Below are positions 1 to 64,000 of a stretch of 64,000 nucleotides of DNA, piece by piece; position 1 is the first letter of the stretch, and every line of letters starts with the position of its first letter. The position numbers were made by a program, and so were the translations under genes. The stretch is from Kribbella amoyensis (GTDB taxonomy: Bacteria > Actinomycetota > Actinomycetes > Propionibacteriales > Kribbellaceae). The notes below the pieces were generated by a model. It made no database searches, was not told the origin of the DNA, and saw only the letters and a list, made by a program, of their open reading frames with translations. The DNA is taken from the NCBI RefSeq assembly GCF_007828865.1, contig NZ_VIVK01000001.1:682001-746000 (forward strand), written 5' to 3'.

Positions 1-168
1 CCACACCAGGCTGTTCGGTGCGTGCTGGTAGTACAGGTGGTACGTCCCGCGGTAGTGCAGCAGCCCGTTCGGGTCGTTCATCCACCCACCGCGGGTACTG
101 AAGTGGTACTGGCCGCGGTTGGCCTCCTGGTAGTCGGTCGCGGGGTAGGGCATCGTCTCTGCGGTCAT
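1..168 (-). CDS. Glycoside hydrolase family 32 protein, N-terminal part only
   Basis: Only the first 56 codons are in the window; the gene runs off its left edge. The translation contains WMNDPNG, the family 32 nucleophile motif (Asp is the catalytic nucleophile), followed by aromatic-rich HLYYQ, as in levanases, inulinases and sucrases. The ATG at 166-168 has GGAAGG 6 nt upstream and lies 15 nt after the stop of the GH172 gene, so the two are surely co-transcribed. No signal peptide is visible, so the enzyme is probably cytoplasmic and acts on imported fructo-oligosaccharides or difructose anhydrides. The fructan role is inferred from the family pair; exact substrate unknown. Confidence 0.85.
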   Translation of the reverse strand, partial: MTAETMPYPATDYQEANRGQYHFSTRGGWMNDPNGLLHYRGTYHLYYQHAPNSLVW

Positions 169-183
169 CGAGCACCTTCCGTA

Positions 184-1290
184 CTAGCGGGGGCGACGGA
201 GTTCGCGGGGCGGCAGGGAACCGAGTTCGTTCGCGCCGCCCGGGGTCTGGTACCAGTACGCGACGCTGCTGATGTCGTCGCTGCGTTCGAAGTGGCCGTG
301 GTCCCACGCGCCGATCTGCTGCAGCGTGATCCGCAACCGCTCGTGGAAGATCACCGGATCGGGCAGGTGCCAGCGGTACATGCCGTGGGACTGCAGCGTG
401 CTCGTGGCGAACGGCGAAGCGCGGGTGGTGTCCTCGGCGGAGTAGAACGGGTACCCGCAGTACGGCGCCGAGAAGGTGAGCGGGACGGGCGGTGGATCGT
501 TCCGCAGCGCGTCCTGGAACGCCCACGCACCCCCGGCGTAGTCCTCGAGCCCGGTGCTGCACTGGGTCGGATAGGCGTCGTCGTCATCGACGTAGAACTT
601 CACCTCGCCCTCACCCCACCAGTACCGCTCGAGCGCGGTCAGGCCGATGTACGTCCCGACGTAGTGGCCGCTGCCGGTCACGCCGTCGAGGATCACGTGG
701 TCCTCACCCAGCGCCGTGGACGCGTTGCTGCGCCGCCAGTGCGCGTGGAAGTGCGCGGTGTCGGTCGGCAGCTCGTCGTCCACGGTGTAGTCGACCTGGT
801 AGTAGATCCCGCCGACCGGGCCGGGGTGCTCGCTGGTGAGCTCGATCCGGGCCCGCCGGCGGAACGGCATCGGGAAGTAGCAGTTCAGCCCACCGGTCGG
901 CGCGACCACGATCGGCACGGAGGTGACCAGCGCGCGCTGGCCGAATCCGTTGCAGAAGAAGTCGCCGAGCGGCACCTCGACGGCGGGCCGTTCCTCGCCG
1001 TCCCACCACATCCGCAGCACGAGGTCACGCAGTACCCACGGGCCGGCCTCGGTCTTGTCCGGCACGGTCATCCAGAGATGCCGGATCTCCCCGGGACCGT
1101 GGATCTCCGCCAGCGTCGCCGTCTCGCCCGGCTCCAGCGCGATCGCCGGCCGGCCTTTGCGGGACGGGCCGAGCGCGGACGCGGTCATCGCCGCGCGGCC
1201 CGGCTCGCCGGTCGGGTTCTCGGCGTTGATCGACCGGCTCCGGCTGCGGCCGGGCGCTCGGGTCAGGGCGGACCAGTCTGCGTGGGTCAT
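184..1290 (-). CDS. GH172 (DUF2961) family glycoside hydrolase
   Basis: A 368-residue protein of the DUF2961 family, now glycoside hydrolase family 172, which includes difructose dianhydride I synthase/hydrolase and alpha-arabinofuranosidases. Recognisable family stretches are GEIRHLWMT near residue 65, VPLGDFFCNGFG near 105, GLNCYFPMPF near 130 and GTGLEDY-like STGLEDYAGGAW near 245, with acidic residues expected to form the active site. It has no signal peptide. The ATG at 1288-1290 has GGAGGA 8 nt upstream. It is followed by a GH32 gene and preceded by a LacI regulator, with a candidate LacI operator in its promoter. The pairing with GH32 suggests fructose disaccharide or fructan breakdown; this is inference from families. 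Confidence 0.85.
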   Translation of the reverse strand: MTHADWSALTRAPGRSRSRSINAENPTGEPGRAAMTASALGPSRKGRPAIALEPGETATLAEIHGPGEIRHLWMTVPDKTEAGPWVLRDLVLRMWWDGEERPAVEVPLGDFFCNGFGQRALVTSVPIVVAPTGGLNCYFPMPFRRRARIELTSEHPGPVGGIYYQVDYTVDDELPTDTAHFHAHWRRSNASTALGEDHVILDGVTGSGHYVGTYIGLTALERYWWGEGEVKFYVDDDDAYPTQCSTGLEDYAGGAWAFQDALRNDPPPVPLTFSAPYCGYPFYSAEDTTRASPFATSTLQSHGMYRWHLPDPVIFHERLRITLQQIGAWDHGHFERSDDISSVAYWYQTPGGANELGSLPPRELRRPR

Positions 1291-1350
1291 CGGGTCTTCC
1301 TCCGGGGACGAGGACGGATGCGACTGCCGGGTGACTCGGTCGAGGGCTTC

Positions 1351-1380
1351 ACCTAACAGGTGTTAGGCGTGCAGTGTCAA
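1351..1380 (-). promoter_or_regulatory. Promoter with LacI-type operator for the GH172-GH32 operon
   Basis: Read on the minus strand there is a perfect -35 TTGACA (1375-1380), an 18-nt spacer and a weak -10 TTAGGT (1351-1356). Overlapping the spacer and -10 is the inverted repeat CCTAACA-GG-TGTTAGG (1352-1367), 7-bp arms with 2-bp centre, the even-symmetry form used by LacI-family repressors. Its place, 62 nt before the GH172 start and just downstream of the lacI-type gene, makes steric repression by that protein likely. Confidence 0.65.
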
Positions 1381-1401
1381 GAGTCCGATCGGGCGACGAA
1401 G

Positions 1402-2427
1402 TCAGCTGGAAGGGCTGGAAACGGTGTCACGCACAACCGGGAGACAGGGCAGTTTCTCCGTCCCACCGCCGGAGTTGTCGCCGGTCGCGATCCGGCGCAG
1501 CAGGTCGGTCGTGGCCCGCCGGCCCATCTCCCTGTGCGGCAGCGCGATCGTGGTGATGCCCGGCGGAATCTCGGCCGCGAAGACCTGCTCGTCGTCGTAC
1601 CCGACCACGGACAGGTCACCCGGGACCGACAACCCGAGCGACGCTGCCGCGAGCATCACGCCGACGGCGCCCCGGTCGTTCGCCGCCAGGATCGCGGTCG
1701 GCCGATCGGGCCGGCGCAGCAGCTCCAGCGCGGCCGCGTGGTTCGAGCCGACCGAGTACCGCGCGGGAATGATGCTGTCGGCAACGGTCACGCCGGCGGC
1801 GGTGAGCGCCGAGCTGACGCCCTGGACCCGCCATGCGGTCGCGGGCGCGCCGGGATCCCCGGTCAGGAAGGCGATCCGCCGATGCCCGGCCGCGAGTACC
1901 AGCTCGGCCGCGGCCCGGCCACCGCCCTCGTCGTCGGGGATGTAGGCGGGCAGCGAGTCGTCGGCGGTGAACGCGTTCGCCAGCACGATCGGCAGGTCGT
2001 CCGGCACCGTCGGCAGGGCCACCTCGCGCAACCCGGCGTCCGCGTAGATCAGGCCGTCGACGTCCCGGGCCCGCAACGTGGCCATCGCCCCGTCGACGTA
2101 GGCCGGGTGCTGCCAGGTGTCGATGGTCAGGATCATGTACCCGGACTCGATCGCGACGTCGCTGGCGCCGGACAGCAGCGGCCCGGCGAACGGGGCACTC
2201 GCGATCGCGTCGGTCACCAGCCCGATCGTCGCGGTGCTCTGCCGGCGCAGGTTCACCGCGGACGCGTTCGGCACGTACCCCATCTCGCGGGCGACGGCGC
2301 GGATCCGCTCCTGCTTCTCCGCGTCGACCATGCCGGCGGCGCGGCCGTTCAGCACGAGCGACACCGACGACCGGGACACACCGCTCGCCTTGGCGATGTC
2401 GGCCGACGTCACCCGCCGCTTGCGCAT
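1402..2427 (-). CDS. LacI family transcriptional regulator
   Basis: 341 residues. The N-terminal helix-turn-helix is clear: VTSADIAKASGVSRSSVSLVLNG-type sequence at residues 6-28, then the hinge region with AVNLRRQ near 57. The rest is a periplasmic-binding-protein-like effector domain (IGLVTDAI near 68, the region around VVGYDDE near 277). It probably represses the GH172-GH32 operon directly downstream through the inverted repeat at 1352-1367 and releases it on binding a sugar. The ATG at 2425-2427 has GGAAG 8 nt upstream. The gene shares strand with the glycosidases but the 111-nt gap carries their own promoter. Confidence 0.9.
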   Translation of the reverse strand: MRKRRVTSADIAKASGVSRSSVSLVLNGRAAGMVDAEKQERIRAVAREMGYVPNASAVNLRRQSTATIGLVTDAIASAPFAGPLLSGASDVAIESGYMILTIDTWQHPAYVDGAMATLRARDVDGLIYADAGLREVALPTVPDDLPIVLANAFTADDSLPAYIPDDEGGGRAAAELVLAAGHRRIAFLTGDPGAPATAWRVQGVSSALTAAGVTVADSIIPARYSVGSNHAAALELLRRPDRPTAILAANDRGAVGVMLAAASLGLSVPGDLSVVGYDDEQVFAAEIPPGITTIALPHREMGRRATTDLLRRIATGDNSGGGTEKLPCLPVVRDTVSSPSS

Positions 2428-2502
2428 CGATCACTTCCGTCCGGTCACTGCTGGGACCGTGCCAGCATCTCACGGGCGGTTCGACCGGACCGGGCTTCGC
2501 CG

Positions 2503-4029
2503 TCAGGGCGTGAACAGCCCGTTCCGCAACGCGAACAGGGCGGCCCCCGCGCGGGTGGAGACGCCGATCTTCCCGTAGATGTGCTGCACGTGGTGCTCCG
2601 CGGTCCGCGGCGAAACGACCAGCTCGCGAGCGATCTCCGCGTTCGCCCGGCCCCGGGCCAGCAGCCGGAGTACCTCGACCTCCCGCTCACTCAACCCGGC
2701 CGGACGACTCGTCAGGTGACCGGGGACCTGGTGTCCGGCCACACCGAGTACGGCCTTCGCACAGTCGCCGTCCAATCGACCCGCGGCCACCTCGGCGAGT
2801 ACGACCAACGCCGCCGCGTCCGGCTCGTACGCGGGTCGGTGGGGACGTTCCTGGGTGAGCGCTTGGTAGACGTCCGCGACCGCGAGCAATCGTGCCGGGA
2901 CGGGCAAGTCCCCTGCCTTCGCATGTCGCGGGTAGCCGCTCCCGTCGAGCCGTTCGTGGTGCAGCGCGACCAGGTCGGCCACCGGTTCGAGTACTGCGGA
3001 GCGGGCGAGGATCCGCTCGGACTGGTACGGGTGCAGCCGGACCTGCTCCCAGTCCGTCCTCCGGAGTTCACGCGGTCGCTCCCACACCCCAGTGGGTACC
3101 GCGACCCGGCCGAGGTCGTGCAGCAAAGCCGCTCGCCGTACGGTCCGCGGGTCGTCGATCCCCACCGATACGGCGGCCGCGTCGACCAACTCGGCGACGC
3201 CGGTCGAATGGCCCAGCAAGTACGGCGACTTGAGATCGACGAAGTGCGCGAACGTCTCGGCCACGGCATCGATCCGGTCGTCGGGGATCCGCCGGACCGG
3301 CCCTGGTTCGGCCTCGAGGATCTCCTGCCATACGTCGATCGTGTCCAGGTCCTCGGTCAGTTGCTCGTCGTAGGCGGCGACCACGTCCGGATCGAGCCAG
3401 CCGCCGGCTCGTCGGCCGAGGACGGTGACGACCGCGTCGGGACCACCGAGGTACTGGTAGATCACCGCCTGAGTGGCGACCTCGGCGATCCGGGTGGCGA
3501 CGGCGATCTCGTCCGCGGCCAGCCCTCGCGGCGTTCCGGCTCCGTCGAAGCGTTCCAGGTTCTGGTAGAGCGCGGTACTGACCTCGGGGCCCAGGCCGAG
3601 GCCGTCCGCGAGTATGCTGCCGACCTCGCAGACCGCCAGCAGGATCTGGGCTTCCCCGGATCCCACCACCGCGCGTCCGACGTACTGCAGCCGGTGGAGC
3701 CCGGTGCCCCGACCGACTTGCCGCAGTACCGGCAACGCCTCGCGCTTCCTGGCCGGGTCGATGCGCTCCAGGAGTGGACGGAGCTCGGCCGCGCCCGGAC
3801 CGAACAGGCGGGCCTCTTCGTGCGTGGTCGCGGTACAGCCGAGGTGGCGCAGCAGCGTCGCGTAGTACGTCGTCTGCTGAGTGGGCGGCGGCAGTCCGAG
3901 GCGCTGGGCGAGCCGGAGAGCCACGAGGCAGGAGCGGATCGACTTCTCCAGCGGTTGCGCCATCGCGAGGTCGAGGGACACGGAGAGCGCACAGAGGAGT
4001 TCGGCGAGCCTCAGGTCGTCGCGTGCCAT
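2503..4029 (-). CDS. Tandem HD-GYP phosphohydrolase with C-terminal LuxR helix-turn-helix
   Basis: 508 residues when started at the ATG 4027-4029, which has GGAGGG 6 nt upstream; a longer open frame to 4242 has no such site and would run into the divergent MFS gene. The C-terminal 65 residues are a LuxR/NarL DNA-binding domain (LSEREVEVLRLLARG). Before it lies a canonical HD-GYP domain: LLHDLGR near 304, HHERLDGSGYP near 357 and ADVYQ near 386, the metal-binding residues of cyclic-di-GMP type phosphodiesterases. The first 250 residues look like a degenerate copy of the same domain (LERFDGAGTPRGL near 160, lacking the HHE and Tyr). It is probably a cytoplasmic transcription regulator that senses or hydrolyses a nucleotide or other phospho-ligand; ligand and targets unknown. 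Confidence 0.85.
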   Translation of the reverse strand: MARDDLRLAELLCALSVSLDLAMAQPLEKSIRSCLVALRLAQRLGLPPPTQQTTYYATLLRHLGCTATTHEEARLFGPGAAELRPLLERIDPARKREALPVLRQVGRGTGLHRLQYVGRAVVGSGEAQILLAVCEVGSILADGLGLGPEVSTALYQNLERFDGAGTPRGLAADEIAVATRIAEVATQAVIYQYLGGPDAVVTVLGRRAGGWLDPDVVAAYDEQLTEDLDTIDVWQEILEAEPGPVRRIPDDRIDAVAETFAHFVDLKSPYLLGHSTGVAELVDAAAVSVGIDDPRTVRRAALLHDLGRVAVPTGVWERPRELRRTDWEQVRLHPYQSERILARSAVLEPVADLVALHHERLDGSGYPRHAKAGDLPVPARLLAVADVYQALTQERPHRPAYEPDAAALVVLAEVAAGRLDGDCAKAVLGVAGHQVPGHLTSRPAGLSEREVEVLRLLARGRANAEIARELVVSPRTAEHHVQHIYGKIGVSTRAGAALFALRNGLFTP

Positions 4030-4132
4030 CGCAGCCCTCCCCCGGCGCCCGGTGCCGTGGATGGGCAGATCTACCGATGCCCCGGCGGGCGCCGTACGGC
4101 CATTGTGAACCTGCTGGAGCGGAGGAATCACC

Positions 4133-5287
4133 ATGACCGAGACTCGCCTCATCACCCCACGGTTCGCCCTGCTCGGCAGCGCGGGTCTCGCGTACTTCTT
4201 CGCCGACGGCCTGCTGGTCCCGAGCGTGCCGCTGTACGTCACCGGTCCGCTGGCCGGTGGGGACGCGGCGGTGGGGCTCGCGGTCGGCGCGTTCAGCTTG
4301 TCGGCGTTGCTGCTGCGACCGTGGGCCGGACGGTTGGCGGACCGGCGTGGGCGGGTGATCTCGATGCTCGTCGGGGCGACCGTGTTCGCGGTGTCGGTCG
4401 CTTGTTACGGGCTGGCCCAGTCGGTCGAACTGCTCGTTGCGCTCCGGCTGCTGACCGGCGTGGGCGAGGCGTTCTTCTTCGTCGGCTGCGTCACCGCGAT
4501 GAGCGATCTCGCCCCGGCCGCCCGACGTGGCGAAGCGATCAGCCTGTTCTCGCTCTCCCTGTACGCCGGGTTGGCGGTGGGACCGCCGATCGGCGAACGG
4601 GTGATCACGGTTCTCGGGTTCGGCGTGGTGTGGATCGTGTCGACGGGCGCGGCCGGGTTGGCGGTTCTGCTGGCCTGGCGGGTCGGCGAGACCCGGGTGC
4701 CGTCGCCGGTGGATCCCCGCGGGCGGCTGGTCCATCCGGCCGGGGTACTGCCTGCCTTGTTGTTGCTCGCGTTGGTGTGGGGGATGGCGGGGTTCCTGGC
4801 CTTCGTCCCGCTGTATGCGGTGGACGTCGGGCTGTCCGGCGCTGGGTACCTGCTGTTCCTCTTCGCGGGGATCGTGATCGTGATCCGCAGCGCGGGGGCC
4901 CGCTTACCGGATCGGCTGGGCGCGGTCCGGGCGGTTCGGCTCGCGTTGGCGTGTACCAGTGCGGGGTTGCTGGTGATCGGGTTGTGGCGGACTGCGCCCG
5001 GGTTGGTCGGTGGGACCGTGGTGCTGGCGATCGGGGTGGCGCTCGGGACGCCGTCGATCATGGTGCTCGCCTTGCAGAACGCGCCGGCCGCCGAACGCGG
5101 TGCGGTCCTGGGTACGGTCACGATGAGCCTCGACGTCGCCCTCGGACTGGGGCCGGCCAGCTTCGGCGTCGTCGCGGTGACGTCCGGCCGCGGCACCGGC
5201 TTCCTCACCGCCGCCCTGGTCGCCGCCACCGGCCTCGCCCTGGCCGGCCGAACCCTGACCAGGACGAGCCAACCCGCAACTGTCTAA
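4133..5287 (+). CDS. MFS transporter
   Basis: A 384-residue, strongly hydrophobic protein with about 12 membrane segments. The MFS loop 2-3 signature is visible as GRLADRRGRV near residue 65. It is likely a drug or metabolite exporter of the plasma membrane; the substrate cannot be told from sequence. ATG at 4133 has GGAGG 7 nt upstream. It is transcribed divergently from the HD-GYP/LuxR gene, with 103 nt between the starts, so that protein may regulate it. Its end overlaps the convergent lactonase gene by 4 nt. Confidence 0.88.
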   Translation: MTETRLITPRFALLGSAGLAYFFADGLLVPSVPLYVTGPLAGGDAAVGLAVGAFSLSALLLRPWAGRLADRRGRVISMLVGATVFAVSVACYGLAQSVELLVALRLLTGVGEAFFFVGCVTAMSDLAPAARRGEAISLFSLSLYAGLAVGPPIGERVITVLGFGVVWIVSTGAAGLAVLLAWRVGETRVPSPVDPRGRLVHPAGVLPALLLLALVWGMAGFLAFVPLYAVDVGLSGAGYLLFLFAGIVIVIRSAGARLPDRLGAVRAVRLALACTSAGLLVIGLWRTAPGLVGGTVVLAIGVALGTPSIMVLALQNAPAAERGAVLGTVTMSLDVALGLGPASFGVVAVTSGRGTGFLTAALVAATGLALAGRTLTRTSQPATV

Positions 5288-6309
5288 GGCATGGCGGGCA
5301 GGACACAGACCGGTTTCGGCCAGGTCAGCTGCGTCCCCGTTGCGGTGAGGACGCCGGTGGCCTGGTCGACGTCGAAGAGGGCGATCACGTCGGAGCGCTC
5401 GTTCGACGCGTACAGCTGGGTCCCGTCGTTGCTGAGGGCAAGGTGTCGCGGCCAGGCGCCGCCGGACCCGATCGTCTGGACCAGCTCGACGCTCGCCCCG
5501 TCCGCGGCGACCGCGAACACGGCGATGCTGTCGTCACCGCGGTTCGACCCGTAGAGGAACCGCCCGTCGGCCGAGATCAGCAGCTCCGCCGGGAAGTTGT
5601 CACCCTCGGCGCCGTCCGGTCGCGTCGACACGGTCTGCACGATCGAGAGCTTCCCGTCGGCGAACCCGCAAACCACCAACGTCGAGTCCAACTCGTTCAG
5701 CACGTACGCCGCGCCGCCGCCCGGGTGGAAGACGAGGTGCCGCGGTCCCGCACCGGCGTGGACCTGGACCTGGCCGACGTCCCGCAGTACGCCGTCGGTG
5801 GTCAGCGTGGAGACGTAGACGGTGTCCGACCCGAGGTCCACGTCGAACACGAACTCACCGGCCGGGTCGAACGCCACCTGGTGCGCGTGCGGCCCCTCCT
5901 GCCGTTCGGCGTTGGGACCGCTGCCCTCGCGCTGCAGGATCTGCGTCGCTGTCCCCAGCGAACCGTCCGCCGCGATCGGGTGCACGGCGACCGAACCGGA
6001 GCTGTAGTTCGCGCTCAGCACGAACCGTCCACTCGGGTCGATCGCCAGGTGACACGGGTGCGCGCCCCCGGTCGGCTGGTCGTCGAGGAACTCCAGCCGG
6101 CCGTCGGCCCCGACCGCGAACGCGCTGACCCGGCCGGCCTCCTCCTCGTTCACCAGGTACAGGAACCGCCCGTCACCCGACCAGGTCAGGAAGGACGGGT
6201 CGACCGTCTCGGCGGCGACCTCCAGCCCCGCCACGGTCCCGAACCCGACACCGGTTCCCCCGCCGGTGGCGCTGGTGTAACTGCCGACATAAATCCGCTC
6301 CGAAGCCAT
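5284..6309 (-). CDS. Lactonase family beta-propeller protein (6-phosphogluconolactonase-like)
   Basis: 341 residues from the ATG at 6307-6309 (AGGGTAGG upstream); the open frame continues to 6555 without a better start. The sequence shows repeated propeller-blade patterns of the type 'DPSGRFVLSANYSSGSV', 'HPGGGAAYVLNEL', 'SADGRFLYGSNRGDDSI' and 'SNDGTQLYASNERSD', typical of the seven-bladed lactonase family (PF10282) that includes YbhE/Pgl. Conserved HAHQ near 155 and PRHL twice are family hallmarks. It has no signal peptide. Likely hydrolyses a sugar lactone in the cytoplasm, perhaps 6-phosphogluconolactone; many paralogues in the family have unknown substrates. Convergent with the MFS gene. 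Confidence 0.85.
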   Translation of the reverse strand: MASERIYVGSYTSATGGGTGVGFGTVAGLEVAAETVDPSFLTWSGDGRFLYLVNEEEAGRVSAFAVGADGRLEFLDDQPTGGAHPCHLAIDPSGRFVLSANYSSGSVAVHPIAADGSLGTATQILQREGSGPNAERQEGPHAHQVAFDPAGEFVFDVDLGSDTVYVSTLTTDGVLRDVGQVQVHAGAGPRHLVFHPGGGAAYVLNELDSTLVVCGFADGKLSIVQTVSTRPDGAEGDNFPAELLISADGRFLYGSNRGDDSIAVFAVAADGASVELVQTIGSGGAWPRHLALSNDGTQLYASNERSDVIALFDVDQATGVLTATGTQLTWPKPVCVLPAMP

Positions 6310-6389
6310 GCCGCCTACCCTGCCATCCCCCGGCCACTCCCAGCACCCTCCGATCCACACCCTGGAGAGCGGCCCTCGTGCAGCTTTGG

Positions 6390-6758
6390 TCAGGCCGGTT
6401 GGTGGGTCCGGGTGAGGGCTGCGGCGTCCTCGGTGCTGATCAGGAATGCGTCGTAGCCGGTGAGGTCGGCGCCTTCCGGGGTGAGGCCGAAGCGGACCGC
6501 CGGGATCCAGCGACGGGCGCTGACGAAGAGCCGCGTCCTGGTGCCGACACCCCACCGGCCGACCTTCAGAACCCCGGTCACGATGATCCCCGAGCGACCG
6601 CCCGGAGTGGCCTGCCAGCGGGTCGGGTGCTCGACGAAGTCGGTCGAGGCGATCGCCTCGCGCGGCAGGACGAAGCGAGCCCGGCCGCCGGCGAAGAGGC
6701 GCTCCCAGCGGGTGAGTTCGATCGTCACCTGGCGGTCGTCCATCCGTACTGTCGCCAT
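6390..6758 (-). CDS. Small hypothetical protein
   Basis: 122 residues, not recognised. It is rich in Arg, Trp and Gly with short beta-strand-like segments (VTIELTRWERLF, GIIVTGVLKVGRWG, TRLFVSARRW, AVRFGL), which would suit a small beta-sandwich or PH-like fold; there is no membrane segment or signal peptide. The ATG at 6756-6758 is preceded by GGAAGGGAG at 8 nt. The upstream 70 nt is notably AT-rich for this DNA and carries GTTTGC and GCAAAC in inverted orientation (6777-6798) plus a possible -10 GATAAT, so it is probably independently regulated. It lies between the lactonase and nuoN without obvious link to either. Confidence 0.7.
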   Translation of the reverse strand: MATVRMDDRQVTIELTRWERLFAGGRARFVLPREAIASTDFVEHPTRWQATPGGRSGIIVTGVLKVGRWGVGTRTRLFVSARRWIPAVRFGLTPEGADLTGYDAFLISTEDAAALTRTHQPA

Positions 6759-6875
6759 CTCGGTCGCTCCCTTCCTAGTTTGCTTTCATCGATGCAAACA
6801 TTATCAAATTGAGAATGATTGGCCAAGTGAGGCGTCCCGGCCTGATCGCGGGGCGCTAGGTCAGAAGTGGCCGGC

Positions 6876-8327
6876 TCAGCCGATCAGGGTGAACAGGGTG
6901 CTGGGCAGGATCGACAGCACGACTGCCGCGCCCGCGCAGGCGCTGAGGACGGTGACCGCGGGGGTCTCGATGTCGACCGAGAACGGATCGTCGGCCGGCA
7001 ACCGGAACAACTCGGCGATCCAGCGCAGGTACACCGCGAGCCCGATCATCACGTTGACCGCCATCACCAGGGCCAGCCAGAGCAGGTCGGCGTCGATCAC
7101 GGCCTGGAACGCGGCGAACTTGGTGAACAGCCCGGCCAGGCCCGGCGGCAACCCGGCGAGGATGACCAGGAACAGGATCAGCGCCGCCGCGAGCCCCGGC
7201 TCGGAGCGGATCATTCCCCGGTAGTCGGCGAGCAGACCACTCGGCCGATGCCGCTGGACCACGGCCACCGCGCCGAACGCGCCGAGCGTGACGACGACGT
7301 ACGCGGCCAAGTACCCGACAACTGCCTGGGCGTCGCCGACCGCCAACGGCGCGAGCAGGAACCCGACCTGACCGATCGACGACCAGGCGAGCAGCCGGAC
7401 CGCCTCGCGCTGGCGGAGGGCGGCGAGGTTGCCGACGGTCATCGTGACCGCGGCCAGGATCGCCACCACGGTCCGCAGCTCGGACCCGCTCGGCGCCACC
7501 CCGAACGTCACCAGCACGAGCAACCCGGCCACACCCGCGGACTTGGACACCACGGCCAGGAACGCGGCCACCTCGACCGGCGCCCCGGCGTACGTGTCCG
7601 GCAGCCAGCCGTGGAACGGGACGGCCGCGATCTTGAACCCGAACCCGACCAGCACGAACAAGCCGGCCGCGAACGCCACCCGGCGCAGGTCCGGGTCCAG
7701 TCCGGGCAGCCGGGTGACGATGGTCTGCAGGTACAGCGAACCGGTCACGCCGTAGAGGTACGAGATCCCGAACAACATCACCGCGGTCGACAGCACCGAG
7801 ACCAGGAACGCCTTCATCGCCGCCTCGGAACCGCGGCGGTCCCGGCGCAGGGCGACCATCGCGAAGCTCGGCAGCGAGACCACCTCGAGCGCGATCACCA
7901 CGGTGGCCAGGTCCCGCGCGGCCGCGAGCACCGTGGCACCGGTGAGCGCGCTGAGCAGGAGGAAGTGGTACTCGCCGACCGGGATCGCGTGGTCGAGCAA
8001 CTGGTACGTCGAGAGCCCGACGACCCCGAGTCCGGCAATCAGCAGGACGGCCCAGAGTCCGACGGTGAGTGGCTCGTAGACCAGGCTGCACTCGGCCGGA
8101 CCCTCGACGGCCGCGCGGCAGAACCCGGGCCGGTACGAGTTGTGCTGGGCGATCAGGAAGACCAGGCCGAACACGATCGCGGCGCCGCTGACCAGGCTCA
8201 CCGTGACGTGCTTGAGCTCGCGGTTCGTGTCGGCCCAGAAGGCGTCCACCAGCAACGCGGCGACGGCGCCGAGTGCGAGCACCAGTGGGACCGCGATCGC
8301 CTGCCAGTCCATCCAGGTCATCGTCAT
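6876..8327 (-). CDS. nuoN: NADH-quinone oxidoreductase subunit N (proton-pumping membrane subunit)
   Basis: 483 residues, about 14 membrane segments. It belongs to the antiporter-like subunit family of respiratory complex I: the proton-pathway residues sit in conserved stretches such as VVIALEVVSLPSFAMVALRR (glutamate of helix 5) and GFGFKIAAVPFHGWLPDTY (lysine of helix 7, near 218), with LLAWSSIGQVGFLLAPL further on. Last gene of the nuoIJKLMN run; its ATG overlaps the nuoM stop (ATGA). The nearby Met codons at positions 3 and 6 leave the exact start slightly open. Inner-membrane location; function as one of three proton channels is known for the family. Confidence 0.95.
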   Translation of the reverse strand: MTMTWMDWQAIAVPLVLALGAVAALLVDAFWADTNRELKHVTVSLVSGAAIVFGLVFLIAQHNSYRPGFCRAAVEGPAECSLVYEPLTVGLWAVLLIAGLGVVGLSTYQLLDHAIPVGEYHFLLLSALTGATVLAAARDLATVVIALEVVSLPSFAMVALRRDRRGSEAAMKAFLVSVLSTAVMLFGISYLYGVTGSLYLQTIVTRLPGLDPDLRRVAFAAGLFVLVGFGFKIAAVPFHGWLPDTYAGAPVEVAAFLAVVSKSAGVAGLLVLVTFGVAPSGSELRTVVAILAAVTMTVGNLAALRQREAVRLLAWSSIGQVGFLLAPLAVGDAQAVVGYLAAYVVVTLGAFGAVAVVQRHRPSGLLADYRGMIRSEPGLAAALILFLVILAGLPPGLAGLFTKFAAFQAVIDADLLWLALVMAVNVMIGLAVYLRWIAELFRLPADDPFSVDIETPAVTVLSACAGAAVVLSILPSTLFTLIG

Positions 8328-9874
8328 AGGAAGGTCCAGTGGTTGAGCAGCAGCCAGGGGCAGAGGCCGAGCACGACCGTCAACACGATCAACGGCGCCC
8401 AGGTGACCAGCTCGATCCGGCTCAGGTCGACGGCGAACGCGGTCGCCGGATGCTCGGCCGGATCACCCTGGCAGAGGGTGCGGATCAGGCGGAGGAAGTA
8501 CGCCGCGGTGAGCACCGTGCCGAGGCCGGCGATCACCATCAGCACCAGGAACGTTGTCCGCGGCAACGAGTCGCCCGGGCGGTAAGCACCGAGCAGGACC
8601 AGCATCTCGCCCCAGAACCCGGCCAGCCCGGGCAGCCCGAGCGAGGCGAGACAGGCGAAGGTGAGCAGCCCGCCGATCCGCGGCAGCCGGGCGTACAGGG
8701 CACGGCCGATCGTCCGCAGGTCGCTGGTGTCGTGCCGGTCCTTGATCGCGCCGGCCAGGAAGAACAGCAGGCCGGTGATCACGCCGTGCGCGATGTTGGC
8801 GAACAACGCGCCGGTCAACCCCTCGGGTGACAGGGTCGCGATGCCGAGACCGATGAAGCCCATGTGGCCGACACTCGAGTACGCGATCAGCCGCTTGACG
8901 TCGGTCTGGGCCAGGCAGGCCAGCGAGCCGGCCACGATCGCGACGGTGGAGAAACCGGCCAGGTACGGCGCGATGGTGGCGGTTGCGTCCGGCAGCACCG
9001 GGACCAGGATCCGGATCATGCCGTAGCTGCCGAGCTTGAGCAGGACCCCGGCGAGCAGGACCGAGCCGACCGTCGGCGCCTTGGCATGGGCGTCCGGCAG
9101 CCAGATGTGCAAGGGCCACAGCGGCATCTTCACCGCGAGCCCGAGCGCGATCAGGATCGCCGCGGCCAGCGGCACGCCGGATCCGCCAGTCACCGGGAGC
9201 TGCGCGAGCACGGCCAGGTCGAACGTGCCGGCCTCGCGGTACACGAGCAGGAAGCCGAGCAGCATCACCGCCGAACCGAGCACGGTCATCAGCACGAACG
9301 TCGTCGCGGCCCGACGTCGCCCGGCTCGGTCGTGCTCGTCGCCCCAGATGTCGATGACCAGCCACATCGGGATCAGCACGACCTCGAAGAACAGGAAGAA
9401 CAGCACCAGGTCGACGGCCGAGAACGTGCCGATCACACCGGTCTCGATCACCAGCAGCAGCGCGATCAGCGAGCGGGTCCGGCCGACCTTCGGGGTGATG
9501 CGCAGGGAGTACACACAGCAGAGGAGGACCAGCAACGCGGTCAGCATGATCAGCGGCAGCGAGATCTTGTCGACCGCCACGTGGAAGCGCACGTCGAGCG
9601 GCGGGATCCACGGCACGTCGGTGTTGGCGTAGGTCGTGATCGTCCCGGGCAGCTCACGCCGAGGTGGCGTGCCTGCCGTGAAGGTCACTTCGCCCACACC
9701 GCTCCGAGGGCGGATCAGGTCCCACCACAGCACCGCGGACCCGATCAGGACCAGGCCGGACACGACCGTGCCGACCAGCGCCGCGATCCGGTCGCCGATC
9801 GAGAACGGCAGGCACCACAGCACGATCGCGGTCAGCGCCGGGACAGCGAGGAGGACGAGCAGCAACGTACTCAC
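8324..9874 (-). CDS. nuoM: NADH-quinone oxidoreductase subunit M (proton-pumping membrane subunit)
   Basis: 516 residues, about 14 membrane segments, Mrp/complex I antiporter-like fold. Hallmarks are FFEVVLIPMWLVIDIWG (glutamate in helix 5, near 145), LAVKMPLWPLHIWLPDAHA (lysine in helix 7, near 230) and IAYSSVGHMGFIGLG near 315. The GTG start (9872-9874) overlaps the nuoL stop in GTGA, and its stop overlaps nuoN in ATGA, which implies translational coupling. Length is normal for NuoM. It forms the middle proton channel of the complex I membrane arm. Confidence 0.95.
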   Translation of the reverse strand: MSTLLLVLLAVPALTAIVLWCLPFSIGDRIAALVGTVVSGLVLIGSAVLWWDLIRPRSGVGEVTFTAGTPPRRELPGTITTYANTDVPWIPPLDVRFHVAVDKISLPLIMLTALLVLLCCVYSLRITPKVGRTRSLIALLLVIETGVIGTFSAVDLVLFFLFFEVVLIPMWLVIDIWGDEHDRAGRRRAATTFVLMTVLGSAVMLLGFLLVYREAGTFDLAVLAQLPVTGGSGVPLAAAILIALGLAVKMPLWPLHIWLPDAHAKAPTVGSVLLAGVLLKLGSYGMIRILVPVLPDATATIAPYLAGFSTVAIVAGSLACLAQTDVKRLIAYSSVGHMGFIGLGIATLSPEGLTGALFANIAHGVITGLLFFLAGAIKDRHDTSDLRTIGRALYARLPRIGGLLTFACLASLGLPGLAGFWGEMLVLLGAYRPGDSLPRTTFLVLMVIAGLGTVLTAAYFLRLIRTLCQGDPAEHPATAFAVDLSRIELVTWAPLIVLTVVLGLCPWLLLNHWTFL

Positions 9875-11637
9875 GACGCGATCACCCCCGCGAGGACGGC
9901 GAGCGCGACCACACCGACCACGGCCGCGGTCAGGTACGTCTGCACGTTCCCGGTCTGCAGCTTCCGGAAGCCGGCCGAGGCGAGCGTCCCGGCGCGCCCG
10001 GCGGCCCGGACGTACGCACCGATGACGTCCCGGTCACCCAGCACCGTCAGCTTCGCGAACCACTCCACCGGCACCACGACACCCCGCTGGTACGCCGCGT
10101 CGAAGCCGAACTCGTGCTCCAGCACCACCGGCCGCGGATCCGCCCCACGCCGCCACAGCGAGTACGCCGGGAGCGCGCCGAGGATCGCGAGGACCGTCGT
10201 CAGCAGGGCGATCCCCCAGGCGAGGTGGACGCCGTCGAGGTACCCGATCACGAACACGGCGAGCGCGAGCACGATCAGCGGCGCGAGCATCACCCAGGGA
10301 GCGTCCTTCAGCTTGGACGTGTCCGGCTCGTCGAGGTCGGCCATCGCGTCGTCGTCCTCGAACGCGCCGAGCGCCCCGGCCAGCGCGGGCGTCCGGAAGA
10401 ACGTCCAGAGCCACAGGCGCACGCAGTAGAAGGCGGTCAGCGCGGCCGTGAGACAGACCGACACCAGCACGATCCAGCCGACGGTCGAACCGTCCCGCGC
10501 GACGTGCCAGGCCGCCTCGATCACGGAGTCCTTGGAGAAGAAACCCGCCAGCCCTGGCACCCCGGCCAGGGCGGCAAGGCCGATCGTCATCGTCACGAAG
10601 GTGACCCGCAACTGTTTGCGGAGTGCACCCTTGCGCGTGTACCGCCGGAGCACGATGAAGGCCGCGCTGCCGACCTGGTGCAGCAGCACCCCGGCGCAGA
10701 GGAACAGCAGACCCTTGAACGCGGCGTGGGTGGCGAGGTGGAACAGAGCCGCGTGCCGACCGTCCTCGGTCCCGAGCGCCAGGCCGGAGAACATGATCGC
10801 CAGCTGGCTCACCGTCGACCAGGCGAGCACCCGCTTCACCTCGACCGCGGCCATCGCGCACAACGCGGCGAACAGCATCGTCACGCAGGCCACGATCGCC
10901 AGGATGGTCAGCGTCGTCCGCGCCTCGACGAAGAGGTCGAACAGCCGCGCGATCAGGAACACCCCGGCCGCCACCATCGTGGCCGCGTGGATCAGCGCGC
11001 TGACCGGACTCGGACCGGGCATCGCGTCCGGCAACCAGGTCTGCAGCGGGACCTGGGCGGACTTGCCGATCACCCCGACCAGGAGCAGCACCGTCCCGGT
11101 GGTCAGCACCGCCGGCGAGATCGAGCCGGCCCCGAGGTCCGAGATCCGGAAGGTGCCGTAGCCGATGCCGAGCACGAAGATGCCGAACAGGAAGCCGACG
11201 TCGCCCAGCCGGGTCATCAGGAACGCCTTCATCGCGCCGGAGCGGGCGTCGCGGCGTTCCCAGTAGTGGCCGATCAGCAGGTACGAGCAGGCACCCATCA
11301 CCTCCCAGCCGATCAGCAGCAGGAACAGGCTGTCCGCGACGACCACGGTGACCATCGCCGCGGTGAACAAGGTGACCAGGGCCGTGTACGAGGCGACGCG
11401 CTCGTGCACGTAGCCGATCGAGTACACCTGGACGCAGGTCGACACGACCCCGACGACGGCGAGCATGAGCACGGTCAGGTTGTCGGTACGCAGGTCGTAG
11501 GTCCAGAAGACGACCTGGTCGACCCCCGTCCCGCGGAAGTCGGTGACACCCGGGTCGACACCCCAGAGCAGGATCGCGGCCAGGACCACCACGAGCGAGA
11601 AGCCGACCCCGATGACCCGCCAGGTGGTGGCGATCAC
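9871..11637 (-). CDS. nuoL: NADH-quinone oxidoreductase subunit L (proton-pumping membrane subunit)
   Basis: 588 residues starting at GTG 11635-11637, which overlaps the nuoK stop in GTGA; the longer open frame to 11826 is only the shadow of nuoK. It has the NuoL core: [20 protein letters not shown] near 125, [20 protein letters not shown] near 220, [15 protein letters not shown] near 240 and [21 protein letters not shown]-like sequence near 325. After the core, an acidic linker ([17 protein letters not shown]) precedes the C-terminal segments that normally include the long lateral helix. Slightly shorter than E. coli NuoL (613). Distal proton channel of complex I. Confidence 0.95.
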
Positions 11638-11975
11638 TGCTCGGCCCCCCGCTCGGCCGGGGCGGCGTCCTGCTCGACCAGGTCGCGGGCCGCGTCGGCA
11701 TCGACGTGCCCGTGGCCGCGGAACAGCAGCAGCACGATCGCCAGGCCGAGCCCGATCTCGGCCGCGGCCAGCGTGATCACGAAGACGGCCAGGGTCTGGC
11801 CGGTGGCGAGACCGTCCAGGCGCCACGCGTCGAAGGCGACCAGGTTGAGGTTGACCGCGTTCAGCATCAGTTCGAACGACATCAGGATCGTGATCGCGTT
11901 GCGCCGGGCGAGCACGCCGTACACGCCGAGGCAGAAGAGCACGACCGCCAGCAGGAGCGGGAGAACCAGCGGCAC
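11634..11975 (-). CDS. nuoK: NADH-quinone oxidoreductase subunit K
   Basis: 113 residues with three membrane helices. The family signature is the intramembrane glutamates in [19 protein letters not shown] (near 30-48) and [17 protein letters not shown] (near 70). A hydrophilic C-terminal tail of about 25 residues, rich in Asp, Glu and Ala, is longer than in the E. coli protein (100 residues). The GTG start at 11973-11975 has GGAGGA 5-6 nt upstream, overlapping the end of nuoJ; only 1 nt separates it from the nuoJ stop. Part of the proton relay in the membrane arm. Confidence 0.95.
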
Positions 11976-11976
11976 G

Positions 11977-12498
11977 TCAGTCCTCCTCGCCCGCGGCGGC
12001 GGACTCGTCGGACCGCTTGCGCTGCGACAGCGCGATCGCGCCGACCAGCGCGGCCAGCAGCAGCACGGACAGGACCTCGAACGGCAGCACCCAGATCTTG
12101 AACACCGAGGTGCCGACGTCGGCGGCCGAGCCGGCCGGCACCGGGTCGATCTTCTCGTTGCCAAAGGCAATCACCACGCCAGTACCGAGCAGCACGGCGA
12201 GGACCCCGGCGACCACCGCGGCGAACGGGCTACGGCCGGAGGTGAGTGAGGGCAACGGATTCGTCGGGGCCTTGGTGAGCATCAGCGCGAACAGCACCAG
12301 GACGACGATCGCGCCGACGTAGACCAGGATCTGCACCAGCGCGACGAACTCCGCGTGCAGCGCGCCGAAGCACCCGGCGACGGCGCCGAGCGCGACGACG
12401 AGCCAAAGGGCGGCGTGCACGATCCGGCGTGAGGTGACGACGACCACGGCCGCCACGATCGCCACCGCTGCCGCGATGGAGAAGAGCGCAGTGGTCAC
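11977..12498 (-). CDS. nuoJ: NADH-quinone oxidoreductase subunit J
   Basis: 173 residues, five predicted membrane helices. Typical NuoJ features are [15 protein letters not shown] near 30 and [20 protein letters not shown] near 55, the helix 3 region whose pi-bulge couples quinone chemistry to pumping. The GTG start (12496-12498) overlaps the nuoI stop in GTGA; longer in-frame openings up to 12786 are the shadow of nuoI and were rejected. A short charged tail ([15 protein letters not shown]) ends the protein in the cytoplasm. Confidence 0.94.
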
Positions 12499-13109
12499 TC
12501 GCCGCCCCCGGCAGGTCGGTCCCCACCACCGGACGACCCGGTCGCACCGGGAGACCCGTTCGCATCGGACGAACCGTTCGCATCGGACGGCCCGTCCGTC
12601 CCCGCGGGCGGTCCGCCGCTGTCGGCGGGCTCGGCCTCGATCACCGACGGCCCTGGGTCGATCGGCTGCGGTGGTGGGACCGTCCACATCCAGTCCCGCA
12701 GCCGGTCCTTCTCGTGCGTGAGGTTGCGGATGTCGGTCTCGGCGTACTCGAACTCCGGCGACCAGAACAGCGCGTCGAACGGGCACGCCTCGATGCAGAT
12801 CCCGCAGTACATGCAGAGCGAGAAGTCGATCGCGAACCGGTCCAGCACGTTCCGGCTGCGCTCGCGGGCCTGCTCACCGACCGACGGCGCGGTCTCGGTG
12901 TGCGAGTCGATGTAGATGCACCAGCTCGGGCACTCGCGGGCACAGAGCATGCAGGAGGTGCAGTTCTCCTCCATCAGCGCGATCACCCCGCGCGTCCGCG
13001 GCGGCAGCTCGGGCTGGACGTCCGGGTACTGCTCGGTGACGGCACGACGCGACAACGTCTTCGCGGTCACCCGCAACCCGTCGATCAAGCCCTTCCCGGG
13101 AAACCCCAC
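12495..13109 (-). CDS. nuoI: NADH-quinone oxidoreductase subunit I, two [4Fe-4S] ferredoxin subunit
   Basis: 204 residues. Two complete ferredoxin motifs are present: [11 protein letters not shown] (near 51-61) and [12 protein letters not shown] (near 98-108), ligating clusters N6a and N6b. The N-terminal amphipathic part ([16 protein letters not shown]) is typical. After about residue 150 comes an unusual Gly/Ser/Asp/Pro-rich tail of roughly 55 residues with a short repeated SDANG unit, absent from standard NuoI. The GTG start (13107-13109) is preceded by GGGGAGG at 7 nt. It heads the nuoIJKLMN run; nuoH, its usual upstream neighbour, lies 7.2 kb away across a block of unrelated genes. Confidence 0.95.
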
Positions 13110-13246
13110 CTCGTCACCTCCCCGTCCAACCGTTCCGGAAACCGAACTCCCTGCACGCTGACACTAACGGTTCCCAGCCCCAACCGGAGCCACCCAGCCC
13201 CCGAAGTTCCCACCCAGTGCACGAAGAGTGCGCGAGGAGGTCCACC

Positions 13247-14458
13247 TCAGAGTTCGGTGAGGCGGCGGTGGAGGTGGGTTTGTTCGGGTTTGCTGGCGGT
13301 GAGGGTGAGGGCTTTCTTGTACGCGGTCGCGGCTTCTTCGGGGCGGTCGAGGCGGCGGAGGAGGTCGGCTCGGATGGCGTGGAAGAGGTAGTAGGTGTCG
13401 AGGTCGAGGGCTTCGACCAGGGTGAGGGCTTCCGCGGGGCCGGTGGTTTCGGCGACCGCTACGGCCCGGTTGAGGGCGACGACCGGGGTCGGGGTCATCG
13501 TCATCAGGTGGTCGTACAGCTGGACGATCTGGCGCCAGTCGGTTTCCTCGGCGCTCGCGGCGTCGCTGTGGACGGCGTTGATGGCGGCTTGGAGCTGGTA
13601 CGGGCCGGGCTGGTCGCGGCGGAGGCAGCGGCGGACCAGGGCTTGGCCTTCGGCGACGAGGTGCTGGTCCCACTTCGTGCGGTCCTGCTCGGGGAGCGGG
13701 ATGAGGGTGCCGTCCTCGGCGGTCCGGGCGGCGGCGCGGGATTCCTGCAGGAGCATCAGGGCGAGCAGGCCGGCGGCTTCGGGTTCGTCGGGCATCAGGT
13801 CGACCAGGACGCGGCCCAGGCGGATCGCCTCGGCGCACAGCTCGGTCCGGATCAGGTCGTCGCCGGACGACGCGGCGTACCCCTCGCCGAAGATCAGGTA
13901 GACCACGGCGAGGACACCGCGGAGCCGGTCGGGCAGATCGGCGTCGGCCGGGATCCGGTACGGGATGCCGGCCGCGCGGATCTTGGTCTTCGCGCGGACC
14001 AGGCGTTGCGCCATCGTCGGCTCGGGGACCAGGAAGGCGCGGGCGATCTCGGTCGTGGTGAGGCCGCCGAGCAGGCGCAGGGTGAGGGCGACCCGGACGT
14101 TCAGCGCGAGCGCGGGGTGGCAGCAGGTGAAGATCAGCCGCAGTCGGTCGTCGTGCACGGGTCCCTCCTCCACTGGTGTGTCCTCGGCGTGCAGCAGCGC
14201 TGCCTGGGCGTACTTGTCCGCGCGGGCGGCCTCGCGACGGAGGCGGTCGATCCCGCGGTTGCGGGCGGTGGTGATGATCCAGCCGGCCGGGCTCGGCGGC
14301 AGGCCCTGCTCCGGCCACTTCTCGAGGGCGGCCGCGAACGCTTCCTGGACCGTGTCCTCGGCCAGGTCGAGATCGCCGAAGACCCTGGTCAGGACGGCTA
14401 CCGCGCGGCCGTGCTCCTGCCGGAACACGGCCGCCACGTCGTCGGCGGAGACGGTCAC
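13247..14458 (-). CDS. ECF RNA polymerase sigma factor, ECF42-type with C-terminal TPR-like extension
   Basis: 403 residues. Region 2 lies in the first 90 residues ([18 protein letters not shown], then [20 protein letters not shown]) and region 4 near 120-165 ([19 protein letters not shown]). The remaining 230 residues form the alpha-helical extension of this group ([37 protein letters not shown], and a TPR-like [14 protein letters not shown]). No anti-sigma factor is adjacent. Instead the partner upstream is a DGPF/YCII protein, the known genomic signature of ECF42. GTG start 2 nt after that gene's stop... the pair is one transcription unit. The C-terminal extension is thought to be needed for activity in this group. 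Confidence 0.9.
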
Positions 14459-14459
14459 G

Positions 14460-14804
14460 TCAGTCCGCGAACGGCCGGACCTCGACCGAGAGGGGTTCGA
14501 GGATGCGGGTCATCCGCTGGGCCCAGGGCATCGCCTCGTCCAGATCGGCGACCTCGATCACGGTGAACCCGCCGAGGTGCTCCTTGCCCTCGGTGAACGG
14601 CCCGTCCGTGACCAGCATCTCGTCTCCGCGGGCGCGGAGTACGGTCGCGGTCTCCGGCGGGTGCAGACCGGCGGTGAAGACCCAGGCGCCGGCGGCCCGG
14701 AGATCGTCGTTGAGCGCAGCCAGGTCCGCCATGATCCGCCCCAGGACTTCCGGCTCCGGCACGGGACCGTCGGGCTGGTAGATGCTGAGCAGATACTTCG
14801 TCAT
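14460..14804 (-). CDS. YCII-related DGPF-domain protein
   Basis: 114 residues of the YCII/DGPF family, an alpha-beta ferredoxin-like fold. The namesake motif appears as [16 protein letters not shown] near residue 60, and the N-terminus [13 protein letters not shown] is characteristic. The ATG at 14802-14804 has GAGGAGG 5 nt upstream. It immediately precedes the ECF42-type sigma gene (1 nt between stop and start), a pairing repeated across many bacteria, so it is taken as a functional partner of the sigma factor. Its biochemical activity is unknown; a role in sensing or detoxification linked to sigma activity is inference. Confidence 0.9.
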
Positions 14805-14850
14805 CACGACCTCCTCGCGAGTGTTGCTGTCGTCCCTTACACGAACGGGC

Positions 14851-16092
14851 TCAGCCCAGATCGACAGGGAGCGCGACAAGAGCCGACAAACCGCCACCGA
14901 CTCGTGGAACCGCCTGCGCCGTCCCACCGTGAGCCTCCGCCACGGACCGTACGATCGACAACCCCAGTCCCGCTCCCCTGGTCCCGACCACGCGGTCCTC
15001 GCCGAGCCGCCGGAACGGCTTGAACAGCCCCTCCACCTCGTACGGCGGGACGTCCGGACCGCTGTTCGTCACCTCGACCTCCACGTGGTCACCCGTGGTC
15101 CGGGAAGTCACCCGCACCCAGCCGCCCCCGCCTTCCACGTTGTGCCGGATGCCGTTCTCGACCAGGTTGTGCACCAGGCGTTCCAGCAGCAGCGCGTCGC
15201 CCCTCGTCGGAGCGTCGCCCGCGTCGGTCTTAACCTCGACCCCGGCGTCGGCCGCCTCCCGGGACAACTGGGCGACCACGTGCATCGTGACGTCGGCCAG
15301 GTTGACCGGGTACCGCGTGCCGAGCTCCTTCTCCGAGTCGGCCAGCGCGAGCAGACCGTTGATGAGGTGTTCGTGCCGCGCGTTGATCTCGAGCAGCGTC
15401 TCGCCGAGGTGCCGGACGTCGTCGGAGGCCGTCTTGCGGTGCATGGCGACCTCCACCAACGCACGGCCCAGGGTGAGCGGGGTCCGCAGTTCGTGGGACG
15501 CGTTCGCGACGAACCGGCGCTGTCCGTCGAACGAGTGGTCCAGCCGCTCGACCATGGTGTCGAACGCGTCGGCCAGGTTCTTCACCTCGTCGTCCGGGCC
15601 GCGCAGCGCGATCCGCTCGTGCAGCCCGCGACCGGCGGCGGGTGCGGCCGCGATCCGCCGGGCCGTGTCGGTGACGCGGTGCAGGGGCGCGAGGACCCGG
15701 CCAGCGACGATCCAGCCGAAGCCGGCCGCCAGGGTGCCGACCAGGACGAGCGCGATGCTGCCCTGGACGAGCAGGCTCTGGGTCGCCGCGGACCGGACCT
15801 GGCTCTGCTGCGCGTCGAGGATCTGCCGGGCGTCCGGGCCGGTCAGTACGTCCCCGTCCCGGTTGAGGACGTACAGCTCCTTCGCCATCGGCTGCGGCTT
15901 CCCGGACGGGCCGGGCGACGCGGCCGGCGTCTGCTGGAAGATCCCGCGTACGATCACGCGGTCCTTGCCGATCTGCTGGCTGAACAGGGCGTACGTCAGG
16001 CCGAGCAGGAGCACCCCGGCGATCATGAACAGCCCGCCGTAGATCAGGGTGAGCCGGGCTCGGAGGGTGAGGCGACGCGGCAACAGCTTCAC
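14851..16092 (-). CDS. Two-component sensor histidine kinase
   Basis: 413 residues from GTG 16090-16092, which overlaps the regulator's stop in GTGA. Order of domains: N-terminal membrane helix (LTLIYGGLFMIAGVLLLGLTY-type, residues 15-35), short extracytoplasmic domain to about 125, second membrane helix (IALVLVGTLAAGFGWIVAG), HAMP segment, dimerisation/phosphoacceptor helix with NASHELRTPLT (His near 232), then the ATPase domain with N box NLVENGIRHN and G boxes GTRGAGLGLSIV. It would phosphorylate the response regulator encoded just upstream and presumably senses the envelope. The neighbouring divergent ABC exporter operon is the likely target. Confidence 0.92.
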   Translation of the reverse strand: MKLLPRRLTLRARLTLIYGGLFMIAGVLLLGLTYALFSQQIGKDRVIVRGIFQQTPAASPGPSGKPQPMAKELYVLNRDGDVLTGPDARQILDAQQSQVRSAATQSLLVQGSIALVLVGTLAAGFGWIVAGRVLAPLHRVTDTARRIAAAPAAGRGLHERIALRGPDDEVKNLADAFDTMVERLDHSFDGQRRFVANASHELRTPLTLGRALVEVAMHRKTASDDVRHLGETLLEINARHEHLINGLLALADSEKELGTRYPVNLADVTMHVVAQLSREAADAGVEVKTDAGDAPTRGDALLLERLVHNLVENGIRHNVEGGGGWVRVTSRTTGDHVEVEVTNSGPDVPPYEVEGLFKPFRRLGEDRVVGTRGAGLGLSIVRSVAEAHGGTAQAVPRVGGGLSALVALPVDLG

Positions 16093-16745
16093 GGAATCCG
16101 GTACCCCACTCCCGTCACGGTCTCCACGATCCCTGGTTCGCCGAGCTTGCGGCGCAGCTTGAGGATGGTCAGCCGGACCACCCCGGTGAACGGGTCCACG
16201 TGCTCGTCCCACGCCTTCTCCAGCAGCTGTTCCGCCGACACGGTCGCGCCGTGCGCGCGGAGCAACTCGGCGAGCACGGCGAACTCTTTCTTCGACAGCG
16301 GCACGTACCGCCCGTCGCGGAACACCTCGTGCCGGGCGGGATCCAGAGCGAGCCCCGCGCGCCGCAGGACGGGCGGATCGGCGGGACGACTGCGGCGCCC
16401 CAGGGCGAGGACGCGGGCCGCCAGCTCGGGGAACGCGAACGGCTTGGTCAGGTAGTCGTCCGCGCCGAGTCCAAGGCCGTCCACGCGATCGGTGACGGCA
16501 GCGGCCGCGGTGAGCATCAGGACGCGCGTCGGCGAACCGGACGCGACCAGCTCGCGACACACCTCGTCACCGTGCACCTTCGGGAGATCGCGGTCCAGCA
16601 CCAGCACGTCGTACGCGTTGACGTCCAGGCGTTCCTGGGCCGCGGCACCGTCGTACGCCACGTCGACCGCGTGCGCCTCGTCCCGCAACCACTCCGCGAT
16701 CGCTGCCGCCAGCAACGGTTCGTCCTCGACCACCAGCACCCGCAC
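16089..16745 (-). CDS. OmpR-family response regulator
   Basis: 218 residues from GTG 16743-16745. The receiver domain starts VRVLVVEDEP with acidic pocket near 8-9, phosphoacceptor Asp in VLVLDRDLP near 51, Thr/Ser in MLTAAAA near 79 and Lys in YLTKPF near 101. The C-terminal winged helix (PLSKKEFAVLAELL, VVRLTILKLRRKLG, VETVTGVGYRIP) is of OmpR/PhoB type. In-frame codons extend upstream to 16997 but the extra sequence is not domain-like. GGAGAG lies 11 nt before the chosen GTG, so the start is moderately sure. Divergent from the lipoprotein-ABC operon, which has a direct repeat typical of OmpR-type sites in its promoter. Confidence 0.9.
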   Translation of the reverse strand: MRVLVVEDEPLLAAAIAEWLRDEAHAVDVAYDGAAAQERLDVNAYDVLVLDRDLPKVHGDEVCRELVASGSPTRVLMLTAAAAVTDRVDGLGLGADDYLTKPFAFPELAARVLALGRRSRPADPPVLRRAGLALDPARHEVFRDGRYVPLSKKEFAVLAELLRAHGATVSAEQLLEKAWDEHVDPFTGVVRLTILKLRRKLGEPGIVETVTGVGYRIP

Positions 16746-16816
16746 GCCACCACCCGCTCTCCGCCCGTCGCTCCCATGATCCCCGACGGCCTGTTTCCCC
16801 CGCGTTAGCAAGCACG

Positions 16817-16834
16817 GAAACGGTACCGAAACGG
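16817..16834. promoter_or_regulatory. Direct repeat, candidate response-regulator site
   Basis: The heptamer GAAACGG occurs twice with exact 11-nt periodicity (16817-16823 and 16828-16834) in the 137-nt gap between the divergent response regulator and the lipoprotein-exporter operon. OmpR/PhoB-type regulators bind tandem half-sites spaced by one helical turn, so this is a good candidate site for the adjacent regulator. No clear -35/-10 was assigned. Confidence 0.5.
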
Positions 16835-16882
16835 GCCACGGCGTTGGCTGAACCGGACCAGATCGGCGAACGAGGAGACGAC

Positions 16883-17398
16883 ATGAAACGACTGCAGCTG
16901 CTGGCCGCGGTGGCACTGGCGGCGAGCGTGGCCCTGACCGGGTGCGGTGCCGAGCCGGACGACAACCAGGTCGCGTCGGCCGGCGGCGCACAACCACAAG
17001 CCGACGGCAGTACCTCAGCCGCGCCGGACAACCTCAGCAAGGAGGAGAAGGGCGTGAAGTTCGCCCAGTGCCTGCGGGAGCACGGCCTGAACGTGCCCGA
17101 TCCCGAGCCCGGCCAGGGGATCCAGCTGAAGGTCGGCCCGGAGTCCGGGATGAGCCGGGAGGACGTGGACAAGGCGATGGAGGCGTGCAAGCAGTACAGC
17201 CCGCAGGGTGACGCCGCGAACCCGGAGATGGAGGCGCGCGGCCGGGAGTACGCGAAGTGCATGCGGGACAACGGGGTGGAGAAGTTCCAGGACCCGAAGC
17301 CGGGGCAGCGCGGGATCATGGTCGACAAGAACACGGCCGAGGATCCCGACTTCGAGAAGGCGCAGCAGGCCTGCCAGAGCGTCCTGGCGGCCAAGTGA
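16883..17398 (+). CDS. Secreted lipoprotein, exporter-associated
   Basis: 171 residues from ATG 16883 (GAGGAG 5 nt upstream). The signal peptide MKRLQLLAAVALAASVALTGC ends in the lipobox LTGC, with Cys21 the predicted lipidated residue. The mature protein carries a repeated unit of about 55 residues: KFAQCLREHGLNVPDPEPGQ near 55 and YAKCMRDNGVEKFQDPKPGQ near 115, each with a partner Cys later (MEACKQY, QQACQSV). Such duplicated Cys-pair lipoproteins commonly accompany MacAB-like exporters in actinobacteria. The stop overlaps the adaptor gene start in GTGA. Probable role: extracytoplasmic sensor or accessory factor of the exporter; unproven. Confidence 0.88.
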   Translation: MKRLQLLAAVALAASVALTGCGAEPDDNQVASAGGAQPQADGSTSAAPDNLSKEEKGVKFAQCLREHGLNVPDPEPGQGIQLKVGPESGMSREDVDKAMEACKQYSPQGDAANPEMEARGREYAKCMRDNGVEKFQDPKPGQRGIMVDKNTAEDPDFEKAQQACQSVLAAK

Positions 17399-18456
17399 GC
17401 CGCGGCCGGACAGCGCTCACCGCAGTCGCCGTCCTGGCCGTGGGCGGCGCGCTCACCGCGGTCCTCCTGACCCGGACGGACAGCAGCCAGGCCGCCGACG
17501 CAGGAGGACCCACGCTGCCGCCGAACACGGCCAAGGTGACCCAGCAGACCTTGAAGGACACGGAGACCGCCGACGGCGAACTCGGGTACGGCACCACCAG
17601 TACCGCGGTCAGCCGCAGCGCAGGTACCGTCACGGCTGTCCCCGAGAGCGGGCAACTGTTCCACCGCGGACAGACGGTGTTCTCCGTGAACGACAAGCCG
17701 ACCGTCCTCCTGTACGGCGCGCTGCCCGCGTACCGGAGGCTCGCGGTCGGCAGTGAGGGCCAGGACGTACTCCAGCTCGAACAGAACCTGGCCGCGTCGG
17801 GCTACACCGGCTTCACGGTCGACGACGAGTACACCGCGAACACGGCCGAAGCGGTCGAGCAGTGGCAGGAGGACAAGGGGTTCGAGGAGACCGGGTCGGT
17901 CGAACTCGGGCAGGTCCTGTTCGCGGCCGGCCCGGTCCGGGTGGACAACCTGGCCGCGCAGGAGGGCGCCCCGATCGGTCCGGGCCAGAACGTGCTCGGG
18001 TACACCGCGACCACCAAGGCGGTCACGGTCGAGCTCGAGGCCGCGGACCAGCGGCTGGCCAAGAAGGGCGCGAAGGTGACGGTCACGTTGCCCGACGACA
18101 AGACGGCCGAGGGCGTCGTGGACAAGGTGTCGACGGTGGTCGTGCCGGCCACCGGGCAGGACCAGGATCCGACCACGAAGATCGAGGTCATCGTTGCTAT
18201 CAGCAACCAGAAGGCGCTGGCCGGGTACACCAGCGCCTCGGTCGACGTCACCTTCACCGCGTCGGAACGGAAGAACGTGCTGACCGTCCCGGTAGCGGCG
18301 CTGCTCGCGTTGAGCGAGGGCGGGTTCGGCGTCGAGGTGACGGACGGGACGTCGTCGCGGTACGTGCCGGTGAAGACCGGGTTGTTCGCGAACGGCCGGG
18401 TCGAGGTCAGCGGCAGCGGGATCGCGGCCGGGGTGTCCGTGGGGGTACCGAAGTGA
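17395..18456 (+). CDS. Peptidoglycan-binding periplasmic adaptor (HlyD/MacA-like) of an ABC exporter
   Basis: 353 residues from GTG 17395, overlapping the lipoprotein stop. An N-terminal membrane anchor (ALTAVAVLAVGGALTAVLLT) is followed by a beta-rich adaptor region, a peptidoglycan-binding domain 1 (GQDVLQLEQNLAASGYTGF and AVEQWQEDKGF, about residues 120-165), then barrel-sandwich/beta-barrel parts (VTVTLPDDKTAEGVVDKV) and a membrane-proximal domain (VLTVPVAALLALSEGGFGVEV). This insertion of a wall-binding domain in an adaptor is common in Gram-positive actinobacteria, where it probably anchors the assembly to the cell wall. Third member, the ATPase gene, starts within its stop (GTGA). Confidence 0.9.
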   Translation: MSRGRTALTAVAVLAVGGALTAVLLTRTDSSQAADAGGPTLPPNTAKVTQQTLKDTETADGELGYGTTSTAVSRSAGTVTAVPESGQLFHRGQTVFSVNDKPTVLLYGALPAYRRLAVGSEGQDVLQLEQNLAASGYTGFTVDDEYTANTAEAVEQWQEDKGFEETGSVELGQVLFAAGPVRVDNLAAQEGAPIGPGQNVLGYTATTKAVTVELEAADQRLAKKGAKVTVTLPDDKTAEGVVDKVSTVVVPATGQDQDPTTKIEVIVAISNQKALAGYTSASVDVTFTASERKNVLTVPVAALLALSEGGFGVEVTDGTSSRYVPVKTGLFANGRVEVSGSGIAAGVSVGVPK

Positions 18457-19115
18457 TCGAACTGACCGACGTGACGAAGGTGTACCCGGGTGGCGTGACC
18501 GCGCTCGGCGGCGTCTCGCTGCGGATCGGCCGGGGCGAACTGGTCGCGATCGTCGGGCCGTCGGGATCCGGGAAGTCGACCATGCTCAACGTGCTCGGCA
18601 CCCTGGACCGGCCGACGGCGGGACAGGTCCGGATCGACGAGTACGACGTGGCGCGGCTGTCCGACACCGGGTTGTCCGCGCTGCGAGCGACGCGGATCGG
18701 CTTCGTCTTCCAGCACTTCCACCTGGCCGCCGGAGTCCGCGCGGTCGACAACGTGGCCGACGGACTCCTGTACTCCGGGCTGCGGGCCGGCCAGCGTCGG
18801 CGGCGGGCGGCGGCCGCGTTGGCGAAGGTCGGGCTGAGCCATCGGCTGGACCACGAGCCGCACGAGCTGTCGGGTGGTGAGAAGCAACGGGTCGCCGTGG
18901 CGCGAGCGGTCGCGGGTGATCCGGTCCTGCTGCTCGCGGACGAACCGACCGGGGCGCTGGACTCGCAGTCGGGTGCCGGGGTGATGCAGTTGTTCCGCGA
19001 TCTGCACGCGGCCGGGACGACGGTCGTGATCATCACCCACGACCGCGACATCGCCGCCTCCTTGCCGCGCCAGGTTCAGATGCGCGACGGCCGGATCGTC
19101 GCGGAGGTGCACTGA
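18453..19115 (+). CDS. ABC transporter ATP-binding protein, MacB/LolD type
   Basis: 220 residues from GTG 18453. Walker A is GPSGSGKST (near 36-44), the Q-loop is FVFQHFHL, the signature LSGGEKQRVAVARA (near 137), Walker B LLLADEPTGALD and the switch histidine in IITHDRD. This is the class of ATPases paired with MacB/FtsX-like permeases that drive mechanotransmission rather than classical transport. Its stop TGA shares its A with the ATG of the permease gene. Works with the adjoining adaptor and permease at the membrane. Confidence 0.94.
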   Translation: MIELTDVTKVYPGGVTALGGVSLRIGRGELVAIVGPSGSGKSTMLNVLGTLDRPTAGQVRIDEYDVARLSDTGLSALRATRIGFVFQHFHLAAGVRAVDNVADGLLYSGLRAGQRRRRAAAALAKVGLSHRLDHEPHELSGGEKQRVAVARAVAGDPVLLLADEPTGALDSQSGAGVMQLFRDLHAAGTTVVIITHDRDIAASLPRQVQMRDGRIVAEVH

Positions 19116-20326
19116 TGCGCGGCCAGGCGCCACCTCTGCAGCCGGCGAAGTTGTGGCCCGGCGACGTGGTGAAGGTCGGCGCGGTCGGGTTGCGGACGCG
19201 GCCGTTGCGCGCGTTCCTGTCCGCGCTGGGGATCGCGATCGGGATCGCCGCGATGGTCGCCGTGGTCGGGATCTCGTCGTCGTCACGGGCCGACCTGGAC
19301 GCCACCCTCGACTCCCTCGGCACCAATCTCCTCACCGTCGAACCCGGCAACCGGCTGACCGGCGAACAGGCCCAGCTGCCGCTCGCCGCGGAGGCGATGG
19401 TCCGCCGGATCACCCCGGTCCAGGCGCTCTCCTCGATCGGCCGGGTGGACGACGCGAACGTGTACCGCACGGACCGGATCCCCACCGTCGAGACCAACGG
19501 CATCGTCCCGTACGCGGCCCGGACCGACCTGCTCGACACCATCGGCGGCGTGCTCCGCAGCGGCAAATGGCTCGACGCCGCCACCAGCCGGTACCCCGCG
19601 ACCGTGCTCGGTGCGGCGGCCGCGGAACGTCTCGGGATCAGCCGGTCCGGGCCCGACACCCAGGTCCTGATCGGGGACGAGTGGTTCACGGTGCTCGGCA
19701 TCCTGGCCCCGGCCGAGCTGGCGCCCGAGCTGGACAGCGCGGCGCTGATCGGCTGGCCGGCCGCCGACAGCACGCTCGGCTTCGACGGGCACCCGACGAA
19801 GATCTACACCCGGTCCGCCGACGCCCAGGTCGAGGCGGTCCGGTCGGTGCTCGGGGCAACGGCCAACCCGGAGGCGCCGAACGAGGTCAACGTGTCCCGG
19901 CCGTCGGACGCACTGGCGGCGAAGCAGGCCGCGGGCGAGGCGTTCACCGGGCTGCTACTCGGACTCGGCGCGGTCGCCCTGCTGGTCGGCGGGGTCGGGG
20001 TCGCGAACATCATGGTGATCTCCGTGCTCGAACGGCGCGCGGAGATCGGGCTGCGGCGATCCCTCGGCGCCACCCGCGGGCAGATCCGGACACAGTTCCT
20101 GACCGAGTCGCTGCTGCTCTCCGCACTCGGCGGACTCGGGGGTGCCGCCCTGGGCGGCAGCGTGACGGCGGCGTACGCGGCATACCAGGGCTGGCTGACG
20201 GTGATCCCGGTCTGGGCGGTCACCGGTGGGGTCGCGGCAACGCTCGTGATCGGCGGGCTGGCCGGGCTCTATCCCGCGATCCGGGCGTCCCGGCTGTCCC
20301 CGACCGAGGCGCTCGCGACGCCTTGA
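19115..20326 (+). CDS. ABC transporter permease, MacB/FtsX family
   Basis: 403 residues. Topology is one N-terminal helix (residues 27-50, LSALGIAIGIAAMVAVVGIS), a large extracytoplasmic MacB-PCD-like domain to about 265, then three helices near the C-terminus, including LLLGLGAVALLVGGVGVANIM and the FtsX motif RRAEIGLRRSLGATRGQIRTQFL-type sequence, ending IRASRLSPTEALATP. The ATG shares a base with the ATPase stop. With the upstream adaptor, ATPase and lipoprotein it forms a complete tripartite-like exporter, probably for a peptide, antibiotic or lipid; the substrate is not known. Confidence 0.93.
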   Translation: MRGQAPPLQPAKLWPGDVVKVGAVGLRTRPLRAFLSALGIAIGIAAMVAVVGISSSSRADLDATLDSLGTNLLTVEPGNRLTGEQAQLPLAAEAMVRRITPVQALSSIGRVDDANVYRTDRIPTVETNGIVPYAARTDLLDTIGGVLRSGKWLDAATSRYPATVLGAAAAERLGISRSGPDTQVLIGDEWFTVLGILAPAELAPELDSAALIGWPAADSTLGFDGHPTKIYTRSADAQVEAVRSVLGATANPEAPNEVNVSRPSDALAAKQAAGEAFTGLLLGLGAVALLVGGVGVANIMVISVLERRAEIGLRRSLGATRGQIRTQFLTESLLLSALGGLGGAALGGSVTAAYAAYQGWLTVIPVWAVTGGVAATLVIGGLAGLYPAIRASRLSPTEALATP

Positions 20327-20339
20327 CGGCCTGGCGAGA

Positions 20340-21290
20340 TCAGTAGAAGACGACGACGCCGATGCCGGTGAGCGCGAGCTGCAGCAGCGCCACCGGCACC
20401 AGGCCCTGCCAGGCCAGCTTCTGCAGCTGGTCGGCGCGCAGCCGTGGGAACGCGACCCGGACCCAGATCACCACCAGCGAGACGACCGCGACCTTGAGCA
20501 GGGTCCAGATCCAGCCGATCGAATCCGGTCCCGGCCCGCTCCAGCCACCGAGGAACAGCACCGTGGTCAGGCCGGCCAGCACCACGATCCCGGCGTACTC
20601 GGCGAGCAGGAACAGCGCGAACCGGAGCCCGGTGTACTCGGTGTACGGGCCGAAGATGACCTCCGAGTCGGCCACCGGCATGTCGAACGGCGGCCGCTGC
20701 AACTCGGCCAGACCGGCGACGAAGAACACCACCAGGCCGGGCAGCTGCCAGAGCAACCACCACGGGTTCCACTGATCGACGATGCCGCTGAGGCTCAGCG
20801 TCCCGGCGGCGACCGCGACGCTGGCGGCGGAGAGGACGAACGGCAGCTCGTAGCTCATCAGCTGCGCCGCGACCCGGAGTCCGCCGAGCAGGCTGTACTT
20901 GTTGCCGCTGGCCCAGCCCGCCATCAGCGAGCCGAGGACGCCGACGCTCATCACCGCGAGGACGTAGAACAGGCCCGCGTCGAGGTCGGCCCCGACGATG
21001 CCCGGCGCCAGCGGGATCGCGGCCAGCGCCGCCATGTACGGCAGGATCGCGACCACCGGGGCCCACTCGAAGACCCGCTTGTCGGCGGCCGCCGGGGTCA
21101 CGCTCTCCTTCTGGACGAACTTCACCCCGTCGGCGACGAGCTGGGCCCAGCCGTGGAACGCGCCCGCGTACATCGGCCCGAGCCGGGACTGCATGTGCGC
21201 CATCACCTTGTGCTCGGCCTGACCGACCAGCAGCGGCGCGACCAGGAACGCGGCCAGCACCCCGACGACCCGCAGTACGAACTCGAGCAT
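20340..21290 (-). CDS. nuoH: NADH-quinone oxidoreductase subunit H
   Basis: 316 residues, about eight membrane helices. Conserved parts are HKVMAHMQSRLGPMYAG-like sequence near 27-43, DGVKFVQKESVTP near 55, SYELPFVLSA near 145 and the acidic loop ELQRPPFDMPVADSEV near 193 that lines the quinone chamber. It links the Q module to the membrane arm. Here it stands alone: nuoI, which normally follows, is 7.2 kb downstream, and the exporter operon converges on it with 13 nt between stops. AAGGTG lies 6 nt before the ATG. Its promoter region is shared with the divergent NmrA-family gene and contains a near-perfect 26-bp palindrome. Confidence 0.95.
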   Translation of the reverse strand: MLEFVLRVVGVLAAFLVAPLLVGQAEHKVMAHMQSRLGPMYAGAFHGWAQLVADGVKFVQKESVTPAAADKRVFEWAPVVAILPYMAALAAIPLAPGIVGADLDAGLFYVLAVMSVGVLGSLMAGWASGNKYSLLGGLRVAAQLMSYELPFVLSAASVAVAAGTLSLSGIVDQWNPWWLLWQLPGLVVFFVAGLAELQRPPFDMPVADSEVIFGPYTEYTGLRFALFLLAEYAGIVVLAGLTTVLFLGGWSGPGPDSIGWIWTLLKVAVVSLVVIWVRVAFPRLRADQLQKLAWQGLVPVALLQLALTGIGVVVFY

Positions 21291-21313
21291 GACGGCACCT
21301 TACCGAGTCGGGC

Positions 21314-21339
21314 TTGACCTCAACCATGGTTCAGGTCAA
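21314..21339. promoter_or_regulatory. 26-bp palindrome of MerR/SoxR style between nuoH and an NmrA-family gene
   Basis: TTGACCT-C-AACCATGGTT-C-AGGTCAA is a palindrome broken only by one symmetric C/C pair. The left arm doubles as a -35 (TTGACC) for the rightward gene, as in promoters controlled by MerR-family activators such as SoxR, whose sites contain TTGACCTCAA. The ATG of the NmrA-family gene is only 12 nt beyond, and nuoH begins 24 nt to the left. No MerR gene lies adjacent, so the binding protein must be encoded elsewhere. Confidence 0.6.
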
Positions 21340-21350
21340 AGGCTGGGGGC

Positions 21351-22181
21351 ATGTCGCAGAAGAAGATGCTGGTCACCGGCGCCACCGGCAAGGTCGGGAA
21401 GTACTTGGTCGCGGGCTTGCTCGCCGAGGACGTCGCCGTGCGCGCGCTGGTACGCCGTCCCGAACTCGCCGAACTCCCGCCGGAGGTCGAGGTGGTCGCG
21501 GGCGACATCACCGACGCGGAGGCGGTTGGCCGGGCGGCCGACGGGGTGGACGCCGCGTTCCTGCTCTGGCCGTACTTCACAGCGGACGCGGCCGGACCCG
21601 TGGTCGACGCGCTGGTGGACCGGGTACGCCGGGTCGTCTACCTCTCCGCGTTGAACCCGGCCGGCGTCTGGGGCGAGGTCGAGCAACTCCTGATCGGAGC
21701 AGGCGCCGACGCCACGTTCCTCCGCGCGGGCGGGTTCGCCGGGAACACGCTGGGCTGGGCCGACCAGTTCCGTACGAGTGACGTGATCCACCTCCCGTCC
21801 CCGAAGGCCGCCCGCTCCCTCATCCACGAAGCCGACATCGCCGACGTCGCCGCCCTCACCCTGCTGACCGACGGCCACACCGGCCGCGCATACGACCTGA
21901 CCGGCCCCGAAGTCCTCACCCAGGAGGACCAGGTCGCCACCATCGCCGCCGTCCTCGGCCAACCGATGCGGGTCGAGGAACAGTCCCCCGAAGAAGCCCG
22001 AGCCGCCCTGCTGGCCCAAGGCGCCGACGAGTCCTTCGCCACCAACGCCCTCGCCTACTGGGCCAACCTCGTCGACAACCCCGAACCAACCACCACCACA
22101 GTCCAAACCCTCACCGGCAACCCACCCCGAACCTTCCAAACCTGGGCCCAAGACCACGCCCCCACCTTCCGGGCGAGCTGA
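21351..22181 (+). CDS. NmrA-family NAD(P)-binding oxidoreductase
   Basis: 276 residues of the atypical short-chain dehydrogenase class (NmrA/HSCARG/QOR2 like). The dinucleotide motif is VTGATGKVGKYLVAGLL near residue 8; GDITDAEAV near 52 and VVYLSALNPAG near 90 follow the family pattern, but the SDR YxxxK pair is lacking, as usual in this class. Members act as redox sensors or quinone/azo reductases. The gene is inserted, in the opposite orientation, between nuoC and nuoH, exactly where nuoD is expected. The SoxR-like palindrome just upstream suggests induction by redox stress. It abuts nuoC tail to tail with no spacer. Confidence 0.88.
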   Translation: MSQKKMLVTGATGKVGKYLVAGLLAEDVAVRALVRRPELAELPPEVEVVAGDITDAEAVGRAADGVDAAFLLWPYFTADAAGPVVDALVDRVRRVVYLSALNPAGVWGEVEQLLIGAGADATFLRAGGFAGNTLGWADQFRTSDVIHLPSPKAARSLIHEADIADVAALTLLTDGHTGRAYDLTGPEVLTQEDQVATIAAVLGQPMRVEEQSPEEARAALLAQGADESFATNALAYWANLVDNPEPTTTTVQTLTGNPPRTFQTWAQDHAPTFRAS

Positions 22182-22889
22182 TCAGGACTGATCTGGTGCG
22201 GCGGGTGGGGCCTCGGCCTGTTTGCGGGCTCGACGTTCGCCTGGAGCTCGGCGGGGGCGGGCCGGGGTCGAGGCTGCTGCTGCCGGGGCCAGGGGGTCGG
22301 GGTCGGGTGAACCTGGTGGGCGGGGACCCCAGGAATCGGGGTCGGGGACGCCTGGGGGCAGAGTGCGGCGGCGGGACGGGGCGCCACCCTTGGGCGCGTG
22401 GTCGGACTCGCCCGGCTCCTTGGCGCCCGGCCAAGGTTTGGCGACACGGCTGGCGAGGACGAACTCCTTGCGCAGCGGGTGGCCCTCGAAGCCGTCCGGG
22501 AGCAGCAGCGGGACCAGGTTCGGGTGGTCGTCGAAGCTGATGCCGAACATCTCGAACGTCTCGCGCTCGTGCCAGTTCGCCCCCGCGTAGACGGAGCTGA
22601 GGGTCGGCAGCCGCGGGGTGTCGCGCGGGATCCTGGTCCGCACGATGACGTGCTCGACGTGCGCCCCGCCCCAGAAGTCGGCGAGGTGCGTCACCACCCG
22701 GAACCCGTCGGTCAGCTCGTCGCTCGCCGAGAGGAAGTCGAAGAACGTCATCCCGACGTCGTCCCGGAGGATCTCGTGCGCCGCGACCCACGCCTCCGCC
22801 GGCACGTCGATCGCGGCCGGGCCGAAGCTGTCGGCGGCCGTCGCGGCGATCCCCGCGTCGGTCAGCGCGGCCAGCAGGTCCTCGCTCAC
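22182..22889 (-). CDS. nuoC: NADH-quinone oxidoreductase subunit C, with proline-rich C-terminal tail
   Basis: 235 residues. The NuoC core ends with the family signature [20 protein letters not shown] and [14 protein letters not shown] (about residues 103-141). The last 90 residues form a low-complexity tail rich in Pro, Ala and Arg ([26 protein letters not shown]) that ordinary NuoC lacks. It is not fused to NuoD, and no nuoD follows: the next gene downstream is the convergent NmrA-family gene. The start ATG at 22887-22889 overlaps the nuoB stop in ATGA. The subunit forms part of the peripheral arm next to NuoB/NuoD. Confidence 0.92.
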
Positions 22890-23449
22890 CGCGGCTCCAC
22901 CAGCCCGCGGGTCAGCGCCTGCGCGGACGACTCGTACCGGGTGCTCACGTCCTCGCCGGCGATCTTCTCCTGCAGCTTGAGGATGCCCTGCAGCAACGCC
23001 TCCGGCCGCGGCGGGCAGCCCGGGACGTACACGTCCACGGGGATGATCTGGTCGACGCCCTTGGTCACGCAGTACGAGTCCCAGTACGGACCGCCGGAGT
23101 TGGAGCAGGAGCCGAACGAGATCACGTACTTCGGCTCCGGCATCTGCTCGTAGAGCCGCTTGATCGCCGGCGCCATCTTGTCGGTCACGGTGCCGGACAC
23201 CACCATCAGGTCGGCCTGCCGCGGCCCGGGCGCGAACGGGATCACCCCGAGCCGGATGAAGTCGTGCCGGCCCATCGACGCCGCGATGAACTCGATCGCG
23301 CAGCAGGCCAGGCCGAAGTTGAAGACCCAGAGCGAGTACTTGCGGCCCCAGTTCAGCAGGTACCGGACCGGCTCGGGCGCGAGCTTGGCCAGCCCACCGA
23401 CAGCCGGCCGCACCGTCGGCGTCGGCAGGTGCACCGCGTGATCAGCCAT
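22886..23449 (-). CDS. nuoB: NADH-quinone oxidoreductase subunit B ([4Fe-4S] cluster N2)
   Basis: 187 residues. All four N2 ligands are present: the tandem Cys pair in [10 protein letters not shown] (near 49-50), Cys in [10 protein letters not shown] (near 113) and Cys in [14 protein letters not shown] (near 144). [19 protein letters not shown] near 80 is also typical. NuoB hands electrons from the Fe-S chain to quinone at the NuoD interface. There is no good ribosome site; instead a -10 TAGGCT lies 6 nt before the ATG, suggesting a leaderless transcript and an independent promoter for nuoBC. Its usual upstream partner nuoA is 10.4 kb away, same strand. Confidence 0.95.
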
Positions 23450-23455
23450 AGGCCC

Positions 23456-23461
23456 AGCCTA
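23456..23461 (-). promoter_or_regulatory. -10 element for a leaderless nuoB transcript
   Basis: TAGGCT (minus strand) fits TANNNT and ends 6 nt before the nuoB ATG, so transcription should begin at or within a base or two of the start codon. The flanking CACTAGGCT resembles the nuoA arrangement CACTAGACT. No convincing -35 was found. Confidence 0.5.
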
Positions 23462-23512
23462 GTGCCGCGCGTCGGAAGTTGTGTGAGCAAGAGCGGTGTC
23501 CGGGTACCGGAC

Positions 23513-24259
23513 TCAGCCGATCAGGTGCCCTGGCCCGGTGGTCAGCCCACCTTCGACCGGCAGCGTGATCCCGGTGATCCAAGCGGCGTCGGCCGAGGCC
23601 AGGAACGCCACCGCGGCAGCGACGTCCTCGGGTTGACCGACCCGGCGCAGCGGGTAGATGGCCTTGAGTTCCTCGAGCACCCGCGGGTCCTTGAACGCCC
23701 GCGTCGCGACCGTCGCCGGCGCGACGACGTTGAAACGCACCCCGCTCGGCCCGTGATCGGCGGCCAGGTTGCGCACCAGGCTGCTCAGCGCGGCCTTCGC
23801 CGCGGCGTACGGATTGGTGCCCAAGGCAACGACTCCGCTGATCGACCCGACCAGGACGACGGCACCCCCGGTCGCCACCAGGTGCGGCAGCGCCGCCTCG
23901 ACGCAACGCACCGCTCCCGTGAAGGTGAAGTCGTACTGCCGCGCCCACTGCCCGTCGCCGGCCTCGACAGGTTCGCGATTGGCAAGGTTGTGCCCAGCCA
24001 CCTGAGCCAGTACGTCGAGCCGCCCGAACCGCTCGACCGTCGCCGCGACCGCCGCGTCCACCGAGGCCCGGCTGGTGATGTCGCACTCGACGGCGATCCC
24101 CTGGCCACCCAACTCCGCGACCACCTGCTCGGCAGCCGCCAGCTCGACGTCCGCCACCGCGACCGCGGCTCCTTCCGCCGCCAGCCGCAGCGCCGTCGCC
24201 CGCCCGATCCCGTGCGCGGCACCGCTGACGAACGCGACCTTGCCCTCGAACCGATTCAC
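23513..24259 (-). CDS. SDR family oxidoreductase
   Basis: 248 residues from GTG 24257-24259 (GGAG 5 nt upstream). It is a classical short-chain dehydrogenase: cofactor motif SGAAHGIGRATA near 12-23, VAGHNLAN (NNAG equivalent) near 85, catalytic Ser in LVGSISGVV near 135 and YAAAK (Tyr/Lys) near 150, and the C-terminal PEDVAAAVAFLASADAAWITG pattern. An acidic residue after the second strand (VADVE) favours NAD(H). Probably cytoplasmic oxidation of an alcohol or sugar; substrate unknown. It sits downstream of a promoter with an unusual 19-nt spacer and is divergent from the NCS1 permease. Confidence 0.9.
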   Translation of the reverse strand: MNRFEGKVAFVSGAAHGIGRATALRLAAEGAAVAVADVELAAAEQVVAELGGQGIAVECDITSRASVDAAVAATVERFGRLDVLAQVAGHNLANREPVEAGDGQWARQYDFTFTGAVRCVEAALPHLVATGGAVVLVGSISGVVALGTNPYAAAKAALSSLVRNLAADHGPSGVRFNVVAPATVATRAFKDPRVLEELKAIYPLRRVGQPEDVAAAVAFLASADAAWITGITLPVEGGLTTGPGHLIG

Positions 24260-24287
24260 CACTACTCCTCTCAGCGTCGGACCGCCG

Positions 24288-24318
24288 AGACTAGGAGCTA
24301 GATCGCACTCTAGGTCAA
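24288..24318 (-). promoter_or_regulatory. Promoter with 19-nt spacer upstream of the SDR gene
   Basis: Minus-strand TTGACC (24313-24318) and TAGTCT (24288-24293) are separated by 19 nt, longer than the normal 17 and typical of MerR-activated promoters. The spacer holds the inverted repeat CTAGA-TCGCAC-TCTAG (24298-24313). The elements fit the SDR start at 24259 with a UTR of about 20 nt. Binding protein unknown. Confidence 0.5.
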
Positions 24319-24351
24319 GCCGTCGCGCCGTCCGGCCGAAGCGCAAGCTCC

Positions 24352-24380
24352 TTGACCGTGCAATCACCCCCACCTAGCTT
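24352..24380 (+). promoter_or_regulatory. Promoter of the NCS1 permease operon
   Basis: TTGACC (24352-24357), exactly 17 nt, then TAGCTT (24375-24380) on the plus strand, a good housekeeping-type promoter. It would start transcription about 40 nt before the permease ATG at 24427. Confidence 0.6.
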
Positions 24381-24426
24381 GAGTGGGCAGGTCTGACAGG
24401 TTCCTTCGCCGGGGTTGGAGACGGCC

Positions 24427-25917
24427 ATGGCCGAGCAGTTCGAGGTGGGGGCACAGGAGTCGCGGGCGCTCGCGGTGGAGAGCAACGGGCTGAACGTCAT
24501 CTCCGACGCCGAGCGGAAGGGCCGGCCGAGCCAGCTGTTCTGGCCGTGGTTCGGGGCGAACGTCTCGGTGCTCGGGCTGAGCTACGGCGCGTTCACCCTC
24601 GGGTTCGGGGTCTCGTTCTGGCAGGCGGTGATCGCCGGGCTGATCGGGATCGTGTTCTCGTTCCTGCTCTGCGGCCTGGTCTCGCTGGCCGGCAAACGCG
24701 GATCGGCCCCGACGATGGTGCTCAGCCGGGCCGCGTTCGGGGTCCGCGGCAACAAGCTGCCCGCACTCGTCTCCTGGTTGCTGACCGTCGGCTGGGAGAC
24801 CGTGCTGACCATCCTCGCCACGCTGGCCACGGCCACGGTGTTCGAGCGGCTCGGCTGGGGCGGCGGCGAGATCACCAAGGTGGTCGCGCTGGTCGTCGTC
24901 GGCACGTTGATCGTCGCCGGCGGGGTGCTCGGGTTCGACCTGATCATGCGGATGCAGACCGTCATCACGATCGTCACCGCGGTCCTCACGATCGTGTACA
25001 TCGTGCTGGTCGCCGACCAGATCAGCTGGACCGCCGTGTCCGCGTTGCCGGGCGGATCGACCGAGCAACTGATCGGTGCCCTGGTCTTCCTGATGACCGG
25101 CTTCGGCCTCGGCTGGGTGAACGCCGCCGCCGACTACTCCCGCTACCTGCCCCGCTCCGCGTCCAGTCCCGGAGTGGTCGGCTGGACCACGTTCGGGTCG
25201 TCGCTCGCGCCGGTCGTGCTGCTGATCTTCGGTCTGCTGCTCGCCGGGTCGTCGCAGGACCTGAGCGCCGCGATCGCCGCCGACCCGATCGGCGCACTCG
25301 CCGAAGCGCTACCGACCTGGTTCCTGGTCCCGTTCGTGATCGTCGCGGTGCTCGGCCTGGTCGGCGGGGCCGTGCTGGACATCTACTCGTCCGGGCTCGC
25401 GCTGCTGTCGATCGGCCTGCCCGCCCCGCGGTACGTCGCCGCCTTCCTGGACGGGCTGGTGATGATCGCCGGCACCGTCTACGTGGTGTTCTTCGGCGAC
25501 GAGTTCCTCGGTGAGTTCCAGGGCTTCCTGATCACACTCGGCGTCCCGATCGCGGCCTGGTGCGGGATCATGCTGGCTGACATCGCCCGCCGCCGGCGCG
25601 ACTACGCCGACGCCGACCTGTTCGACCCACGCGGCCGGTACGGCGACGTCCGCTGGTTGCCCGTGCTCACCATGATCGTTGCTACCGGCATCGGGTGGGG
25701 CCTGGTCACGAACAGCGCGGCCGGCTGGCTGGACTGGCAGGGGTACCTGCTCGCGCCGCTGGGCCTCGGCGGCAAGGAGGGCGCGTGGGCGTTCGCCAAC
25801 CTGGGCGTACTGGTCGCGCTGGTCGCGTCGTTCCTGGTCCAGTACTTCGGCGGTCGGCGCGCGGTCGAGATCCAGGAGCGCCGGACCGCGGTGACCCGGG
25901 AGACGGTGGGCCGATGA
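24427..25917 (+). CDS. NCS1-family nucleobase permease (purine/cytosine type)
   Basis: 496 residues, 12 membrane segments. The family start is visible: FWPWFGANVSVLGLSYGAF near 38, APTMVLSRAAFGVRGNKLPA near 95 and GWETVLTILA near 118; the GFGLGWVNAAADYSRYLPR stretch near 222 is the cytosine permease-type substrate/cation region. It imports a nucleobase, hydantoin or related ring compound with a cation. ATG at 24427 has GGAG 6 nt upstream; a TTG at 24415 is less likely. Its stop overlaps the hydrolase gene in ATGA, so uptake and the next catabolic step are coupled. Confidence 0.9.
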   Translation: MAEQFEVGAQESRALAVESNGLNVISDAERKGRPSQLFWPWFGANVSVLGLSYGAFTLGFGVSFWQAVIAGLIGIVFSFLLCGLVSLAGKRGSAPTMVLSRAAFGVRGNKLPALVSWLLTVGWETVLTILATLATATVFERLGWGGGEITKVVALVVVGTLIVAGGVLGFDLIMRMQTVITIVTAVLTIVYIVLVADQISWTAVSALPGGSTEQLIGALVFLMTGFGLGWVNAAADYSRYLPRSASSPGVVGWTTFGSSLAPVVLLIFGLLLAGSSQDLSAAIAADPIGALAEALPTWFLVPFVIVAVLGLVGGAVLDIYSSGLALLSIGLPAPRYVAAFLDGLVMIAGTVYVVFFGDEFLGEFQGFLITLGVPIAAWCGIMLADIARRRRDYADADLFDPRGRYGDVRWLPVLTMIVATGIGWGLVTNSAAGWLDWQGYLLAPLGLGGKEGAWAFANLGVLVALVASFLVQYFGGRRAVEIQERRTAVTRETVGR

Positions 25918-26441
25918 CGCTCGTCCTGATCGACCTGCAGCGGATCTTCGCCGAACCCGAGAGCGCCTGGGCCGCGCCCGACTTCCAGCGCGTCGTGAAG
26001 CCGGTCCAGGAACTGGTCGAGCGGTTCGCCCCGGACGTGGTGTTCACCCGCTTCGTCGCACCGACGGACGAGCCGCGGGGATCCTGGGCGGCGTACTACG
26101 AGCAGTACCCGTTCGCGCTGCAGCCGCCGGACTCGTACGCGTACCAGCTGGTCGACGAGTTCCGCGGAGTACCGACGCTGGACAAACCGGCTTTCGGCAA
26201 GTGGGGCCCGGAGCTCGCCGAGGCGGTCGGCCCAGGTGGCCGGCTGGTACTGGCCGGCGTCTCCACGGACTGCTGCGTCATCAGTACCGCACTGGCCGCG
26301 GTCGACGCCGGGATGTACGTCCAGGTGGTCGAGGACGCCTGCGCCGGCGCCGACGAGGAGAGCCATCGCAAGGCCATCGACATCATGCGGCTGTACTCGC
26401 CGATGCTGGAGATCGTCACCGCCGACGTAGCGGGTCTCTAA
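25914..26441 (+). CDS. Isochorismatase-like cysteine hydrolase
   Basis: 175 residues. The cysteine-hydrolase triad is visible: Asp in VLIDLQRIF (near 6), Lys in LDKPAFGKW (near 88) and the nucleophile in GVSTDCCVISTA (near 123), followed by YVQVVEDACAGADEESH. Family members cleave isochorismate, N-carbamoylsarcosine, biuret, ureidoacrylate or nicotinamide. Translational coupling to the NCS1 permease points to hydrolysis of an imported nucleobase-derived or carbamoyl compound, for example in pyrimidine or creatinine breakdown; this is inference. Cytoplasmic. Confidence 0.88.
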   Translation: MTLVLIDLQRIFAEPESAWAAPDFQRVVKPVQELVERFAPDVVFTRFVAPTDEPRGSWAAYYEQYPFALQPPDSYAYQLVDEFRGVPTLDKPAFGKWGPELAEAVGPGGRLVLAGVSTDCCVISTALAAVDAGMYVQVVEDACAGADEESHRKAIDIMRLYSPMLEIVTADVAGL

Positions 26442-26490
26442 GTGTCCTCACGCCTCGTCCGAGGTGCCTAAGGGTCCGGTCGTGCGGGGA

Positions 26491-26567
26491 CTAGGGAGTT
26501 GTGCCGATGTGGCGCTCCTCCTCAGCCGGGGACAGTCGAGCCATCGACCACCCCGGAGGGCAGCACG
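26491..26567 (+). promoter_or_regulatory. Conserved leader (copy 1) with possible upstream ORF
   Basis: The 77 nt before the first tiny-protein gene resemble the leader before the second (26891-26994). Both contain GGGAG-type ribosome sites followed by an ATG (here 26507) opening a frame that reads M-W-R-S-S-S-A-G-D-S-R-A-I-D, against M-C-R-G-S-S-A-E-E-I-K-A-I-D in copy 2. After AID the two frames diverge and overlap the main gene in different registers. Either a conserved short leader peptide or an RNA structure is under selection. Confidence 0.45.
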
Positions 26568-26732
26568 ATGTTGTTCCACACCACCGAGTCAGTACAGGCG
26601 GAGATCGCGTACCGGCAGGAGCGGCTGAAGCGGGACTACCAGCGGCCGCTCTGGTTCCGCCGGACGCCGGCGCCGCAGCCTGAGCAGACGACGCATCGAC
26701 TGCGTCTGGTGCACTCGCGGCACGCAGTGTGA
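26568..26732 (+). CDS. Tiny conserved protein, paralogue 1 of 3
   Basis: 54 residues from ATG 26568, with GGAGGG 7 nt upstream. Not a recognised family. The first 25 residues are shared with the next two genes: M-[LF]-x-T-[TE] start, then a helix with AE-x-AYRQERLKRDY/F. The C-terminal half is basic (RFRRTP-like, THRLRLVHSRHAV). No membrane segment or cysteine; a small basic, helical, possibly nucleic-acid or protein-binding peptide. It follows the isochorismatase gene by 126 nt and is closed by a strong hairpin at 26767-26805, so it is its own unit. Upstream copies of a CCTAAGGG-like element may be regulator sites. Confidence 0.72.
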   Translation: MLFHTTESVQAEIAYRQERLKRDYQRPLWFRRTPAPQPEQTTHRLRLVHSRHAV

Positions 26733-26766
26733 GTGCCCGTCCACCACCCGTCCCCCTATCCGCCCC

Positions 26767-26805
26767 GAGCGCGGCCGAGGTTCCGTCCGGAACCCGGCCG
26801 CGCTC
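26767..26805 (+). terminator. Hairpin terminator after tiny-protein gene 1
   Basis: GAGCGCGGCCG-A-GGTTCC, loop GTCC, GGAACC-C-GGCCGCGCTC: about 17 paired bases with one A/C mismatch, followed by CTGCGTTT. Very stable, located 35 nt after the stop at 26732. Confidence 0.7.
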
Positions 26806-26843
26806 CTGCGTTTCCGGCCCGATCGGCGCGGTCCCCGGGAGTA

Positions 26844-26873
26844 CCTAGGGGTGGCGATCGGTGTCCCTAGGGG
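26844..26873. promoter_or_regulatory. Paired CCTAGGGG elements upstream of tiny-protein gene 2
   Basis: CCTAGGGG occurs at 26844-26851 and 26866-26873, 22 nt (two helical turns) apart; each contains a palindromic CCTAGG core. Related TCTAAGTG and CCTAAGGG copies stand 30 nt apart at 26437-26444 and 26467-26474 before tiny-protein gene 1. Such paired short palindromes before coregulated genes are expected for LuxR/NarL-type activators, and a large LuxR regulator gene lies just downstream. Inference only. Confidence 0.45.
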
Positions 26874-26890
26874 CGGGTAAGGACCGGCGG

Positions 26891-26994
26891 CCCGCTGGAT
26901 AGGGAGGAGTTCCGATGTGCCGGGGCTCCTCAGCCGAGGAGATTAAGGCCATCGACAGAACGTCGAGACCACAACAGCCCAGGAGGCACCCGAA
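26891..26994 (+). promoter_or_regulatory. Conserved leader (copy 2) with SD-preceded upstream ORF
   Basis: GGGAGGAG, 5-6 nt, then ATG at 26915 opens a frame beginning MCRGSSAEEIKAID, matching the leader before gene 1. Within it CTCCTC-AGCC-GAGGAG forms a perfect 6-bp hairpin, and the same CTCCTC could pair with the GAGGAG ribosome site upstream, so two competing structures are possible. This has the look of a translated or switching attenuator for the tiny-protein gene at 26995. Confidence 0.45.
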
Positions 26995-27126
26995 ATGTTC
27001 ACCACCGAGTCCGCTCGCGCCGAGGCCGACTACCGCAGAGAGCGCCTCGCCCGGGACTTCCGCCGCTCGACCCGCAGGACCGGGTCCCGCCGGCACCTCA
27101 CCCGCCTGTTCACCCGGAACGCCTGA
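26995..27126 (+). CDS. Tiny conserved protein, paralogue 2 of 3
   Basis: 43 residues from ATG 26995, with AGGAGG about 8 nt upstream. The sequence opens MFTTESARAEADYRRERLARDFRR, clearly homologous to its neighbours, and ends in a short Arg-rich tail (TGSRRHLTRLFTRNA). It is the shortest of the trio and the one with the least extra sequence beyond the shared helix. The next paralogue starts 14 nt after its stop, so genes 2 and 3 form an operon. Function unknown; net charge strongly positive. Confidence 0.72.
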   Translation: MFTTESARAEADYRRERLARDFRRSTRRTGSRRHLTRLFTRNA

Positions 27127-27139
27127 GAGGAGGGACACC

Positions 27140-27301
27140 ATGTTCACCACGACGTTGATGCTCGAGGCGGAGACCGCCTACCGGCAGGAACGGATCAAGC
27201 GCGACTTCCGGGCTTCCGCCCGTGAGCGGCGCCGGGCGCGGGCCACGAAGCCCGAAGCCCGGCACCCGCGCCGGTCCCTGCGACCCACTCCGGCCGCATG
27301 A
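27140..27301 (+). CDS. Tiny conserved protein, paralogue 3 of 3
   Basis: 53 residues from ATG 27140 with GGAGGG 5 nt upstream. It begins [20 protein letters not shown] and continues with an Arg/Ala/Pro-rich tail ([17 protein letters not shown]). The shared AYRQER[IL]KRDF core with paralogue 1 is near identical. It ends in a textbook intrinsic terminator 10 nt past the stop, which isolates the trio from the LuxR regulator that follows. Function unknown. Confidence 0.72.
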
Positions 27302-27310
27302 CGGCCACGG

Positions 27311-27350
27311 ACGCCGTCCCTGACTCTCGAGAGACAGTCAGGGACGGCGT
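27311..27350 (+). terminator. Intrinsic terminator after the tiny-protein trio
   Basis: ACGCCGTCCCTGACT (27311-27325) pairs perfectly with AGTCAGGGACGGCGT (27336-27350), a 15-bp stem with a 10-nt loop, followed by TTCTCGTT. The best terminator of the window; it means the LuxR gene must have its own promoter in 27360-27480. Confidence 0.85.
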
Positions 27351-27480
27351 TTCTCGTTCCACGACCCTGCGGCGAGCGGCTGCCGAACCGGCTTCGGGCC
27401 CCGTGGAAGTGGACGTTTTGCTGGCCGCCGGCGGGCGGCGGGCGGGATGTCGTCGAATTGTGTCGGCGCCAGGGGCGAAA

Positions 27481-30396
27481 ATGGACGACGTGCCCTGGAT
27501 CTCGACACCACTCGTCGGCCGCTCGACCGAGATGGCCGCCCTGCTCAGCGCCGTGGACGAAGCCCGGACGCGCCGAGCCGGCGCGATCCTGCTGTCCGGT
27601 GACGCCGGCGTCGGCAAGACCCGGTTGCTGGACGAGGTCGCGACCGGGGCCCAGGAGCGTGGCTTCGGCGTCCTGGTCGGGCACTGCACCGACTTCGGCG
27701 ACGCCGGCCTGCCGTACCTGCCCTTCACCGAGATCTTCGGCCGGCTGGCCGGGGAACGGCCGGAGCTGGTCGACAGCGTCCTGACGAACTTCCCCGCGAT
27801 CGGCCGGCTGCTGCCGACGCACCGGCTGATCGGCGCCCAGCCGGTCCCGCAGGAGGGCCAGCTGGACCGGGCCGCGTTGTTCGACGCCGTCCTCGGCGCG
27901 TTCACGGCGCTGTCGACCAGCGAGCCGCTGCTGGTGATCGTCGAGGACGCGCACTGGGCCGACGACTCGACCCGGGACCTGATCGGTTTCCTGCTCACCC
28001 GGCTGACCTCGCAACGGCTCGCCCTGCTCGTCTCGTACCGCAGCGACGACCTGCACCGGCGGCACCCGCTCCGCCGCCCGATCGCCGAGTGGTCCCGGAA
28101 TCCGCGCGTCCGCCGGGTCAGCCTCAACCCGCTCGACGCCGACGAGTCCCGCACCCTGCTGACCTCGCTGCTGACCGAGCCGCTGCCCGAGACCGAGGTC
28201 CGCCGCATCCTCGACCGGGCCGGCGGCAACGCCTTCTTCACCGAGGAGCTGGTCGCGGCCGCGTCGATGGGCGACGCCGACGCGGTCCCGCCGGACCTGG
28301 CCGACCTGCTGCTGGTCCGGCTCGACCCGCTGTCCGACGACGCCCGCCAGGTGGCTCGGGTGATCGCGGTGGCGGGCCGGCGGGTGCCGCACACGCTGCT
28401 GACCGCGGTCGCCGGGTTGCCGGACCGCGAGCTCGACGCCGCGCTGCGCGAGCTGATCGACGCGCACATCCTCGAGCACCCGGGCAACGCGAGCTACTAC
28501 TTCCGGCACGCGCTGCTGTCCGAGGCGGTGTACGACGACCTGCTCCCAGGCGAGCGGGTCCGCCAGCACGCGGCGTACGCGAAGGCTCTGAAGGATCAGA
28601 CGGTCGCCGGGACCGCGGCCGAGCTGGCCGGGCACGCGACCCGCTCGCACGACCTGGCGACCGCGTTCCTCGCTCGGGTCCGGGCCGGCCAGGAGGCGAT
28701 CACGGTCGCCGCGCCGCAGGACGCGCTGAAGCACTTCGAGCTGGCGCTGGAGCTGTTCCCCAACGCGGCCGAGGACAGCCCGATCGGCAAGACCTGGTTG
28801 GTCGTCCAGACGGCGACGGCGGCGACCCTGTCGTCCCAGCACCTGCGCGCGGTGAAGCTGCTTCGCAAGACGCTGGCCGACCTGCCGCCGGACGCGCCGA
28901 AGGTGGAGCGGTCCGAGCTGCTGCTGCCGCTGGCCGACATCGCGCTGATCATCGACAACGACAACGAGGCGCACGAGGCGATCTCGCAGGCGTTCCGGCT
29001 GATGTCGGACGAGCCCGCGAGCGTGTTCAAGGCCCAGGTGATCGCGCTGTACGCCCGGGTCTCGGATGCGCTCGGCCGGCCGATGGAGGCGGAGCGGTGG
29101 GCACACGAGGCACTGCAGATCGCCCGCGAGATCGGTCAGGAGGCGGCCGCCGGGGACGCCGGGATCACGCTGGCCCAGCTGCGGAAGCGGGCCGGCGATC
29201 CGGTCGAGGCCGCGCGCCAGCTGGAGGAGGCCGCGGTCCGGGCCCAGCTCTCCGGCGACGCGGCGGCCGAGGTCCGCAGCCGGTACCTGCTCGGCTCGAA
29301 CCACTACGACCTGGGCCAGCTCACCGAGGCGAAGCGGTCCCTGCAGCACGCGGACCGGCGGGCGAACGAGCTCGGCCGGCAGTGGGCGGCGTATGGGTTC
29401 GACGCCCGGCGGATGCTCGCGCTGACCCAGTTCGTGCTGGGTGAGTGGGACGACGCGGCGCTCACCGCGCGGACCGACGCGCGCACACCGGCCGCGATCG
29501 AGGCGGCGCTGCGCTCGGTCGGGATGGCGGTCCGCAGCGGACGCGGTGACACCTCGGTCGCCGAGGAGCTGCGCCGGCTGCGGAAGTGGTGGAACCTCGA
29601 CGTGATGCTGCCGATCGTCGGCCTGCAGCCGGCCGTGGACGCGTACCGCGCGCTGGACCAGGTCGCCGAGGCCGAGAAGCTGATCGCCGACGTGTCCGCG
29701 CTGCTCACCGACGTCTTCCAGACCGAGTGGTTCATGGCCCGGATCCGCTTCTCGGCGCTCGGGCTGCAGCTGCTCTGCCACCGGGTGGTGAGCGAGCCGA
29801 CCAACGCCGCCGAGCTGGTCGCGCGTGGGGCCGAGCTGGTGAGCGAGGGGCAGTCGACCGCGGAGAAGGGGTTGCCCCCCGGACGGGTCCTGGGGGTTGA
29901 GGGCGTCGCGTGGCTGGCGCGGTTGGAGGCGGAGTGGGAGCGGCTGCGCTGGCTCGCCGCGATCGACGCGCCGACGGCCGAGGAGCACGTCGCGACCTGG
30001 CAGCGGACCGTGGACGCGTTCGGCTACGGGTACGTGTTCGAGCAGGCGTGGTCGCGGCTGCGGCTGTCGGCGGCGCTCCGGGCGGCCGGGCGGGTCGCCG
30101 ACGCGAACGAACAGGCTCAGCTCGCGGCCGAGGTCGCGCGGGAGCTCGGGGCCAAGCCGTTGCTCGACGAGCTGGGTGGTGCGGCCGATCCGGGTGGTGC
30201 GGCCGCGTTGACGGCGCGGGAGACGGAGGTCCTTCGGTTGCTGGCCGAAGGCCGGACGAACCGGCAGTTGGCGCGCGAGCTGTACATCAGCGAGAAGACG
30301 GTCAGCGTGCACGTCTCGAACATCCTGGCCAAGCTCGGCGTTCGCTCCCGCACGGAAGCGGCGGCCGTGGCCCGGCGCGACGGCCTGCTCGACTGA
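27481..30396 (+). CDS. Large ATP-binding LuxR (LAL family) transcriptional regulator
   Basis: 971 residues from ATG 27481 (AGGGG 5 nt upstream). The open frame extends back to 27298, but that part is crossed by the terminator at 27311-27350, so the later start is preferred. Domains: AAA-type ATPase with LVGRSTEM at 11-18, Walker A GDAGVGKT at 40-47 and Walker [13 protein letters not shown] near 150; a long helical TPR-like middle part; and a C-terminal LuxR helix-turn-helix ([33 protein letters not shown]). LAL proteins are ATP-dependent activators of catabolic or antibiotic genes, comparable to MalT. Its targets may be the tiny-protein genes just upstream with paired CCTAGGGG elements; that link is a guess. 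Confidence 0.9.
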
Positions 30397-30462
30397 ACGG
30401 TCCGCTCGGCGGATCCGTAGGTGGTCAGCGGCGGCAAGGGTTGGCACTGCCGCCGTTGCTGG

Positions 30463-30855
30463 TCAGCGGCGGTGAGGGTTGGTGCGGCGCTGGCGCTGGC
30501 GCTCGTGGCTGGGGACGTAGGTCGGGTGGTTGGTGTGCCGGCGGCGTTGGCGGGCGACCTCGTCCAGCTGCCGGGCGCGTTCGTCGTCGTTCACCGCCGG
30601 GGCGCCGGACTCTGACTCCAGCTCGACCGCGGCGGCCCGCCGGTCGGCCTTGCGCCGGTCCCCGGTCCGCCGATCGCCGATCCGCCGGTCGACGGGCTCG
30701 GGACTGCTACTGGGTCCGGCGACTTCGCTCCGGGCATCGTCGAACTGGTCGAGGATGTCGTCGAAGACCCGCTGGGCCCGCTGGACGCGCAGTACAAGCA
30801 GGACCAGCAGACCAACCGCCACGGTCGCGAGCACTACCCAGAGTTGCCATCCCAT
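30463..30855 (-). CDS. Small single-pass membrane protein with repeated DRR motif
   Basis: 130 residues, not assigned to a family. One N-terminal membrane helix (WVVLATVAVGLLVLLVL, residues 5-21) is followed by a cytoplasmic charged region. Near 57-73 the unit [IT]GDRR is repeated: DRRIGDRR-TGDRRKADRRAA, and the C-terminal 45 residues are Arg/His-rich (RQRRRHTNHP). Such basic anchored tails often bind nucleic acid or acidic phospholipids, but this is speculation. The ATG at 30853-30855 is preceded by a GGGGTGATGAGG-type site. It converges on the LAL gene with 66 nt between stops. Confidence 0.72.
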   Translation of the reverse strand: MGWQLWVVLATVAVGLLVLLVLRVQRAQRVFDDILDQFDDARSEVAGPSSSPEPVDRRIGDRRTGDRRKADRRAAAVELESESGAPAVNDDERARQLDEVARQRRRHTNHPTYVPSHERQRQRRTNPHRR

Positions 30856-31021
30856 GCCTCATCACCCCGTATTCGCCCCGTTCCCCCCAGTAATCACCTT
30901 AACCGCGTCTTGACGAAATTGCGATAGGTCCATCGCACTCCGTTACAGACAGGCGAATCCGGTCACGATAGTTGACGACCGCAACAACTCAGGGTGATGA
31001 GGCAACGACCTCGCTCGACGC

Positions 31022-32170
31022 TCAGTCACCCCGGGGAATCAGCCGGCCGCCGCGGAACAGGTACGCCGCCCGCCCGTCCGCGCCCGGCTGCCGGAACGCG
31101 AGCACCTGGTACTCCCCGCGGTCCGGCTCGGCGGTGATCAGCCGATCGGCGTCGAGCGGGACCATCCGCCGCCGCTCGACCTCGGGCATCAGCGCCCGCG
31201 CCTCGTCGGTCCGCGGTGTCTCCTCGGCCCAGATCTCGCTGTCCTCGGTCGCGGTGATCTCGGTCGACGTCAGCACCGCGTCGTACCGGCCGAGGTACAG
31301 CTCCGGCGCGATCCGCGGCGCCTGCTCGGGCGGGACCGGGCGCGCCGGGTGGCGGTACCCGGCCAGTTCGCCGAGCAGGTGGCCGACCAGGTCGTGGTAC
31401 AGCGCCTGGCTGGTCCCGTTGGTGAGCAGGGCGATCACGACGCCCTGGTCCGGGATCACCCGGAAGTACGCCGACTGGCCGATCGTGCCGCCGTCGTGGC
31501 CGTACATCCGGCCGCCCTCGACGTCGAAGATCATCCAGCCGAGTCCCCAGTGCTGGGCGAATCCGCCGAGGTCCGGGACGTCGACCTCGGGTGTCCACAG
31601 CAGTTCCCGGGTCTCCGCCGAGACGAGCTTGTTCTCCAGGTACGCCTGGCCGAACGTGACCAGGTCGCGCGCGCTCATCGCGAGCAGGGACCCGGCCGGG
31701 CCCATCGCGGGGATGAGGCTCCACACCGGCGCCGGCTCGTGCGGGCCCCCCGGCTTCGACGTGACGTGACCGAGCGCGGCGCGATGGAGCAGCGCCTCCT
31801 CCGGGACCGTGGCGAGGTGCTCGAGACCGAGCGGTTCCCCGATCCGCTCGCGGACCAGGACGTGGAACGGCTTGCCCCGCAGAACCTCGGTGATCCGGCC
31901 GAGAACCACGAAGCCGCTGTTGTTGTACGAGAAGCCCGCGCCCGGCGGGATCTCCTGCGGAAGTCCCGGCAGCACGTCGGTGAGGAACAGCTCGACCGCG
32001 TCGTCCCCGCGCGAGGTCGAGATGAACGCGTCCCCGGCGAATCCGCTGGTGTGGGTGAGCAGGTGCCGCGCGGTGACGACCTTCGCGGCCGCGCTGTCGG
32101 ACAGGCCGAACTCGGGCAGGTACTCGCGGACCGGCCGGTCGAGGTCGACCAGGCCCTCCTCCTCGACCAA
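31022..32170 (-). pseudogene. 5'-truncated beta-lactamase-fold serine hydrolase
   Basis: 382 residues of the PF00144 (class C beta-lactamase/PBP4*) family, but it begins at LVEEEGLVDLDRPVREYLPEF, which in intact members lies about 20 residues after the catalytic SxxK. No SxxK exists in the frame: an in-frame TAG occurs 36 nt upstream of the TTG start and the divergent ornithine cyclodeaminase gene begins 44 nt away. The second motif (YNNSGF near 103) and the third (GHDGG near 217) remain, and the C-terminal part is intact. The protein should therefore be catalytically dead: either a pseudogene created by a deletion or a repurposed remnant. Reading frame otherwise undamaged, so the event may be recent or the rest selected. 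Confidence 0.75.
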
Positions 32171-32213
32171 TCCATCGTGCCCCGCGCCGGCGACCTGGGC
32201 CTACGGTTGGCCG

Positions 32214-33110
32214 ATGAGGATCTTCACTGCCGAGGACGTGCGGCGGACCGTCCCGATGCCGGCCGCGATCGACGCGGTCCGCGAGGCGTTCCGCGAACTC
32301 CGGGCCGGGGCGTTCGTCCTGCCGCCGCGCCAGGTGTTCGGCGACGGGGCCGTCCTGGTCATGTCGGCGTACCACGCACCCACGAGGACGGCCGTGGTGA
32401 AGAAGATCGGCATCGACCTGAGCCGGGACCCGGCGATCCGGGCGACCCTGATCTGGACCGGCAGCGAGCAGATAGTTGCCGACGGCACCTCGATCACCAC
32501 GCTGCGAACCGGCGCCGTCGTCGGTGTGGCGACCGACCTGCTGGCGCCCCGCGACGCCGCCCGGCTCACCCTCATCGGCACCGGCGCCCAGGCCGCGGAC
32601 CAGGTGCGCGCCGTCCTCGCCGTACGCCCGATCGCGGAGACCACCGTCTGCGGCCGCGATCCCGACCGGGCGAAGAGGCTCGCCGGTTCGCTGGCGGAGG
32701 AGTTCCCCGAGGTGAAGTTCGCGGTGTCGGCCGACCTGCCCGAAGCGATTGCGACCCCGGACATCGTGTGCTGCGCGACGTCGACCTCGACCCCGTTGTT
32801 CGCCGCCGAAGACCTCCCCGAACGAGTCCACGTGAACGCCATCGGCTCGTTCCGCCCCATCATGCGCGAACTCCCCCACGACCTCCTCACCACCGCCTCG
32901 GTGGTCCTGGTCGACCAGGTCGAAGCCGCCCTGGAGGAATCAGGCGAAGTCATCGAAGCTGTCGACTCCGGCGCACTCCCCCGCGAATCCCTGGTCGAAC
33001 TAGGCGAAGCACTCGAAACCCCACCGCAGCCGACCGGCCGAACAGTCTTCAAATCAGTAGGAGTAGGCCCTCAGGACTGGTCCGTAGCCAACCTCCTCAG
33101 CCAGAGCTAG
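32214..33110 (+). CDS. Ornithine cyclodeaminase / mu-crystallin family protein
   Basis: 298 residues. The NAD-binding Rossmann motif is LIGTGAQAADQVRAVL (near 122-137) and the family stretch for substrate contacts is KKIGIDLSRD near 63; CCATSTSTPLF near 183 and HVNAIGSFRP near 206 are strongly conserved in the family. Members deaminate or reduce amino and imino acids (ornithine, alanine, ketimines). ATG at 32214 has no ribosome site, but TACGGT ends 6 nt upstream, suggesting a leaderless message. The stop overlaps the convergent SUKH gene by 4 nt. Its upstream edge marks the deletion that removed the beta-lactamase N-terminus. Confidence 0.87.
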   Translation: MRIFTAEDVRRTVPMPAAIDAVREAFRELRAGAFVLPPRQVFGDGAVLVMSAYHAPTRTAVVKKIGIDLSRDPAIRATLIWTGSEQIVADGTSITTLRTGAVVGVATDLLAPRDAARLTLIGTGAQAADQVRAVLAVRPIAETTVCGRDPDRAKRLAGSLAEEFPEVKFAVSADLPEAIATPDIVCCATSTSTPLFAAEDLPERVHVNAIGSFRPIMRELPHDLLTTASVVLVDQVEAALEESGEVIEAVDSGALPRESLVELGEALETPPQPTGRTVFKSVGVGPQDWSVANLLSQS

Positions 33111-33748
33111 TCCTCGTACACGCGGTCCCACCGCAGGTACCCGTCCTCCTCAACAGTCGGCAGATACGGTCTCGGCTTGCTCCAGGCGGTGGTCGTGGCG
33201 GTCGCGTACTCCTGGCAGGCCGGACGGCGGTTCACCATCGCCTCGGCGAGGTCTTCCAGCATCACTCCGACACTCGGCCACCAGGGGACCGAGTGGAAGC
33301 CGCCGTCCTCCGGCGAGTACTCACCGACGCACCCGTGCAGGTCACCCGGGCGGAGGTCGACGAACAGCTTGACCGACGTGCCCGACTCCCCGATCGGGAG
33401 GAATGCACCCAGCCATTCGGTGCTCAGGGTGCCGGCAGGGTCGGCGTCACCGAGGTGCGGACCTCGGCCCGAAATCTTGATCCACATCTTGTGGATGTCC
33501 AGCATGTCCTCGCACGGGACGAGGTTGTAGAGAGTCGGGACGAGGCGGCCCTGCACCCAGCGGTGTCGCGTGCCGTCCGCCTGCCGCAGGTACTCGCTGA
33601 GGTCCGGCGGGAGTGAGTACCCGATCGCCGTCTCCAGCCAGCGGATCGTCTTGGGGTCGGCCGGAGGGTTGATGAGGGCGGCCGTGGCCGGGGCGTTCTG
33701 TTCCAGCCAAGTGACGATCTGGCTCCAGGATTGCGTGACCGTGCTCAT
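33107..33748 (-). CDS. SMI1/KNR4 (SUKH) family protein
   Basis: 213 residues of the SUKH superfamily. The signature region is visible: ADPKTIRWLETAIGYSLPPDLSEYLRQADG (residues about 30-58, given here only in part as LPPDLSEYLRQADG), followed by FLPIGESGTSVKLFVDLRPG near 115 and a strand with VGEYSPEDGGF. SUKH proteins are often immunity proteins to polymorphic toxins or regulators of cell-wall synthesis. No toxin gene sits beside it, so here it may be an orphan immunity protein or a housekeeping regulator. It lies upstream of nuoA's end on the same strand as nuoA but 60 nt downstream of it. Confidence 0.85.
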   Translation of the reverse strand: MSTVTQSWSQIVTWLEQNAPATAALINPPADPKTIRWLETAIGYSLPPDLSEYLRQADGTRHRWVQGRLVPTLYNLVPCEDMLDIHKMWIKISGRGPHLGDADPAGTLSTEWLGAFLPIGESGTSVKLFVDLRPGDLHGCVGEYSPEDGGFHSVPWWPSVGVMLEDLAEAMVNRRPACQEYATATTTAWSKPRPYLPTVEEDGYLRWDRVYED

Positions 33749-33808
33749 GTGTTTCCGCCCCCAGGTTCGTGGATGAGCGGAGCCTAGAGGCGGGGATCGA
33801 CAGTGCGG

Positions 33809-34165
33809 TCAGGTCCAGCTGAGGACGTTCTTGCGCCAGGCGTAGAGGAGGCCGATGGTGACGAAGGCGAGGAAGACGAACATCTCGATCAGGGAGGCGA
33901 CGCCGACGGCTGCGAAGACGGTGGCCCAGGGGAAGAGGTAGACGGCGTCGACCGCGAAGATCACGTACAGGTAGGCGTAGAGGTAGTACCGGATGTGCAG
34001 CTGGGCCCAGCCCTCGCCGACCGGGTCCACGCCGGACTCGTACGTCTTGAGCTTGTCCGCGGTCGGGTTCGTGATCGTGAGCGCGCGGTTCAACGCGAAA
34101 GCACCGATCAACCCGAGCACGCCGAGCACCACGATCGCGGCGACGACCCCGTACGTCTCGGACAT
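33809..34165 (-). CDS. nuoA: NADH-quinone oxidoreductase subunit A
   Basis: 118 residues with three membrane helices. The diagnostic sequence is KLKTYESGVDPVGEGWAQLH (near 38-57; the normally cysteine-containing loop reads YESGVDP here), then YLYVIFAVDAVYLFPWA with the conserved acidic residue in helix 2. NuoA contributes the quinone-site loop together with NuoD and NuoH. It is separated from nuoB, normally adjacent, by 10.4 kb on the same strand. TAGACT ends 7 nt before the ATG and there is no ribosome site, suggesting a leaderless transcript. The SUKH gene follows 60 nt downstream. Confidence 0.94.
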   Translation of the reverse strand: MSETYGVVAAIVVLGVLGLIGAFALNRALTITNPTADKLKTYESGVDPVGEGWAQLHIRYYLYAYLYVIFAVDAVYLFPWATVFAAVGVASLIEMFVFLAFVTIGLLYAWRKNVLSWT

Positions 34166-34172
34166 GCCCGGA

Positions 34173-34178
34173 AGTCTA
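34173..34178 (-). promoter_or_regulatory. -10 element for a leaderless nuoA transcript
   Basis: TAGACT (minus strand) ends 7 nt before the nuoA ATG in the context GCACTAGACTTCCGGGC, close to the nuoB arrangement GGCACTAGGCT. Shared sequence around both -10 boxes hints that the separated pieces still answer to the same sigma factor. Confidence 0.5.
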
Positions 34179-34337
34179 GTGCTCACCCCGCACCCCGAAC
34201 CGCATCGCCGAACCGTCACCACCCACGCGATACCGGACCACTAACGCGTTATGTGACCACAACCAGCCCCACAACCCGCCATCCACCACATTCCCCCGCC
34301 ACCGAGCTCCCCCGCCCCCGTCACCCGTCACCAGCGT

Positions 34338-34934
34338 CTTTGTGCACATGCCGGTCGCCACCGGGCCCCAGCGGCAGCCGCTGCGTGCACAAACTCGCCT
34401 CGCCGAAGCTGGAGCAAGCGCGGCACAGGTACCAGCAGCGTCTTTGTGCACGCATCGCTCGTGCCCAGACCCCAGCGGCGGCTGGTGGGTGCACAAAGTC
34501 GCCTCGCCGAAGCTGGAGCAAGCGCGGCCGGGGTACCAGCAGCCTCTTTGTGCACGCACCGGTCGTGCCCAGACCCCAGCCGCGGCTGGTGGATGCACAA
34601 AGTCGCCTCGCTCAAGCGGAGCTAAGCGCGGCACGGGTACCAGCAGCCTCTTTGTGCACATGCCGGCCACGACGAGGCCCCAGCGGCGGCCGCTGCGTGC
34701 ACAAAGTCGCTTCGCCGAAGCGGGAGCAAGCGCGGCACAGGTACCAACAGCGCCTTTGTGCACGCATCGCTCGTGCCCAGACCCCAGCCGCGGCTGGTGG
34801 GTGCACAAAGTCGCCTCGCCGAAGCTGGAGCAACCGGGGCACAGGTACCAGCAGCGTCTTTGTGCACGCATCGCTAGTGCTCACACCCCGGCCGCGGCTG
34901 GTGGGTGCACAAAGTCGCCTCGCCGAAGCGGGCA
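34338..34934. repeat. Tandem array of 104-bp repeats, 5.7 copies
   Basis: CTTTGTGCAC starts at 34338, 34442, 34546, 34650, 34754 and 34858: five exact 104-nt steps, the last copy ending near 34934. Each unit holds an inverted pair, CTTTGTGCAC and GTGCACAAAG, about 36 nt apart, followed by TCGCCTCGCCGAAGC and ending in GGTACCAGCAG. Copies differ at roughly one base in eight, mostly in the segment between the arms. The period is not a multiple of three, so the long open frames across it are accidental. The array fills the gap between nuoA and the lipoprotein gene; nothing else was found there. It shares its core with the array at 63.2-64 kb. Confidence 0.92.
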
Positions 34935-34955
34935 GGGGTGAGCGCGGGGTGCGGG

Positions 34956-35032
34956 GTGCGCGGGTGCGGCGTGCGCGGGTGCGGCGTGCGCGGGTGCGGC
35001 GTGCGCGGGTGCGCGGGTGCGGCGTGCGCGGC
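34956..35032. repeat. 15-bp minisatellite
   Basis: The unit GTGCGCGGGTGCGGC is repeated head to tail at 34956, 34971 and 34986, then once more from 35001 with an 8-bp internal duplication (GTGCGCGG), and a partial copy from 35024. It lies between the 104-bp array and the end of the lipoprotein gene; pure G/C/T, probably a replication-slippage product. Confidence 0.85.
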
Positions 35033-35063
35033 AGCGGGTGGGGGGTGAGGTGCAGCAGGTGGG

Positions 35064-35867
35064 TCAGTTGGTGCAGAGGAGCATGGCGTCGAGGGCTACT
35101 TGGGGGCCGTAGCCGGAGCGGATGTCGGCTACCTGGAGGCGGAGGCGGTTGGTGCCGAGGATCTTGCGGTTGAGCCAGGTCTCGGTTTCCTGTGCCTGGT
35201 CGACGGTGCCGAGGACCGTGGTGCCGTTCAGCAGTGACACCCGGACCGTGCCGTCGGTGATGTTGCCGAGCCAGTTCTTCACCCAGGAGCAGCCGGCCGT
35301 GTTCACGTCGCCCCAGACCACGCCGCCCTTGTCGGCGAGCAGTTCGGCCTCCGCGCGCCGGGGTGCGTCGGCCGGCGGGGACACGGTGAATGTCGGGCGG
35401 CCCTTCCCACCCGAGGCGAGCAGCGGCTTCTTGAACATCCCGCGCCACACGTAGTGATGGAAACCGGTCGGTGCCGAGGCGGCCGCGGCGTACGGCGCTT
35501 GCGGGCCGATCGCCAGCCGGTACGTGCGGATCGAGCCGGGCTGGTTCGAGGAGACGGTGACCGTGCTTCCGGTCGACGCGGCGTGACCGATCTCCTGCCA
35601 GCCGGCGGTCGCGGACCAGCGCTGCAAGGCGATCCTGGATCCGGGGGCCGGGGCCGGGGTCAGTGTGCCGGTGACGGTGAGCGTGCCCTTGGTGTACTCC
35701 GTGGTGCGGATGCTGGTGATCTTCACCGCGCGGGACGCCGCCGCGTCACCGCTCTGCTGACTGCCGGTCAGACTCAGTGCGCTCTCCGCCGGTGCGACCG
35801 TGGCGGCGCAGCCGGTGAGCAGCAGGGTGGTGGACGCGACAAGACCGAGCAGAGGGCGCAGGCCCAT
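35064..35867 (-). CDS. Secreted lipoprotein with NPCBM-like C-terminal domain
   Basis: 267 residues from ATG 35865-35867 (GGGAG 8 nt upstream). The signal peptide ends in the lipobox LLTGCA, Cys about residue 19. An Ig-like segment follows (GTLTVTGTLTPAPAPGSRIALQRW-type region near 55-80, with GWQEIGHA), and the last 120 residues look like a sugar-binding jelly roll: TAGCSWVKNWLGNITDGTVRVSLLNG and ILGTNRLRLQVAD, reminiscent of NPCBM domains. Two Cys (WGDVNTAGC and the penultimate LLCTN) could pair. Anchored outside the membrane; likely binds carbohydrate, but no enzyme motif is present. Divergent from korA. Confidence 0.82.
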   Translation of the reverse strand: MGLRPLLGLVASTTLLLTGCAATVAPAESALSLTGSQQSGDAAASRAVKITSIRTTEYTKGTLTVTGTLTPAPAPGSRIALQRWSATAGWQEIGHAASTGSTVTVSSNQPGSIRTYRLAIGPQAPYAAAASAPTGFHHYVWRGMFKKPLLASGGKGRPTFTVSPPADAPRRAEAELLADKGGVVWGDVNTAGCSWVKNWLGNITDGTVRVSLLNGTTVLGTVDQAQETETWLNRKILGTNRLRLQVADIRSGYGPQVALDAMLLCTN

Positions 35868-36055
35868 GGTGAAAACTCCCTCGAGACCGGGGCGAATCCC
35901 GGGTTGATCACAACTTGATGAAGACACCATGCCGGGTCTCGCTGCGGAAGGCAAGCGAGCGACTCCGGACCGTCACACTGGAAGGTTGACCCGCCTGGTT
36001 CCACGTCCCCGTCCCAGGCTGTGGACCTCCAGGGCTTCCGCATGGTTCCGTACTA

Positions 36056-36085
36056 AGGGCGAACTAATATTGGGGTTATCGCCCT
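36056..36085 (+). promoter_or_regulatory. Candidate korAB promoter with inverted repeat
   Basis: AGGGCGA (36056-36062) and TCGCCCT (36079-36085) are inverted around a 16-nt centre that contains TAATAT (36065-36070), a near-consensus -10. It lies 60 nt before korA in a 278-nt gap shared with the divergent lipoprotein gene. A regulator bound to the arms would straddle the -10. No convincing -35 was found. Confidence 0.5.
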
Positions 36086-36145
36086 GACTGGGGGGATCGG
36101 CCTGACGTCCACCCGACGCCCGGCCGGCCCAAGCTCGACTTGGAG

Positions 36146-38134
36146 ATGAACAGAACAGTGACCATCGAGGTCAAGCAGCTCGACCGCGTGGTGATCCGCT
36201 TCGCCGGCGACTCCGGCGACGGGATGCAGCTCACGGGGGACAGGTTCACAGCGGAAACGGCATCGTTCGGCAACGATCTGTCGACGCTGCCCAACTTTCC
36301 GGCCGAGATCCGGGCACCAGCCGGAACCCTGCCGGGGGTCTCTTCCTTCCAGCTCCACTTCGCCGATCACGACATCCTCACGCCGGGTGACGCGCCCGAC
36401 GTGCTGATCGCGATGAACCCGGCCGCGCTCAAGGCGAACCTGCGCGACGTCCCGCGCGGCGCGACCCTGATCGTCGACACCGCCGACTTCACCGCGCGCA
36501 ACCTGAAGCGGATCGGGTACGACGAGAACCCGCTGGAGACCGGCGAACTCGACGGGTACCACGTCGTCGGGCTGAACCTGACCGGGATGACGGTGGAGTC
36601 GGTCAAGGAGTTCGGGCTGTCCCGCAAGGACGCGTCCCGGGCGAAGAACATGTACGCGCTCGGCCTGGTGTCCTGGCTGTTCCAGCGGCCGGTCGACTCG
36701 ACGATCACGTTCTTGGAGACCAAGTTCGCCGGCAAGCCGGACATCCGGGACGCGAACATCGCGGCGTTCCGGGCCGGCTACAACTTCGGCGAGACCGCGG
36801 AGGAGTTCTCGGTCCGGTACGAGGTGAAGCCGGCCGCGATGGCCACCGGTACGTACCGCAACATCTCCGGCAACCTCGCGCTGGCGTACGGCCTGGTGGC
36901 GGGCGCCCAGCGGTCGGGGCTGCCGCTGGTACTGGGCGCGTACCCGATCACGCCGGCCTCCGACGTCCTGCACGAGCTGTCCAAGCTCAAGCGGTTCGAC
37001 GTCACCACGATCCAGGCCGAGGACGAGATCGCCGGCGTCGGGGCGGCGCTGGGCGCGTCGTTCGGCGGCGCCCTCGGCGTGACCACCTCGTCCGGGCCGG
37101 GGATCAGCCTGAAGTCCGAGACGATCGGCCTCGGCGTGATGCTCGAGCTGCCGCTGGTGGTCTGCGACATCCAGCGGGCCGGCCCGTCCACCGGGATGCC
37201 GACCAAGACCGAGCAGGCCGACCTGTTGCAGGTGATGTTCGGCCGCAACGGCGAGGCCCCGCTGCCGGTGCTCGCGGCCCAGTCCCCCGCGGACTGTTTC
37301 GCGATCGCGGTCGAGGCGACCCGGATCGCGGTCACGTACCGCACCCCGGTGATCGTGCTCTCCGACGGGTACCTGGCGAACGGGTCCGAGCCGTGGCAGA
37401 TCCCGGTGATCGAGGACCTGCCGACCATCGACCCGAACTTCACCACCGAGCCGAACGCGGTCGGCGACGACGGACAGCCGAAGTACCTCCCGTACCTGCG
37501 CGACCCGGAGACGCTGGCCCGCGCCTGGGCGATTCCGGGCACGGCCGGGCTGGACCACCGGATCGGTGGGCTGGAGAAGGAGGACAAGACCGGGAACATC
37601 TCCTACGACCCGGCCAACCACGACCTGATGATCCGGACCCGGCAGGCCAAGGTCGACGGGATCGCGCGCAGCATCGACCCGGTCGTCGTGGACGACCCGG
37701 ACGGCGAGGCGAAGGTCCTGGTCCTCGGCTGGGGTTCGACGTACGGGCCGATCGGGGCCGGCGTCCGCCGGGTCCGGAAGGTCGGCGGCAAGGTGGCACA
37801 GGCGCACCTGCGGCACCTGAACCCGTTCCCGCCGAACCTCGGCGACGTCCTGAAGCGCTACGACAAGGTCCTGGTCCCGGAGATGAACCTGGGCCAGCTG
37901 GCGATGCTGCTGCGCTCGAAGTACCTGGTCGACGTCGTCTCGTACGCCCAGGTTCGCGGCATGCCGCTGGGCGCCGCGGAGCTCGCCGAGGTGATCGGCA
38001 ACCTGGTCGAGGAGACCGCCGGGATCGACGACGACGCCCGCGGGCTCGGGTCCGCCGCCGCCAACCTGAAGCACGGCGAGGCCCTCGCCGCTGACCTGAA
38101 CGGCCACCAGCACCAGTCGGAGGGAGCACGATGA
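36146..38134 (+). CDS. korA: 2-oxoacid:ferredoxin oxidoreductase, fused gamma/alpha subunit
   Basis: 662 residues. The first 190 residues are the gamma domain (RVVIRFAGDSGDGMQLTG, then LPNFPAEIRAPAGTLPGVSSFQ); the rest is the alpha domain with YPITPASDVLHELSKLK near 260, QAEDEIAGVGAALGASFGG near 285 and TSSGPGISLKSETIGL near 312. The DIQRAGPSTGMPTKTEQADL motif near 345 is diagnostic of the 2-oxoglutarate/2-oxoacid type. With KorB it oxidatively decarboxylates a 2-oxoacid (2-oxoglutarate is most likely) with CoA and reduces ferredoxin. ATG 36146 is chosen; TTG 36140 and GTG 36158 are possible. ATGA overlap with korB. Confidence 0.93.
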   Translation: MNRTVTIEVKQLDRVVIRFAGDSGDGMQLTGDRFTAETASFGNDLSTLPNFPAEIRAPAGTLPGVSSFQLHFADHDILTPGDAPDVLIAMNPAALKANLRDVPRGATLIVDTADFTARNLKRIGYDENPLETGELDGYHVVGLNLTGMTVESVKEFGLSRKDASRAKNMYALGLVSWLFQRPVDSTITFLETKFAGKPDIRDANIAAFRAGYNFGETAEEFSVRYEVKPAAMATGTYRNISGNLALAYGLVAGAQRSGLPLVLGAYPITPASDVLHELSKLKRFDVTTIQAEDEIAGVGAALGASFGGALGVTTSSGPGISLKSETIGLGVMLELPLVVCDIQRAGPSTGMPTKTEQADLLQVMFGRNGEAPLPVLAAQSPADCFAIAVEATRIAVTYRTPVIVLSDGYLANGSEPWQIPVIEDLPTIDPNFTTEPNAVGDDGQPKYLPYLRDPETLARAWAIPGTAGLDHRIGGLEKEDKTGNISYDPANHDLMIRTRQAKVDGIARSIDPVVVDDPDGEAKVLVLGWGSTYGPIGAGVRRVRKVGGKVAQAHLRHLNPFPPNLGDVLKRYDKVLVPEMNLGQLAMLLRSKYLVDVVSYAQVRGMPLGAAELAEVIGNLVEETAGIDDDARGLGSAAANLKHGEALAADLNGHQHQSEGAR

Positions 38135-39210
38135 GCACGGTCGATCTCGGCCTGCCGAGCCTGCCGGGCGGACTGCGCGGCGTCCCGGCCGCGGCCGAAC
38201 CGCAGAACCGCAAGGAGTACGTGTCGGACCAGGAGGTCCGGTGGTGCCCCGGCTGCGGCGACTACGCCGTGCTGGCGGCGTTCCAGGGGTTCCTGCCCGA
38301 GCTCGGGATCAAGCGCGAGAACGTGGCGATGGTCTCCGGGATCGGCTGCTCGTCCCGGTTCCCGTACTACCTGTCGACGTACGGCATGCACTCGATCCAC
38401 GGCCGCGCGCCGGCGATCGCGACCGGGCTCGCGGTGGCGCGGCCGGACCTGAGCGTCTGGGTGGTCACCGGTGACGGCGACGCGCTGTCGATCGGCGGCA
38501 ACCACCTGATCCACACGCTCCGCCGCAACGTGAACCTGAAGATCCTGCTGTTCAACAACCGGATCTACGGCCTGACCAAGGGCCAGTACTCGCCGACGTC
38601 GGAGCCGGGCAAGGTGACCAAGTCCACCCCGATGGGCTCGGTCGACAACCCGTTCAACCCGGTCTCGCTGGCGCTCGGCGCGGAGGCGACCTTCGTGGCC
38701 CGCACCGTCGACTCCGACCGCAAGCACCTGACCGAGGTGCTGCGGCAGGCGGCGGCGCACCGCGGCACCTCGTTCGTGGAGATCTACCAGAACTGCCCGA
38801 TCTTCAACGACAACGCGTTCGACGCCTTCAAGAACCCCGAGACCCGGGACGACGCGATCATCCCGCTCACCCACGGGGAGCCGATCCGGTTCGGGACCGA
38901 CGGCCGGCTCGGCGTGGTCCGGGACGGGTTCGCCTCGCTCGCGGTCCGCGAGGTGGCCGACCTGCCGAACGGCGAGGCCGACCTGGTCGTGCACGACGCG
39001 CACGCCGACGACCCGGCGTACGCGTTCGCGCTGTCCCGGCTGACCGACGGCGGCGTCCTGCACCGGGCCCCGATCGGGATCTTCCGCTCGGTGGAGCGGC
39101 CGGCGTACGACGACCTGGTCCGCCAGCAGGTGGAGACCTCGCGTGAGGCCCAGGGCGAGGGCGACCTGCAGCAGCTGGTCACCGGCGCCGACACCTGGAC
39201 GATCGACTAG
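38131..39210 (+). CDS. korB: 2-oxoacid:ferredoxin oxidoreductase, beta subunit
   Basis: 359 residues. It carries the Fe-S/TPP hallmarks: RWCPGCGDYAVL near 37-48, GIGCSSRFPYY near 70, HGRAPAIATGLA near 90 and the thiamine diphosphate motif VVTGDGDALSIGGNHLIH (GDG...N, near 110-127). A third set of conserved Cys occurs in YQNCPIFND. The start ATG overlaps the korA stop. Together they supply reduced ferredoxin, a plausible electron donor for the NADH-module-lacking complex I genes scattered in this window. Closed by a hairpin terminator at 39228. Confidence 0.94.
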   Translation: MSTVDLGLPSLPGGLRGVPAAAEPQNRKEYVSDQEVRWCPGCGDYAVLAAFQGFLPELGIKRENVAMVSGIGCSSRFPYYLSTYGMHSIHGRAPAIATGLAVARPDLSVWVVTGDGDALSIGGNHLIHTLRRNVNLKILLFNNRIYGLTKGQYSPTSEPGKVTKSTPMGSVDNPFNPVSLALGAEATFVARTVDSDRKHLTEVLRQAAAHRGTSFVEIYQNCPIFNDNAFDAFKNPETRDDAIIPLTHGEPIRFGTDGRLGVVRDGFASLAVREVADLPNGEADLVVHDAHADDPAYAFALSRLTDGGVLHRAPIGIFRSVERPAYDDLVRQQVETSREAQGEGDLQQLVTGADTWTID

Positions 39211-39227
39211 TCAGAGCAGCACCGGGA

Positions 39228-39257
39228 GGAGGAGCCGCGCACTCGCGTGGCTCCTCC
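39228..39257 (+). terminator. Terminator after korAB
   Basis: GGAGGAGCC (39228-39236) pairs with GGCTCCTCC (39249-39257), with CGCG also able to extend the stem inward, followed directly by TTTCGCGTTT. It ends the korAB transcript 18 nt after the korB stop. Confidence 0.8.
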
Positions 39258-39382
39258 TTTCGCGTTTCCGGGGGCCGAACGCGATCGATCAGGAATCGAG
39301 AAGCACGGGCCGGTACGCCCCGCATAGCTTGAAGTCATCGAGCCCGCCGACCGCGGCGGGCCCCAGCTTCAGGAGTAAGACC

Positions 39383-39733
39383 ATGACCGAAACCCTGGGT
39401 ATCCAGACCGTCCTGCACCCCGTCTCCGACCTGGCCAAGGCCAAGGCGACGTACACCGCGCTGCTCGGCATCGAGCCGCAGGCGGACAGCGAGTACTACG
39501 TCGGCTACCAGACCGGCGGCCAGCAGATCGGCCTGGTCCCGAACGGCGGGCCGCAGGAGATGGCCTCGCCGGTGGCGTACTGGCACGTCACCGACATCGA
39601 GGCGAAGATCGCCGAGGTGACCGCCGCGGGCGCGACCCTGAAGGACTCCCCGCGTGACGTCGGCGGCGGCCGGCTGGTCGCCACCGTGACCGACGCCGAC
39701 GGCAACGTCCTCGGGCTGCTGCAGGACAGCTGA
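39383..39733 (+). CDS. VOC (glyoxalase/bleomycin resistance) family protein
   Basis: 116 residues, one pair of beta-alpha-beta-beta-beta modules: TVLHPVSDLAKAKATYTALLG near 9-29 and AYWHVTDIEAKIAEVTAAGA near 68-87, ending in ATVTDADGNVLGLLQ. His in VLHPV, Glu/His equivalents and the acid in DADGN may form a metal site, though not all canonical ligands are obvious. Could be a lyase, dioxygenase-like enzyme or drug-binding protein. ATG at 39383 has AGGAG 7 nt upstream. Stands alone between korAB and the UvrA-like gene, in the same direction. Confidence 0.85.
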   Translation: MTETLGIQTVLHPVSDLAKAKATYTALLGIEPQADSEYYVGYQTGGQQIGLVPNGGPQEMASPVAYWHVTDIEAKIAEVTAAGATLKDSPRDVGGGRLVATVTDADGNVLGLLQDS

Positions 39734-39817
39734 GGAAGGACCCGGCACGGTTAGATTGAGCCAGGCAGGACCGATGGGGATCGCACTCGCGACCCAGTGT
39801 GAACAGATGGGGACGGG

Positions 39818-42208
<2,391 letters not shown>

Positions 42209-42238
42209 GGCAGGTCGCCGTCCGAGCTCTCGCCGGGC

Positions 42239-42619
42239 TCAGACGGCGATGACCTCCAGGTAGTCCTGGAGGCCTTGGAAATCCTTGGGGTTACGGGTGT
42301 AGAGCGCGGCCTCGTGGGTGGCGGCGGTCGCCGCGATCAACAGGTCGAACGCCCGTGCGCGCGGCTGCCGACCGGCCGCGCTCACGGTCGCCGCGATACT
42401 GCCGTACGTCCGGGCGACCGCGTCGGTGACGGGCAGCGCCTCGAACGCGCGCTCGATGGCGGACAGCCGGCGCAACCGGGCCGCGCGGATCTCCGTCGAC
42501 TTCGCGACCAGGACCCCGAAGTGCAACTCGGCCAGGCTGACCGTGCTGATCGCGAGCTCGGCATCGACGGGCTCGTCCAGGCCCTCGATCAGGATGCCGG
42601 TATCGAGCAGTGCCCTCAC
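42239..42619 (-). CDS. vapC: PIN-domain ribonuclease toxin (VapC type)
   Basis: 126 residues. PIN-domain acids are in place: Asp6 in ALLDTGIL, Glu in VSLAELHFG near 31, Asp in RAFDLLIAATA near 91 and a final acidic/Asn site in YTRNPKDFQGL near 110. VapC toxins are Mg-dependent RNases that cut tRNA or rRNA and are held inactive by the antitoxin. Its start lies inside the antitoxin stop (4-nt overlap), so the two are translationally coupled. LYTRNPKDF is typical of the actinobacterial subgroup. Confidence 0.92.
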   Translation of the reverse strand: MRALLDTGILIEGLDEPVDAELAISTVSLAELHFGVLVAKSTEIRAARLRRLSAIERAFEALPVTDAVARTYGSIAATVSAAGRQPRARAFDLLIAATAATHEAALYTRNPKDFQGLQDYLEVIAV

Positions 42620-42864
42620 CGGCGCTCCCAGGGATCGGCCAGATCCTGGTCGACCAGTTCACGATCGGTCTCCCACTCCGCGTCCGGCCGTGGGCTGAGG
42701 ACGTCGGCGACCTCCTCGTACCGGCGCCACTGGTCCCGTTCCGGCGGTCCGAGCACGGCGGCCGGACGGCCGGACACGGTGATCACCAGGTGCTCGCCGG
42801 CCTCGGCACGGCGGACCAGATCACTCGCGTTCTGCCGCAGTTCCCGTAGTCCCAGGGCGTCCAT
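42616..42864 (-). CDS. vapB: Antitoxin, Phd/YefM type, partner of the PIN toxin
   Basis: 82 residues. The N-terminal half is the DNA-binding fold of Phd/YefM antitoxins (LGLRELRQNASDLVRRAEAGEHLVIT..GRPAAVLGP; quoted in parts: RELRQNASDLV and ISGRP-like VSGRPAAVL). The C-terminal 35 residues are acidic and probably thread into the toxin. A perfect 16-bp palindrome 11 nt before the ATG is the likely autoregulatory operator. CGGAG lies near the start. Phd-type antitoxins often pair with PIN toxins in actinobacteria. Confidence 0.9.
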   Translation of the reverse strand: MDALGLRELRQNASDLVRRAEAGEHLVITVSGRPAAVLGPPERDQWRRYEEVADVLSPRPDAEWETDRELVDQDLADPWERR

Positions 42865-42874
42865 GGCTCCGAAA

Positions 42875-42890
42875 GTAGCACATGTGCTAC
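42875..42890. promoter_or_regulatory. Operator palindrome of the toxin-antitoxin operon
   Basis: GTAGCACATGTGCTAC is a perfect 16-bp palindrome ending 11 nt upstream of the antitoxin ATG. On the minus strand TACTTT, a possible -10, begins within its right arm, so binding of the antitoxin would block RNA polymerase. Confidence 0.75.
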
Positions 42891-42917
42891 CTGGACTCCA
42901 GGGATCGTCGAGCGGGG

Positions 42918-44165
42918 TCAGAGGAGTTGGCTGAGGGTGTGGATGACGAGGCCTACCAGGGCGCCGACGACGGTGCCGTTGATGCGGATGAACTGGAGGT
43001 CGCGGCCGACGTGGAGTTCGATCCTGGCGGCGGCTTCGCGGCCGTCCCAGCGTTCGATGGTGTCGGAGATGACCGAGACGATCTCGCGGCCGTAGGTACG
43101 GATGACGTAGCCGACGGCCTCGGCGGCGCGGGCGTCCACCTTGGCCCTGAGGTCGTCGTCGGTCTGCAGGCGCTTGCCGAGGTCCTTGATGGCCTGGGCG
43201 ACCCGGGTCTGCAGGGTGCTCCGCGGGTCGGCGATCGCGTCGATCAGGGCGATCCGGACGGCGTCCCAGACCGCGGTGAGGCTGGGGGCCAGGTCGGGGT
43301 GGGCGAGCATCCGGCGCTTGAAGGCCTCGAAGCGCTCCATCATCGCCGGGTCGTGCTGCAGGTCGTCGGCGAACTGGGCGAGCAGCCGGTCCACAGCCTG
43401 ACGGGCCGAGTGCTCCTGGTTGTCGCGGACGTCGGTCAGCCAGGTGAACATCTCGCGGTGGATCCGGTCGATCACCAGCGAGTCCACCCAGCGCGGGGAC
43501 CAGCGCGGCGCGCGCGGTCCGATCACGTCGGCGAGGGTGTCGCGGTTGTCCCGGACCCAGTCGTGCGCCTCGACCACGACCAGGTCGAACAGCGCGTGGT
43601 GGGCGCCGTCGTCGACCACGGACTGGAGGAAGTGACCGGCGATCGGGCTCAGCGGTTCCTCGGCGAACCGGGGCAGCAGCGAGCCGCCCACGAACGCGGT
43701 CACGTCCGCGTCACCGACCTTCGGCAGGACGGCACCGACGGTCCGGGCGCCCTCCGCGACGATCCGCTCGGCGTGGGTGCCGGCGGCGAGCCACTCACCG
43801 GCCCGGCGGCTCACCTCGGCGGACCGCATCTTCGTCGCGACCACCTCCTCGGAGAGGAAGTTCTCGGTGACGAACTGCTCCAGGCTCTCGGCCAGGCTGT
43901 CCTTGCGGGTCGGCACGATCGCGGTGTGCGGGATCGGCAGTCCGAGCGGGTGCCGGAACAACGCCGTCACCGCGAACCAGTCCGCCAGCGCACCTACCAT
44001 CGCCGCCTCCGCGGCCGCGTTCACGTACCCCCAGCCGCCGTCGCGGTGCAACGTGATCACATAGATGACCGCCGCGAGCAGCAGCAGCGAAAGCGCCACT
44101 CCTCGCATCTGCCGCAGCCCTCGACGCCGGACCACGTCCGCCGCGCTCAACGTCATCGTCGCCAT
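42918..44165 (-). CDS. DUF445 family membrane protein
   Basis: 415 residues from ATG 44163-44165; a TTG at 44175-44177 with GGGAG 4 nt upstream is an alternative. An N-terminal helix (GVALSLLLLAAVIYVITL, about 20-38) and a C-terminal helix (NGTVVGALVGLVIHTLSQLL) flank a long helical soluble part. Family landmarks: AAAEAAMVGALADWFAVTALFRHPLGLPIPHTAI-like region near 50-80 (in part GALADWFAVTALF and PLGLPIPHTA). The Trp-Phe-Ala-Val-Thr-Ala-Leu core is diagnostic. Biological role unknown. Located between the toxin-antitoxin pair and an MFS gene. Confidence 0.88.
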   Translation of the reverse strand: MATMTLSAADVVRRRGLRQMRGVALSLLLLAAVIYVITLHRDGGWGYVNAAAEAAMVGALADWFAVTALFRHPLGLPIPHTAIVPTRKDSLAESLEQFVTENFLSEEVVATKMRSAEVSRRAGEWLAAGTHAERIVAEGARTVGAVLPKVGDADVTAFVGGSLLPRFAEEPLSPIAGHFLQSVVDDGAHHALFDLVVVEAHDWVRDNRDTLADVIGPRAPRWSPRWVDSLVIDRIHREMFTWLTDVRDNQEHSARQAVDRLLAQFADDLQHDPAMMERFEAFKRRMLAHPDLAPSLTAVWDAVRIALIDAIADPRSTLQTRVAQAIKDLGKRLQTDDDLRAKVDARAAEAVGYVIRTYGREIVSVISDTIERWDGREAAARIELHVGRDLQFIRINGTVVGALVGLVIHTLSQLL

Positions 44166-44237
44166 GGTCCGATTCAACCAACTCCCTGGTGACGACGCCC
44201 GGTACCGCGGGCCGCGCGCCCCGTGGTCCGGCGGAGT

Positions 44238-45440
44238 TCAGGCGTTGGTGGCGACGAGGCGTTCGGTCCGGCGGTCCATCAGCCCGGAGACGACGGCGAG
44301 GACGAGCCCGGCGACCGCGAGCGCGGCCCCGACCCGGCTCGGCCACTGGTACCCGTACCCCGCGGCGAGGACGACGCTGCCGAGCCAGGCGCCGAGCGCG
44401 TTCGCCACGTTCAGCGTGGAGTGGTTCAGCGAGGCGGCGAGTGCCTGGCCCTCGTGCGCGACGTCCATCAGCCGGGTCTGCAGGGCCGGGATCAGGATGC
44501 TCGCCGAGAAGCCCATCGCGAACACCCCGATCAGCGCCCCCGGCTTGCTCTGCGCCAGCCAGCCGAACACCCCGAGGACGAGGGTGACGGCCACCAGCCC
44601 GCCGTACAGGCTGGGCATCAACGCGCGGTCGGCGAGGCGGCCGCCGACCAGGGTGCCGCCGGTCATGCCGACGCCGTAGACGGCCAGCACGATCGTCACC
44701 GCGGCCGGGCTGAAGCCGGCCAGCTCGGTCATCGTCGGGGTGATGTAGGAGTAGGTGGCGAACATGCCGCCGAAGCCGACCATGCCGACCAGCAGCGCCA
44801 TCCAGACCTGCGGCCGGGCCAGCGCGCTGAGCTCGCTGCGGGCGTTCACCTCGCTGCCGACCGGCTGCGGGGCGACCCAGAAGTACACCGCGACCAGGGT
44901 GAGCAGGCCGAGTCCGCCGACCAGCAGGAACGGCAGCTGCCAGCCGAGTTGCTGGCCGAGCAGGGTGGTCGCCGGGACACCGACGATGTTCGCGATCGGC
45001 AGGCCGACCATGATCATCGAGACCGCCCAGGCCCGCCGGTTCGCCGGCACCAGCGAGGCGCCGACGACGGCGCCGATCCCGAAGAACGCGCCGTGCGGCA
45101 GGCCGGAGACGAATCGGGCCGCCATCAGCAGTTCGTAGCTGTTGGCAACGGCCGACAGCACGTTGCCGAGCACGAAGACGCCCATCAACCCGAGCAGCAA
45201 CCGCTTCCGCCCGGTCCGCGCCCCGAGCGCCGCGATCACCGGCGCCCCGACCACGACACCGATCGCGTACGCCGAGACGATGTGTCCCGCGGTCGGGATG
45301 GAGATGCCGACCCCGTCGGCGATCTCCGGCAGCAGGCCCATCGTGACGAACTCGGTGGTCCCGATCGCGAATCCGCCGGTCGCCAGCGCCAGCAGGGCCA
45401 GCCCGACGTGCCGCGAGGCGGTCCGTTTGTCAGGAGTCAT
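44238..45440 (-). CDS. MFS transporter, AraJ/chloramphenicol-exporter type
   Basis: 400 residues from ATG 45438-45440; GTG 45450 is another possible start and no strong ribosome site helps to decide. Twelve membrane helices. The N-terminal motif GGFAIGTTEFVTMGLLPEIA and the loop GARTGRKRLLLGL identify the DHA1 subgroup that includes AraJ and Cmx-type chloramphenicol exporters. Probably a proton-driven exporter of drugs or sugars. The upstream gap, shared with the divergent flavoenzyme gene, contains two direct GTGACA copies 15 nt apart (minus strand), a possible regulator site. Confidence 0.88.
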   Translation of the reverse strand: MTPDKRTASRHVGLALLALATGGFAIGTTEFVTMGLLPEIADGVGISIPTAGHIVSAYAIGVVVGAPVIAALGARTGRKRLLLGLMGVFVLGNVLSAVANSYELLMAARFVSGLPHGAFFGIGAVVGASLVPANRRAWAVSMIMVGLPIANIVGVPATTLLGQQLGWQLPFLLVGGLGLLTLVAVYFWVAPQPVGSEVNARSELSALARPQVWMALLVGMVGFGGMFATYSYITPTMTELAGFSPAAVTIVLAVYGVGMTGGTLVGGRLADRALMPSLYGGLVAVTLVLGVFGWLAQSKPGALIGVFAMGFSASILIPALQTRLMDVAHEGQALAASLNHSTLNVANALGAWLGSVVLAAGYGYQWPSRVGAALAVAGLVLAVVSGLMDRRTERLVATNA

Positions 45441-45543
45441 CGAAGATGTCACGCCTGATTGTCACATCAACTACAGGCCGGCTCCGAATCCGCGGCGCAA
45501 GGTCGCGGCTGGTGCGGTCGCGGGCCGCGTGAAAGCATCCGGC

Positions 45544-46695
45544 ATGGCCAACTTCGGGGATCACCAGCTCGGGATCTACGTGCAGGGCATGTTCCAGGAC
45601 GTGCGGCCGGAGATCACCACGGACCTGTCCCGGCTCGAGGTGCAGGCGGCGGCGAGTCTCAGCGCCGAGGCGATGGGGTACATCGTGCCCAGTGCGGGCA
45701 GCGGGGCGACGGCGCGCGCGAACCTGGCCGCCTTCGACCGCTGGCGGCTGGTGCCGCGGATGTTGCGCGGCTCCACCGAGCGCGATCTGTCCTGCACCGT
45801 GCTCGGGACGAAGATGCCGGCCCCCGTCCTGGTCGCGCCGGTCGGTGTCCAGACGCTCGCGCATCCCGAGGGCGAGCTGGCGACCGCGCGGGCGGCGGAC
45901 GCGCTCGGCCTGACGTACACGCACTCGACCCAGGCGAGCCACGCGTTCGAGCAGATCGAGGCCGGCAGCAAGTGGTACCAGCTGTACTGGCCGACCGACC
46001 GGGACGTCTGCCTGAGCTTCCTGCAACGGGCCAAGGACAACGGGTACTCCACCCTCGTGCTCACCCTCGACACCGGCACGATCGGCTGGCGGCCGGCCGA
46101 CCTGGACCGCGGCTTCCTGCCGTTCCTCAAGGGCGAAGGGCTGGCGAACTACCTCACCGACCCGGCCTTCCAGGCGAAGCTGGCCAAGCCGATCGCCGAA
46201 GATCCGACCGCGGCCGTGATGCACTGGGCGCAGATGTTCCCGAACGTCGGGCTGAGCTGGGACGACCTGTCGTTCCTGCGGGACAACTGGACCGGCCCGA
46301 TCGCGCTGAAGGGGATCACCTCCGTCGACGACGCCAAGCTCGCCGCCGAGCACGGGGTCGACGGAATCGTCGTCTCCAACCACGGCGGCCGCCAGGTCGA
46401 CGGCGCGGTCGCCGCCCTGGACGCGCTGCCGGCGATCGCGGACGCCGTCGGTGAGCAGCTCACGGTGCTCTTCGACTCCGGGGTCCGGACCGGCGCCGAC
46501 GCCGCGAAGGCGCTCGCGCTCGGCGCGAAGGCGGTCCTGCTCGGCCGGCCGTTCCTGTACGGGCTCGCGCTCGCGGGTCAGGCCGGCGTCGAGCACGTGT
46601 TGCGGTGTTTCCTGGCCGAGCTGGATCTCACCCTGGCGCTGGCCGGGCACGCGAACCATCGCGAGCTCAACCGGGACTCGGTGGTGCCGGCGTGA
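45544..46695 (+). CDS. FMN-dependent alpha-hydroxy-acid oxidase (lactate 2-monooxygenase-like)
   Basis: 383 residues. The family triad is visible: WYQLYWPTDRD near 140, VLTLDTGTIGWRPADLDRGFLPF near 177 (in part LTLDTGTIGWRP), ALKGITSVDDA near 255 (Lys binding FMN), and the active-site VVSNHGGRQVDGAVAALDALP near 277 (SNHGGRQ: catalytic His and Arg). The insert FLKGEGLANYLTDPAF matches lactate 2-monooxygenase and its relatives. Oxidises L-lactate or a related 2-hydroxyacid. ATG 45544 has no clear ribosome site. Its stop overlaps the HAD phosphatase gene in GTGA. Confidence 0.88.
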   Translation: MANFGDHQLGIYVQGMFQDVRPEITTDLSRLEVQAAASLSAEAMGYIVPSAGSGATARANLAAFDRWRLVPRMLRGSTERDLSCTVLGTKMPAPVLVAPVGVQTLAHPEGELATARAADALGLTYTHSTQASHAFEQIEAGSKWYQLYWPTDRDVCLSFLQRAKDNGYSTLVLTLDTGTIGWRPADLDRGFLPFLKGEGLANYLTDPAFQAKLAKPIAEDPTAAVMHWAQMFPNVGLSWDDLSFLRDNWTGPIALKGITSVDDAKLAAEHGVDGIVVSNHGGRQVDGAVAALDALPAIADAVGEQLTVLFDSGVRTGADAAKALALGAKAVLLGRPFLYGLALAGQAGVEHVLRCFLAELDLTLALAGHANHRELNRDSVVPA

Positions 46696-47348
46696 AGGCG
46701 ATCGTCTTCGACCTCGACGACACACTCTTCGACCACACCGCCTCCGCGAGCAGGGCGCTCCGTTCCTGGGTTCCTACCCTCGGGGTGACCTGGTCGGACG
46801 ACCTGCTCGGCCGCTGGTTCGCGATCGAGGACGCCGTCTACCCCGAGTGGCTGGCGGGCCGGCTCACCCATCAGGGCCAGCGCCGGCAGCGGTTGCGCGA
46901 GTTCCTGCCGTTCCTCGAGTTGCCGGTCCCCGCGACCGAGGCGGGGCTGGACGAGGTCTTCACCGGGTACCTCGACCGGTACCGGGCCTGCTGGATCGCG
47001 TTCGAGGACGCCCGGCCCGCGTTGGAGGTTGCCCGGAGCAACGGTTGGCGGATCGGCGTGCTGACCAACGGGAGTACGGTCCAGCAGCACGCGAAGCTGA
47101 CCGCGATCGGTCTGGCCGAGCTGGTGGACGTGGTCTGCACGACCGAGACGCTCGGCTGCAGCAAGCCGGATCCGCGGGCCTACCTGGACACCTGCGAGGC
47201 GCTCGGCGTGGACCCGGTCGACACGCTGATGATCGGCGACAACCTGGACCTCGACGTGCTCGGCGCCAGGGCCGCGGGTCTCTCGGCCGAACACCTCGAC
47301 CGGGCCGCGGGAGTCACGCTGGCCCAGCTGGTCCGTAGTACCAGCTGA
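46692..47348 (+). CDS. HAD family hydrolase
   Basis: 218 residues from GTG 46692. HAD motif I is FDLDDTLFD (nucleophile Asp near 8, acid/base Asp near 10), motif II VLTNGS near 112, motif III Lys in CSKPDPRAYL near 145 and motif IV MIGDNLDLDVLGARAAG near 173. The helical cap between motifs I and II is of C1 type, as in phosphoglycolate phosphatases or 2-haloacid dehalogenases. Coupled to the lactate-oxidase-like gene, so it may dephosphorylate or dehalogenate a small hydroxyacid; the substrate is not evident. Confidence 0.88.
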   Translation: MKAIVFDLDDTLFDHTASASRALRSWVPTLGVTWSDDLLGRWFAIEDAVYPEWLAGRLTHQGQRRQRLREFLPFLELPVPATEAGLDEVFTGYLDRYRACWIAFEDARPALEVARSNGWRIGVLTNGSTVQQHAKLTAIGLAELVDVVCTTETLGCSKPDPRAYLDTCEALGVDPVDTLMIGDNLDLDVLGARAAGLSAEHLDRAAGVTLAQLVRSTS

Positions 47349-47366
47349 GCGCAGCGCGACGAGGGG

Positions 47367-48134
47367 TCAGATCCCGCAGGACGGGGCCGACCAGTAGTTG
47401 TTGGTCCGGATGTCGAGGTGGGTGTGGTCGTTGTGGCCCGGGAAGCCGGGGCCGAGGATGCCGCCGAAGCCGTGGTTGCGGGCCTGCTTGGCCAGCGTGC
47501 AGAACGAGTGCACCCCGACCAGGTCGGCCGAGCGTCCGTACAGGTGCTGGCTGTCGCTGGCGCCGCCGACCGCCTCGTTGCACGGATAGCTGCGGAATCC
47601 GCTGGAGACGGTGATCGGCTGGTCGCCGAGTGCGTGCCGCATCGCTTCGAGCTGCCACATGGTCTGCAGGGCGTTGGCGCGGGTCGCTGCCTCGGACAAC
47701 GGTCCGCCGTCGTACCCGGATCCGCCGCAGCCGTCGTCGAGTTCGGCGTAGGTGAAGTGGATCGGCGTGCAGTCGTTGTCCTGCAACGCGTAGATCTTGG
47801 TGAACGTGGCGTCGCTCGCGATGCCGTTGGCGGCGATTCCGTAAGCCTGCTGGAACCGGGTCACCGCGGCCTTGGTCGCGGGCCCGAAGATGCCGTCCTT
47901 GGCCAGGTGCGCGCCGTAGCCGGGATAGCCGGCGACGCGGATCTGCAACTGCCGGACGTCTTCACCGCTGGTGCCCTCGCTGAGGGTGCGGTTCCAGGTG
48001 TAACAGCCGTCGGCGTGCGCCTTCGTGGCGGTGACGACCTGGGTGGTGACCGTGGTGCCGAGGATGGCCGCGAACACGGCCAGGACGGCCAGCAGACGGG
48101 GCCAGGGTTTGGACAGTGCTGTGCGAAGGGACAT
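47367..48134 (-). CDS. Secreted M15-family peptidase with peptidoglycan-binding domain
   Basis: 255 residues. A Sec signal peptide (PRLLAVLAVFAAILGTTVTTQ) ends near ATKAHADG. A PG_binding_1 domain follows (VRQLQIRVAGYPGYGAHLAKDGIFGP, quoted in part; VTRFQQAYGIAANG, about 60-110). The C-terminal domain is M15A zinc peptidase: SSGFRSYPCNEAVGG near 180, the zinc motif SQHLYGRSADLVG (His, Asp) near 197 and NDHTHLDIR (His) near 238. Four Cys suggest disulfides. It should cleave D-Ala-D-Ala or other stem-peptide bonds in the cell wall. GGAGG lies 7 nt before the ATG. Divergent from the SigE-family sigma gene. Confidence 0.9.
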   Translation of the reverse strand: MSLRTALSKPWPRLLAVLAVFAAILGTTVTTQVVTATKAHADGCYTWNRTLSEGTSGEDVRQLQIRVAGYPGYGAHLAKDGIFGPATKAAVTRFQQAYGIAANGIASDATFTKIYALQDNDCTPIHFTYAELDDGCGGSGYDGGPLSEAATRANALQTMWQLEAMRHALGDQPITVSSGFRSYPCNEAVGGASDSQHLYGRSADLVGVHSFCTLAKQARNHGFGGILGPGFPGHNDHTHLDIRTNNYWSAPSCGI

Positions 48135-48244
48135 CGGAGGACCTCCGGTGGGACGCGGTCGGGGCGGTACGCGCTTTCCTCACCCAGGATCGCGCCAATA
48201 TCTGCCGTTTGGCCAGGGATCAGCAGAAACTTTTCGCCCAACAG

Positions 48245-48271
48245 GCAACCAACTCCGTACCCGAGCCGGTC
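48245..48271 (+). promoter_or_regulatory. Candidate ECF-type promoter upstream of the SigE-family sigma gene
   Basis: GCAACC (48245-48250), 16 nt, CGGTC (48267-48271) resembles ECF promoters (GNAAC at -35, CGTC-like -10). It ends 9 nt before the GTG at 48281, which would give a nearly leaderless, possibly autoregulated sigma mRNA. Confidence 0.45.
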
Positions 48272-48280
48272 GGCCATGAT

Positions 48281-48823
48281 GTGACCATCGACGACAGCAC
48301 GCTCACTCTGCGTGCCGGCGGAACGGGGCGAGCGGTGCCGGATGCGGAGACCTTCGACGCGTTCGTGCAGGCGCGGTCCCGCAAACTGCTGCGCACGGCG
48401 TACCTGCTCACCCAGGACCACGCGCTGGCCGAGGACCTGGTGCAGACCGCCCTCGCGAAGGCCTGGTTCGCCTGGTCCCGGATCGAGGGCGGCGACCCCG
48501 AACCGTACGTCCGCAAGATCATGGTCAACACGTACGCGAGCTGGTGGCGCCGCCGCTGGAACGGTGAGCGCCCGACCGAGGAGCTGCCCGAGTCCGCCGA
48601 GGACGAGGCGCCGGACCGCGTCGACCTGTGGGACGCCCTCCAGCGGCTCCCCCGCCGGCAGCGGGCGGTCGTCGTCCTGCGCTACTACGAGGACCTGACC
48701 GAGGCGGAAACCGCTCGGTTGCTCGGCTGCACGGTCGGCACCGTGAAGAGCCAGACCAGCAAGGCGTTCGCCAAACTCCGCCTCGACCCCGCCCTCCTCG
48801 TGGACCAGGAGACGCCGCGATGA
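48281..48823 (+). CDS. SigE-family RNA polymerase sigma factor (ECF)
   Basis: 180 residues from GTG 48281; a second GTG at 48335 with GGGGCGAGC upstream would give 162 residues. Region 2: ARSRKLLRTAYLLTQDHALAEDLVQTALAKAW near 35-65 (in part LLTQDHALAEDLVQ), with YASWWRRRWNGERP after it. Region 4: LPRRQRAVVVLRYYEDLTEAETARLLGCTVGTVKS near 120-155 (in part RYYEDLTEAETARLL). This compact SigE-family type is abundant in actinobacteria. Its stop overlaps a membrane protein gene in ATGA, expected to encode the regulator of the sigma factor. Confidence 0.88.
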   Translation: MTIDDSTLTLRAGGTGRAVPDAETFDAFVQARSRKLLRTAYLLTQDHALAEDLVQTALAKAWFAWSRIEGGDPEPYVRKIMVNTYASWWRRRWNGERPTEELPESAEDEAPDRVDLWDALQRLPRRQRAVVVLRYYEDLTEAETARLLGCTVGTVKSQTSKAFAKLRLDPALLVDQETPR

Positions 48824-50223
48824 ACCTCACCGACCTCCGCGAGGAACTGCACACCCGCGCCACCTCGACCGAGGAGCGCCCGATCGACCTGCTCCCCGCC
48901 GTCCGGCGAAAGATCCGTCGCACCAAACAACGCCGAGTCGCAGCCCTGGCCGCCGGTACCGTCGCCGCCGTCGCGCTCGCCCTCAGCCTGATCCCCGGCC
49001 TCACCACCACCACAGAGCCCGCACCGGCCGAGACACCACCGGCCGACCTGACGAAGGACGGCATCACACTCCGCAGGACGGAGAGCTCGGACCGGTTGGA
49101 GAAAGGCTGGATCGGCGACCTCGGCCAGAACCAGCTGGACGTCGCCTGGACTCCCACGCAGCCGAAGGCCGCCTTCTACGTGATCTGCAGGTCGGCCGCG
49201 AGCAGCCCCCGGTCGTACTGGGTGCGGGTGAACGCCCACAAGGTGGCGGAAGGCACCTGTCAGGGCGCGGGCGACTGGATCCGGACCGGCTCGTACGCGA
49301 TGGCGGACGACCCGCTGTGGCTCGACACGCCGGTCGGCGAACAGGCCCAGGTCACCGCGCAGTTGGTCGACGGAGCCGGCCAGCCGCTCCGGGACGCGAC
49401 CGCGCAACTTGCCCTGGGCATCTACCAGGTCGACGGCAGGGACCCCGCCCCGCTGCCGACCGGCCCGGCCGACCACATCCGGGACGGATTCCGGTTCCGC
49501 GACCGGATCGCCGGCGACCGGCTGGCGACAGCCGTGATCGGTGACCGCGGGCAGAGTCAGGTGACGACCAGCTTCACCGCGACCGGCAAACCGATCTCAC
49601 TCCGCGGCTTCTGCACGGGGAACGACTTCGGCTTCGATCCCCGGTACGACCTGCGCATCAGCGTGGACGGGGTCGAACGGATCAGTGGCTGCTCGGCCAC
49701 GACCACGGATGCCGGCGGATCGGGTGGGGCCACCCTGCCCGACGTGGCGACCGCGGGCCGGGTCGTCGAGGTCACCGCGAAGCTCACCGATCGCACCGGC
49801 CGGGACATCTCCGTTCCGCAGGCGCGGATCGGCGTAGGGGTGTACGAGAAGGGAGCACAGCGGACGGTCGACGAGGCCGCGGTCGACGAGGTGGTCGAGT
49901 ACGAGGGGCGCACCTACCGTCTCCAGCAGCTCCGCACCGCACCAGCCGCAACCGCACGCAAGGTGACGATCGAGACGCCGGCCGACACGGAGTACCTGCT
50001 GCTGTCCGGCAGCTCCGCCCTGGGCACGGACAAGACCGTCAGCGCGAACGTCGTCTCGGAGGACGTCGAGACCACCCACACCACCCAGGGTGGACCGGAC
50101 AGCTTCGGCCTGACGAACGACAAGCGGCCGGCGGCCCCGGAGAGCACCACCGTCCGACTGGAACTCGTCCTGGGTAAGCCCACCAGGGGCCACTTGGTGC
50201 TCGCGGTCTACCTGCCGGAGTGA
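48820..50223 (+). CDS. Single-pass membrane protein coupled to a SigE-family sigma factor
   Basis: 467 residues. A short cytoplasmic part of 37 residues (MNLTDLREELHTRATSTEE) precedes one membrane helix (VAALAAGTVAAVALALSLIPG), then a 400-residue extracytoplasmic domain with three beta-rich units of similar layout: each pairs a 'RLATAVIGDRGQSQV'-like strand with a Cys-containing segment (FYVICRSA with GTCQGAG; RGFCTGNDF with ISGCSATT). The topology and ATGA overlap are those of anti-sigma factors, but no zinc-binding ASD motif is seen in the short cytoplasmic part, so the identification rests on position. It may sense envelope state. Confidence 0.8.
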   Translation: MNLTDLREELHTRATSTEERPIDLLPAVRRKIRRTKQRRVAALAAGTVAAVALALSLIPGLTTTTEPAPAETPPADLTKDGITLRRTESSDRLEKGWIGDLGQNQLDVAWTPTQPKAAFYVICRSAASSPRSYWVRVNAHKVAEGTCQGAGDWIRTGSYAMADDPLWLDTPVGEQAQVTAQLVDGAGQPLRDATAQLALGIYQVDGRDPAPLPTGPADHIRDGFRFRDRIAGDRLATAVIGDRGQSQVTTSFTATGKPISLRGFCTGNDFGFDPRYDLRISVDGVERISGCSATTTDAGGSGGATLPDVATAGRVVEVTAKLTDRTGRDISVPQARIGVGVYEKGAQRTVDEAAVDEVVEYEGRTYRLQQLRTAPAATARKVTIETPADTEYLLLSGSSALGTDKTVSANVVSEDVETTHTTQGGPDSFGLTNDKRPAAPESTTVRLELVLGKPTRGHLVLAVYLPE

Positions 50224-50976
50224 TTACAGCCAGGCGTGCAGGTCGGCGGCGTCCTTGGTGAGCTGGTCGACCGAGTCGTCGACCACGAACTCCAGCAGGG
50301 CGTTGATCTCGCGGGGTTCGGCGGCCAGCCGGGCCAGGACCGGGCGCCAGAGTGACTCGCGACCGGTCAGCGGGAGCCGGTGGTTGGACGGCCACCAGGA
50401 GAAGACGTGGACCGTGCTCAGCCACGGCATCAGCGCTTCCAGTTGATCCAGACAGGTCGCGTCGTCGGCGTCGACCGGGGGCTGCCAGTACGTCTTCAGG
50501 TTCGGGGCGCCGACGTCGAGCAGCAACGTGATGGTCGAGTCGACCTCGTCGGTCAGGGTGCCGCGGTGGAACTCCATCGCGATCTCGATGTCCGCCCCGG
50601 CCGCGACGTCGGCCAGCTCGCCGAGACCCCGGGTCACCGCCATCCGGTCGCCGACGCCCGCCTCGGCGGTCCCGACCGTCCCGGCCCAGACCCGGATCCG
50701 GGGCGCCCCGAGCTCGGCCGCCGTGGTGACCGCGGCACGGATCTCCTCGCGGTCCACACTGCCGGCCCGCAGGTACGAGCCGTACGCCGCGATCGCGATC
50801 CCGCGGTCCTCGCAGAGCGCGCGGACCTTGCGAGCGGCCGGCAGGTCACCGAGCGGTACGTGCACGTCACCGCCCCACTCGATCGCGGACAGCCCGGTCC
50901 GCACGGCGGTGTCGACGACCTCCTCGACAGCCAGTTGCCGGAACGTCACCGAGACCAGGCCGGTCCTCACACCCAC
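50224..50976 (-). CDS. Sugar phosphate isomerase/epimerase (xylose isomerase-like TIM barrel)
   Basis: 250 residues from GTG 50974-50976, with GGAGG 5 nt upstream. AP endonuclease 2/IolE-like TIM barrel: TVRTGLSAIEWGGDVHVPLGD near 25 (in part LSAIEWGGDVHVP), IRVWAGTVGT near 90, AMEFHRGTLTDE near 135 (metal-binding Glu/His), KTYWQPPVD near 163 and HVFSWWP near 193. Members isomerise keto- and aldo-sugars or inositol derivatives using a divalent metal. It stands alone, tail to tail with the sigma-linked membrane protein (stops abut) and divergent from rarD. Confidence 0.85.
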   Translation of the reverse strand: MGVRTGLVSVTFRQLAVEEVVDTAVRTGLSAIEWGGDVHVPLGDLPAARKVRALCEDRGIAIAAYGSYLRAGSVDREEIRAAVTTAAELGAPRIRVWAGTVGTAEAGVGDRMAVTRGLGELADVAAGADIEIAMEFHRGTLTDEVDSTITLLLDVGAPNLKTYWQPPVDADDATCLDQLEALMPWLSTVHVFSWWPSNHRLPLTGRESLWRPVLARLAAEPREINALLEFVVDDSVDQLTKDAADLHAWL

Positions 50977-51067
50977 GGATTCCTCCTTGTGTCCCCTCCA
51001 TCCAACCGCATCGGACCAAAGCGGAACCGCGGCCCCACGCGCCGATCTCACGTCATGAGCAAACGGA

Positions 51068-51096
51068 TTGGACGGCACTGACTCAAGACTTACACT
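51068..51096 (+). promoter_or_regulatory. Promoter for leaderless rarD-like transcript
   Basis: TTGGAC (51068-51073), exactly 17 nt, TACACT (51091-51096), then 7 nt to the GTG at 51104. The TTG that would otherwise be called as start forms the -35 itself, so the GTG is the true start and the mRNA is leaderless. Confidence 0.75.
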
Positions 51097-51103
51097 GCCA
51101 GAT

Positions 51104-52012
51104 GTGCCAGAGCAGCGGAGAGGGTTCGTCTACGGATTCAGCGCCTACCTTCTCTGGGGGCTCTTCCCGCTGTACTGGAAGCTCATCGACCAGTCCGGCG
51201 CCTTCGAACTGCTGGCCCACCGGATCCTCTGGTCCCTGGTCACGGTCGCCCTGCTCACCGTGGCCCTCAGCCGCTTGAGCTACCTCCGGGCGCTGCTGAA
51301 GGATCCCCGTCGCCGCTGGTCGCTGATGGCCGCCTCGGTCCTCATCTCGGTGAACTGGGGTACCTACATCTGGGCCGTCAACCACAACCGGATCGTCGAG
51401 ACCTCGCTCGGGTACTTCATCACGCCGCTGTTCACCGTGCTGCTCGGCGTGTTCGTGCTGAAGGAACGGCTCCGGGCGGCCCAGTGGACCGCGCTCGGCA
51501 TCGCCTTCGTCGCGGTCGTCGGTCTCACCATCGAGAACGGCCGGCCGCCGTGGGTGGCGATCCTGCTGACCTTCTCGTTCGGGTTCTACGGGCTGGCCAA
51601 GAAGAAGGCCGGGGCCGGCGCGATCGAGGGAATGGCGATCGAGTCGGCCACCGTCGCGCCGATCGCGCTCGGCGTGATCGTTGCGCTCGGCATCCAAGGC
51701 CAGACGACGGTCACCCAGCACGGCACCGGGTACCTGGTGCTGGTGCTGCTGACCGGTCCGATCACCGCGGTCCCGCTGTTGCTGTTCGGCGCCGCGGCGA
51801 CCCGGGTGTCGATGACCACGCTCGGCCTGCTCAACTACATCGCGCCGATCATGCAGTTCGCGACCGGGGTCCTGGTCTTCCACGAGGCCATGTCCCCGAT
51901 GCGCTGGGCCGGGTTCGGGCTGGTCTGGATCGCGCTGGTGATCTTCACCCTGAACGGGATGCGGCAGCGCCGGCGGACGATGGCGCTCGAGGTCGCCGCC
52001 TCCGCTGTGTGA
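51104..52012 (+). CDS. rarD: RarD/EamA-family permease
   Basis: 302 residues from GTG 51104; the chosen start gives VPEQRRGFVYGFSAYLLWG, matching the usual RarD beginning (M-x-EQRRG..YG). Ten membrane helices in two EamA halves, with FPLYWKLID near 22, SVNWGTYIWAVNHNRIVETSLGYFITPL near 85-110 (in part NWGTYIWAVNHN) and LNYIAPIMQFATGVLVFHE near 245. RarD is associated with chloramphenicol sensitivity in Pseudomonas and is thought to export or import a small metabolite; its substrate is not settled. See the promoter entry for the reason for the start. Confidence 0.9.
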   Translation: MPEQRRGFVYGFSAYLLWGLFPLYWKLIDQSGAFELLAHRILWSLVTVALLTVALSRLSYLRALLKDPRRRWSLMAASVLISVNWGTYIWAVNHNRIVETSLGYFITPLFTVLLGVFVLKERLRAAQWTALGIAFVAVVGLTIENGRPPWVAILLTFSFGFYGLAKKKAGAGAIEGMAIESATVAPIALGVIVALGIQGQTTVTQHGTGYLVLVLLTGPITAVPLLLFGAAATRVSMTTLGLLNYIAPIMQFATGVLVFHEAMSPMRWAGFGLVWIALVIFTLNGMRQRRRTMALEVAASAV

Positions 52013-52058
52013 CCGGCCCGGCGCGACCGGCTACTGAGGTCAACCTAAGCCTTGTGAC

Positions 52059-52102
52059 GTTCACCTGACCTTCACTCCGTCCCAACTTCGGCTCCCTAGC
52101 CT
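52059..52102 (+). promoter_or_regulatory. PHO box and -10 of the phoX-like gene
   Basis: GTTCACCTGAC (52059-52069) and CTTCACTCCGT (52070-52080) are two adjoining 11-nt direct repeats that fit the actinobacterial PhoP box (G[GT]TCAYYYR-type units). TAGCCT (52097-52102) is a -10 placed so that the second repeat covers the -35. This indicates PhoR-PhoP activation under phosphate limitation. Confidence 0.75.
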
Positions 52103-52148
52103 CGCGGCGACTGCTGACCGTCCACCGCGAGAACCGGAGTACCGCGAA

Positions 52149-54215
52149 GTGAGCCCCAAGTTCCTGCCGCTGATCAGCCAGCTCGGCACCCGCCACGGAT
52201 CCCGCACCTACCGGACCTGTGCGCTGAAGTGCGCCAACCAGTGCGACCACGCGGAGCCCAACTCCTCGGGCAACGAGCACATCCAGACCGTCATGCGCTC
52301 GGCGTTCTCCCGCCGCGGCATGCTGAAGGTCGGGGCCGCCGGCGTCGCCGCGGCCGGTGTCGCCACCCTGGCCACCAACGTGCCCGCCGCCGCCGACCTC
52401 GTCACCTCGGGCGGTGACCGCGGCAACGGTGCGTTCCCCGGCTTCGCCGGACCGCGCGGCGAGCTCACCCACAGCGTGGTGCCGCCGAACCGCAAGGACG
52501 ACCTCGTCGTGCCGAAGGGCTACGAGCAGGCCGTCATCATCGGCTGGGGCGACCCGGTCGAGTACGGCGCGCCGCGGTTCGACGTGCACCGGCAGACGCC
52601 GGAGGCGCAGGCCAAGCAGTTCGGGTACAACAACGACTACACGATGATCGTGCCGCTCAAGGACGAGCGGAAGGCGTTGCTGGTCTGCAACCACGAGTAC
52701 ACCGACGAGTACCTGATGTTCCCGACCGGCAAGTACGACGCCAGGACGATCGCCAAGATCGGCCTGGCCGCGCACGGCATGTCGGTGGTCCAGATCGAGC
52801 GCGTCGGCAAGAGCGGGCACTGGCGCCGGGACAAGAACGGCAGCCGGTACAACCGCCGGATCACCGCCACCACCAAGTTCGAGGTGACCGGCCCGGCCGC
52901 GGCCGACCAGCGCGTCGGAAAGGTTGCCTACGGCACCTTCGGGAACTGCGCCGGCGGCGTCACCCCGTGGGGCACGATCCTGTCCGGCGAGGAGAACTTC
53001 AACGGGTACTTCGACGTCACCGGCACCGTGCCCGCGGAGTACGTCGACAGCTACAAGCGGTACGGCGTGCCGACGACGGTGACCAAGTCGGAGCGCGAGT
53101 GGAGCACCGTCGAGCCGCGGTTCGACCTGACCAGGACGCCGACCGAGGTGTTCCGGGCCGGCTGGGTGGTCGAGGTCGACCCGTACGACCCGAAGGCGGC
53201 GCCGAAGAAGCGGACCATGCTCGGCCGGATGAAGCACGAGGGCGCGACCACCACGCTCACCGCCGACGGGCGGATCGCGGTGTACCTCGGCGACGACGAG
53301 AAGGGCGAGTACATCTACAAGTTCGTCTCGGCCGGCCAGTACGACCAGGACAACCGCAGGAACAACTTCGGCCTGCTCGACGAGGGCACCCTGTACGTCG
53401 CGAAGTTCACCGGTGACGGCGCCGAGGACGGCCTGTACGACGGCACCGGCCAGTGGATCCCGCTGACCTCGCACACGAAGTCGTTCGTCGACGGCATGTC
53501 GGTCGCCGACGTCCTGATCAACGTCCGGAGCGCCGCCGACAAGGTCGGCCCGACCCGGATGGACCGGCCCGAGGACGTCGAGCGCAACCCGATCAACGGC
53601 CGCGTCTACGCCGCGCTGACGAACAACTCCGACCGCGGTGGCAAGTTCGCCGTCGACGAGGCGAACCCGCTGGCCAGGTCGCACGTCCGCGACTCCCTCG
53701 GCAGCCCGCTGACCGAGAAGGCCGGCAACCGCAACGGGTACGTCCTCGAACTCACCGAGGAGGGCGACGACGCGGCCAAGACCGGCTTCTTCTGGACCCT
53801 CTTCCTGGTCTGCGGCGACCCGGCCGGCCAGGAGACGTACTTCGGCGGCTACGACAAGTCCAAGGTGAGCCCGATCTCCTGCCCGGACAACGTCGCCTTC
53901 GACGGCTCGGGCAACCTGTGGATCTCCACCGACGGCAACGTCCTCGGCTCGAACGACGGCATCTTCACCGTCCCGGTCGCCGGCCCGCACCGCGGCCAGG
54001 TCAAGCAGTTCCTCTCTGTCCCCTTCGGCGCCGAAGCCTGCGGGCCGCTGGTCTCGGAGGACGACAAGACCGCCTTCGTCGCCGTCCAGCACCCGGGCGA
54101 GACCGACGACGCCACCTTCGAGAAGCCGGCCTCGACGTGGCCGCACACCGACAAGTACCCGCGCCCGGCGATCGCCTGCGTATGGCGCAAGGACGGCGGT
54201 CGGGTCGGCAGCTGA
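52149..54215 (+). CDS. phoX: PhoX-type alkaline phosphatase (DUF839), Tat-secreted
   Basis: 688 residues from GTG 52149 (CGGAG 9 nt upstream). A long N-region ends in a twin-arginine signal: FSRRGMLKVGAAGVAAAG near 54-71. The mature protein has PhoX signatures: CNHEYTDEYLMF near 180, TPWGTILSGEENFNGYF near 275, GRMKHEGAT near 360, and FDGSGNLWISTDG near 580, supplying the Ca/Fe ligands (Glu, Asp, Cys) of this beta-propeller metallophosphatase. It releases phosphate from organic esters outside the cell. The PHO box just upstream supports this role. Closed by a hairpin terminator. Confidence 0.92.
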   Translation: MSPKFLPLISQLGTRHGSRTYRTCALKCANQCDHAEPNSSGNEHIQTVMRSAFSRRGMLKVGAAGVAAAGVATLATNVPAAADLVTSGGDRGNGAFPGFAGPRGELTHSVVPPNRKDDLVVPKGYEQAVIIGWGDPVEYGAPRFDVHRQTPEAQAKQFGYNNDYTMIVPLKDERKALLVCNHEYTDEYLMFPTGKYDARTIAKIGLAAHGMSVVQIERVGKSGHWRRDKNGSRYNRRITATTKFEVTGPAAADQRVGKVAYGTFGNCAGGVTPWGTILSGEENFNGYFDVTGTVPAEYVDSYKRYGVPTTVTKSEREWSTVEPRFDLTRTPTEVFRAGWVVEVDPYDPKAAPKKRTMLGRMKHEGATTTLTADGRIAVYLGDDEKGEYIYKFVSAGQYDQDNRRNNFGLLDEGTLYVAKFTGDGAEDGLYDGTGQWIPLTSHTKSFVDGMSVADVLINVRSAADKVGPTRMDRPEDVERNPINGRVYAALTNNSDRGGKFAVDEANPLARSHVRDSLGSPLTEKAGNRNGYVLELTEEGDDAAKTGFFWTLFLVCGDPAGQETYFGGYDKSKVSPISCPDNVAFDGSGNLWISTDGNVLGSNDGIFTVPVAGPHRGQVKQFLSVPFGAEACGPLVSEDDKTAFVAVQHPGETDDATFEKPASTWPHTDKYPRPAIACVWRKDGGRVGS

Positions 54216-54225
54216 TCGAGTACTT

Positions 54226-54253
54226 CGGAGGAGCCGCCCACGCGGCTCCTCCG
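54226..54253 (+). terminator. Terminator after phoX
   Basis: CGGAGGAGCCG (54226-54236) pairs perfectly with CGGCTCCTCCG (54243-54253) around a 6-nt loop CCCACG, 11 nt past the stop; there is only a weak T-run. The 160 nt from here to 54412 contain nothing recognisable. Confidence 0.75.
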
Positions 54254-54412
54254 TCGCACCTCCGCTGCCTGTGCCGGAACCGGACGGCACTGGTACCCAC
54301 ACCGCTCCCTCGGCGACTGGCGGCTTATCTGCTCGATAGCGCCCTACAACACGCCAGCGAGCCAACAAGCCACCAGTCAGCAGGTGGTACTACCGGTTCA
54401 GTGCGGCGTGCC

Positions 54413-54703
54413 TCAGTCGGCTCGACGTTCCCGGGCGATCTTCGTGTGGTCCTTGCCCGCAAGCCGCAGTACGCCGACCACCGCGATCGAGTAGATCAAC
54501 CAGGCAACGCAAACCCCGATCCCCACCCCCGCCCCTTTCCAGAACGCGTCGGGATCTTCAGTGCCCGCGACCAGCGCCCAGATCCCACCGCCGGCACCTG
54601 CCGCCCCCGCCCCGATCAGCAGCGCCGGGTACGGAACGCTGCCGCCCGCCGAAGCCATCGACCGGTACGTGCGACACGGGCCGACAACGAAGATCCTCCG
54701 CAT
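54413..54703 (-). CDS. Small two-helix membrane protein downstream of the kinase gene
   Basis: 96 residues from ATG 54701-54703, 5 nt after the kinase stop; an internal ATG at 54656-54658 would give 81. Two hydrophobic segments ([23 protein letters not shown] and GAGVGIGVCVAWLIYSIAVVGVL, quoted for position only: about 23-45 and 57-79) are separated by a short loop EDPDAFWKG, and the tail AGKDHTKIARERRAD is cytoplasmic and charged. No family recognised. Its tight position after the kinase suggests that it works with it, perhaps as a membrane partner or substrate. The start choice is not certain. Confidence 0.65.
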   Translation of the reverse strand: MRRIFVVGPCRTYRSMASAGGSVPYPALLIGAGAAGAGGGIWALVAGTEDPDAFWKGAGVGIGVCVAWLIYSIAVVGVLRLAGKDHTKIARERRAD

Positions 54704-54708
54704 CTTGC

Positions 54709-56880
54709 TCAGCGGTTCGGGCGTTGGTTTTCGATTTCCTGGACCAGGTCGGTGACCAGGGTTTGCAGGGGGATCGGGTCGGGGTCGCCGAGTGATTCGA
54801 CGTGGTCGAAGTCGGCTTCCAGGACGAGGTTGTCGATGCGGACCACGAGGGAGACGCCGCGGGTGTCCTCGGAGTCGATCGAGCCGTCGAAGCCATGGCG
54901 GATGGCCTGGTCGCCGAGATCGACCGTGGCCACGGTCTCGTCGTCCTTCTCCGCCGACGACTTCGCCCCACCGATCCGGCGAGCCGCCGAGCGCGAGCTG
55001 TCGTACATCCGGAGGTACGCTCCGACTCCCGCGGCACTGTCGCCACTCCGCTCCCACTCGCACCTGGAGGAGCCCTCGCCCTTGTATCCGTCCTGTGAGC
55101 GCTGGTCCGGGATGAGCTCGGCGATGCGCTTGGTGGTCAGGACCTTCGACTCACAGAGGTTGGGCACGGTGGTGAAGTCGTCGCGGCCCTCGATGTAGCG
55201 CACGATGGTCAGGCCTCCGACCAGGGCCGGGATCACCAGCGCGGCGGCTGTCGTCGTCACCGGGGCCCAGGGCTTGCGGGGTTCGCCTGGGCCGCCGGAG
55301 GTCGCGAGCCAGATGGCGATGATGCCGCGCAGAGCGGCCAGCAGGACGATGAGGCCGGCGCCGACGAGGGCCACCATGACGTAGTTGCCGTCGAAGAACT
55401 CCCGACCGTTCTCCTCCACGCCCCAGCAGACGAGGACACCGATCGCGAGGCCGACCACGAACCCCGCGGCCCCGGCCCCTCGGACGGCCGTGGTCGCCCG
55501 GCCGAGGCGGTCCGCCGGTACCAGGCGCCGACGCGTCGCCCGGGCCGTCCGGCTCCACACCATGTACGACACCAGCGCGACGCCCGCGAGAATCGCGGCG
55601 CCGATCGGCCGGGCCGGCTCCACGGTGAGACCGGCCGCGACAAGCGACTCGCCCATCAGCAGCACACTGATGCCGAGCGTTCTGGACCAGCCGAGCCAGC
55701 GCCCCAGGACGGGAGCCAGGAGCGAACCGATCCCGCCCCCGAGAACGATCGCCAGTACCAAGACCACGGCGATCCATGGCGGCATCCCGTCGGCCAGGCT
55801 GAAGGAGATCAGCCCGCACAACACCCCGAATGCCCCGATCAACGCGGCGCCCTGCCAAAGCAGCGCACGCAGTACCGGGTGGCGCGGGTCGTACGGCCCG
55901 TCTGGCGGCGGCGCGTGCTCAGCCGCCTTCGGCCCGGGCGGGGTGGCTCCGGGCGGGGTGGCTCCGGGTGGCATCACCCGGGTGGAGCCGCCTCGGCCGA
56001 AACGCTCGGTCGGCTGGTCCGGGCCGGCCATCCGCGCAGTGGGCTGCTCGAAAGTCGGGTAGCCCCCGGCAACGTTCTGCAATTGCTGCAGGGCCGTGTC
56101 CGCATCCCAACGCTGCGCCGGGTCGCGTTCCATCAGGCCCGCGATGATCGGCGCCAGCGGACCGGCTTGCCTCGGCGGCGCCGGATCCCGGGTCAGAACC
56201 GCAGCGATCATCGCCGGCAGATCCTCGTAGTCGTAGGCGTTGTGGCCCTCCACCGCGAAGTACAGCGTCGCGCCCACCGCCCACAGATCCGCCGCCGGGC
56301 CGGGGTCAGCGCCGGAGAGTCGCTCGGGCGCGACGTACCCAAGGGTGCCGGTGACGATGCCGGTACCGGTCAGGGTGCGGGTGGCGCCGGCGACAGACGC
56401 GATCCCGAAGTCGGTGAGCATCCAGCGGTGGTCGCCACCGAGCATCACGTTCTGCGGTTTCACGTCCCGATGCAGGACGCCGCTGGCGTGCGCGACCTTC
56501 AGCGCCTCGAGCAACCGGACCCCGAGTTCGGCGGCGCGCCGCGGACTCATCGGCCCGTCGGCGCGGATCGTCTGGTCGAGCGACCGCCCCGGCAGCAGCC
56601 GCATCACGATCCATGGCGAACCGGCCTCGTCCACCACGTCGTGAATCGTGACGATCCCGGGGTGGTCGAGACCGGCGGCGGCCCGCGCCTCGCGCAACGC
56701 CCGCTCGCGCATCCGATTGGTCTCCGCCGGATTCAAGCCGGCCGGGATCCGCAGTTCCTTCACCGCGACCTCGCGGTGCAGCACGGTGTCGAAGGCCCGC
56801 CAGACGGTTCCCATCCCGCCGATCCCCAACGGTGGCTCATTGAGGACGTACCGGCCGTTCGCCACCGTGCGCTCGTTCAC
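54709..56880 (-). CDS. Ser/Thr protein kinase with polytopic membrane and extracytoplasmic domains (copy A)
   Basis: 723 residues from GTG 56878-56880. Kinase domain (11-275): glycine loop GIGGMGTVW, Lys41 in VAVKEL, catalytic HRDVKPQN near 139, DFG in LTDFGIAS near 158, GTLGYVAPE activation segment with Thr-rich RTLTGTGIVTG before it. A Pro-rich juxtamembrane linker contains PPGATPPGATPPG. About seven membrane helices follow (residues 345-575), unlike the single helix of PknB-type kinases, and then an outside domain of about 140 residues with LCESK and RCEWE (a possible disulfide) resembling DUF3558 lipoproteins. Probably a receptor-like kinase. Duplicate of the next gene upstream; preceded by TAGGGT 6 nt before the GTG. 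Confidence 0.9.
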   Translation of the reverse strand: MNERTVANGRYVLNEPPLGIGGMGTVWRAFDTVLHREVAVKELRIPAGLNPAETNRMRERALREARAAAGLDHPGIVTIHDVVDEAGSPWIVMRLLPGRSLDQTIRADGPMSPRRAAELGVRLLEALKVAHASGVLHRDVKPQNVMLGGDHRWMLTDFGIASVAGATRTLTGTGIVTGTLGYVAPERLSGADPGPAADLWAVGATLYFAVEGHNAYDYEDLPAMIAAVLTRDPAPPRQAGPLAPIIAGLMERDPAQRWDADTALQQLQNVAGGYPTFEQPTARMAGPDQPTERFGRGGSTRVMPPGATPPGATPPGPKAAEHAPPPDGPYDPRHPVLRALLWQGAALIGAFGVLCGLISFSLADGMPPWIAVVLVLAIVLGGGIGSLLAPVLGRWLGWSRTLGISVLLMGESLVAAGLTVEPARPIGAAILAGVALVSYMVWSRTARATRRRLVPADRLGRATTAVRGAGAAGFVVGLAIGVLVCWGVEENGREFFDGNYVMVALVGAGLIVLLAALRGIIAIWLATSGGPGEPRKPWAPVTTTAAALVIPALVGGLTIVRYIEGRDDFTTVPNLCESKVLTTKRIAELIPDQRSQDGYKGEGSSRCEWERSGDSAAGVGAYLRMYDSSRSAARRIGGAKSSAEKDDETVATVDLGDQAIRHGFDGSIDSEDTRGVSLVVRIDNLVLEADFDHVESLGDPDPIPLQTLVTDLVQEIENQRPNR

Positions 56881-56886
56881 CAGACG

Positions 56887-56892
56887 ACCCTA
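56887..56892 (-). promoter_or_regulatory. -10 of kinase copy A, leaderless
   Basis: TAGGGT ends 6 nt before the GTG start. The surrounding GTGGAACCGTGCGCCAC-TAGGGT is identical before the second kinase gene, so the promoter was duplicated with it. GGAAC and CGTC 16 nt apart would also suit an ECF sigma factor. Confidence 0.55.
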
Positions 56893-56952
56893 GTGGCGCA
56901 CGGTTCCACTTCGGCTCGAACGCGTGTCGTCACGCCACCGTCGTCCTCGGTC

Positions 56953-59109
56953 TCAGCGCTTGATCTCCTCGACCAGGTCGGCGGCCAGCGCCTGCAACGC
57001 GTCCGGAGCGGGCGCGCCGAGTGATTCCGCCCGCTCGTACCCGACTTCCAGGACGAGGTTGTCGACGCGGACGGTGACGGAGGTACCGCGAGTGTCCACG
57101 GAGTCGATCGAATCGTCGAAGCTGCAACGGATGGCTTCGTCGCCGAGGTCGAGCCCGACGACCGACTCGTTCTCGCTTTCCGCCGACGACCTCTCCCTGC
57201 TGAGGCTGGAATGGGCATCGCGGGAGTCGTCGTACTGGCTGAGGGAGACGTCCAGCCTGGCGGCGTCGTCGCCCGTCTTCGACCAGCGACAACCGATGTT
57301 CGAGGGGTCAAGAGTCCTGTCCACGCTGGGCGGATCCGGCATGACCTTGGCGATGCGCTCCTTCGTCACGATGTTCGGGGTGCAGATGTCGGGGGCCGTG
57401 GTGAAGTCGTCCCGGCTGTCGAGGGATCGAGCGGCAACCACAGCCCCGACGAGCACCGGGACCAGGAGTGCGCAGGCGGTGGTGGCGGCCGCCGCCCACC
57501 GCCTCCGCGGTTCGGTCGCCGACGCTTTCCGGAGGGCGCGAATTCCCCAGAGCGCGACCAACGTCACGGCGACGCCGGCCCCCACCAGTACCGTGCCGAT
57601 GTAGTTGCCGTCGAGCTCCTGCGGGTACCTCGCCTGGTACCAACAGACGGCGCCGCTCAGCCCGAAGCCGACGACCGCCCCCACGAACCCGGTCCAGATT
57701 GCGGTCGTGGAAGCGCGAGCAACACCCATCCGCCGATGTTGTGCATAAGCCAGCGGATGCCACATCATGAACGCCGCGATGGACAGGCAGGAGAAGACGC
57801 CGAGGACGAGGAGGCTGCCCGGTGCCGTCATGAGACCGGCAGCGAGGAGCGATTCGCCCATCAGCAGTGCGCTCGCACCAAGCGTCCTCCACGTGCCCAG
57901 CCGGCCCGCCACGAAAGGCGCCAGTGCCACGCCGATACCACCGCTGACCACGAGCGCCACTACCGCGCCGCCGGAGAGCCGGACGATCGGCAGCCCGTCG
58001 AGATGGCTGGCGACGATCAGCGCCAGCATCGCCCCGACCGCCGCGTTCAGCACAAACCCTTGCCAGAGCAGCACACGACGGTTTCGGCCGTACTCCCCGA
58101 CCGGCTCGGCCGCAGGATCACCCGGGGTGGCACCGGGCGAGTTGGCGCCTGGTGGGGTAGTCCCGGACGAGTTGGCGCCAGGTGGGGTAGCGCCGGGTGG
58201 CATCACTCGGGTGGAGCCGTCGCCGGCGAAGCGCTCGGTCGGCTGGTCGGGGCCCGCCATCCGCGCGGTGGGCTGCTCGAAGGTCGGGTAGCCGCCGGCA
58301 ACGTTCTGCAGGTGCCGTAAGGCCGTGTCGGTATCCCAGCGTCGGGCCGGGTCGCGCTCCATCAGCCCCGCGATGATCGGCGCCAGCGGACCGGCGTGCT
58401 TCGGCGGGGCCGGATCGCGGGTCAGCACCGCGGCGATCATGGCCGGCATGTCGTCATGGTCGAAGGCGCCCCGGCCCTCCACCGCGTAGTACAGCGTTGC
58501 GCCCACCGCCCACAGGTCCGCCGCCGGGCCGAACTCAGCGCCGGACAGCCGCTCGGGCGCGACGTACCCGAGCGTGCCGGTCACCATGCCGGTACCGGTC
58601 AGCGTCCGGGTGGCGCCGGCGATCGACGCGATCCCGAAGTCGGTGAGCATCCAGCGGTCGTCGCCACCGAGCATCACGTTCTGCGGCTTCACGTCCCGGT
58701 GCAGCACGCCTTTCGCATGGGCCGCGGTCAGGGCCTCGAGCAACCGGATGCCGAGCTCCGCGGCGCGTCGCGGACTCAACGGCCCGTCCGCTGCAACCGC
58801 CTGGTCCAGCGACCGGCCGGGCAGCAGCCGCATCACGATCCACGGCTGGCCCGCTTCGTCCACCACGTCATAGATCGTGACGATCCCGGGGTGATCGAGA
58901 CCGGCGGCGGCCCGCGCCTCGCGCAACGCCCGCTCGCGCAACCGATCGCGCTCGGCCGGGTTCAGGCCGTCCGGGATCCGTAGCTCCTTCACGGCGACCT
59001 CGCGGTGCAGGACCGTGTCGAACGCCTTCCAGACCGTGCCCATCCCGCCGATCCCCAATGGTGGCTCGCTGAGGACGTACCGGCCGTTCGCCACCGTGCG
59101 CTCGTTCAC
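56953..59109 (-). CDS. Ser/Thr protein kinase with polytopic membrane and extracytoplasmic domains (copy B)
   Basis: 718 residues from GTG 59107-59109. The kinase domain is nearly the same as copy A (GIGGMGTVW, VAVKELRIP, HRDVKPQN, LTDFGIAS, GTLGYVAPERLSGA), down to many synonymous stretches, so the duplication is fairly recent or homogenised. The linker has a longer repeat of GA[TN]xPG units. The seven membrane helices and the extracytoplasmic domain (DICTPNIV, GCRWSKTG Cys pair; GDEAIRCSF) diverge much more, as if the two receptors sense different ligands. Divergent promoter region with the Rrf2 gene, 95 nt between starts. Copy A begins 72 nt after its stop. Confidence 0.9.
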   Translation of the reverse strand: MNERTVANGRYVLSEPPLGIGGMGTVWKAFDTVLHREVAVKELRIPDGLNPAERDRLRERALREARAAAGLDHPGIVTIYDVVDEAGQPWIVMRLLPGRSLDQAVAADGPLSPRRAAELGIRLLEALTAAHAKGVLHRDVKPQNVMLGGDDRWMLTDFGIASIAGATRTLTGTGMVTGTLGYVAPERLSGAEFGPAADLWAVGATLYYAVEGRGAFDHDDMPAMIAAVLTRDPAPPKHAGPLAPIIAGLMERDPARRWDTDTALRHLQNVAGGYPTFEQPTARMAGPDQPTERFAGDGSTRVMPPGATPPGANSSGTTPPGANSPGATPGDPAAEPVGEYGRNRRVLLWQGFVLNAAVGAMLALIVASHLDGLPIVRLSGGAVVALVVSGGIGVALAPFVAGRLGTWRTLGASALLMGESLLAAGLMTAPGSLLVLGVFSCLSIAAFMMWHPLAYAQHRRMGVARASTTAIWTGFVGAVVGFGLSGAVCWYQARYPQELDGNYIGTVLVGAGVAVTLVALWGIRALRKASATEPRRRWAAAATTACALLVPVLVGAVVAARSLDSRDDFTTAPDICTPNIVTKERIAKVMPDPPSVDRTLDPSNIGCRWSKTGDDAARLDVSLSQYDDSRDAHSSLSRERSSAESENESVVGLDLGDEAIRCSFDDSIDSVDTRGTSVTVRVDNLVLEVGYERAESLGAPAPDALQALAADLVEEIKR

Positions 59110-59115
59110 CCGATG

Positions 59116-59121
59116 ACCCTA
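59116..59121 (-). promoter_or_regulatory. -10 of kinase copy B, leaderless
   Basis: TAGGGT ends 6 nt before the GTG at 59107-59109, in the same context as copy A (GGTTCCAC..CCCTA on the plus strand, 24 identical bases from GACCCTAG onward). Confidence 0.55.
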
Positions 59122-59168
59122 GTGGCGCACGGTTCCACCCCGACCGGACGCGGGTGTCGCCCCCGGTC

Positions 59169-59201
59169 TTGCTTTTCCTATTCTGGATGTCTAATATCCA
59201 G
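59169..59201 (+). promoter_or_regulatory. Promoter and Rrf2-type operator
   Basis: TTGCTT (59169-59174), 17 nt, TAATAT (59192-59197), then 7 nt to the ATG at 59205: a strong, leaderless promoter. The inverted repeat CTGGAT-GTCTAAT-ATCCAG (59183-59201) covers the -10, so the gene product probably represses itself. A related half-conserved site lies at the start of the MFS gene (59732-59750). Confidence 0.75.
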
Positions 59202-59204
59202 GTT

Positions 59205-59687
59205 ATGAAGATGAACGAGGGCGTCGAGTGGGCGATGCACAGCTGCGTGAACCTCAACTGGATCCCCGATGAGGCCGTCACCGCGAAGCGCCTCGCCGCC
59301 TTCTACGACCTTCCCACGGCCTACCTGAACAAGCAGCTCCAGGCTCTCACGCGGGCCGGCATCCTCTCCTCCACCTCCGGGCCGAAGGGCGGGTTCCAGC
59401 TCGCGCGGCCGATCGAGCGGATCAGCCTGCTCGACATCGTCGTCGCGATCGATGGCCCGGACGAGGCCTTCCGCTGTACCGAGATCCTGCGCTCCGGGCC
59501 GAACGGCGACCCGAAACAGGACTACGTGAAGACCTGCGTGATCTCGCAGGCGATGCGGCAGGCCGAGCTCGGCTACCGGCGCGAGCTGGCCGGCCGGACG
59601 ATCGCCGACATCGTCGCCGAGGTCGAGCGGACCTACCCGAACGCGGCGGAGTCCACCCGGACCTGGTTCGCCAACTTGAAGTCCTAG
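59205..59687 (+). CDS. Rrf2-family transcriptional regulator
   Basis: 160 residues from ATG 59205. Rrf2 winged helix: VEWAMHSCVNL, VTAKRLAAFYDLPTAYLNKQLQALTRAGILSS (in part LPTAYLNKQLQAL), STSGPKGGFQLARP wing, and ISLLDIVVAIDGPDEAFRC near 75-93. Cys residues occur (MHSC near 13, FRC near 93, KTCVIS near 113) but not in the three-Cys cluster spacing of IscR or NsrR, so an Fe-S cluster is possible but unproven. Members of this subtype commonly govern MFS pumps and quinone or electrophile responses. It likely controls the MFS-cupin operon 48 nt downstream. Confidence 0.9.
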   Translation: MKMNEGVEWAMHSCVNLNWIPDEAVTAKRLAAFYDLPTAYLNKQLQALTRAGILSSTSGPKGGFQLARPIERISLLDIVVAIDGPDEAFRCTEILRSGPNGDPKQDYVKTCVISQAMRQAELGYRRELAGRTIADIVAEVERTYPNAAESTRTWFANLKS

Positions 59688-59731
59688 CTCTTTCGTCCTC
59701 ACCACGACTTCCCCTCCCCCAGGAGTTGATT

Positions 59732-59750
59732 CTGGATGTTGAATGTCCGA
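59732..59750. promoter_or_regulatory. Second Rrf2-like site at the MFS start codon
   Basis: CTGGATGTTGAATGTCCGA aligns with the operator CTGGATGTCTAATATCCAG in 13 of 19 positions and shares the preceding TT. It includes the MFS start ATG (59736). Could be a true lower-affinity site that blocks elongation or translation, or a chance match. Confidence 0.4.
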
Positions 59751-61157
59751 AACAAGGGTGCGATCCTCGCCCTGCTCGCGTTCGCGCAGTTGATCATCGC
59801 GATCGACTACACGATCGTCTTCGTCGCCGTCCCCGAGATCGGCCGTGAGCTCGGCTTCTCCGCGCAGACCCTGCAATGGGTGGTCAGTGGGTACGCCGTC
59901 GCGTTCGGCGGGTTCCTGCTGCTCGGTGGCCGGATGTCCGACCTGCTCGGCCGGCGCCGGATGTTCGTCGGCGGCCTGTTCCTGTACGGCGCGTCGTCGC
60001 TGGCCGGTGGGCTCGCGAACTCCCCCGAGCTCCTGGTCGCGGCCCGCGCGGTCCAGGGCCTCGGCGGCGCCCTCCTCGCCCCCGCCACCCTCTCGCTCAT
60101 CGGTGTGCTCTTCGCCGAAGGACGGGAACGCAACCGCGCCTTCTCGATCTGGGGCGGCGCCGGCGGCAGCGGGATGGCACTCGGTTCGCTGCTCGGCGGA
60201 GTACTGACCCAGGCCTTCGGTTGGGAGTCCGTGTTCTACGTCAACGTCCCGCTCGCCGCGATCGCCGGTACCGCAGCCTTCGTGCTCATCCCGCGGGACC
60301 CGCCGAACCGGACCCGGCAGACCTTCGACGTACCGGGCGCCGTCACCGCCACCGCAGGGATCACGGCGATCGTCTTCGCGCTCGTCCAAGGTCCCGAATC
60401 CGGCTGGACCGCGCCCGCCGTCCTCGGCGCGCTCGTCGTCGGGGCGATCCTGCTGGCCGTGTTCGTCCTGGTCGAGCTGCGGTCACCTGATCCGCTGATG
60501 CCGCTGCACCTGCTCGGCGATCGCGGGCTGCGGAACGGGATCACGGTGATCCTGCTCTTCGCCGCGACGTTCGGCCCGCTGCTGTACTTCGAAACCGTCT
60601 ACTTCCAGCTCGTCCACGGGTACTCGGCGCTCGAGACCGGGCTCGCGTACCTCGTCCCGACGGTCGCGATCCTGATCGGCGCGAACCTCGGTGGCCGGCT
60701 GGCGACCCGGTTCGGGCTGCACCGTACGCTCGCGGCCAGCCTGGCCCTCGGCGCGCTCGGGACCGCGCTGCTGGGTCTCACGCTCTCGCAGACCGCGTCG
60801 TACGCCGTGCTCGTACCCGGCCTGGTGATCCTCGGACTCGGCCAGGGCAGCGCGTTCACCACGATGTACGCCGCCGCGTCGACCGGCGTCGCCCCGGAGT
60901 ACCAGGGCATCGGCTCGGGCATGGCGTCCACGGGCCAGCAGGTCGGGAACGCGGTCGGGCTGGCGATCTTGGTTGCCGTGGCCAACCACGGGACCGAGGG
61001 CCGGACCGGCGAGGTCCTGCGTACCACGACCACGGACGGCCTGCGGACCGCGGTACTGCTCAGCGCCGTCGGGATCGCGATCACGGCCGTACTCGCGATC
61101 CGTACCCCCAGAATCCCCGCGGCACAGCCTGTCCTGGCCGATGCCGTCAGCAACTGA
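59736..61157 (+). CDS. MFS transporter, DHA2 (14-helix) drug exporter family
   Basis: 473 residues, 14 membrane helices. DHA2 signatures: IDYTIVFVAVPEIGRELGFS near 23 (motif D1), GRMSDLLGRRRMF near 65 (motif A), ARAVQGLGGALLAPATLSLI near 100 (motif B) and GSGMALGSLLGGVLTQAFGWESVFYVNVP near 147 (motif C, in part). Likely an antibiotic or quinone efflux pump of the QacA/EmrB class using the proton gradient. AGGAG lies 10 nt before the ATG. Downstream of its Rrf2 regulator and followed 15 nt later by a cupin gene. Confidence 0.9.
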   Translation: MLNVRNKGAILALLAFAQLIIAIDYTIVFVAVPEIGRELGFSAQTLQWVVSGYAVAFGGFLLLGGRMSDLLGRRRMFVGGLFLYGASSLAGGLANSPELLVAARAVQGLGGALLAPATLSLIGVLFAEGRERNRAFSIWGGAGGSGMALGSLLGGVLTQAFGWESVFYVNVPLAAIAGTAAFVLIPRDPPNRTRQTFDVPGAVTATAGITAIVFALVQGPESGWTAPAVLGALVVGAILLAVFVLVELRSPDPLMPLHLLGDRGLRNGITVILLFAATFGPLLYFETVYFQLVHGYSALETGLAYLVPTVAILIGANLGGRLATRFGLHRTLAASLALGALGTALLGLTLSQTASYAVLVPGLVILGLGQGSAFTTMYAAASTGVAPEYQGIGSGMASTGQQVGNAVGLAILVAVANHGTEGRTGEVLRTTTTDGLRTAVLLSAVGIAITAVLAIRTPRIPAAQPVLADAVSN

Positions 61158-61172
61158 CTCAAGGAGACCAGC

Positions 61173-61625
61173 ATGATTCTCGTCCGCAGCACCGAAGCCG
61201 AAGTCCTCAGCGCGAGCGGCGTCACCCTGTTCGCCGACACGACCGCGACGAACGGGCACCTGACCAGCCACCGCTCGATCTTCCAGCCCGGCAAGGCCGG
61301 CGCCCCACCGCACCAGCACAAGGAAGCCTCCGAACTCTTCTACCTGCTGTCCGGCAAGCTGCGCGTCCTGGTCGGCGAGGAACTCGTCACCCTGGAAACC
61401 GGCGACTTCCTGGTCGTCCCGCCGAACACCCCGCACGCCTTCGAGGCGGACGGTGACTCCGAGGCCGAGGTCCTCTTCGTCCTCACCCACGCGAAGCCGC
61501 GGTTCGACTACTACCGCCTGCTCGAAGGCGTGTACCGCGGCGAGACCGACCCGGCCGAACTGGCGGCCACCTCCGACCTCTACGACAGCCACTACGTCGA
61601 AAGCCCGGCCTGGACCAACCGCTGA
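61173..61625 (+). CDS. Cupin domain protein
   Basis: 150 residues, one conserved cupin barrel. Motif 1 is PPHQHKEASELFYLLSG near 45-61 (His, His, Glu metal ligands); motif 2 is VVPPNTPHAFEA near 82-93 with the final His. Such single-domain cupins bind Fe, Mn or Ni and include quercetinase-like dioxygenases. Its place after the DHA2 pump under an Rrf2 regulator suggests quinone or flavonoid detoxification; inference. AGGAG lies 8 nt before the ATG. The operon ends at the long hairpin 61632-61676. Confidence 0.87.
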   Translation: MILVRSTEAEVLSASGVTLFADTTATNGHLTSHRSIFQPGKAGAPPHQHKEASELFYLLSGKLRVLVGEELVTLETGDFLVVPPNTPHAFEADGDSEAEVLFVLTHAKPRFDYYRLLEGVYRGETDPAELAATSDLYDSHYVESPAWTNR

Positions 61626-61631
61626 CCGCAG

Positions 61632-61676
61632 TACGGCGCCGCTCGCGAGACCTCGAGTCCCGCGAGCGGCGCCGTA
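61632..61676 (+). terminator. Hairpin terminator after the cupin gene
   Basis: TACGGCGCCGCTCGCG (61632-61647) pairs perfectly with CGCGAGCGGCGCCGTA (61661-61676), a 16-bp stem with a 13-nt loop; no T-run follows, as is common in actinobacteria. The TATCGT at its foot is also the probable -10 of the Nudix gene. Confidence 0.75.
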
Positions 61677-61688
61677 TCGTGTCCAGCC

Positions 61689-62201
61689 ATGAGCGCGCAG
61701 CCGTTGACCCTCCCCCAACGACTCACCGCCTTCACCTGTACCACGGACCCGGCCGGCCGCATCCTCCTGATCCGCCACGAACGCCTCGGCCTCACCCGCT
61801 GGGAACTCCCCGGCGGCCACATCGAACCAGGCGAATCCACCGTCCAGGCAGCGATCCGCGAAACCCAGGAAGAGACCGGCCTCCACGTCGTACCCGGCCG
61901 CCTCCTGGCCGAATGCCGCCACCAGTGGGACGGCCGTACCGTCGGCATCCTCTACTTCCAGGCCACGCACCCCGGCATCCAACAGGCGGAGGCGACCGAG
62001 TCCGGTATCGAAGCCGTCGACTGGATCGACCCACGAACCCTCGACCCCGCCGAAACCTCACCCCTGGCCTGGCCGGTCATCGACCACGTCGCCCATGGCC
62101 GCAGCGGGAAGCTCTACTTCAACGCCACCCACCACAAGACCTCAGCAGGCTGGGAACCTCAGGTCATCGGGACCTGGCGAACCCTCAAGTCCTGCACGTA
62201 G
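61689..62201 (+). CDS. Nudix hydrolase
   Basis: 170 residues. The Nudix box is complete: [23 protein letters not shown]-type sequence near 40-62 (G-x5-E-x7-REUxEExGU with key residues Gly, Glu, Arg-Glu and the two Glu before Gly). The N-terminal strand [21 protein letters not shown] and the late [11 protein letters not shown] are also typical. It hydrolyses a nucleoside diphosphate linked to another moiety, with Mg. ATG at 61689 lacks a ribosome site; TATCGT ends 8 nt upstream, so it is probably leaderless. Its stop abuts the convergent CPT-like gene. Confidence 0.9.
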
Positions 62202-62735
62202 TTACTTGAGGTGGGCCGCGATGGTCTGCGCGCAGGCGAGGGACTCCTGGTGGGTGGAGTCGACCTCGAGGTCGTAGTACACGCCTTCGTGAACGAGTTC
62301 GGCCTGCGACGCGGCCATGCCCACGTTGCGGTCGCCGCGGGCGAGTTCGCGACCGGCGGCCACCTCGGGAGTACAGCGAACACCGACCCAGAGAACTTCG
62401 AGACCACCGAGCGCTTCTTTCCAGCGGTTCTGCGAGGACGGCCCACCGAGGAACACGTCGTCGACGATCACCCGGGCACCGGCTTCCACCATGGCCACAA
62501 TCCCGGCCGTCCACGCCTTCTCGAGCTGCCGGAACTGCGGCCCGACGCTCACCTCACCGTTCGGCCCGAAGTCGATCCCGTCGTCCGACGCCTGCATCGC
62601 GGCCGGCATCGACGCGACGAAGTCGTCCACCCCGAAGGCCAGCCATGGCTCCGGCAGAATCGCCTGCAAACAACGCACGATCCCCGTCTTCCCCGAACTC
62701 GAACCACCGTTGACGATCACCAGTCGAGTACTCAC
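62202..62735 (-). CDS. Chloramphenicol phosphotransferase-like P-loop kinase
   Basis: 177 residues from GTG 62733-62735. P-loop [17 protein letters not shown] near 8-24, then [14 protein letters not shown] near 32 (Asp expected as catalytic base), [10 protein letters not shown] near 88 and [25 protein letters not shown] near 110, the CPT family pattern (PF07931). The founding member phosphorylates the 3'-hydroxyl of chloramphenicol as self-resistance in Streptomyces venezuelae; relatives act on unknown metabolites. TACCGT lies 6 nt before the GTG, again suggesting a leaderless transcript. Confidence 0.87.
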
Positions 62736-62803
62736 CGCGCCACGGTAACCACGCCCAGGCCGACCGTCGAAACAATTCCGCTGCCGCCACTAAGCTGCCG
62801 ACC

Positions 62804-63238
62804 ATGATTCGTGAGGCTCGGCCGGCGGACTACGCCGCGATCATGCGGCTGTACCAGGAACTGCATCCCAACGACCCGGTACCGCGGGACGCCGCCGACG
62901 TCTTCACGCGGATCCTCAACTCACCCGGGCTCCACCTGTTCGTCCTCGAACTCGACGGTGACGTCGTCGCCTCGACGTACCTGAACGTGATCCCCAACCT
63001 CACCCGCGCAGCCGCCCCGTACGCCGTCGTCGAGAACGTCATCGTCACCACGGCTCGTCGCGGCACCGGCCTCGGCAAGCAACTCATGGCCGCCACCCTC
63101 CAAGCAGCCTGGGACGCCGGCTGCTACAAGGTCATGCTCGCGACGGGATCCCAAAAGCCCTCAACCCACGCCTTCTACCGCGCCTGCGGCTTCTCCCCCC
63201 ACGAGAAAACCGCCTACCTCGCCAAAACCCACCCCTAA
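62804..63238 (+). CDS. GNAT family N-acetyltransferase
   Basis: 144 residues. GNAT motif A is VVENVIVTTARRGTGLGKQLMAATL near 75-99, with the acetyl-CoA pyrophosphate loop RRGTGLGK; motif B includes HAFYRACGFSPHEKTAYLAK near 122-140. The N-terminus MIREARPADYAAIMRLYQEL is typical. Acetylates a small molecule or peptide amine in the cytoplasm; substrate unknown. TAAGCT ends 7 nt before the ATG and there is no ribosome site: leaderless. Divergent from the CPT-like gene. Confidence 0.88.
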   Translation: MIREARPADYAAIMRLYQELHPNDPVPRDAADVFTRILNSPGLHLFVLELDGDVVASTYLNVIPNLTRAAAPYAVVENVIVTTARRGTGLGKQLMAATLQAAWDAGCYKVMLATGSQKPSTHAFYRACGFSPHEKTAYLAKTHP

Positions 63239-64000
63239 CCGGCCTCCCCGGCCCTCCCCTCCCCTACCCGACCCCACTTTGAGCACCCACCAGCCACATC
63301 CGTCCGCCATCCCCGACCACCCCGCGCCCACGACCTTGAGCACACACCAGCCACCGACCGCCCGTAGCCCCACCTGGTACATGCACAAAGTCGCCCGCAA
63401 CCCCAACCCAGCACCCGCTCACCCCCCCCAGCACTCGCGCATCCCCCTGCCACCCCCGGACTTTGAGCACCCACCAGCCACACCAGCTCCTCGGTGACGA
63501 CCGCTCCGCGCACAAGGTCCGAACCACCGCCGACCTTGTGCACCACCCAGTCGAACTCCCCACGCCGAACTGACCAACCGGCGCACAAAGTCGCCCCCAC
63601 CCCAGCACCCGGTCGGACCTCGTCCGCTCGCGCTTCCTCCCCCGGCAACGCCGCGACCACCGAGACCCAGGGGGCCGACCGGCCACCCCGGACTTTGAGC
63701 ACCCACCAGCCACACCAGCTCGTTCGTAGCGACCGCTCCGTGCACAAGGAACTGAGCACCGCCGACCTTGTGCACCAACCGGCCGAACTCCCCCACGCCG
63801 AACTGACCAACCGGCGCACAAAGTCGCCCCCACCCCCAGCCCAACACCCGCCCCCCAGCTACTCACGCCTCCCCTGCCACCCCCGGACTTTGAGCACCCA
63901 CCAGCCACACCAGCTCCTCGGTGACGACCGCTCCGCGCACAAGGTCCGAACCACCGTCAACCTTGTGCACCACCCAGTCGAACTCCCCACGCCGAACTGA
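63239..64000. repeat. Interspersed repeat array related to the 104-bp array, runs off the window
   Basis: No gene seen in these 762 nt. A module A (GGACTTTGAGCACCCACCAG..., then about 35 nt, then CGCACAAGGTC) recurs at 63458, 63690 and 63885, with imperfect copies at 63275 and 63333. It alternates with module B (ACCTTGTGCACCACC..., ending CGGCGCACAAAGTCGCC). Copies at 63458 and 63885 are nearly identical over 115 nt. The core CTTTG[TA]GCACCCACCAGCC is the same as in the minus strand of the array at 34338-34934. Long open frames in all registers here are compositional. Confidence 0.88.

Follow-up and report, generated by a model that had tools for sequence, protein, structure and literature searches.

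Two arrays in the window, by which we mean the whole stretch of 64,000 nucleotides of Kribbella amoyensis DNA analysed here, are built from one 57-bp inverted repeat that recurs throughout the host genome and its genus. The conserved features of this element are its outer stem, the complementarity of its inner arms and its total length of 57 bp, and not the sequence of its core. The first-pass annotation had proposed a genome-wide family of extragenic palindromic repeats with an evolution of its own, and pattern and covariance-model scans bear this out both genome-wide and genus-wide, with copies mostly outside called genes and with subfamilies of the family's own. We see an even chance that these are short, non-autonomous mobile elements that would form hairpins and work in the manner of REP sequences or MITEs.

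Structure of the element and its arrays in the window

The element consists of CYTTGNGCRC, 37 bp and GYGCNCAARG, and what had been annotated as a core is its left half. As claimed, this core is common to both arrays: with up to three mismatches, CTTTGWGCACCCACCAGCC occurs 12 times in the window, all within 34480-34914 and 63277-63906, against a mean of 0.02 in shuffled sequences. The second motif had been placed about 35 nt after the core; the actual distance is 28 nt from the core end, in a unit of 57 bp. From the ends inwards, the element has an outer stem of 10 bp, often lengthened by 1-3 bp, a weakly paired step of 3 nt, an inner stem of 7 bp that varies in sequence and keeps its complementarity across the family, and a middle of 17 nt with variable sequence and near-constant length. 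The window holds 12 complete copies (six per array), one partial copy and one cut at the window end, as follows.

34338-34394, minus strand: 57-bp element, array 1 copy 1 (profile 49.1 bits)
34442-34498, minus strand: 57-bp element, array 1 copy 2 (profile 63.6 bits)
34546-34602, minus strand: 57-bp element, array 1 copy 3 (profile 54.8 bits)
34650-34706, minus strand: 57-bp element, array 1 copy 4 (profile 62.2 bits)
34754-34810, minus strand: 57-bp element, array 1 copy 5 (profile 61.2 bits)
34858-34914, minus strand: 57-bp element, array 1 copy 6 (profile 58.9 bits)
63277-63333, plus strand: partial or degenerate element opening array 2, left end intact, right end unrecognisable (model match 63280-63330, 28.9 bits)
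63334-63390, plus strand: 57-bp element, array 2 (profile 40.5 bits)
63461-63517, plus strand: 57-bp element, array 2, module A (profile 58.9 bits)
63534-63590, plus strand: 57-bp element, array 2, module B, 16 bp after the preceding copy (profile 58.5 bits)
63693-63749, plus strand: 57-bp element, array 2, module A (profile 46.3 bits)
63766-63823, plus strand: 58-bp element, array 2, module B (profile 54.8 bits)
63888-63944, plus strand: 57-bp element, array 2, module A (profile 58.9 bits)
63961-64000, plus strand: 57-bp element, module B, cut by the window end (whole in the genome at G000:C1:745961-746017)

The resemblance between the arrays is not a short chance similarity, since a 63-bp profile, built partly from host-genome copies including some from these two arrays, gave the 12 complete copies 40.5-63.6 bits (better strand) and nothing outside the arrays more than 12.1 bits. 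Array 1 (34338-34914) contains six units with a period of 104 bp and the core on the minus strand. Its neighbours, as called by a crude composition script written for this analysis, are a gene without a Pfam domain (35064-35954, minus) and a NuoA-like gene (PF00507, 33809-34222, minus); by the same script, array 2 is bordered by a GNAT acetyltransferase gene, whose end lies at 63238, and by a polyprenyl synthetase gene in convergent orientation. Array 2 runs from 63277 to 17 bp beyond the window end and comprises six complete units together with the partial one and the one cut by the end. It had been described as two alternating modules spaced at 232 and 195 nt. These spacings hold both for module A, at 63461, 63693 and 63888, and for module B, at 63534, 63766 and 63961. 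Each of the two modules is a copy of the same 57-bp element, with 16 bp between them. A blastn search found no match to array 2 in plasmids.

Other repeats were seen in the same DNA. A GC-rich tandem repeat of 15 bp with about seven copies (34942-35047) directly adjoins array 1, a perfect 15-bp tandem repeat with 2.3 copies lies at 55934-55968, and a 30-bp tandem repeat with 2.5 copies at 58124-58197. Past array 2 (L162:1010-1400), the plus strand of the intergenic region turns from C-rich to G-rich, with simple GGCGCGGCG-like repeats.

The length of the element is nearly invariant. When 33-63 bp were permitted, the host genome gave 29 distinct places, of which 27 measured exactly 57 bp, one 56 and one 58. 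Across 130 loci with 45-79 bp permitted, 253 of 284 inverted half-site pairs stood at 57 bp, a count in which loci overlap, some are counted repeatedly and most were fetched with a 56-58 bp pattern. Alignment A1, which held 76 copies before the removal of L102 and of one copy with too short a flank, brings together 74 copies of less than 75% mutual identity, and these align gap-free across 63 columns. The invariance of the outer stem is partly by construction, as the search patterns fixed most positions; at position 6, which was free, and at positions 2 and 9, which were half-free, both sides had changed in 8-9 copies each (A1). The arms include the types CACCAACC, ATCCGTACG, CGTGAGCG and GCTAGGC, several of them within one genome. 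The most common flanking bases among 59 host copies are C-C-G-A before and T-C-G-C after the element, and the A1 consensus ends are CGA...TCG.

Distribution, gene context and signs of mobility

The first-pass annotation had suggested scanning the genome and its relatives. The host genome, with 8.12 Mb in 8 contigs, has 70 matches to CYTTGNGCRCN{36,38}GYGCNCAARG and no match to the reversed control. The same pattern occurs at least once in 31 of 38 Kribbella genomes, the host included (range 0-157), with one reversed-control match each in two of the 38. Covariance model R1, which was built partly from these genomes and whose per-genome counts include both strands and up to 140 scored candidates, gave matches at E ≤0.001 in 35 of the 38, host included; four genomes (G013, G028, G031, G037) had just 1-3 matches each, and three (G010, G011, G019) had none at this threshold. 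The 11-mer ACTTTGTGCAC has 55 exact sites in the host, 54 near other copies and one (C4:21635) alone.

We also searched 84,980 species with the strict pattern CTTTGTGCRCN{36,38}GYGCACAAAG. Of the 83 stretches recovered, 60 came from Kribbella, 14 from 'Streptomyces sp. SID13031', 8 from one Jatrophihabitans MAG and 1 from a Paracoccaceae MAG. SID13031 is probably a misnamed Kribbella relative, because alignments of its DNA with K. soli reach 83%. The Paracoccaceae match (L102) pairs weakly and was regarded as chance, and it was excluded from A1 and from the named-species gene-context count. Viral contigs yielded no stretch with the element.

Arrays are not confined to the window. At loci L138, L139 and L145 of genome G001, 57-bp elements follow one another with a period of about 70-73 bp and variable spacers of 13-16 bp, and in the G001 stretches a gap of 13-16 bp separates 22 of 25 neighbouring element pairs. 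A CRISPR-like reading of these arrays was rejected on account of the single copies found in G002 and of the self-complementary inner arms. At G000:C1:550587-550627 and 1061311-1061353, half-element ends of the same orientation stand 30-32 bp apart, as if they were truncated copies in arrays.

Most copies lie between genes. By the crude script's gene calls, 97 of 122 copies were between two genes, 15 inside genes and 10 at locus edges, and in named species 48 of 81 were between genes, 21 inside and 12 at edges. For 34 of 48 intergenic copies the closest gene edge is a 3' end, yet the sign of a preference for gene 3' ends is weak, since such ends already make up 59 of all 96 flanking edges. Compared with the numbers expected by bases, the 48 intergenic copies fall in convergent (15 vs 16.5), tandem (29 vs 22.1) and divergent (4 vs 9.3) regions.

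Sharp edges were visible in K. sindirgiensis, where three loci (L052, L086, L106) have in common the element and about 5 flanking bp and then diverge. At the L106 site, the same gene pair occurs without the element in G023 (K. soli), G025, G029 and G016. This was the single empty site aligned, and its intergenic flanks are too diverged for insertion edges or a target-site duplication to be read. The same species has a MITE-like unit of about 440 bp, flanked by CTAG and with TAGTGTCCTGCGCC ends, which holds two 57-bp elements in opposite orientation at these places:

L061:5541-5995, MITE-like unit, K. sindirgiensis
L068:1153-1594, MITE-like unit, K. sindirgiensis
L108:788-1227, MITE-like unit, K. 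sindirgiensis

Since some copies ride in this larger unit, part of the dispersal in K. sindirgiensis is not the element's own.

Arm pairing, strand bias and competing explanations

Across the family, the two arms of a copy are matched to each other. With a 23-pair hairpin laid on the 74 copies of A1, and with shuffles that take no account of relatedness among copies, paired cells reached 76.2% (67.9 ± 0.6 shuffled), doubly changed cells 232 (122.7 ± 7.4; none of 500 shuffles as high) and covariation 0.252 (0.131 ± 0.007, and at most 0.086 when the partner was slid). Two of the five measures showed no excess over shuffles, namely pairs with double changes (16 vs 15.3) and further pair types (45 vs 42.4). 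The signal was strongest at positions 14-18 in single-pair tests (z 3.8-5.9), and re-pairing the halves across 140 copies gave z = 12.0. In a copy set chosen by one arm consensus, the halves were near independence pair by pair, and oriented re-pairing gave 534 vs 511 ± 8.

Within single genomes and arm subfamilies, we ran 14 tests on sets of 4 to 9 copies; five gave a positive result, nine were flat or negative, and four further tests had too few copies. Pairs 11-20 covary in K. soli (z 3.8), K. sindirgiensis (3.0) and SID13031 (2.3) and are flat in Jatrophihabitans (1.4) and K. kalugense (0.7), while pairs 21-28 showed no covariation in any of the five sets. In the two arm subfamilies, pairs 11-14 gave z 2.7 (n=8) and 3.5 (n=5), and pairs 19-22 gave z -1.5 and 0.0. 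The copies of the host and of G001 are asymmetric. Oriented re-pairing found no covariation between their halves (z = 0.3 and -0.6), and in unoriented comparison their own halves match less well than re-paired halves (z = -2.2 and -3.8).

This independence of the halves in the host and G001 would fit a duplex binding site in which a dimeric DNA-binding protein, such as a nucleoid, regulatory or partition-like one, contacts two inverted half-sites of 20 bp set a constant distance apart, and the symmetry would reflect the dimer and not a hairpin. The constant spacing over a variable middle is consistent with such a site, as is the spacing of 13-16 bp between neighbours in G001 with its period of 70-73 bp. 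We nevertheless think it unlikely, because in K. soli, K. sindirgiensis and SID13031 the arms differ strongly among copies of one genome yet remain complementary within each copy, and because pairs 11-14 covary inside arm subfamilies. Perfect stems of 21-25 bp that extend into the middle, as found among others in L085, L092 and L101, also argue against it. The predicted folding of single-stranded DNA was strong for L101 (z -9.6) and L092 (-8.6), and the window copies reached just -1.2 to -3.2. The L092 copy (L092:1150-1206, K. soli) differs at two positions from one in K. pratensis (L097:3607-3663), with a 21-bp perfect stem, a conserved right flank and a poorly alignable left flank.

Orthologous sites give a view of change in place. 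In four groups (L084/L104/L114, L063/L065, L069/L076/L118 and L066/L101), the position and the length of 57 bp persist (one copy has 58 bp) and both arms change. Pairing is good in L104, L118 and L101, the last of which has a perfect stem of 23 bp and unrelated sequence, and imperfect in L084, L069/L076 and L066. Such joint change of arms and inner bases on both sides is what would be expected of quasi-palindromes without function or mobility of their own, kept symmetrical by template switching during replication and spread by tandem duplication and hitch-hiking, an account that also accommodates the tandem arrays and the copies carried in the K. sindirgiensis unit. It leaves unexplained, however, why a length of 57 bp is constant over unrelated arms and how the element by itself was dispersed to unrelated sites, and we regard it as decidedly unlikely.

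A third alternative, an RNA hairpin (for processing, stability or as a small RNA) transcribed from one strand, draws on the distribution of non-canonical pairs. In the host and G001, these pairs are G.U on one strand and A.C on the other, at 112 vs 20 and 73 vs 22 with orientation taken from other positions, so that G.U pairs gather on one strand. The RNAalifold consensus folds on this favoured strand only, with no pairs predicted for A1 as oriented, a result that is partly circular because the A1 rows were oriented by the same strand criterion. Against the RNA reading, neither the named species (minority strand 43 vs 49.0 ± 4.0) nor the 10 copies of G002 (5 vs 8.0 ± 1.7) show strand clumping, the favoured strand bears no relation to the sense of the closest gene 3' end (8 of 15 scored loci), and Rfam gave no match. 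Of the 19 loci on contig C1 whose sign is clear, the favoured strand follows the direction of replication in 14 (one-sided Fisher about 0.055, calculated by hand), a count that covers the pattern matches listed, all of them on C1, leaves out five ambiguous loci, places dnaA at 1.73 Mb and assumes the terminus opposite. The wobble strand is weaker as proof of RNA because it tends to follow replication direction, and the strand asymmetry is probably composition bias. Taken with these points, an RNA hairpin seems to us improbable. Two narrower RNA roles were rejected: a terminator, as CTTTG...CAAAG is the reverse of an A-tract/T-tract terminator, and a cis-acting RNA, as the strand is unrelated to gene sense.

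Candidate mobilisers and known repeat systems

A link to a RAYT-like transposase had been suggested for the family, and it did not survive the search. The domain PF01797 (Y1 transposase) is absent from the host genome and present in 1 of 38 genomes, and RAYT was therefore rejected as the mobiliser. The sole Y1 domain among the 38 lies in G007, in a 537-aa open frame at L171 (G007:C7:51482-51820). Among the neighbour genes scanned, a subset of the neighbour clusters, there was no recurrent mobile gene: the recurring families were LacI regulators and aldehyde dehydrogenases, and the single neighbours were GNAT, CNNM/CBS, an HTH regulator, a response regulator and an aldo/keto reductase.

On the best reading, the mobiliser would be a non-RAYT enzyme. 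Acting in trans, it would recognise the folded hairpin through the outer stem and measure its length, which would account for the fixed 57 bp, and it would move or copy the hairpin to intergenic places. Arrays, whose period is 104 bp in array 1, a composite 195-232 bp in array 2 and, in one species, mostly 70-73 bp, would grow by local duplication and afterwards decay, so that the halves would match poorly in array-rich genomes. In its most specific form, this proposal has an enzyme unrelated to RAYT/IS200 that would recognise the folded 57-nt hairpin by outer stem and length and accept any inner sequence if paired, leaving the arms to evolve freely in a fixed frame; we put it forward tentatively, as rather unlikely. 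The element provides a defined bait with which to find the protein or enzyme acting on it, and the genus offers a natural experiment, with model matches in 35 of 38 genomes (a few with just 1-3) and three genomes without.

The family had been taken to be undescribed, and our searches agree. Rfam 15 gave no match in the window at gathering scores and none up to E 1 in four loci, and we found no description of such repeats in Kribbella in the open-access literature. As far as searched, the family is uncatalogued.

MITEs are short derivatives of insertion sequences with terminal inverted repeats. The Kribbella element likewise has terminal inverted repeats (its ends being partly set by the search pattern), is apparently non-coding and is dispersed; unlike MITEs, it is very short and its interior changes at constant length. 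No parent element came to light among the neighbourhoods of the host ACTTTGTGCAC sites near other copies, and no target duplication could be read at the one aligned empty site. Integron attC sites act as a folded single strand with a conserved outer box, complementary variable arms and GTTRRRY/RYYYAAC boxes. The similar minimum length, the conserved outer part and the complementary variable arms recall the Kribbella element, whereas the GTTRRRY/RYYYAAC boxes are absent from its A1 consensus and its spacers are too short for gene cassettes.

Catalogues of short hairpin repeats in bacteria draw chiefly on other phyla, and many of these repeats are associated with RAYT transposases; the main text of the closest catalogue does not name Kribbella, Streptomyces, Frankia or Actinobacteria (PMC3733652). 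As in REP/REPIN-RAYT systems, the Kribbella repeats are short palindromes that lie mostly outside genes, are sometimes clustered, fall into lineage-specific subfamilies and can reach 100 or more copies. REPs, as presented in that catalogue, are 20-40 bp long, and in most of them one end bears a GTAG or CGTC tag (PMC3733652), whereas the Kribbella element is 57 bp long and has neither tetranucleotide at the palindrome end (59 host copies and the A1 consensus), and the RAYT domain occurs in only 1 of 38 genomes. The CGTC-tagged REPs are hairpin repeats described in the same text as lacking a dedicated transposase (PMC3733652), and no mobiliser was found for the Kribbella element either; it differs from them in the absent CGTC tag, the constant 57 bp and the variable arms. 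Set beside these systems, the Kribbella repeats form a populous, genus-wide actinobacterial family under a different rule: no RAYT, a fixed length, a fixed outer stem and arms that are free but paired.
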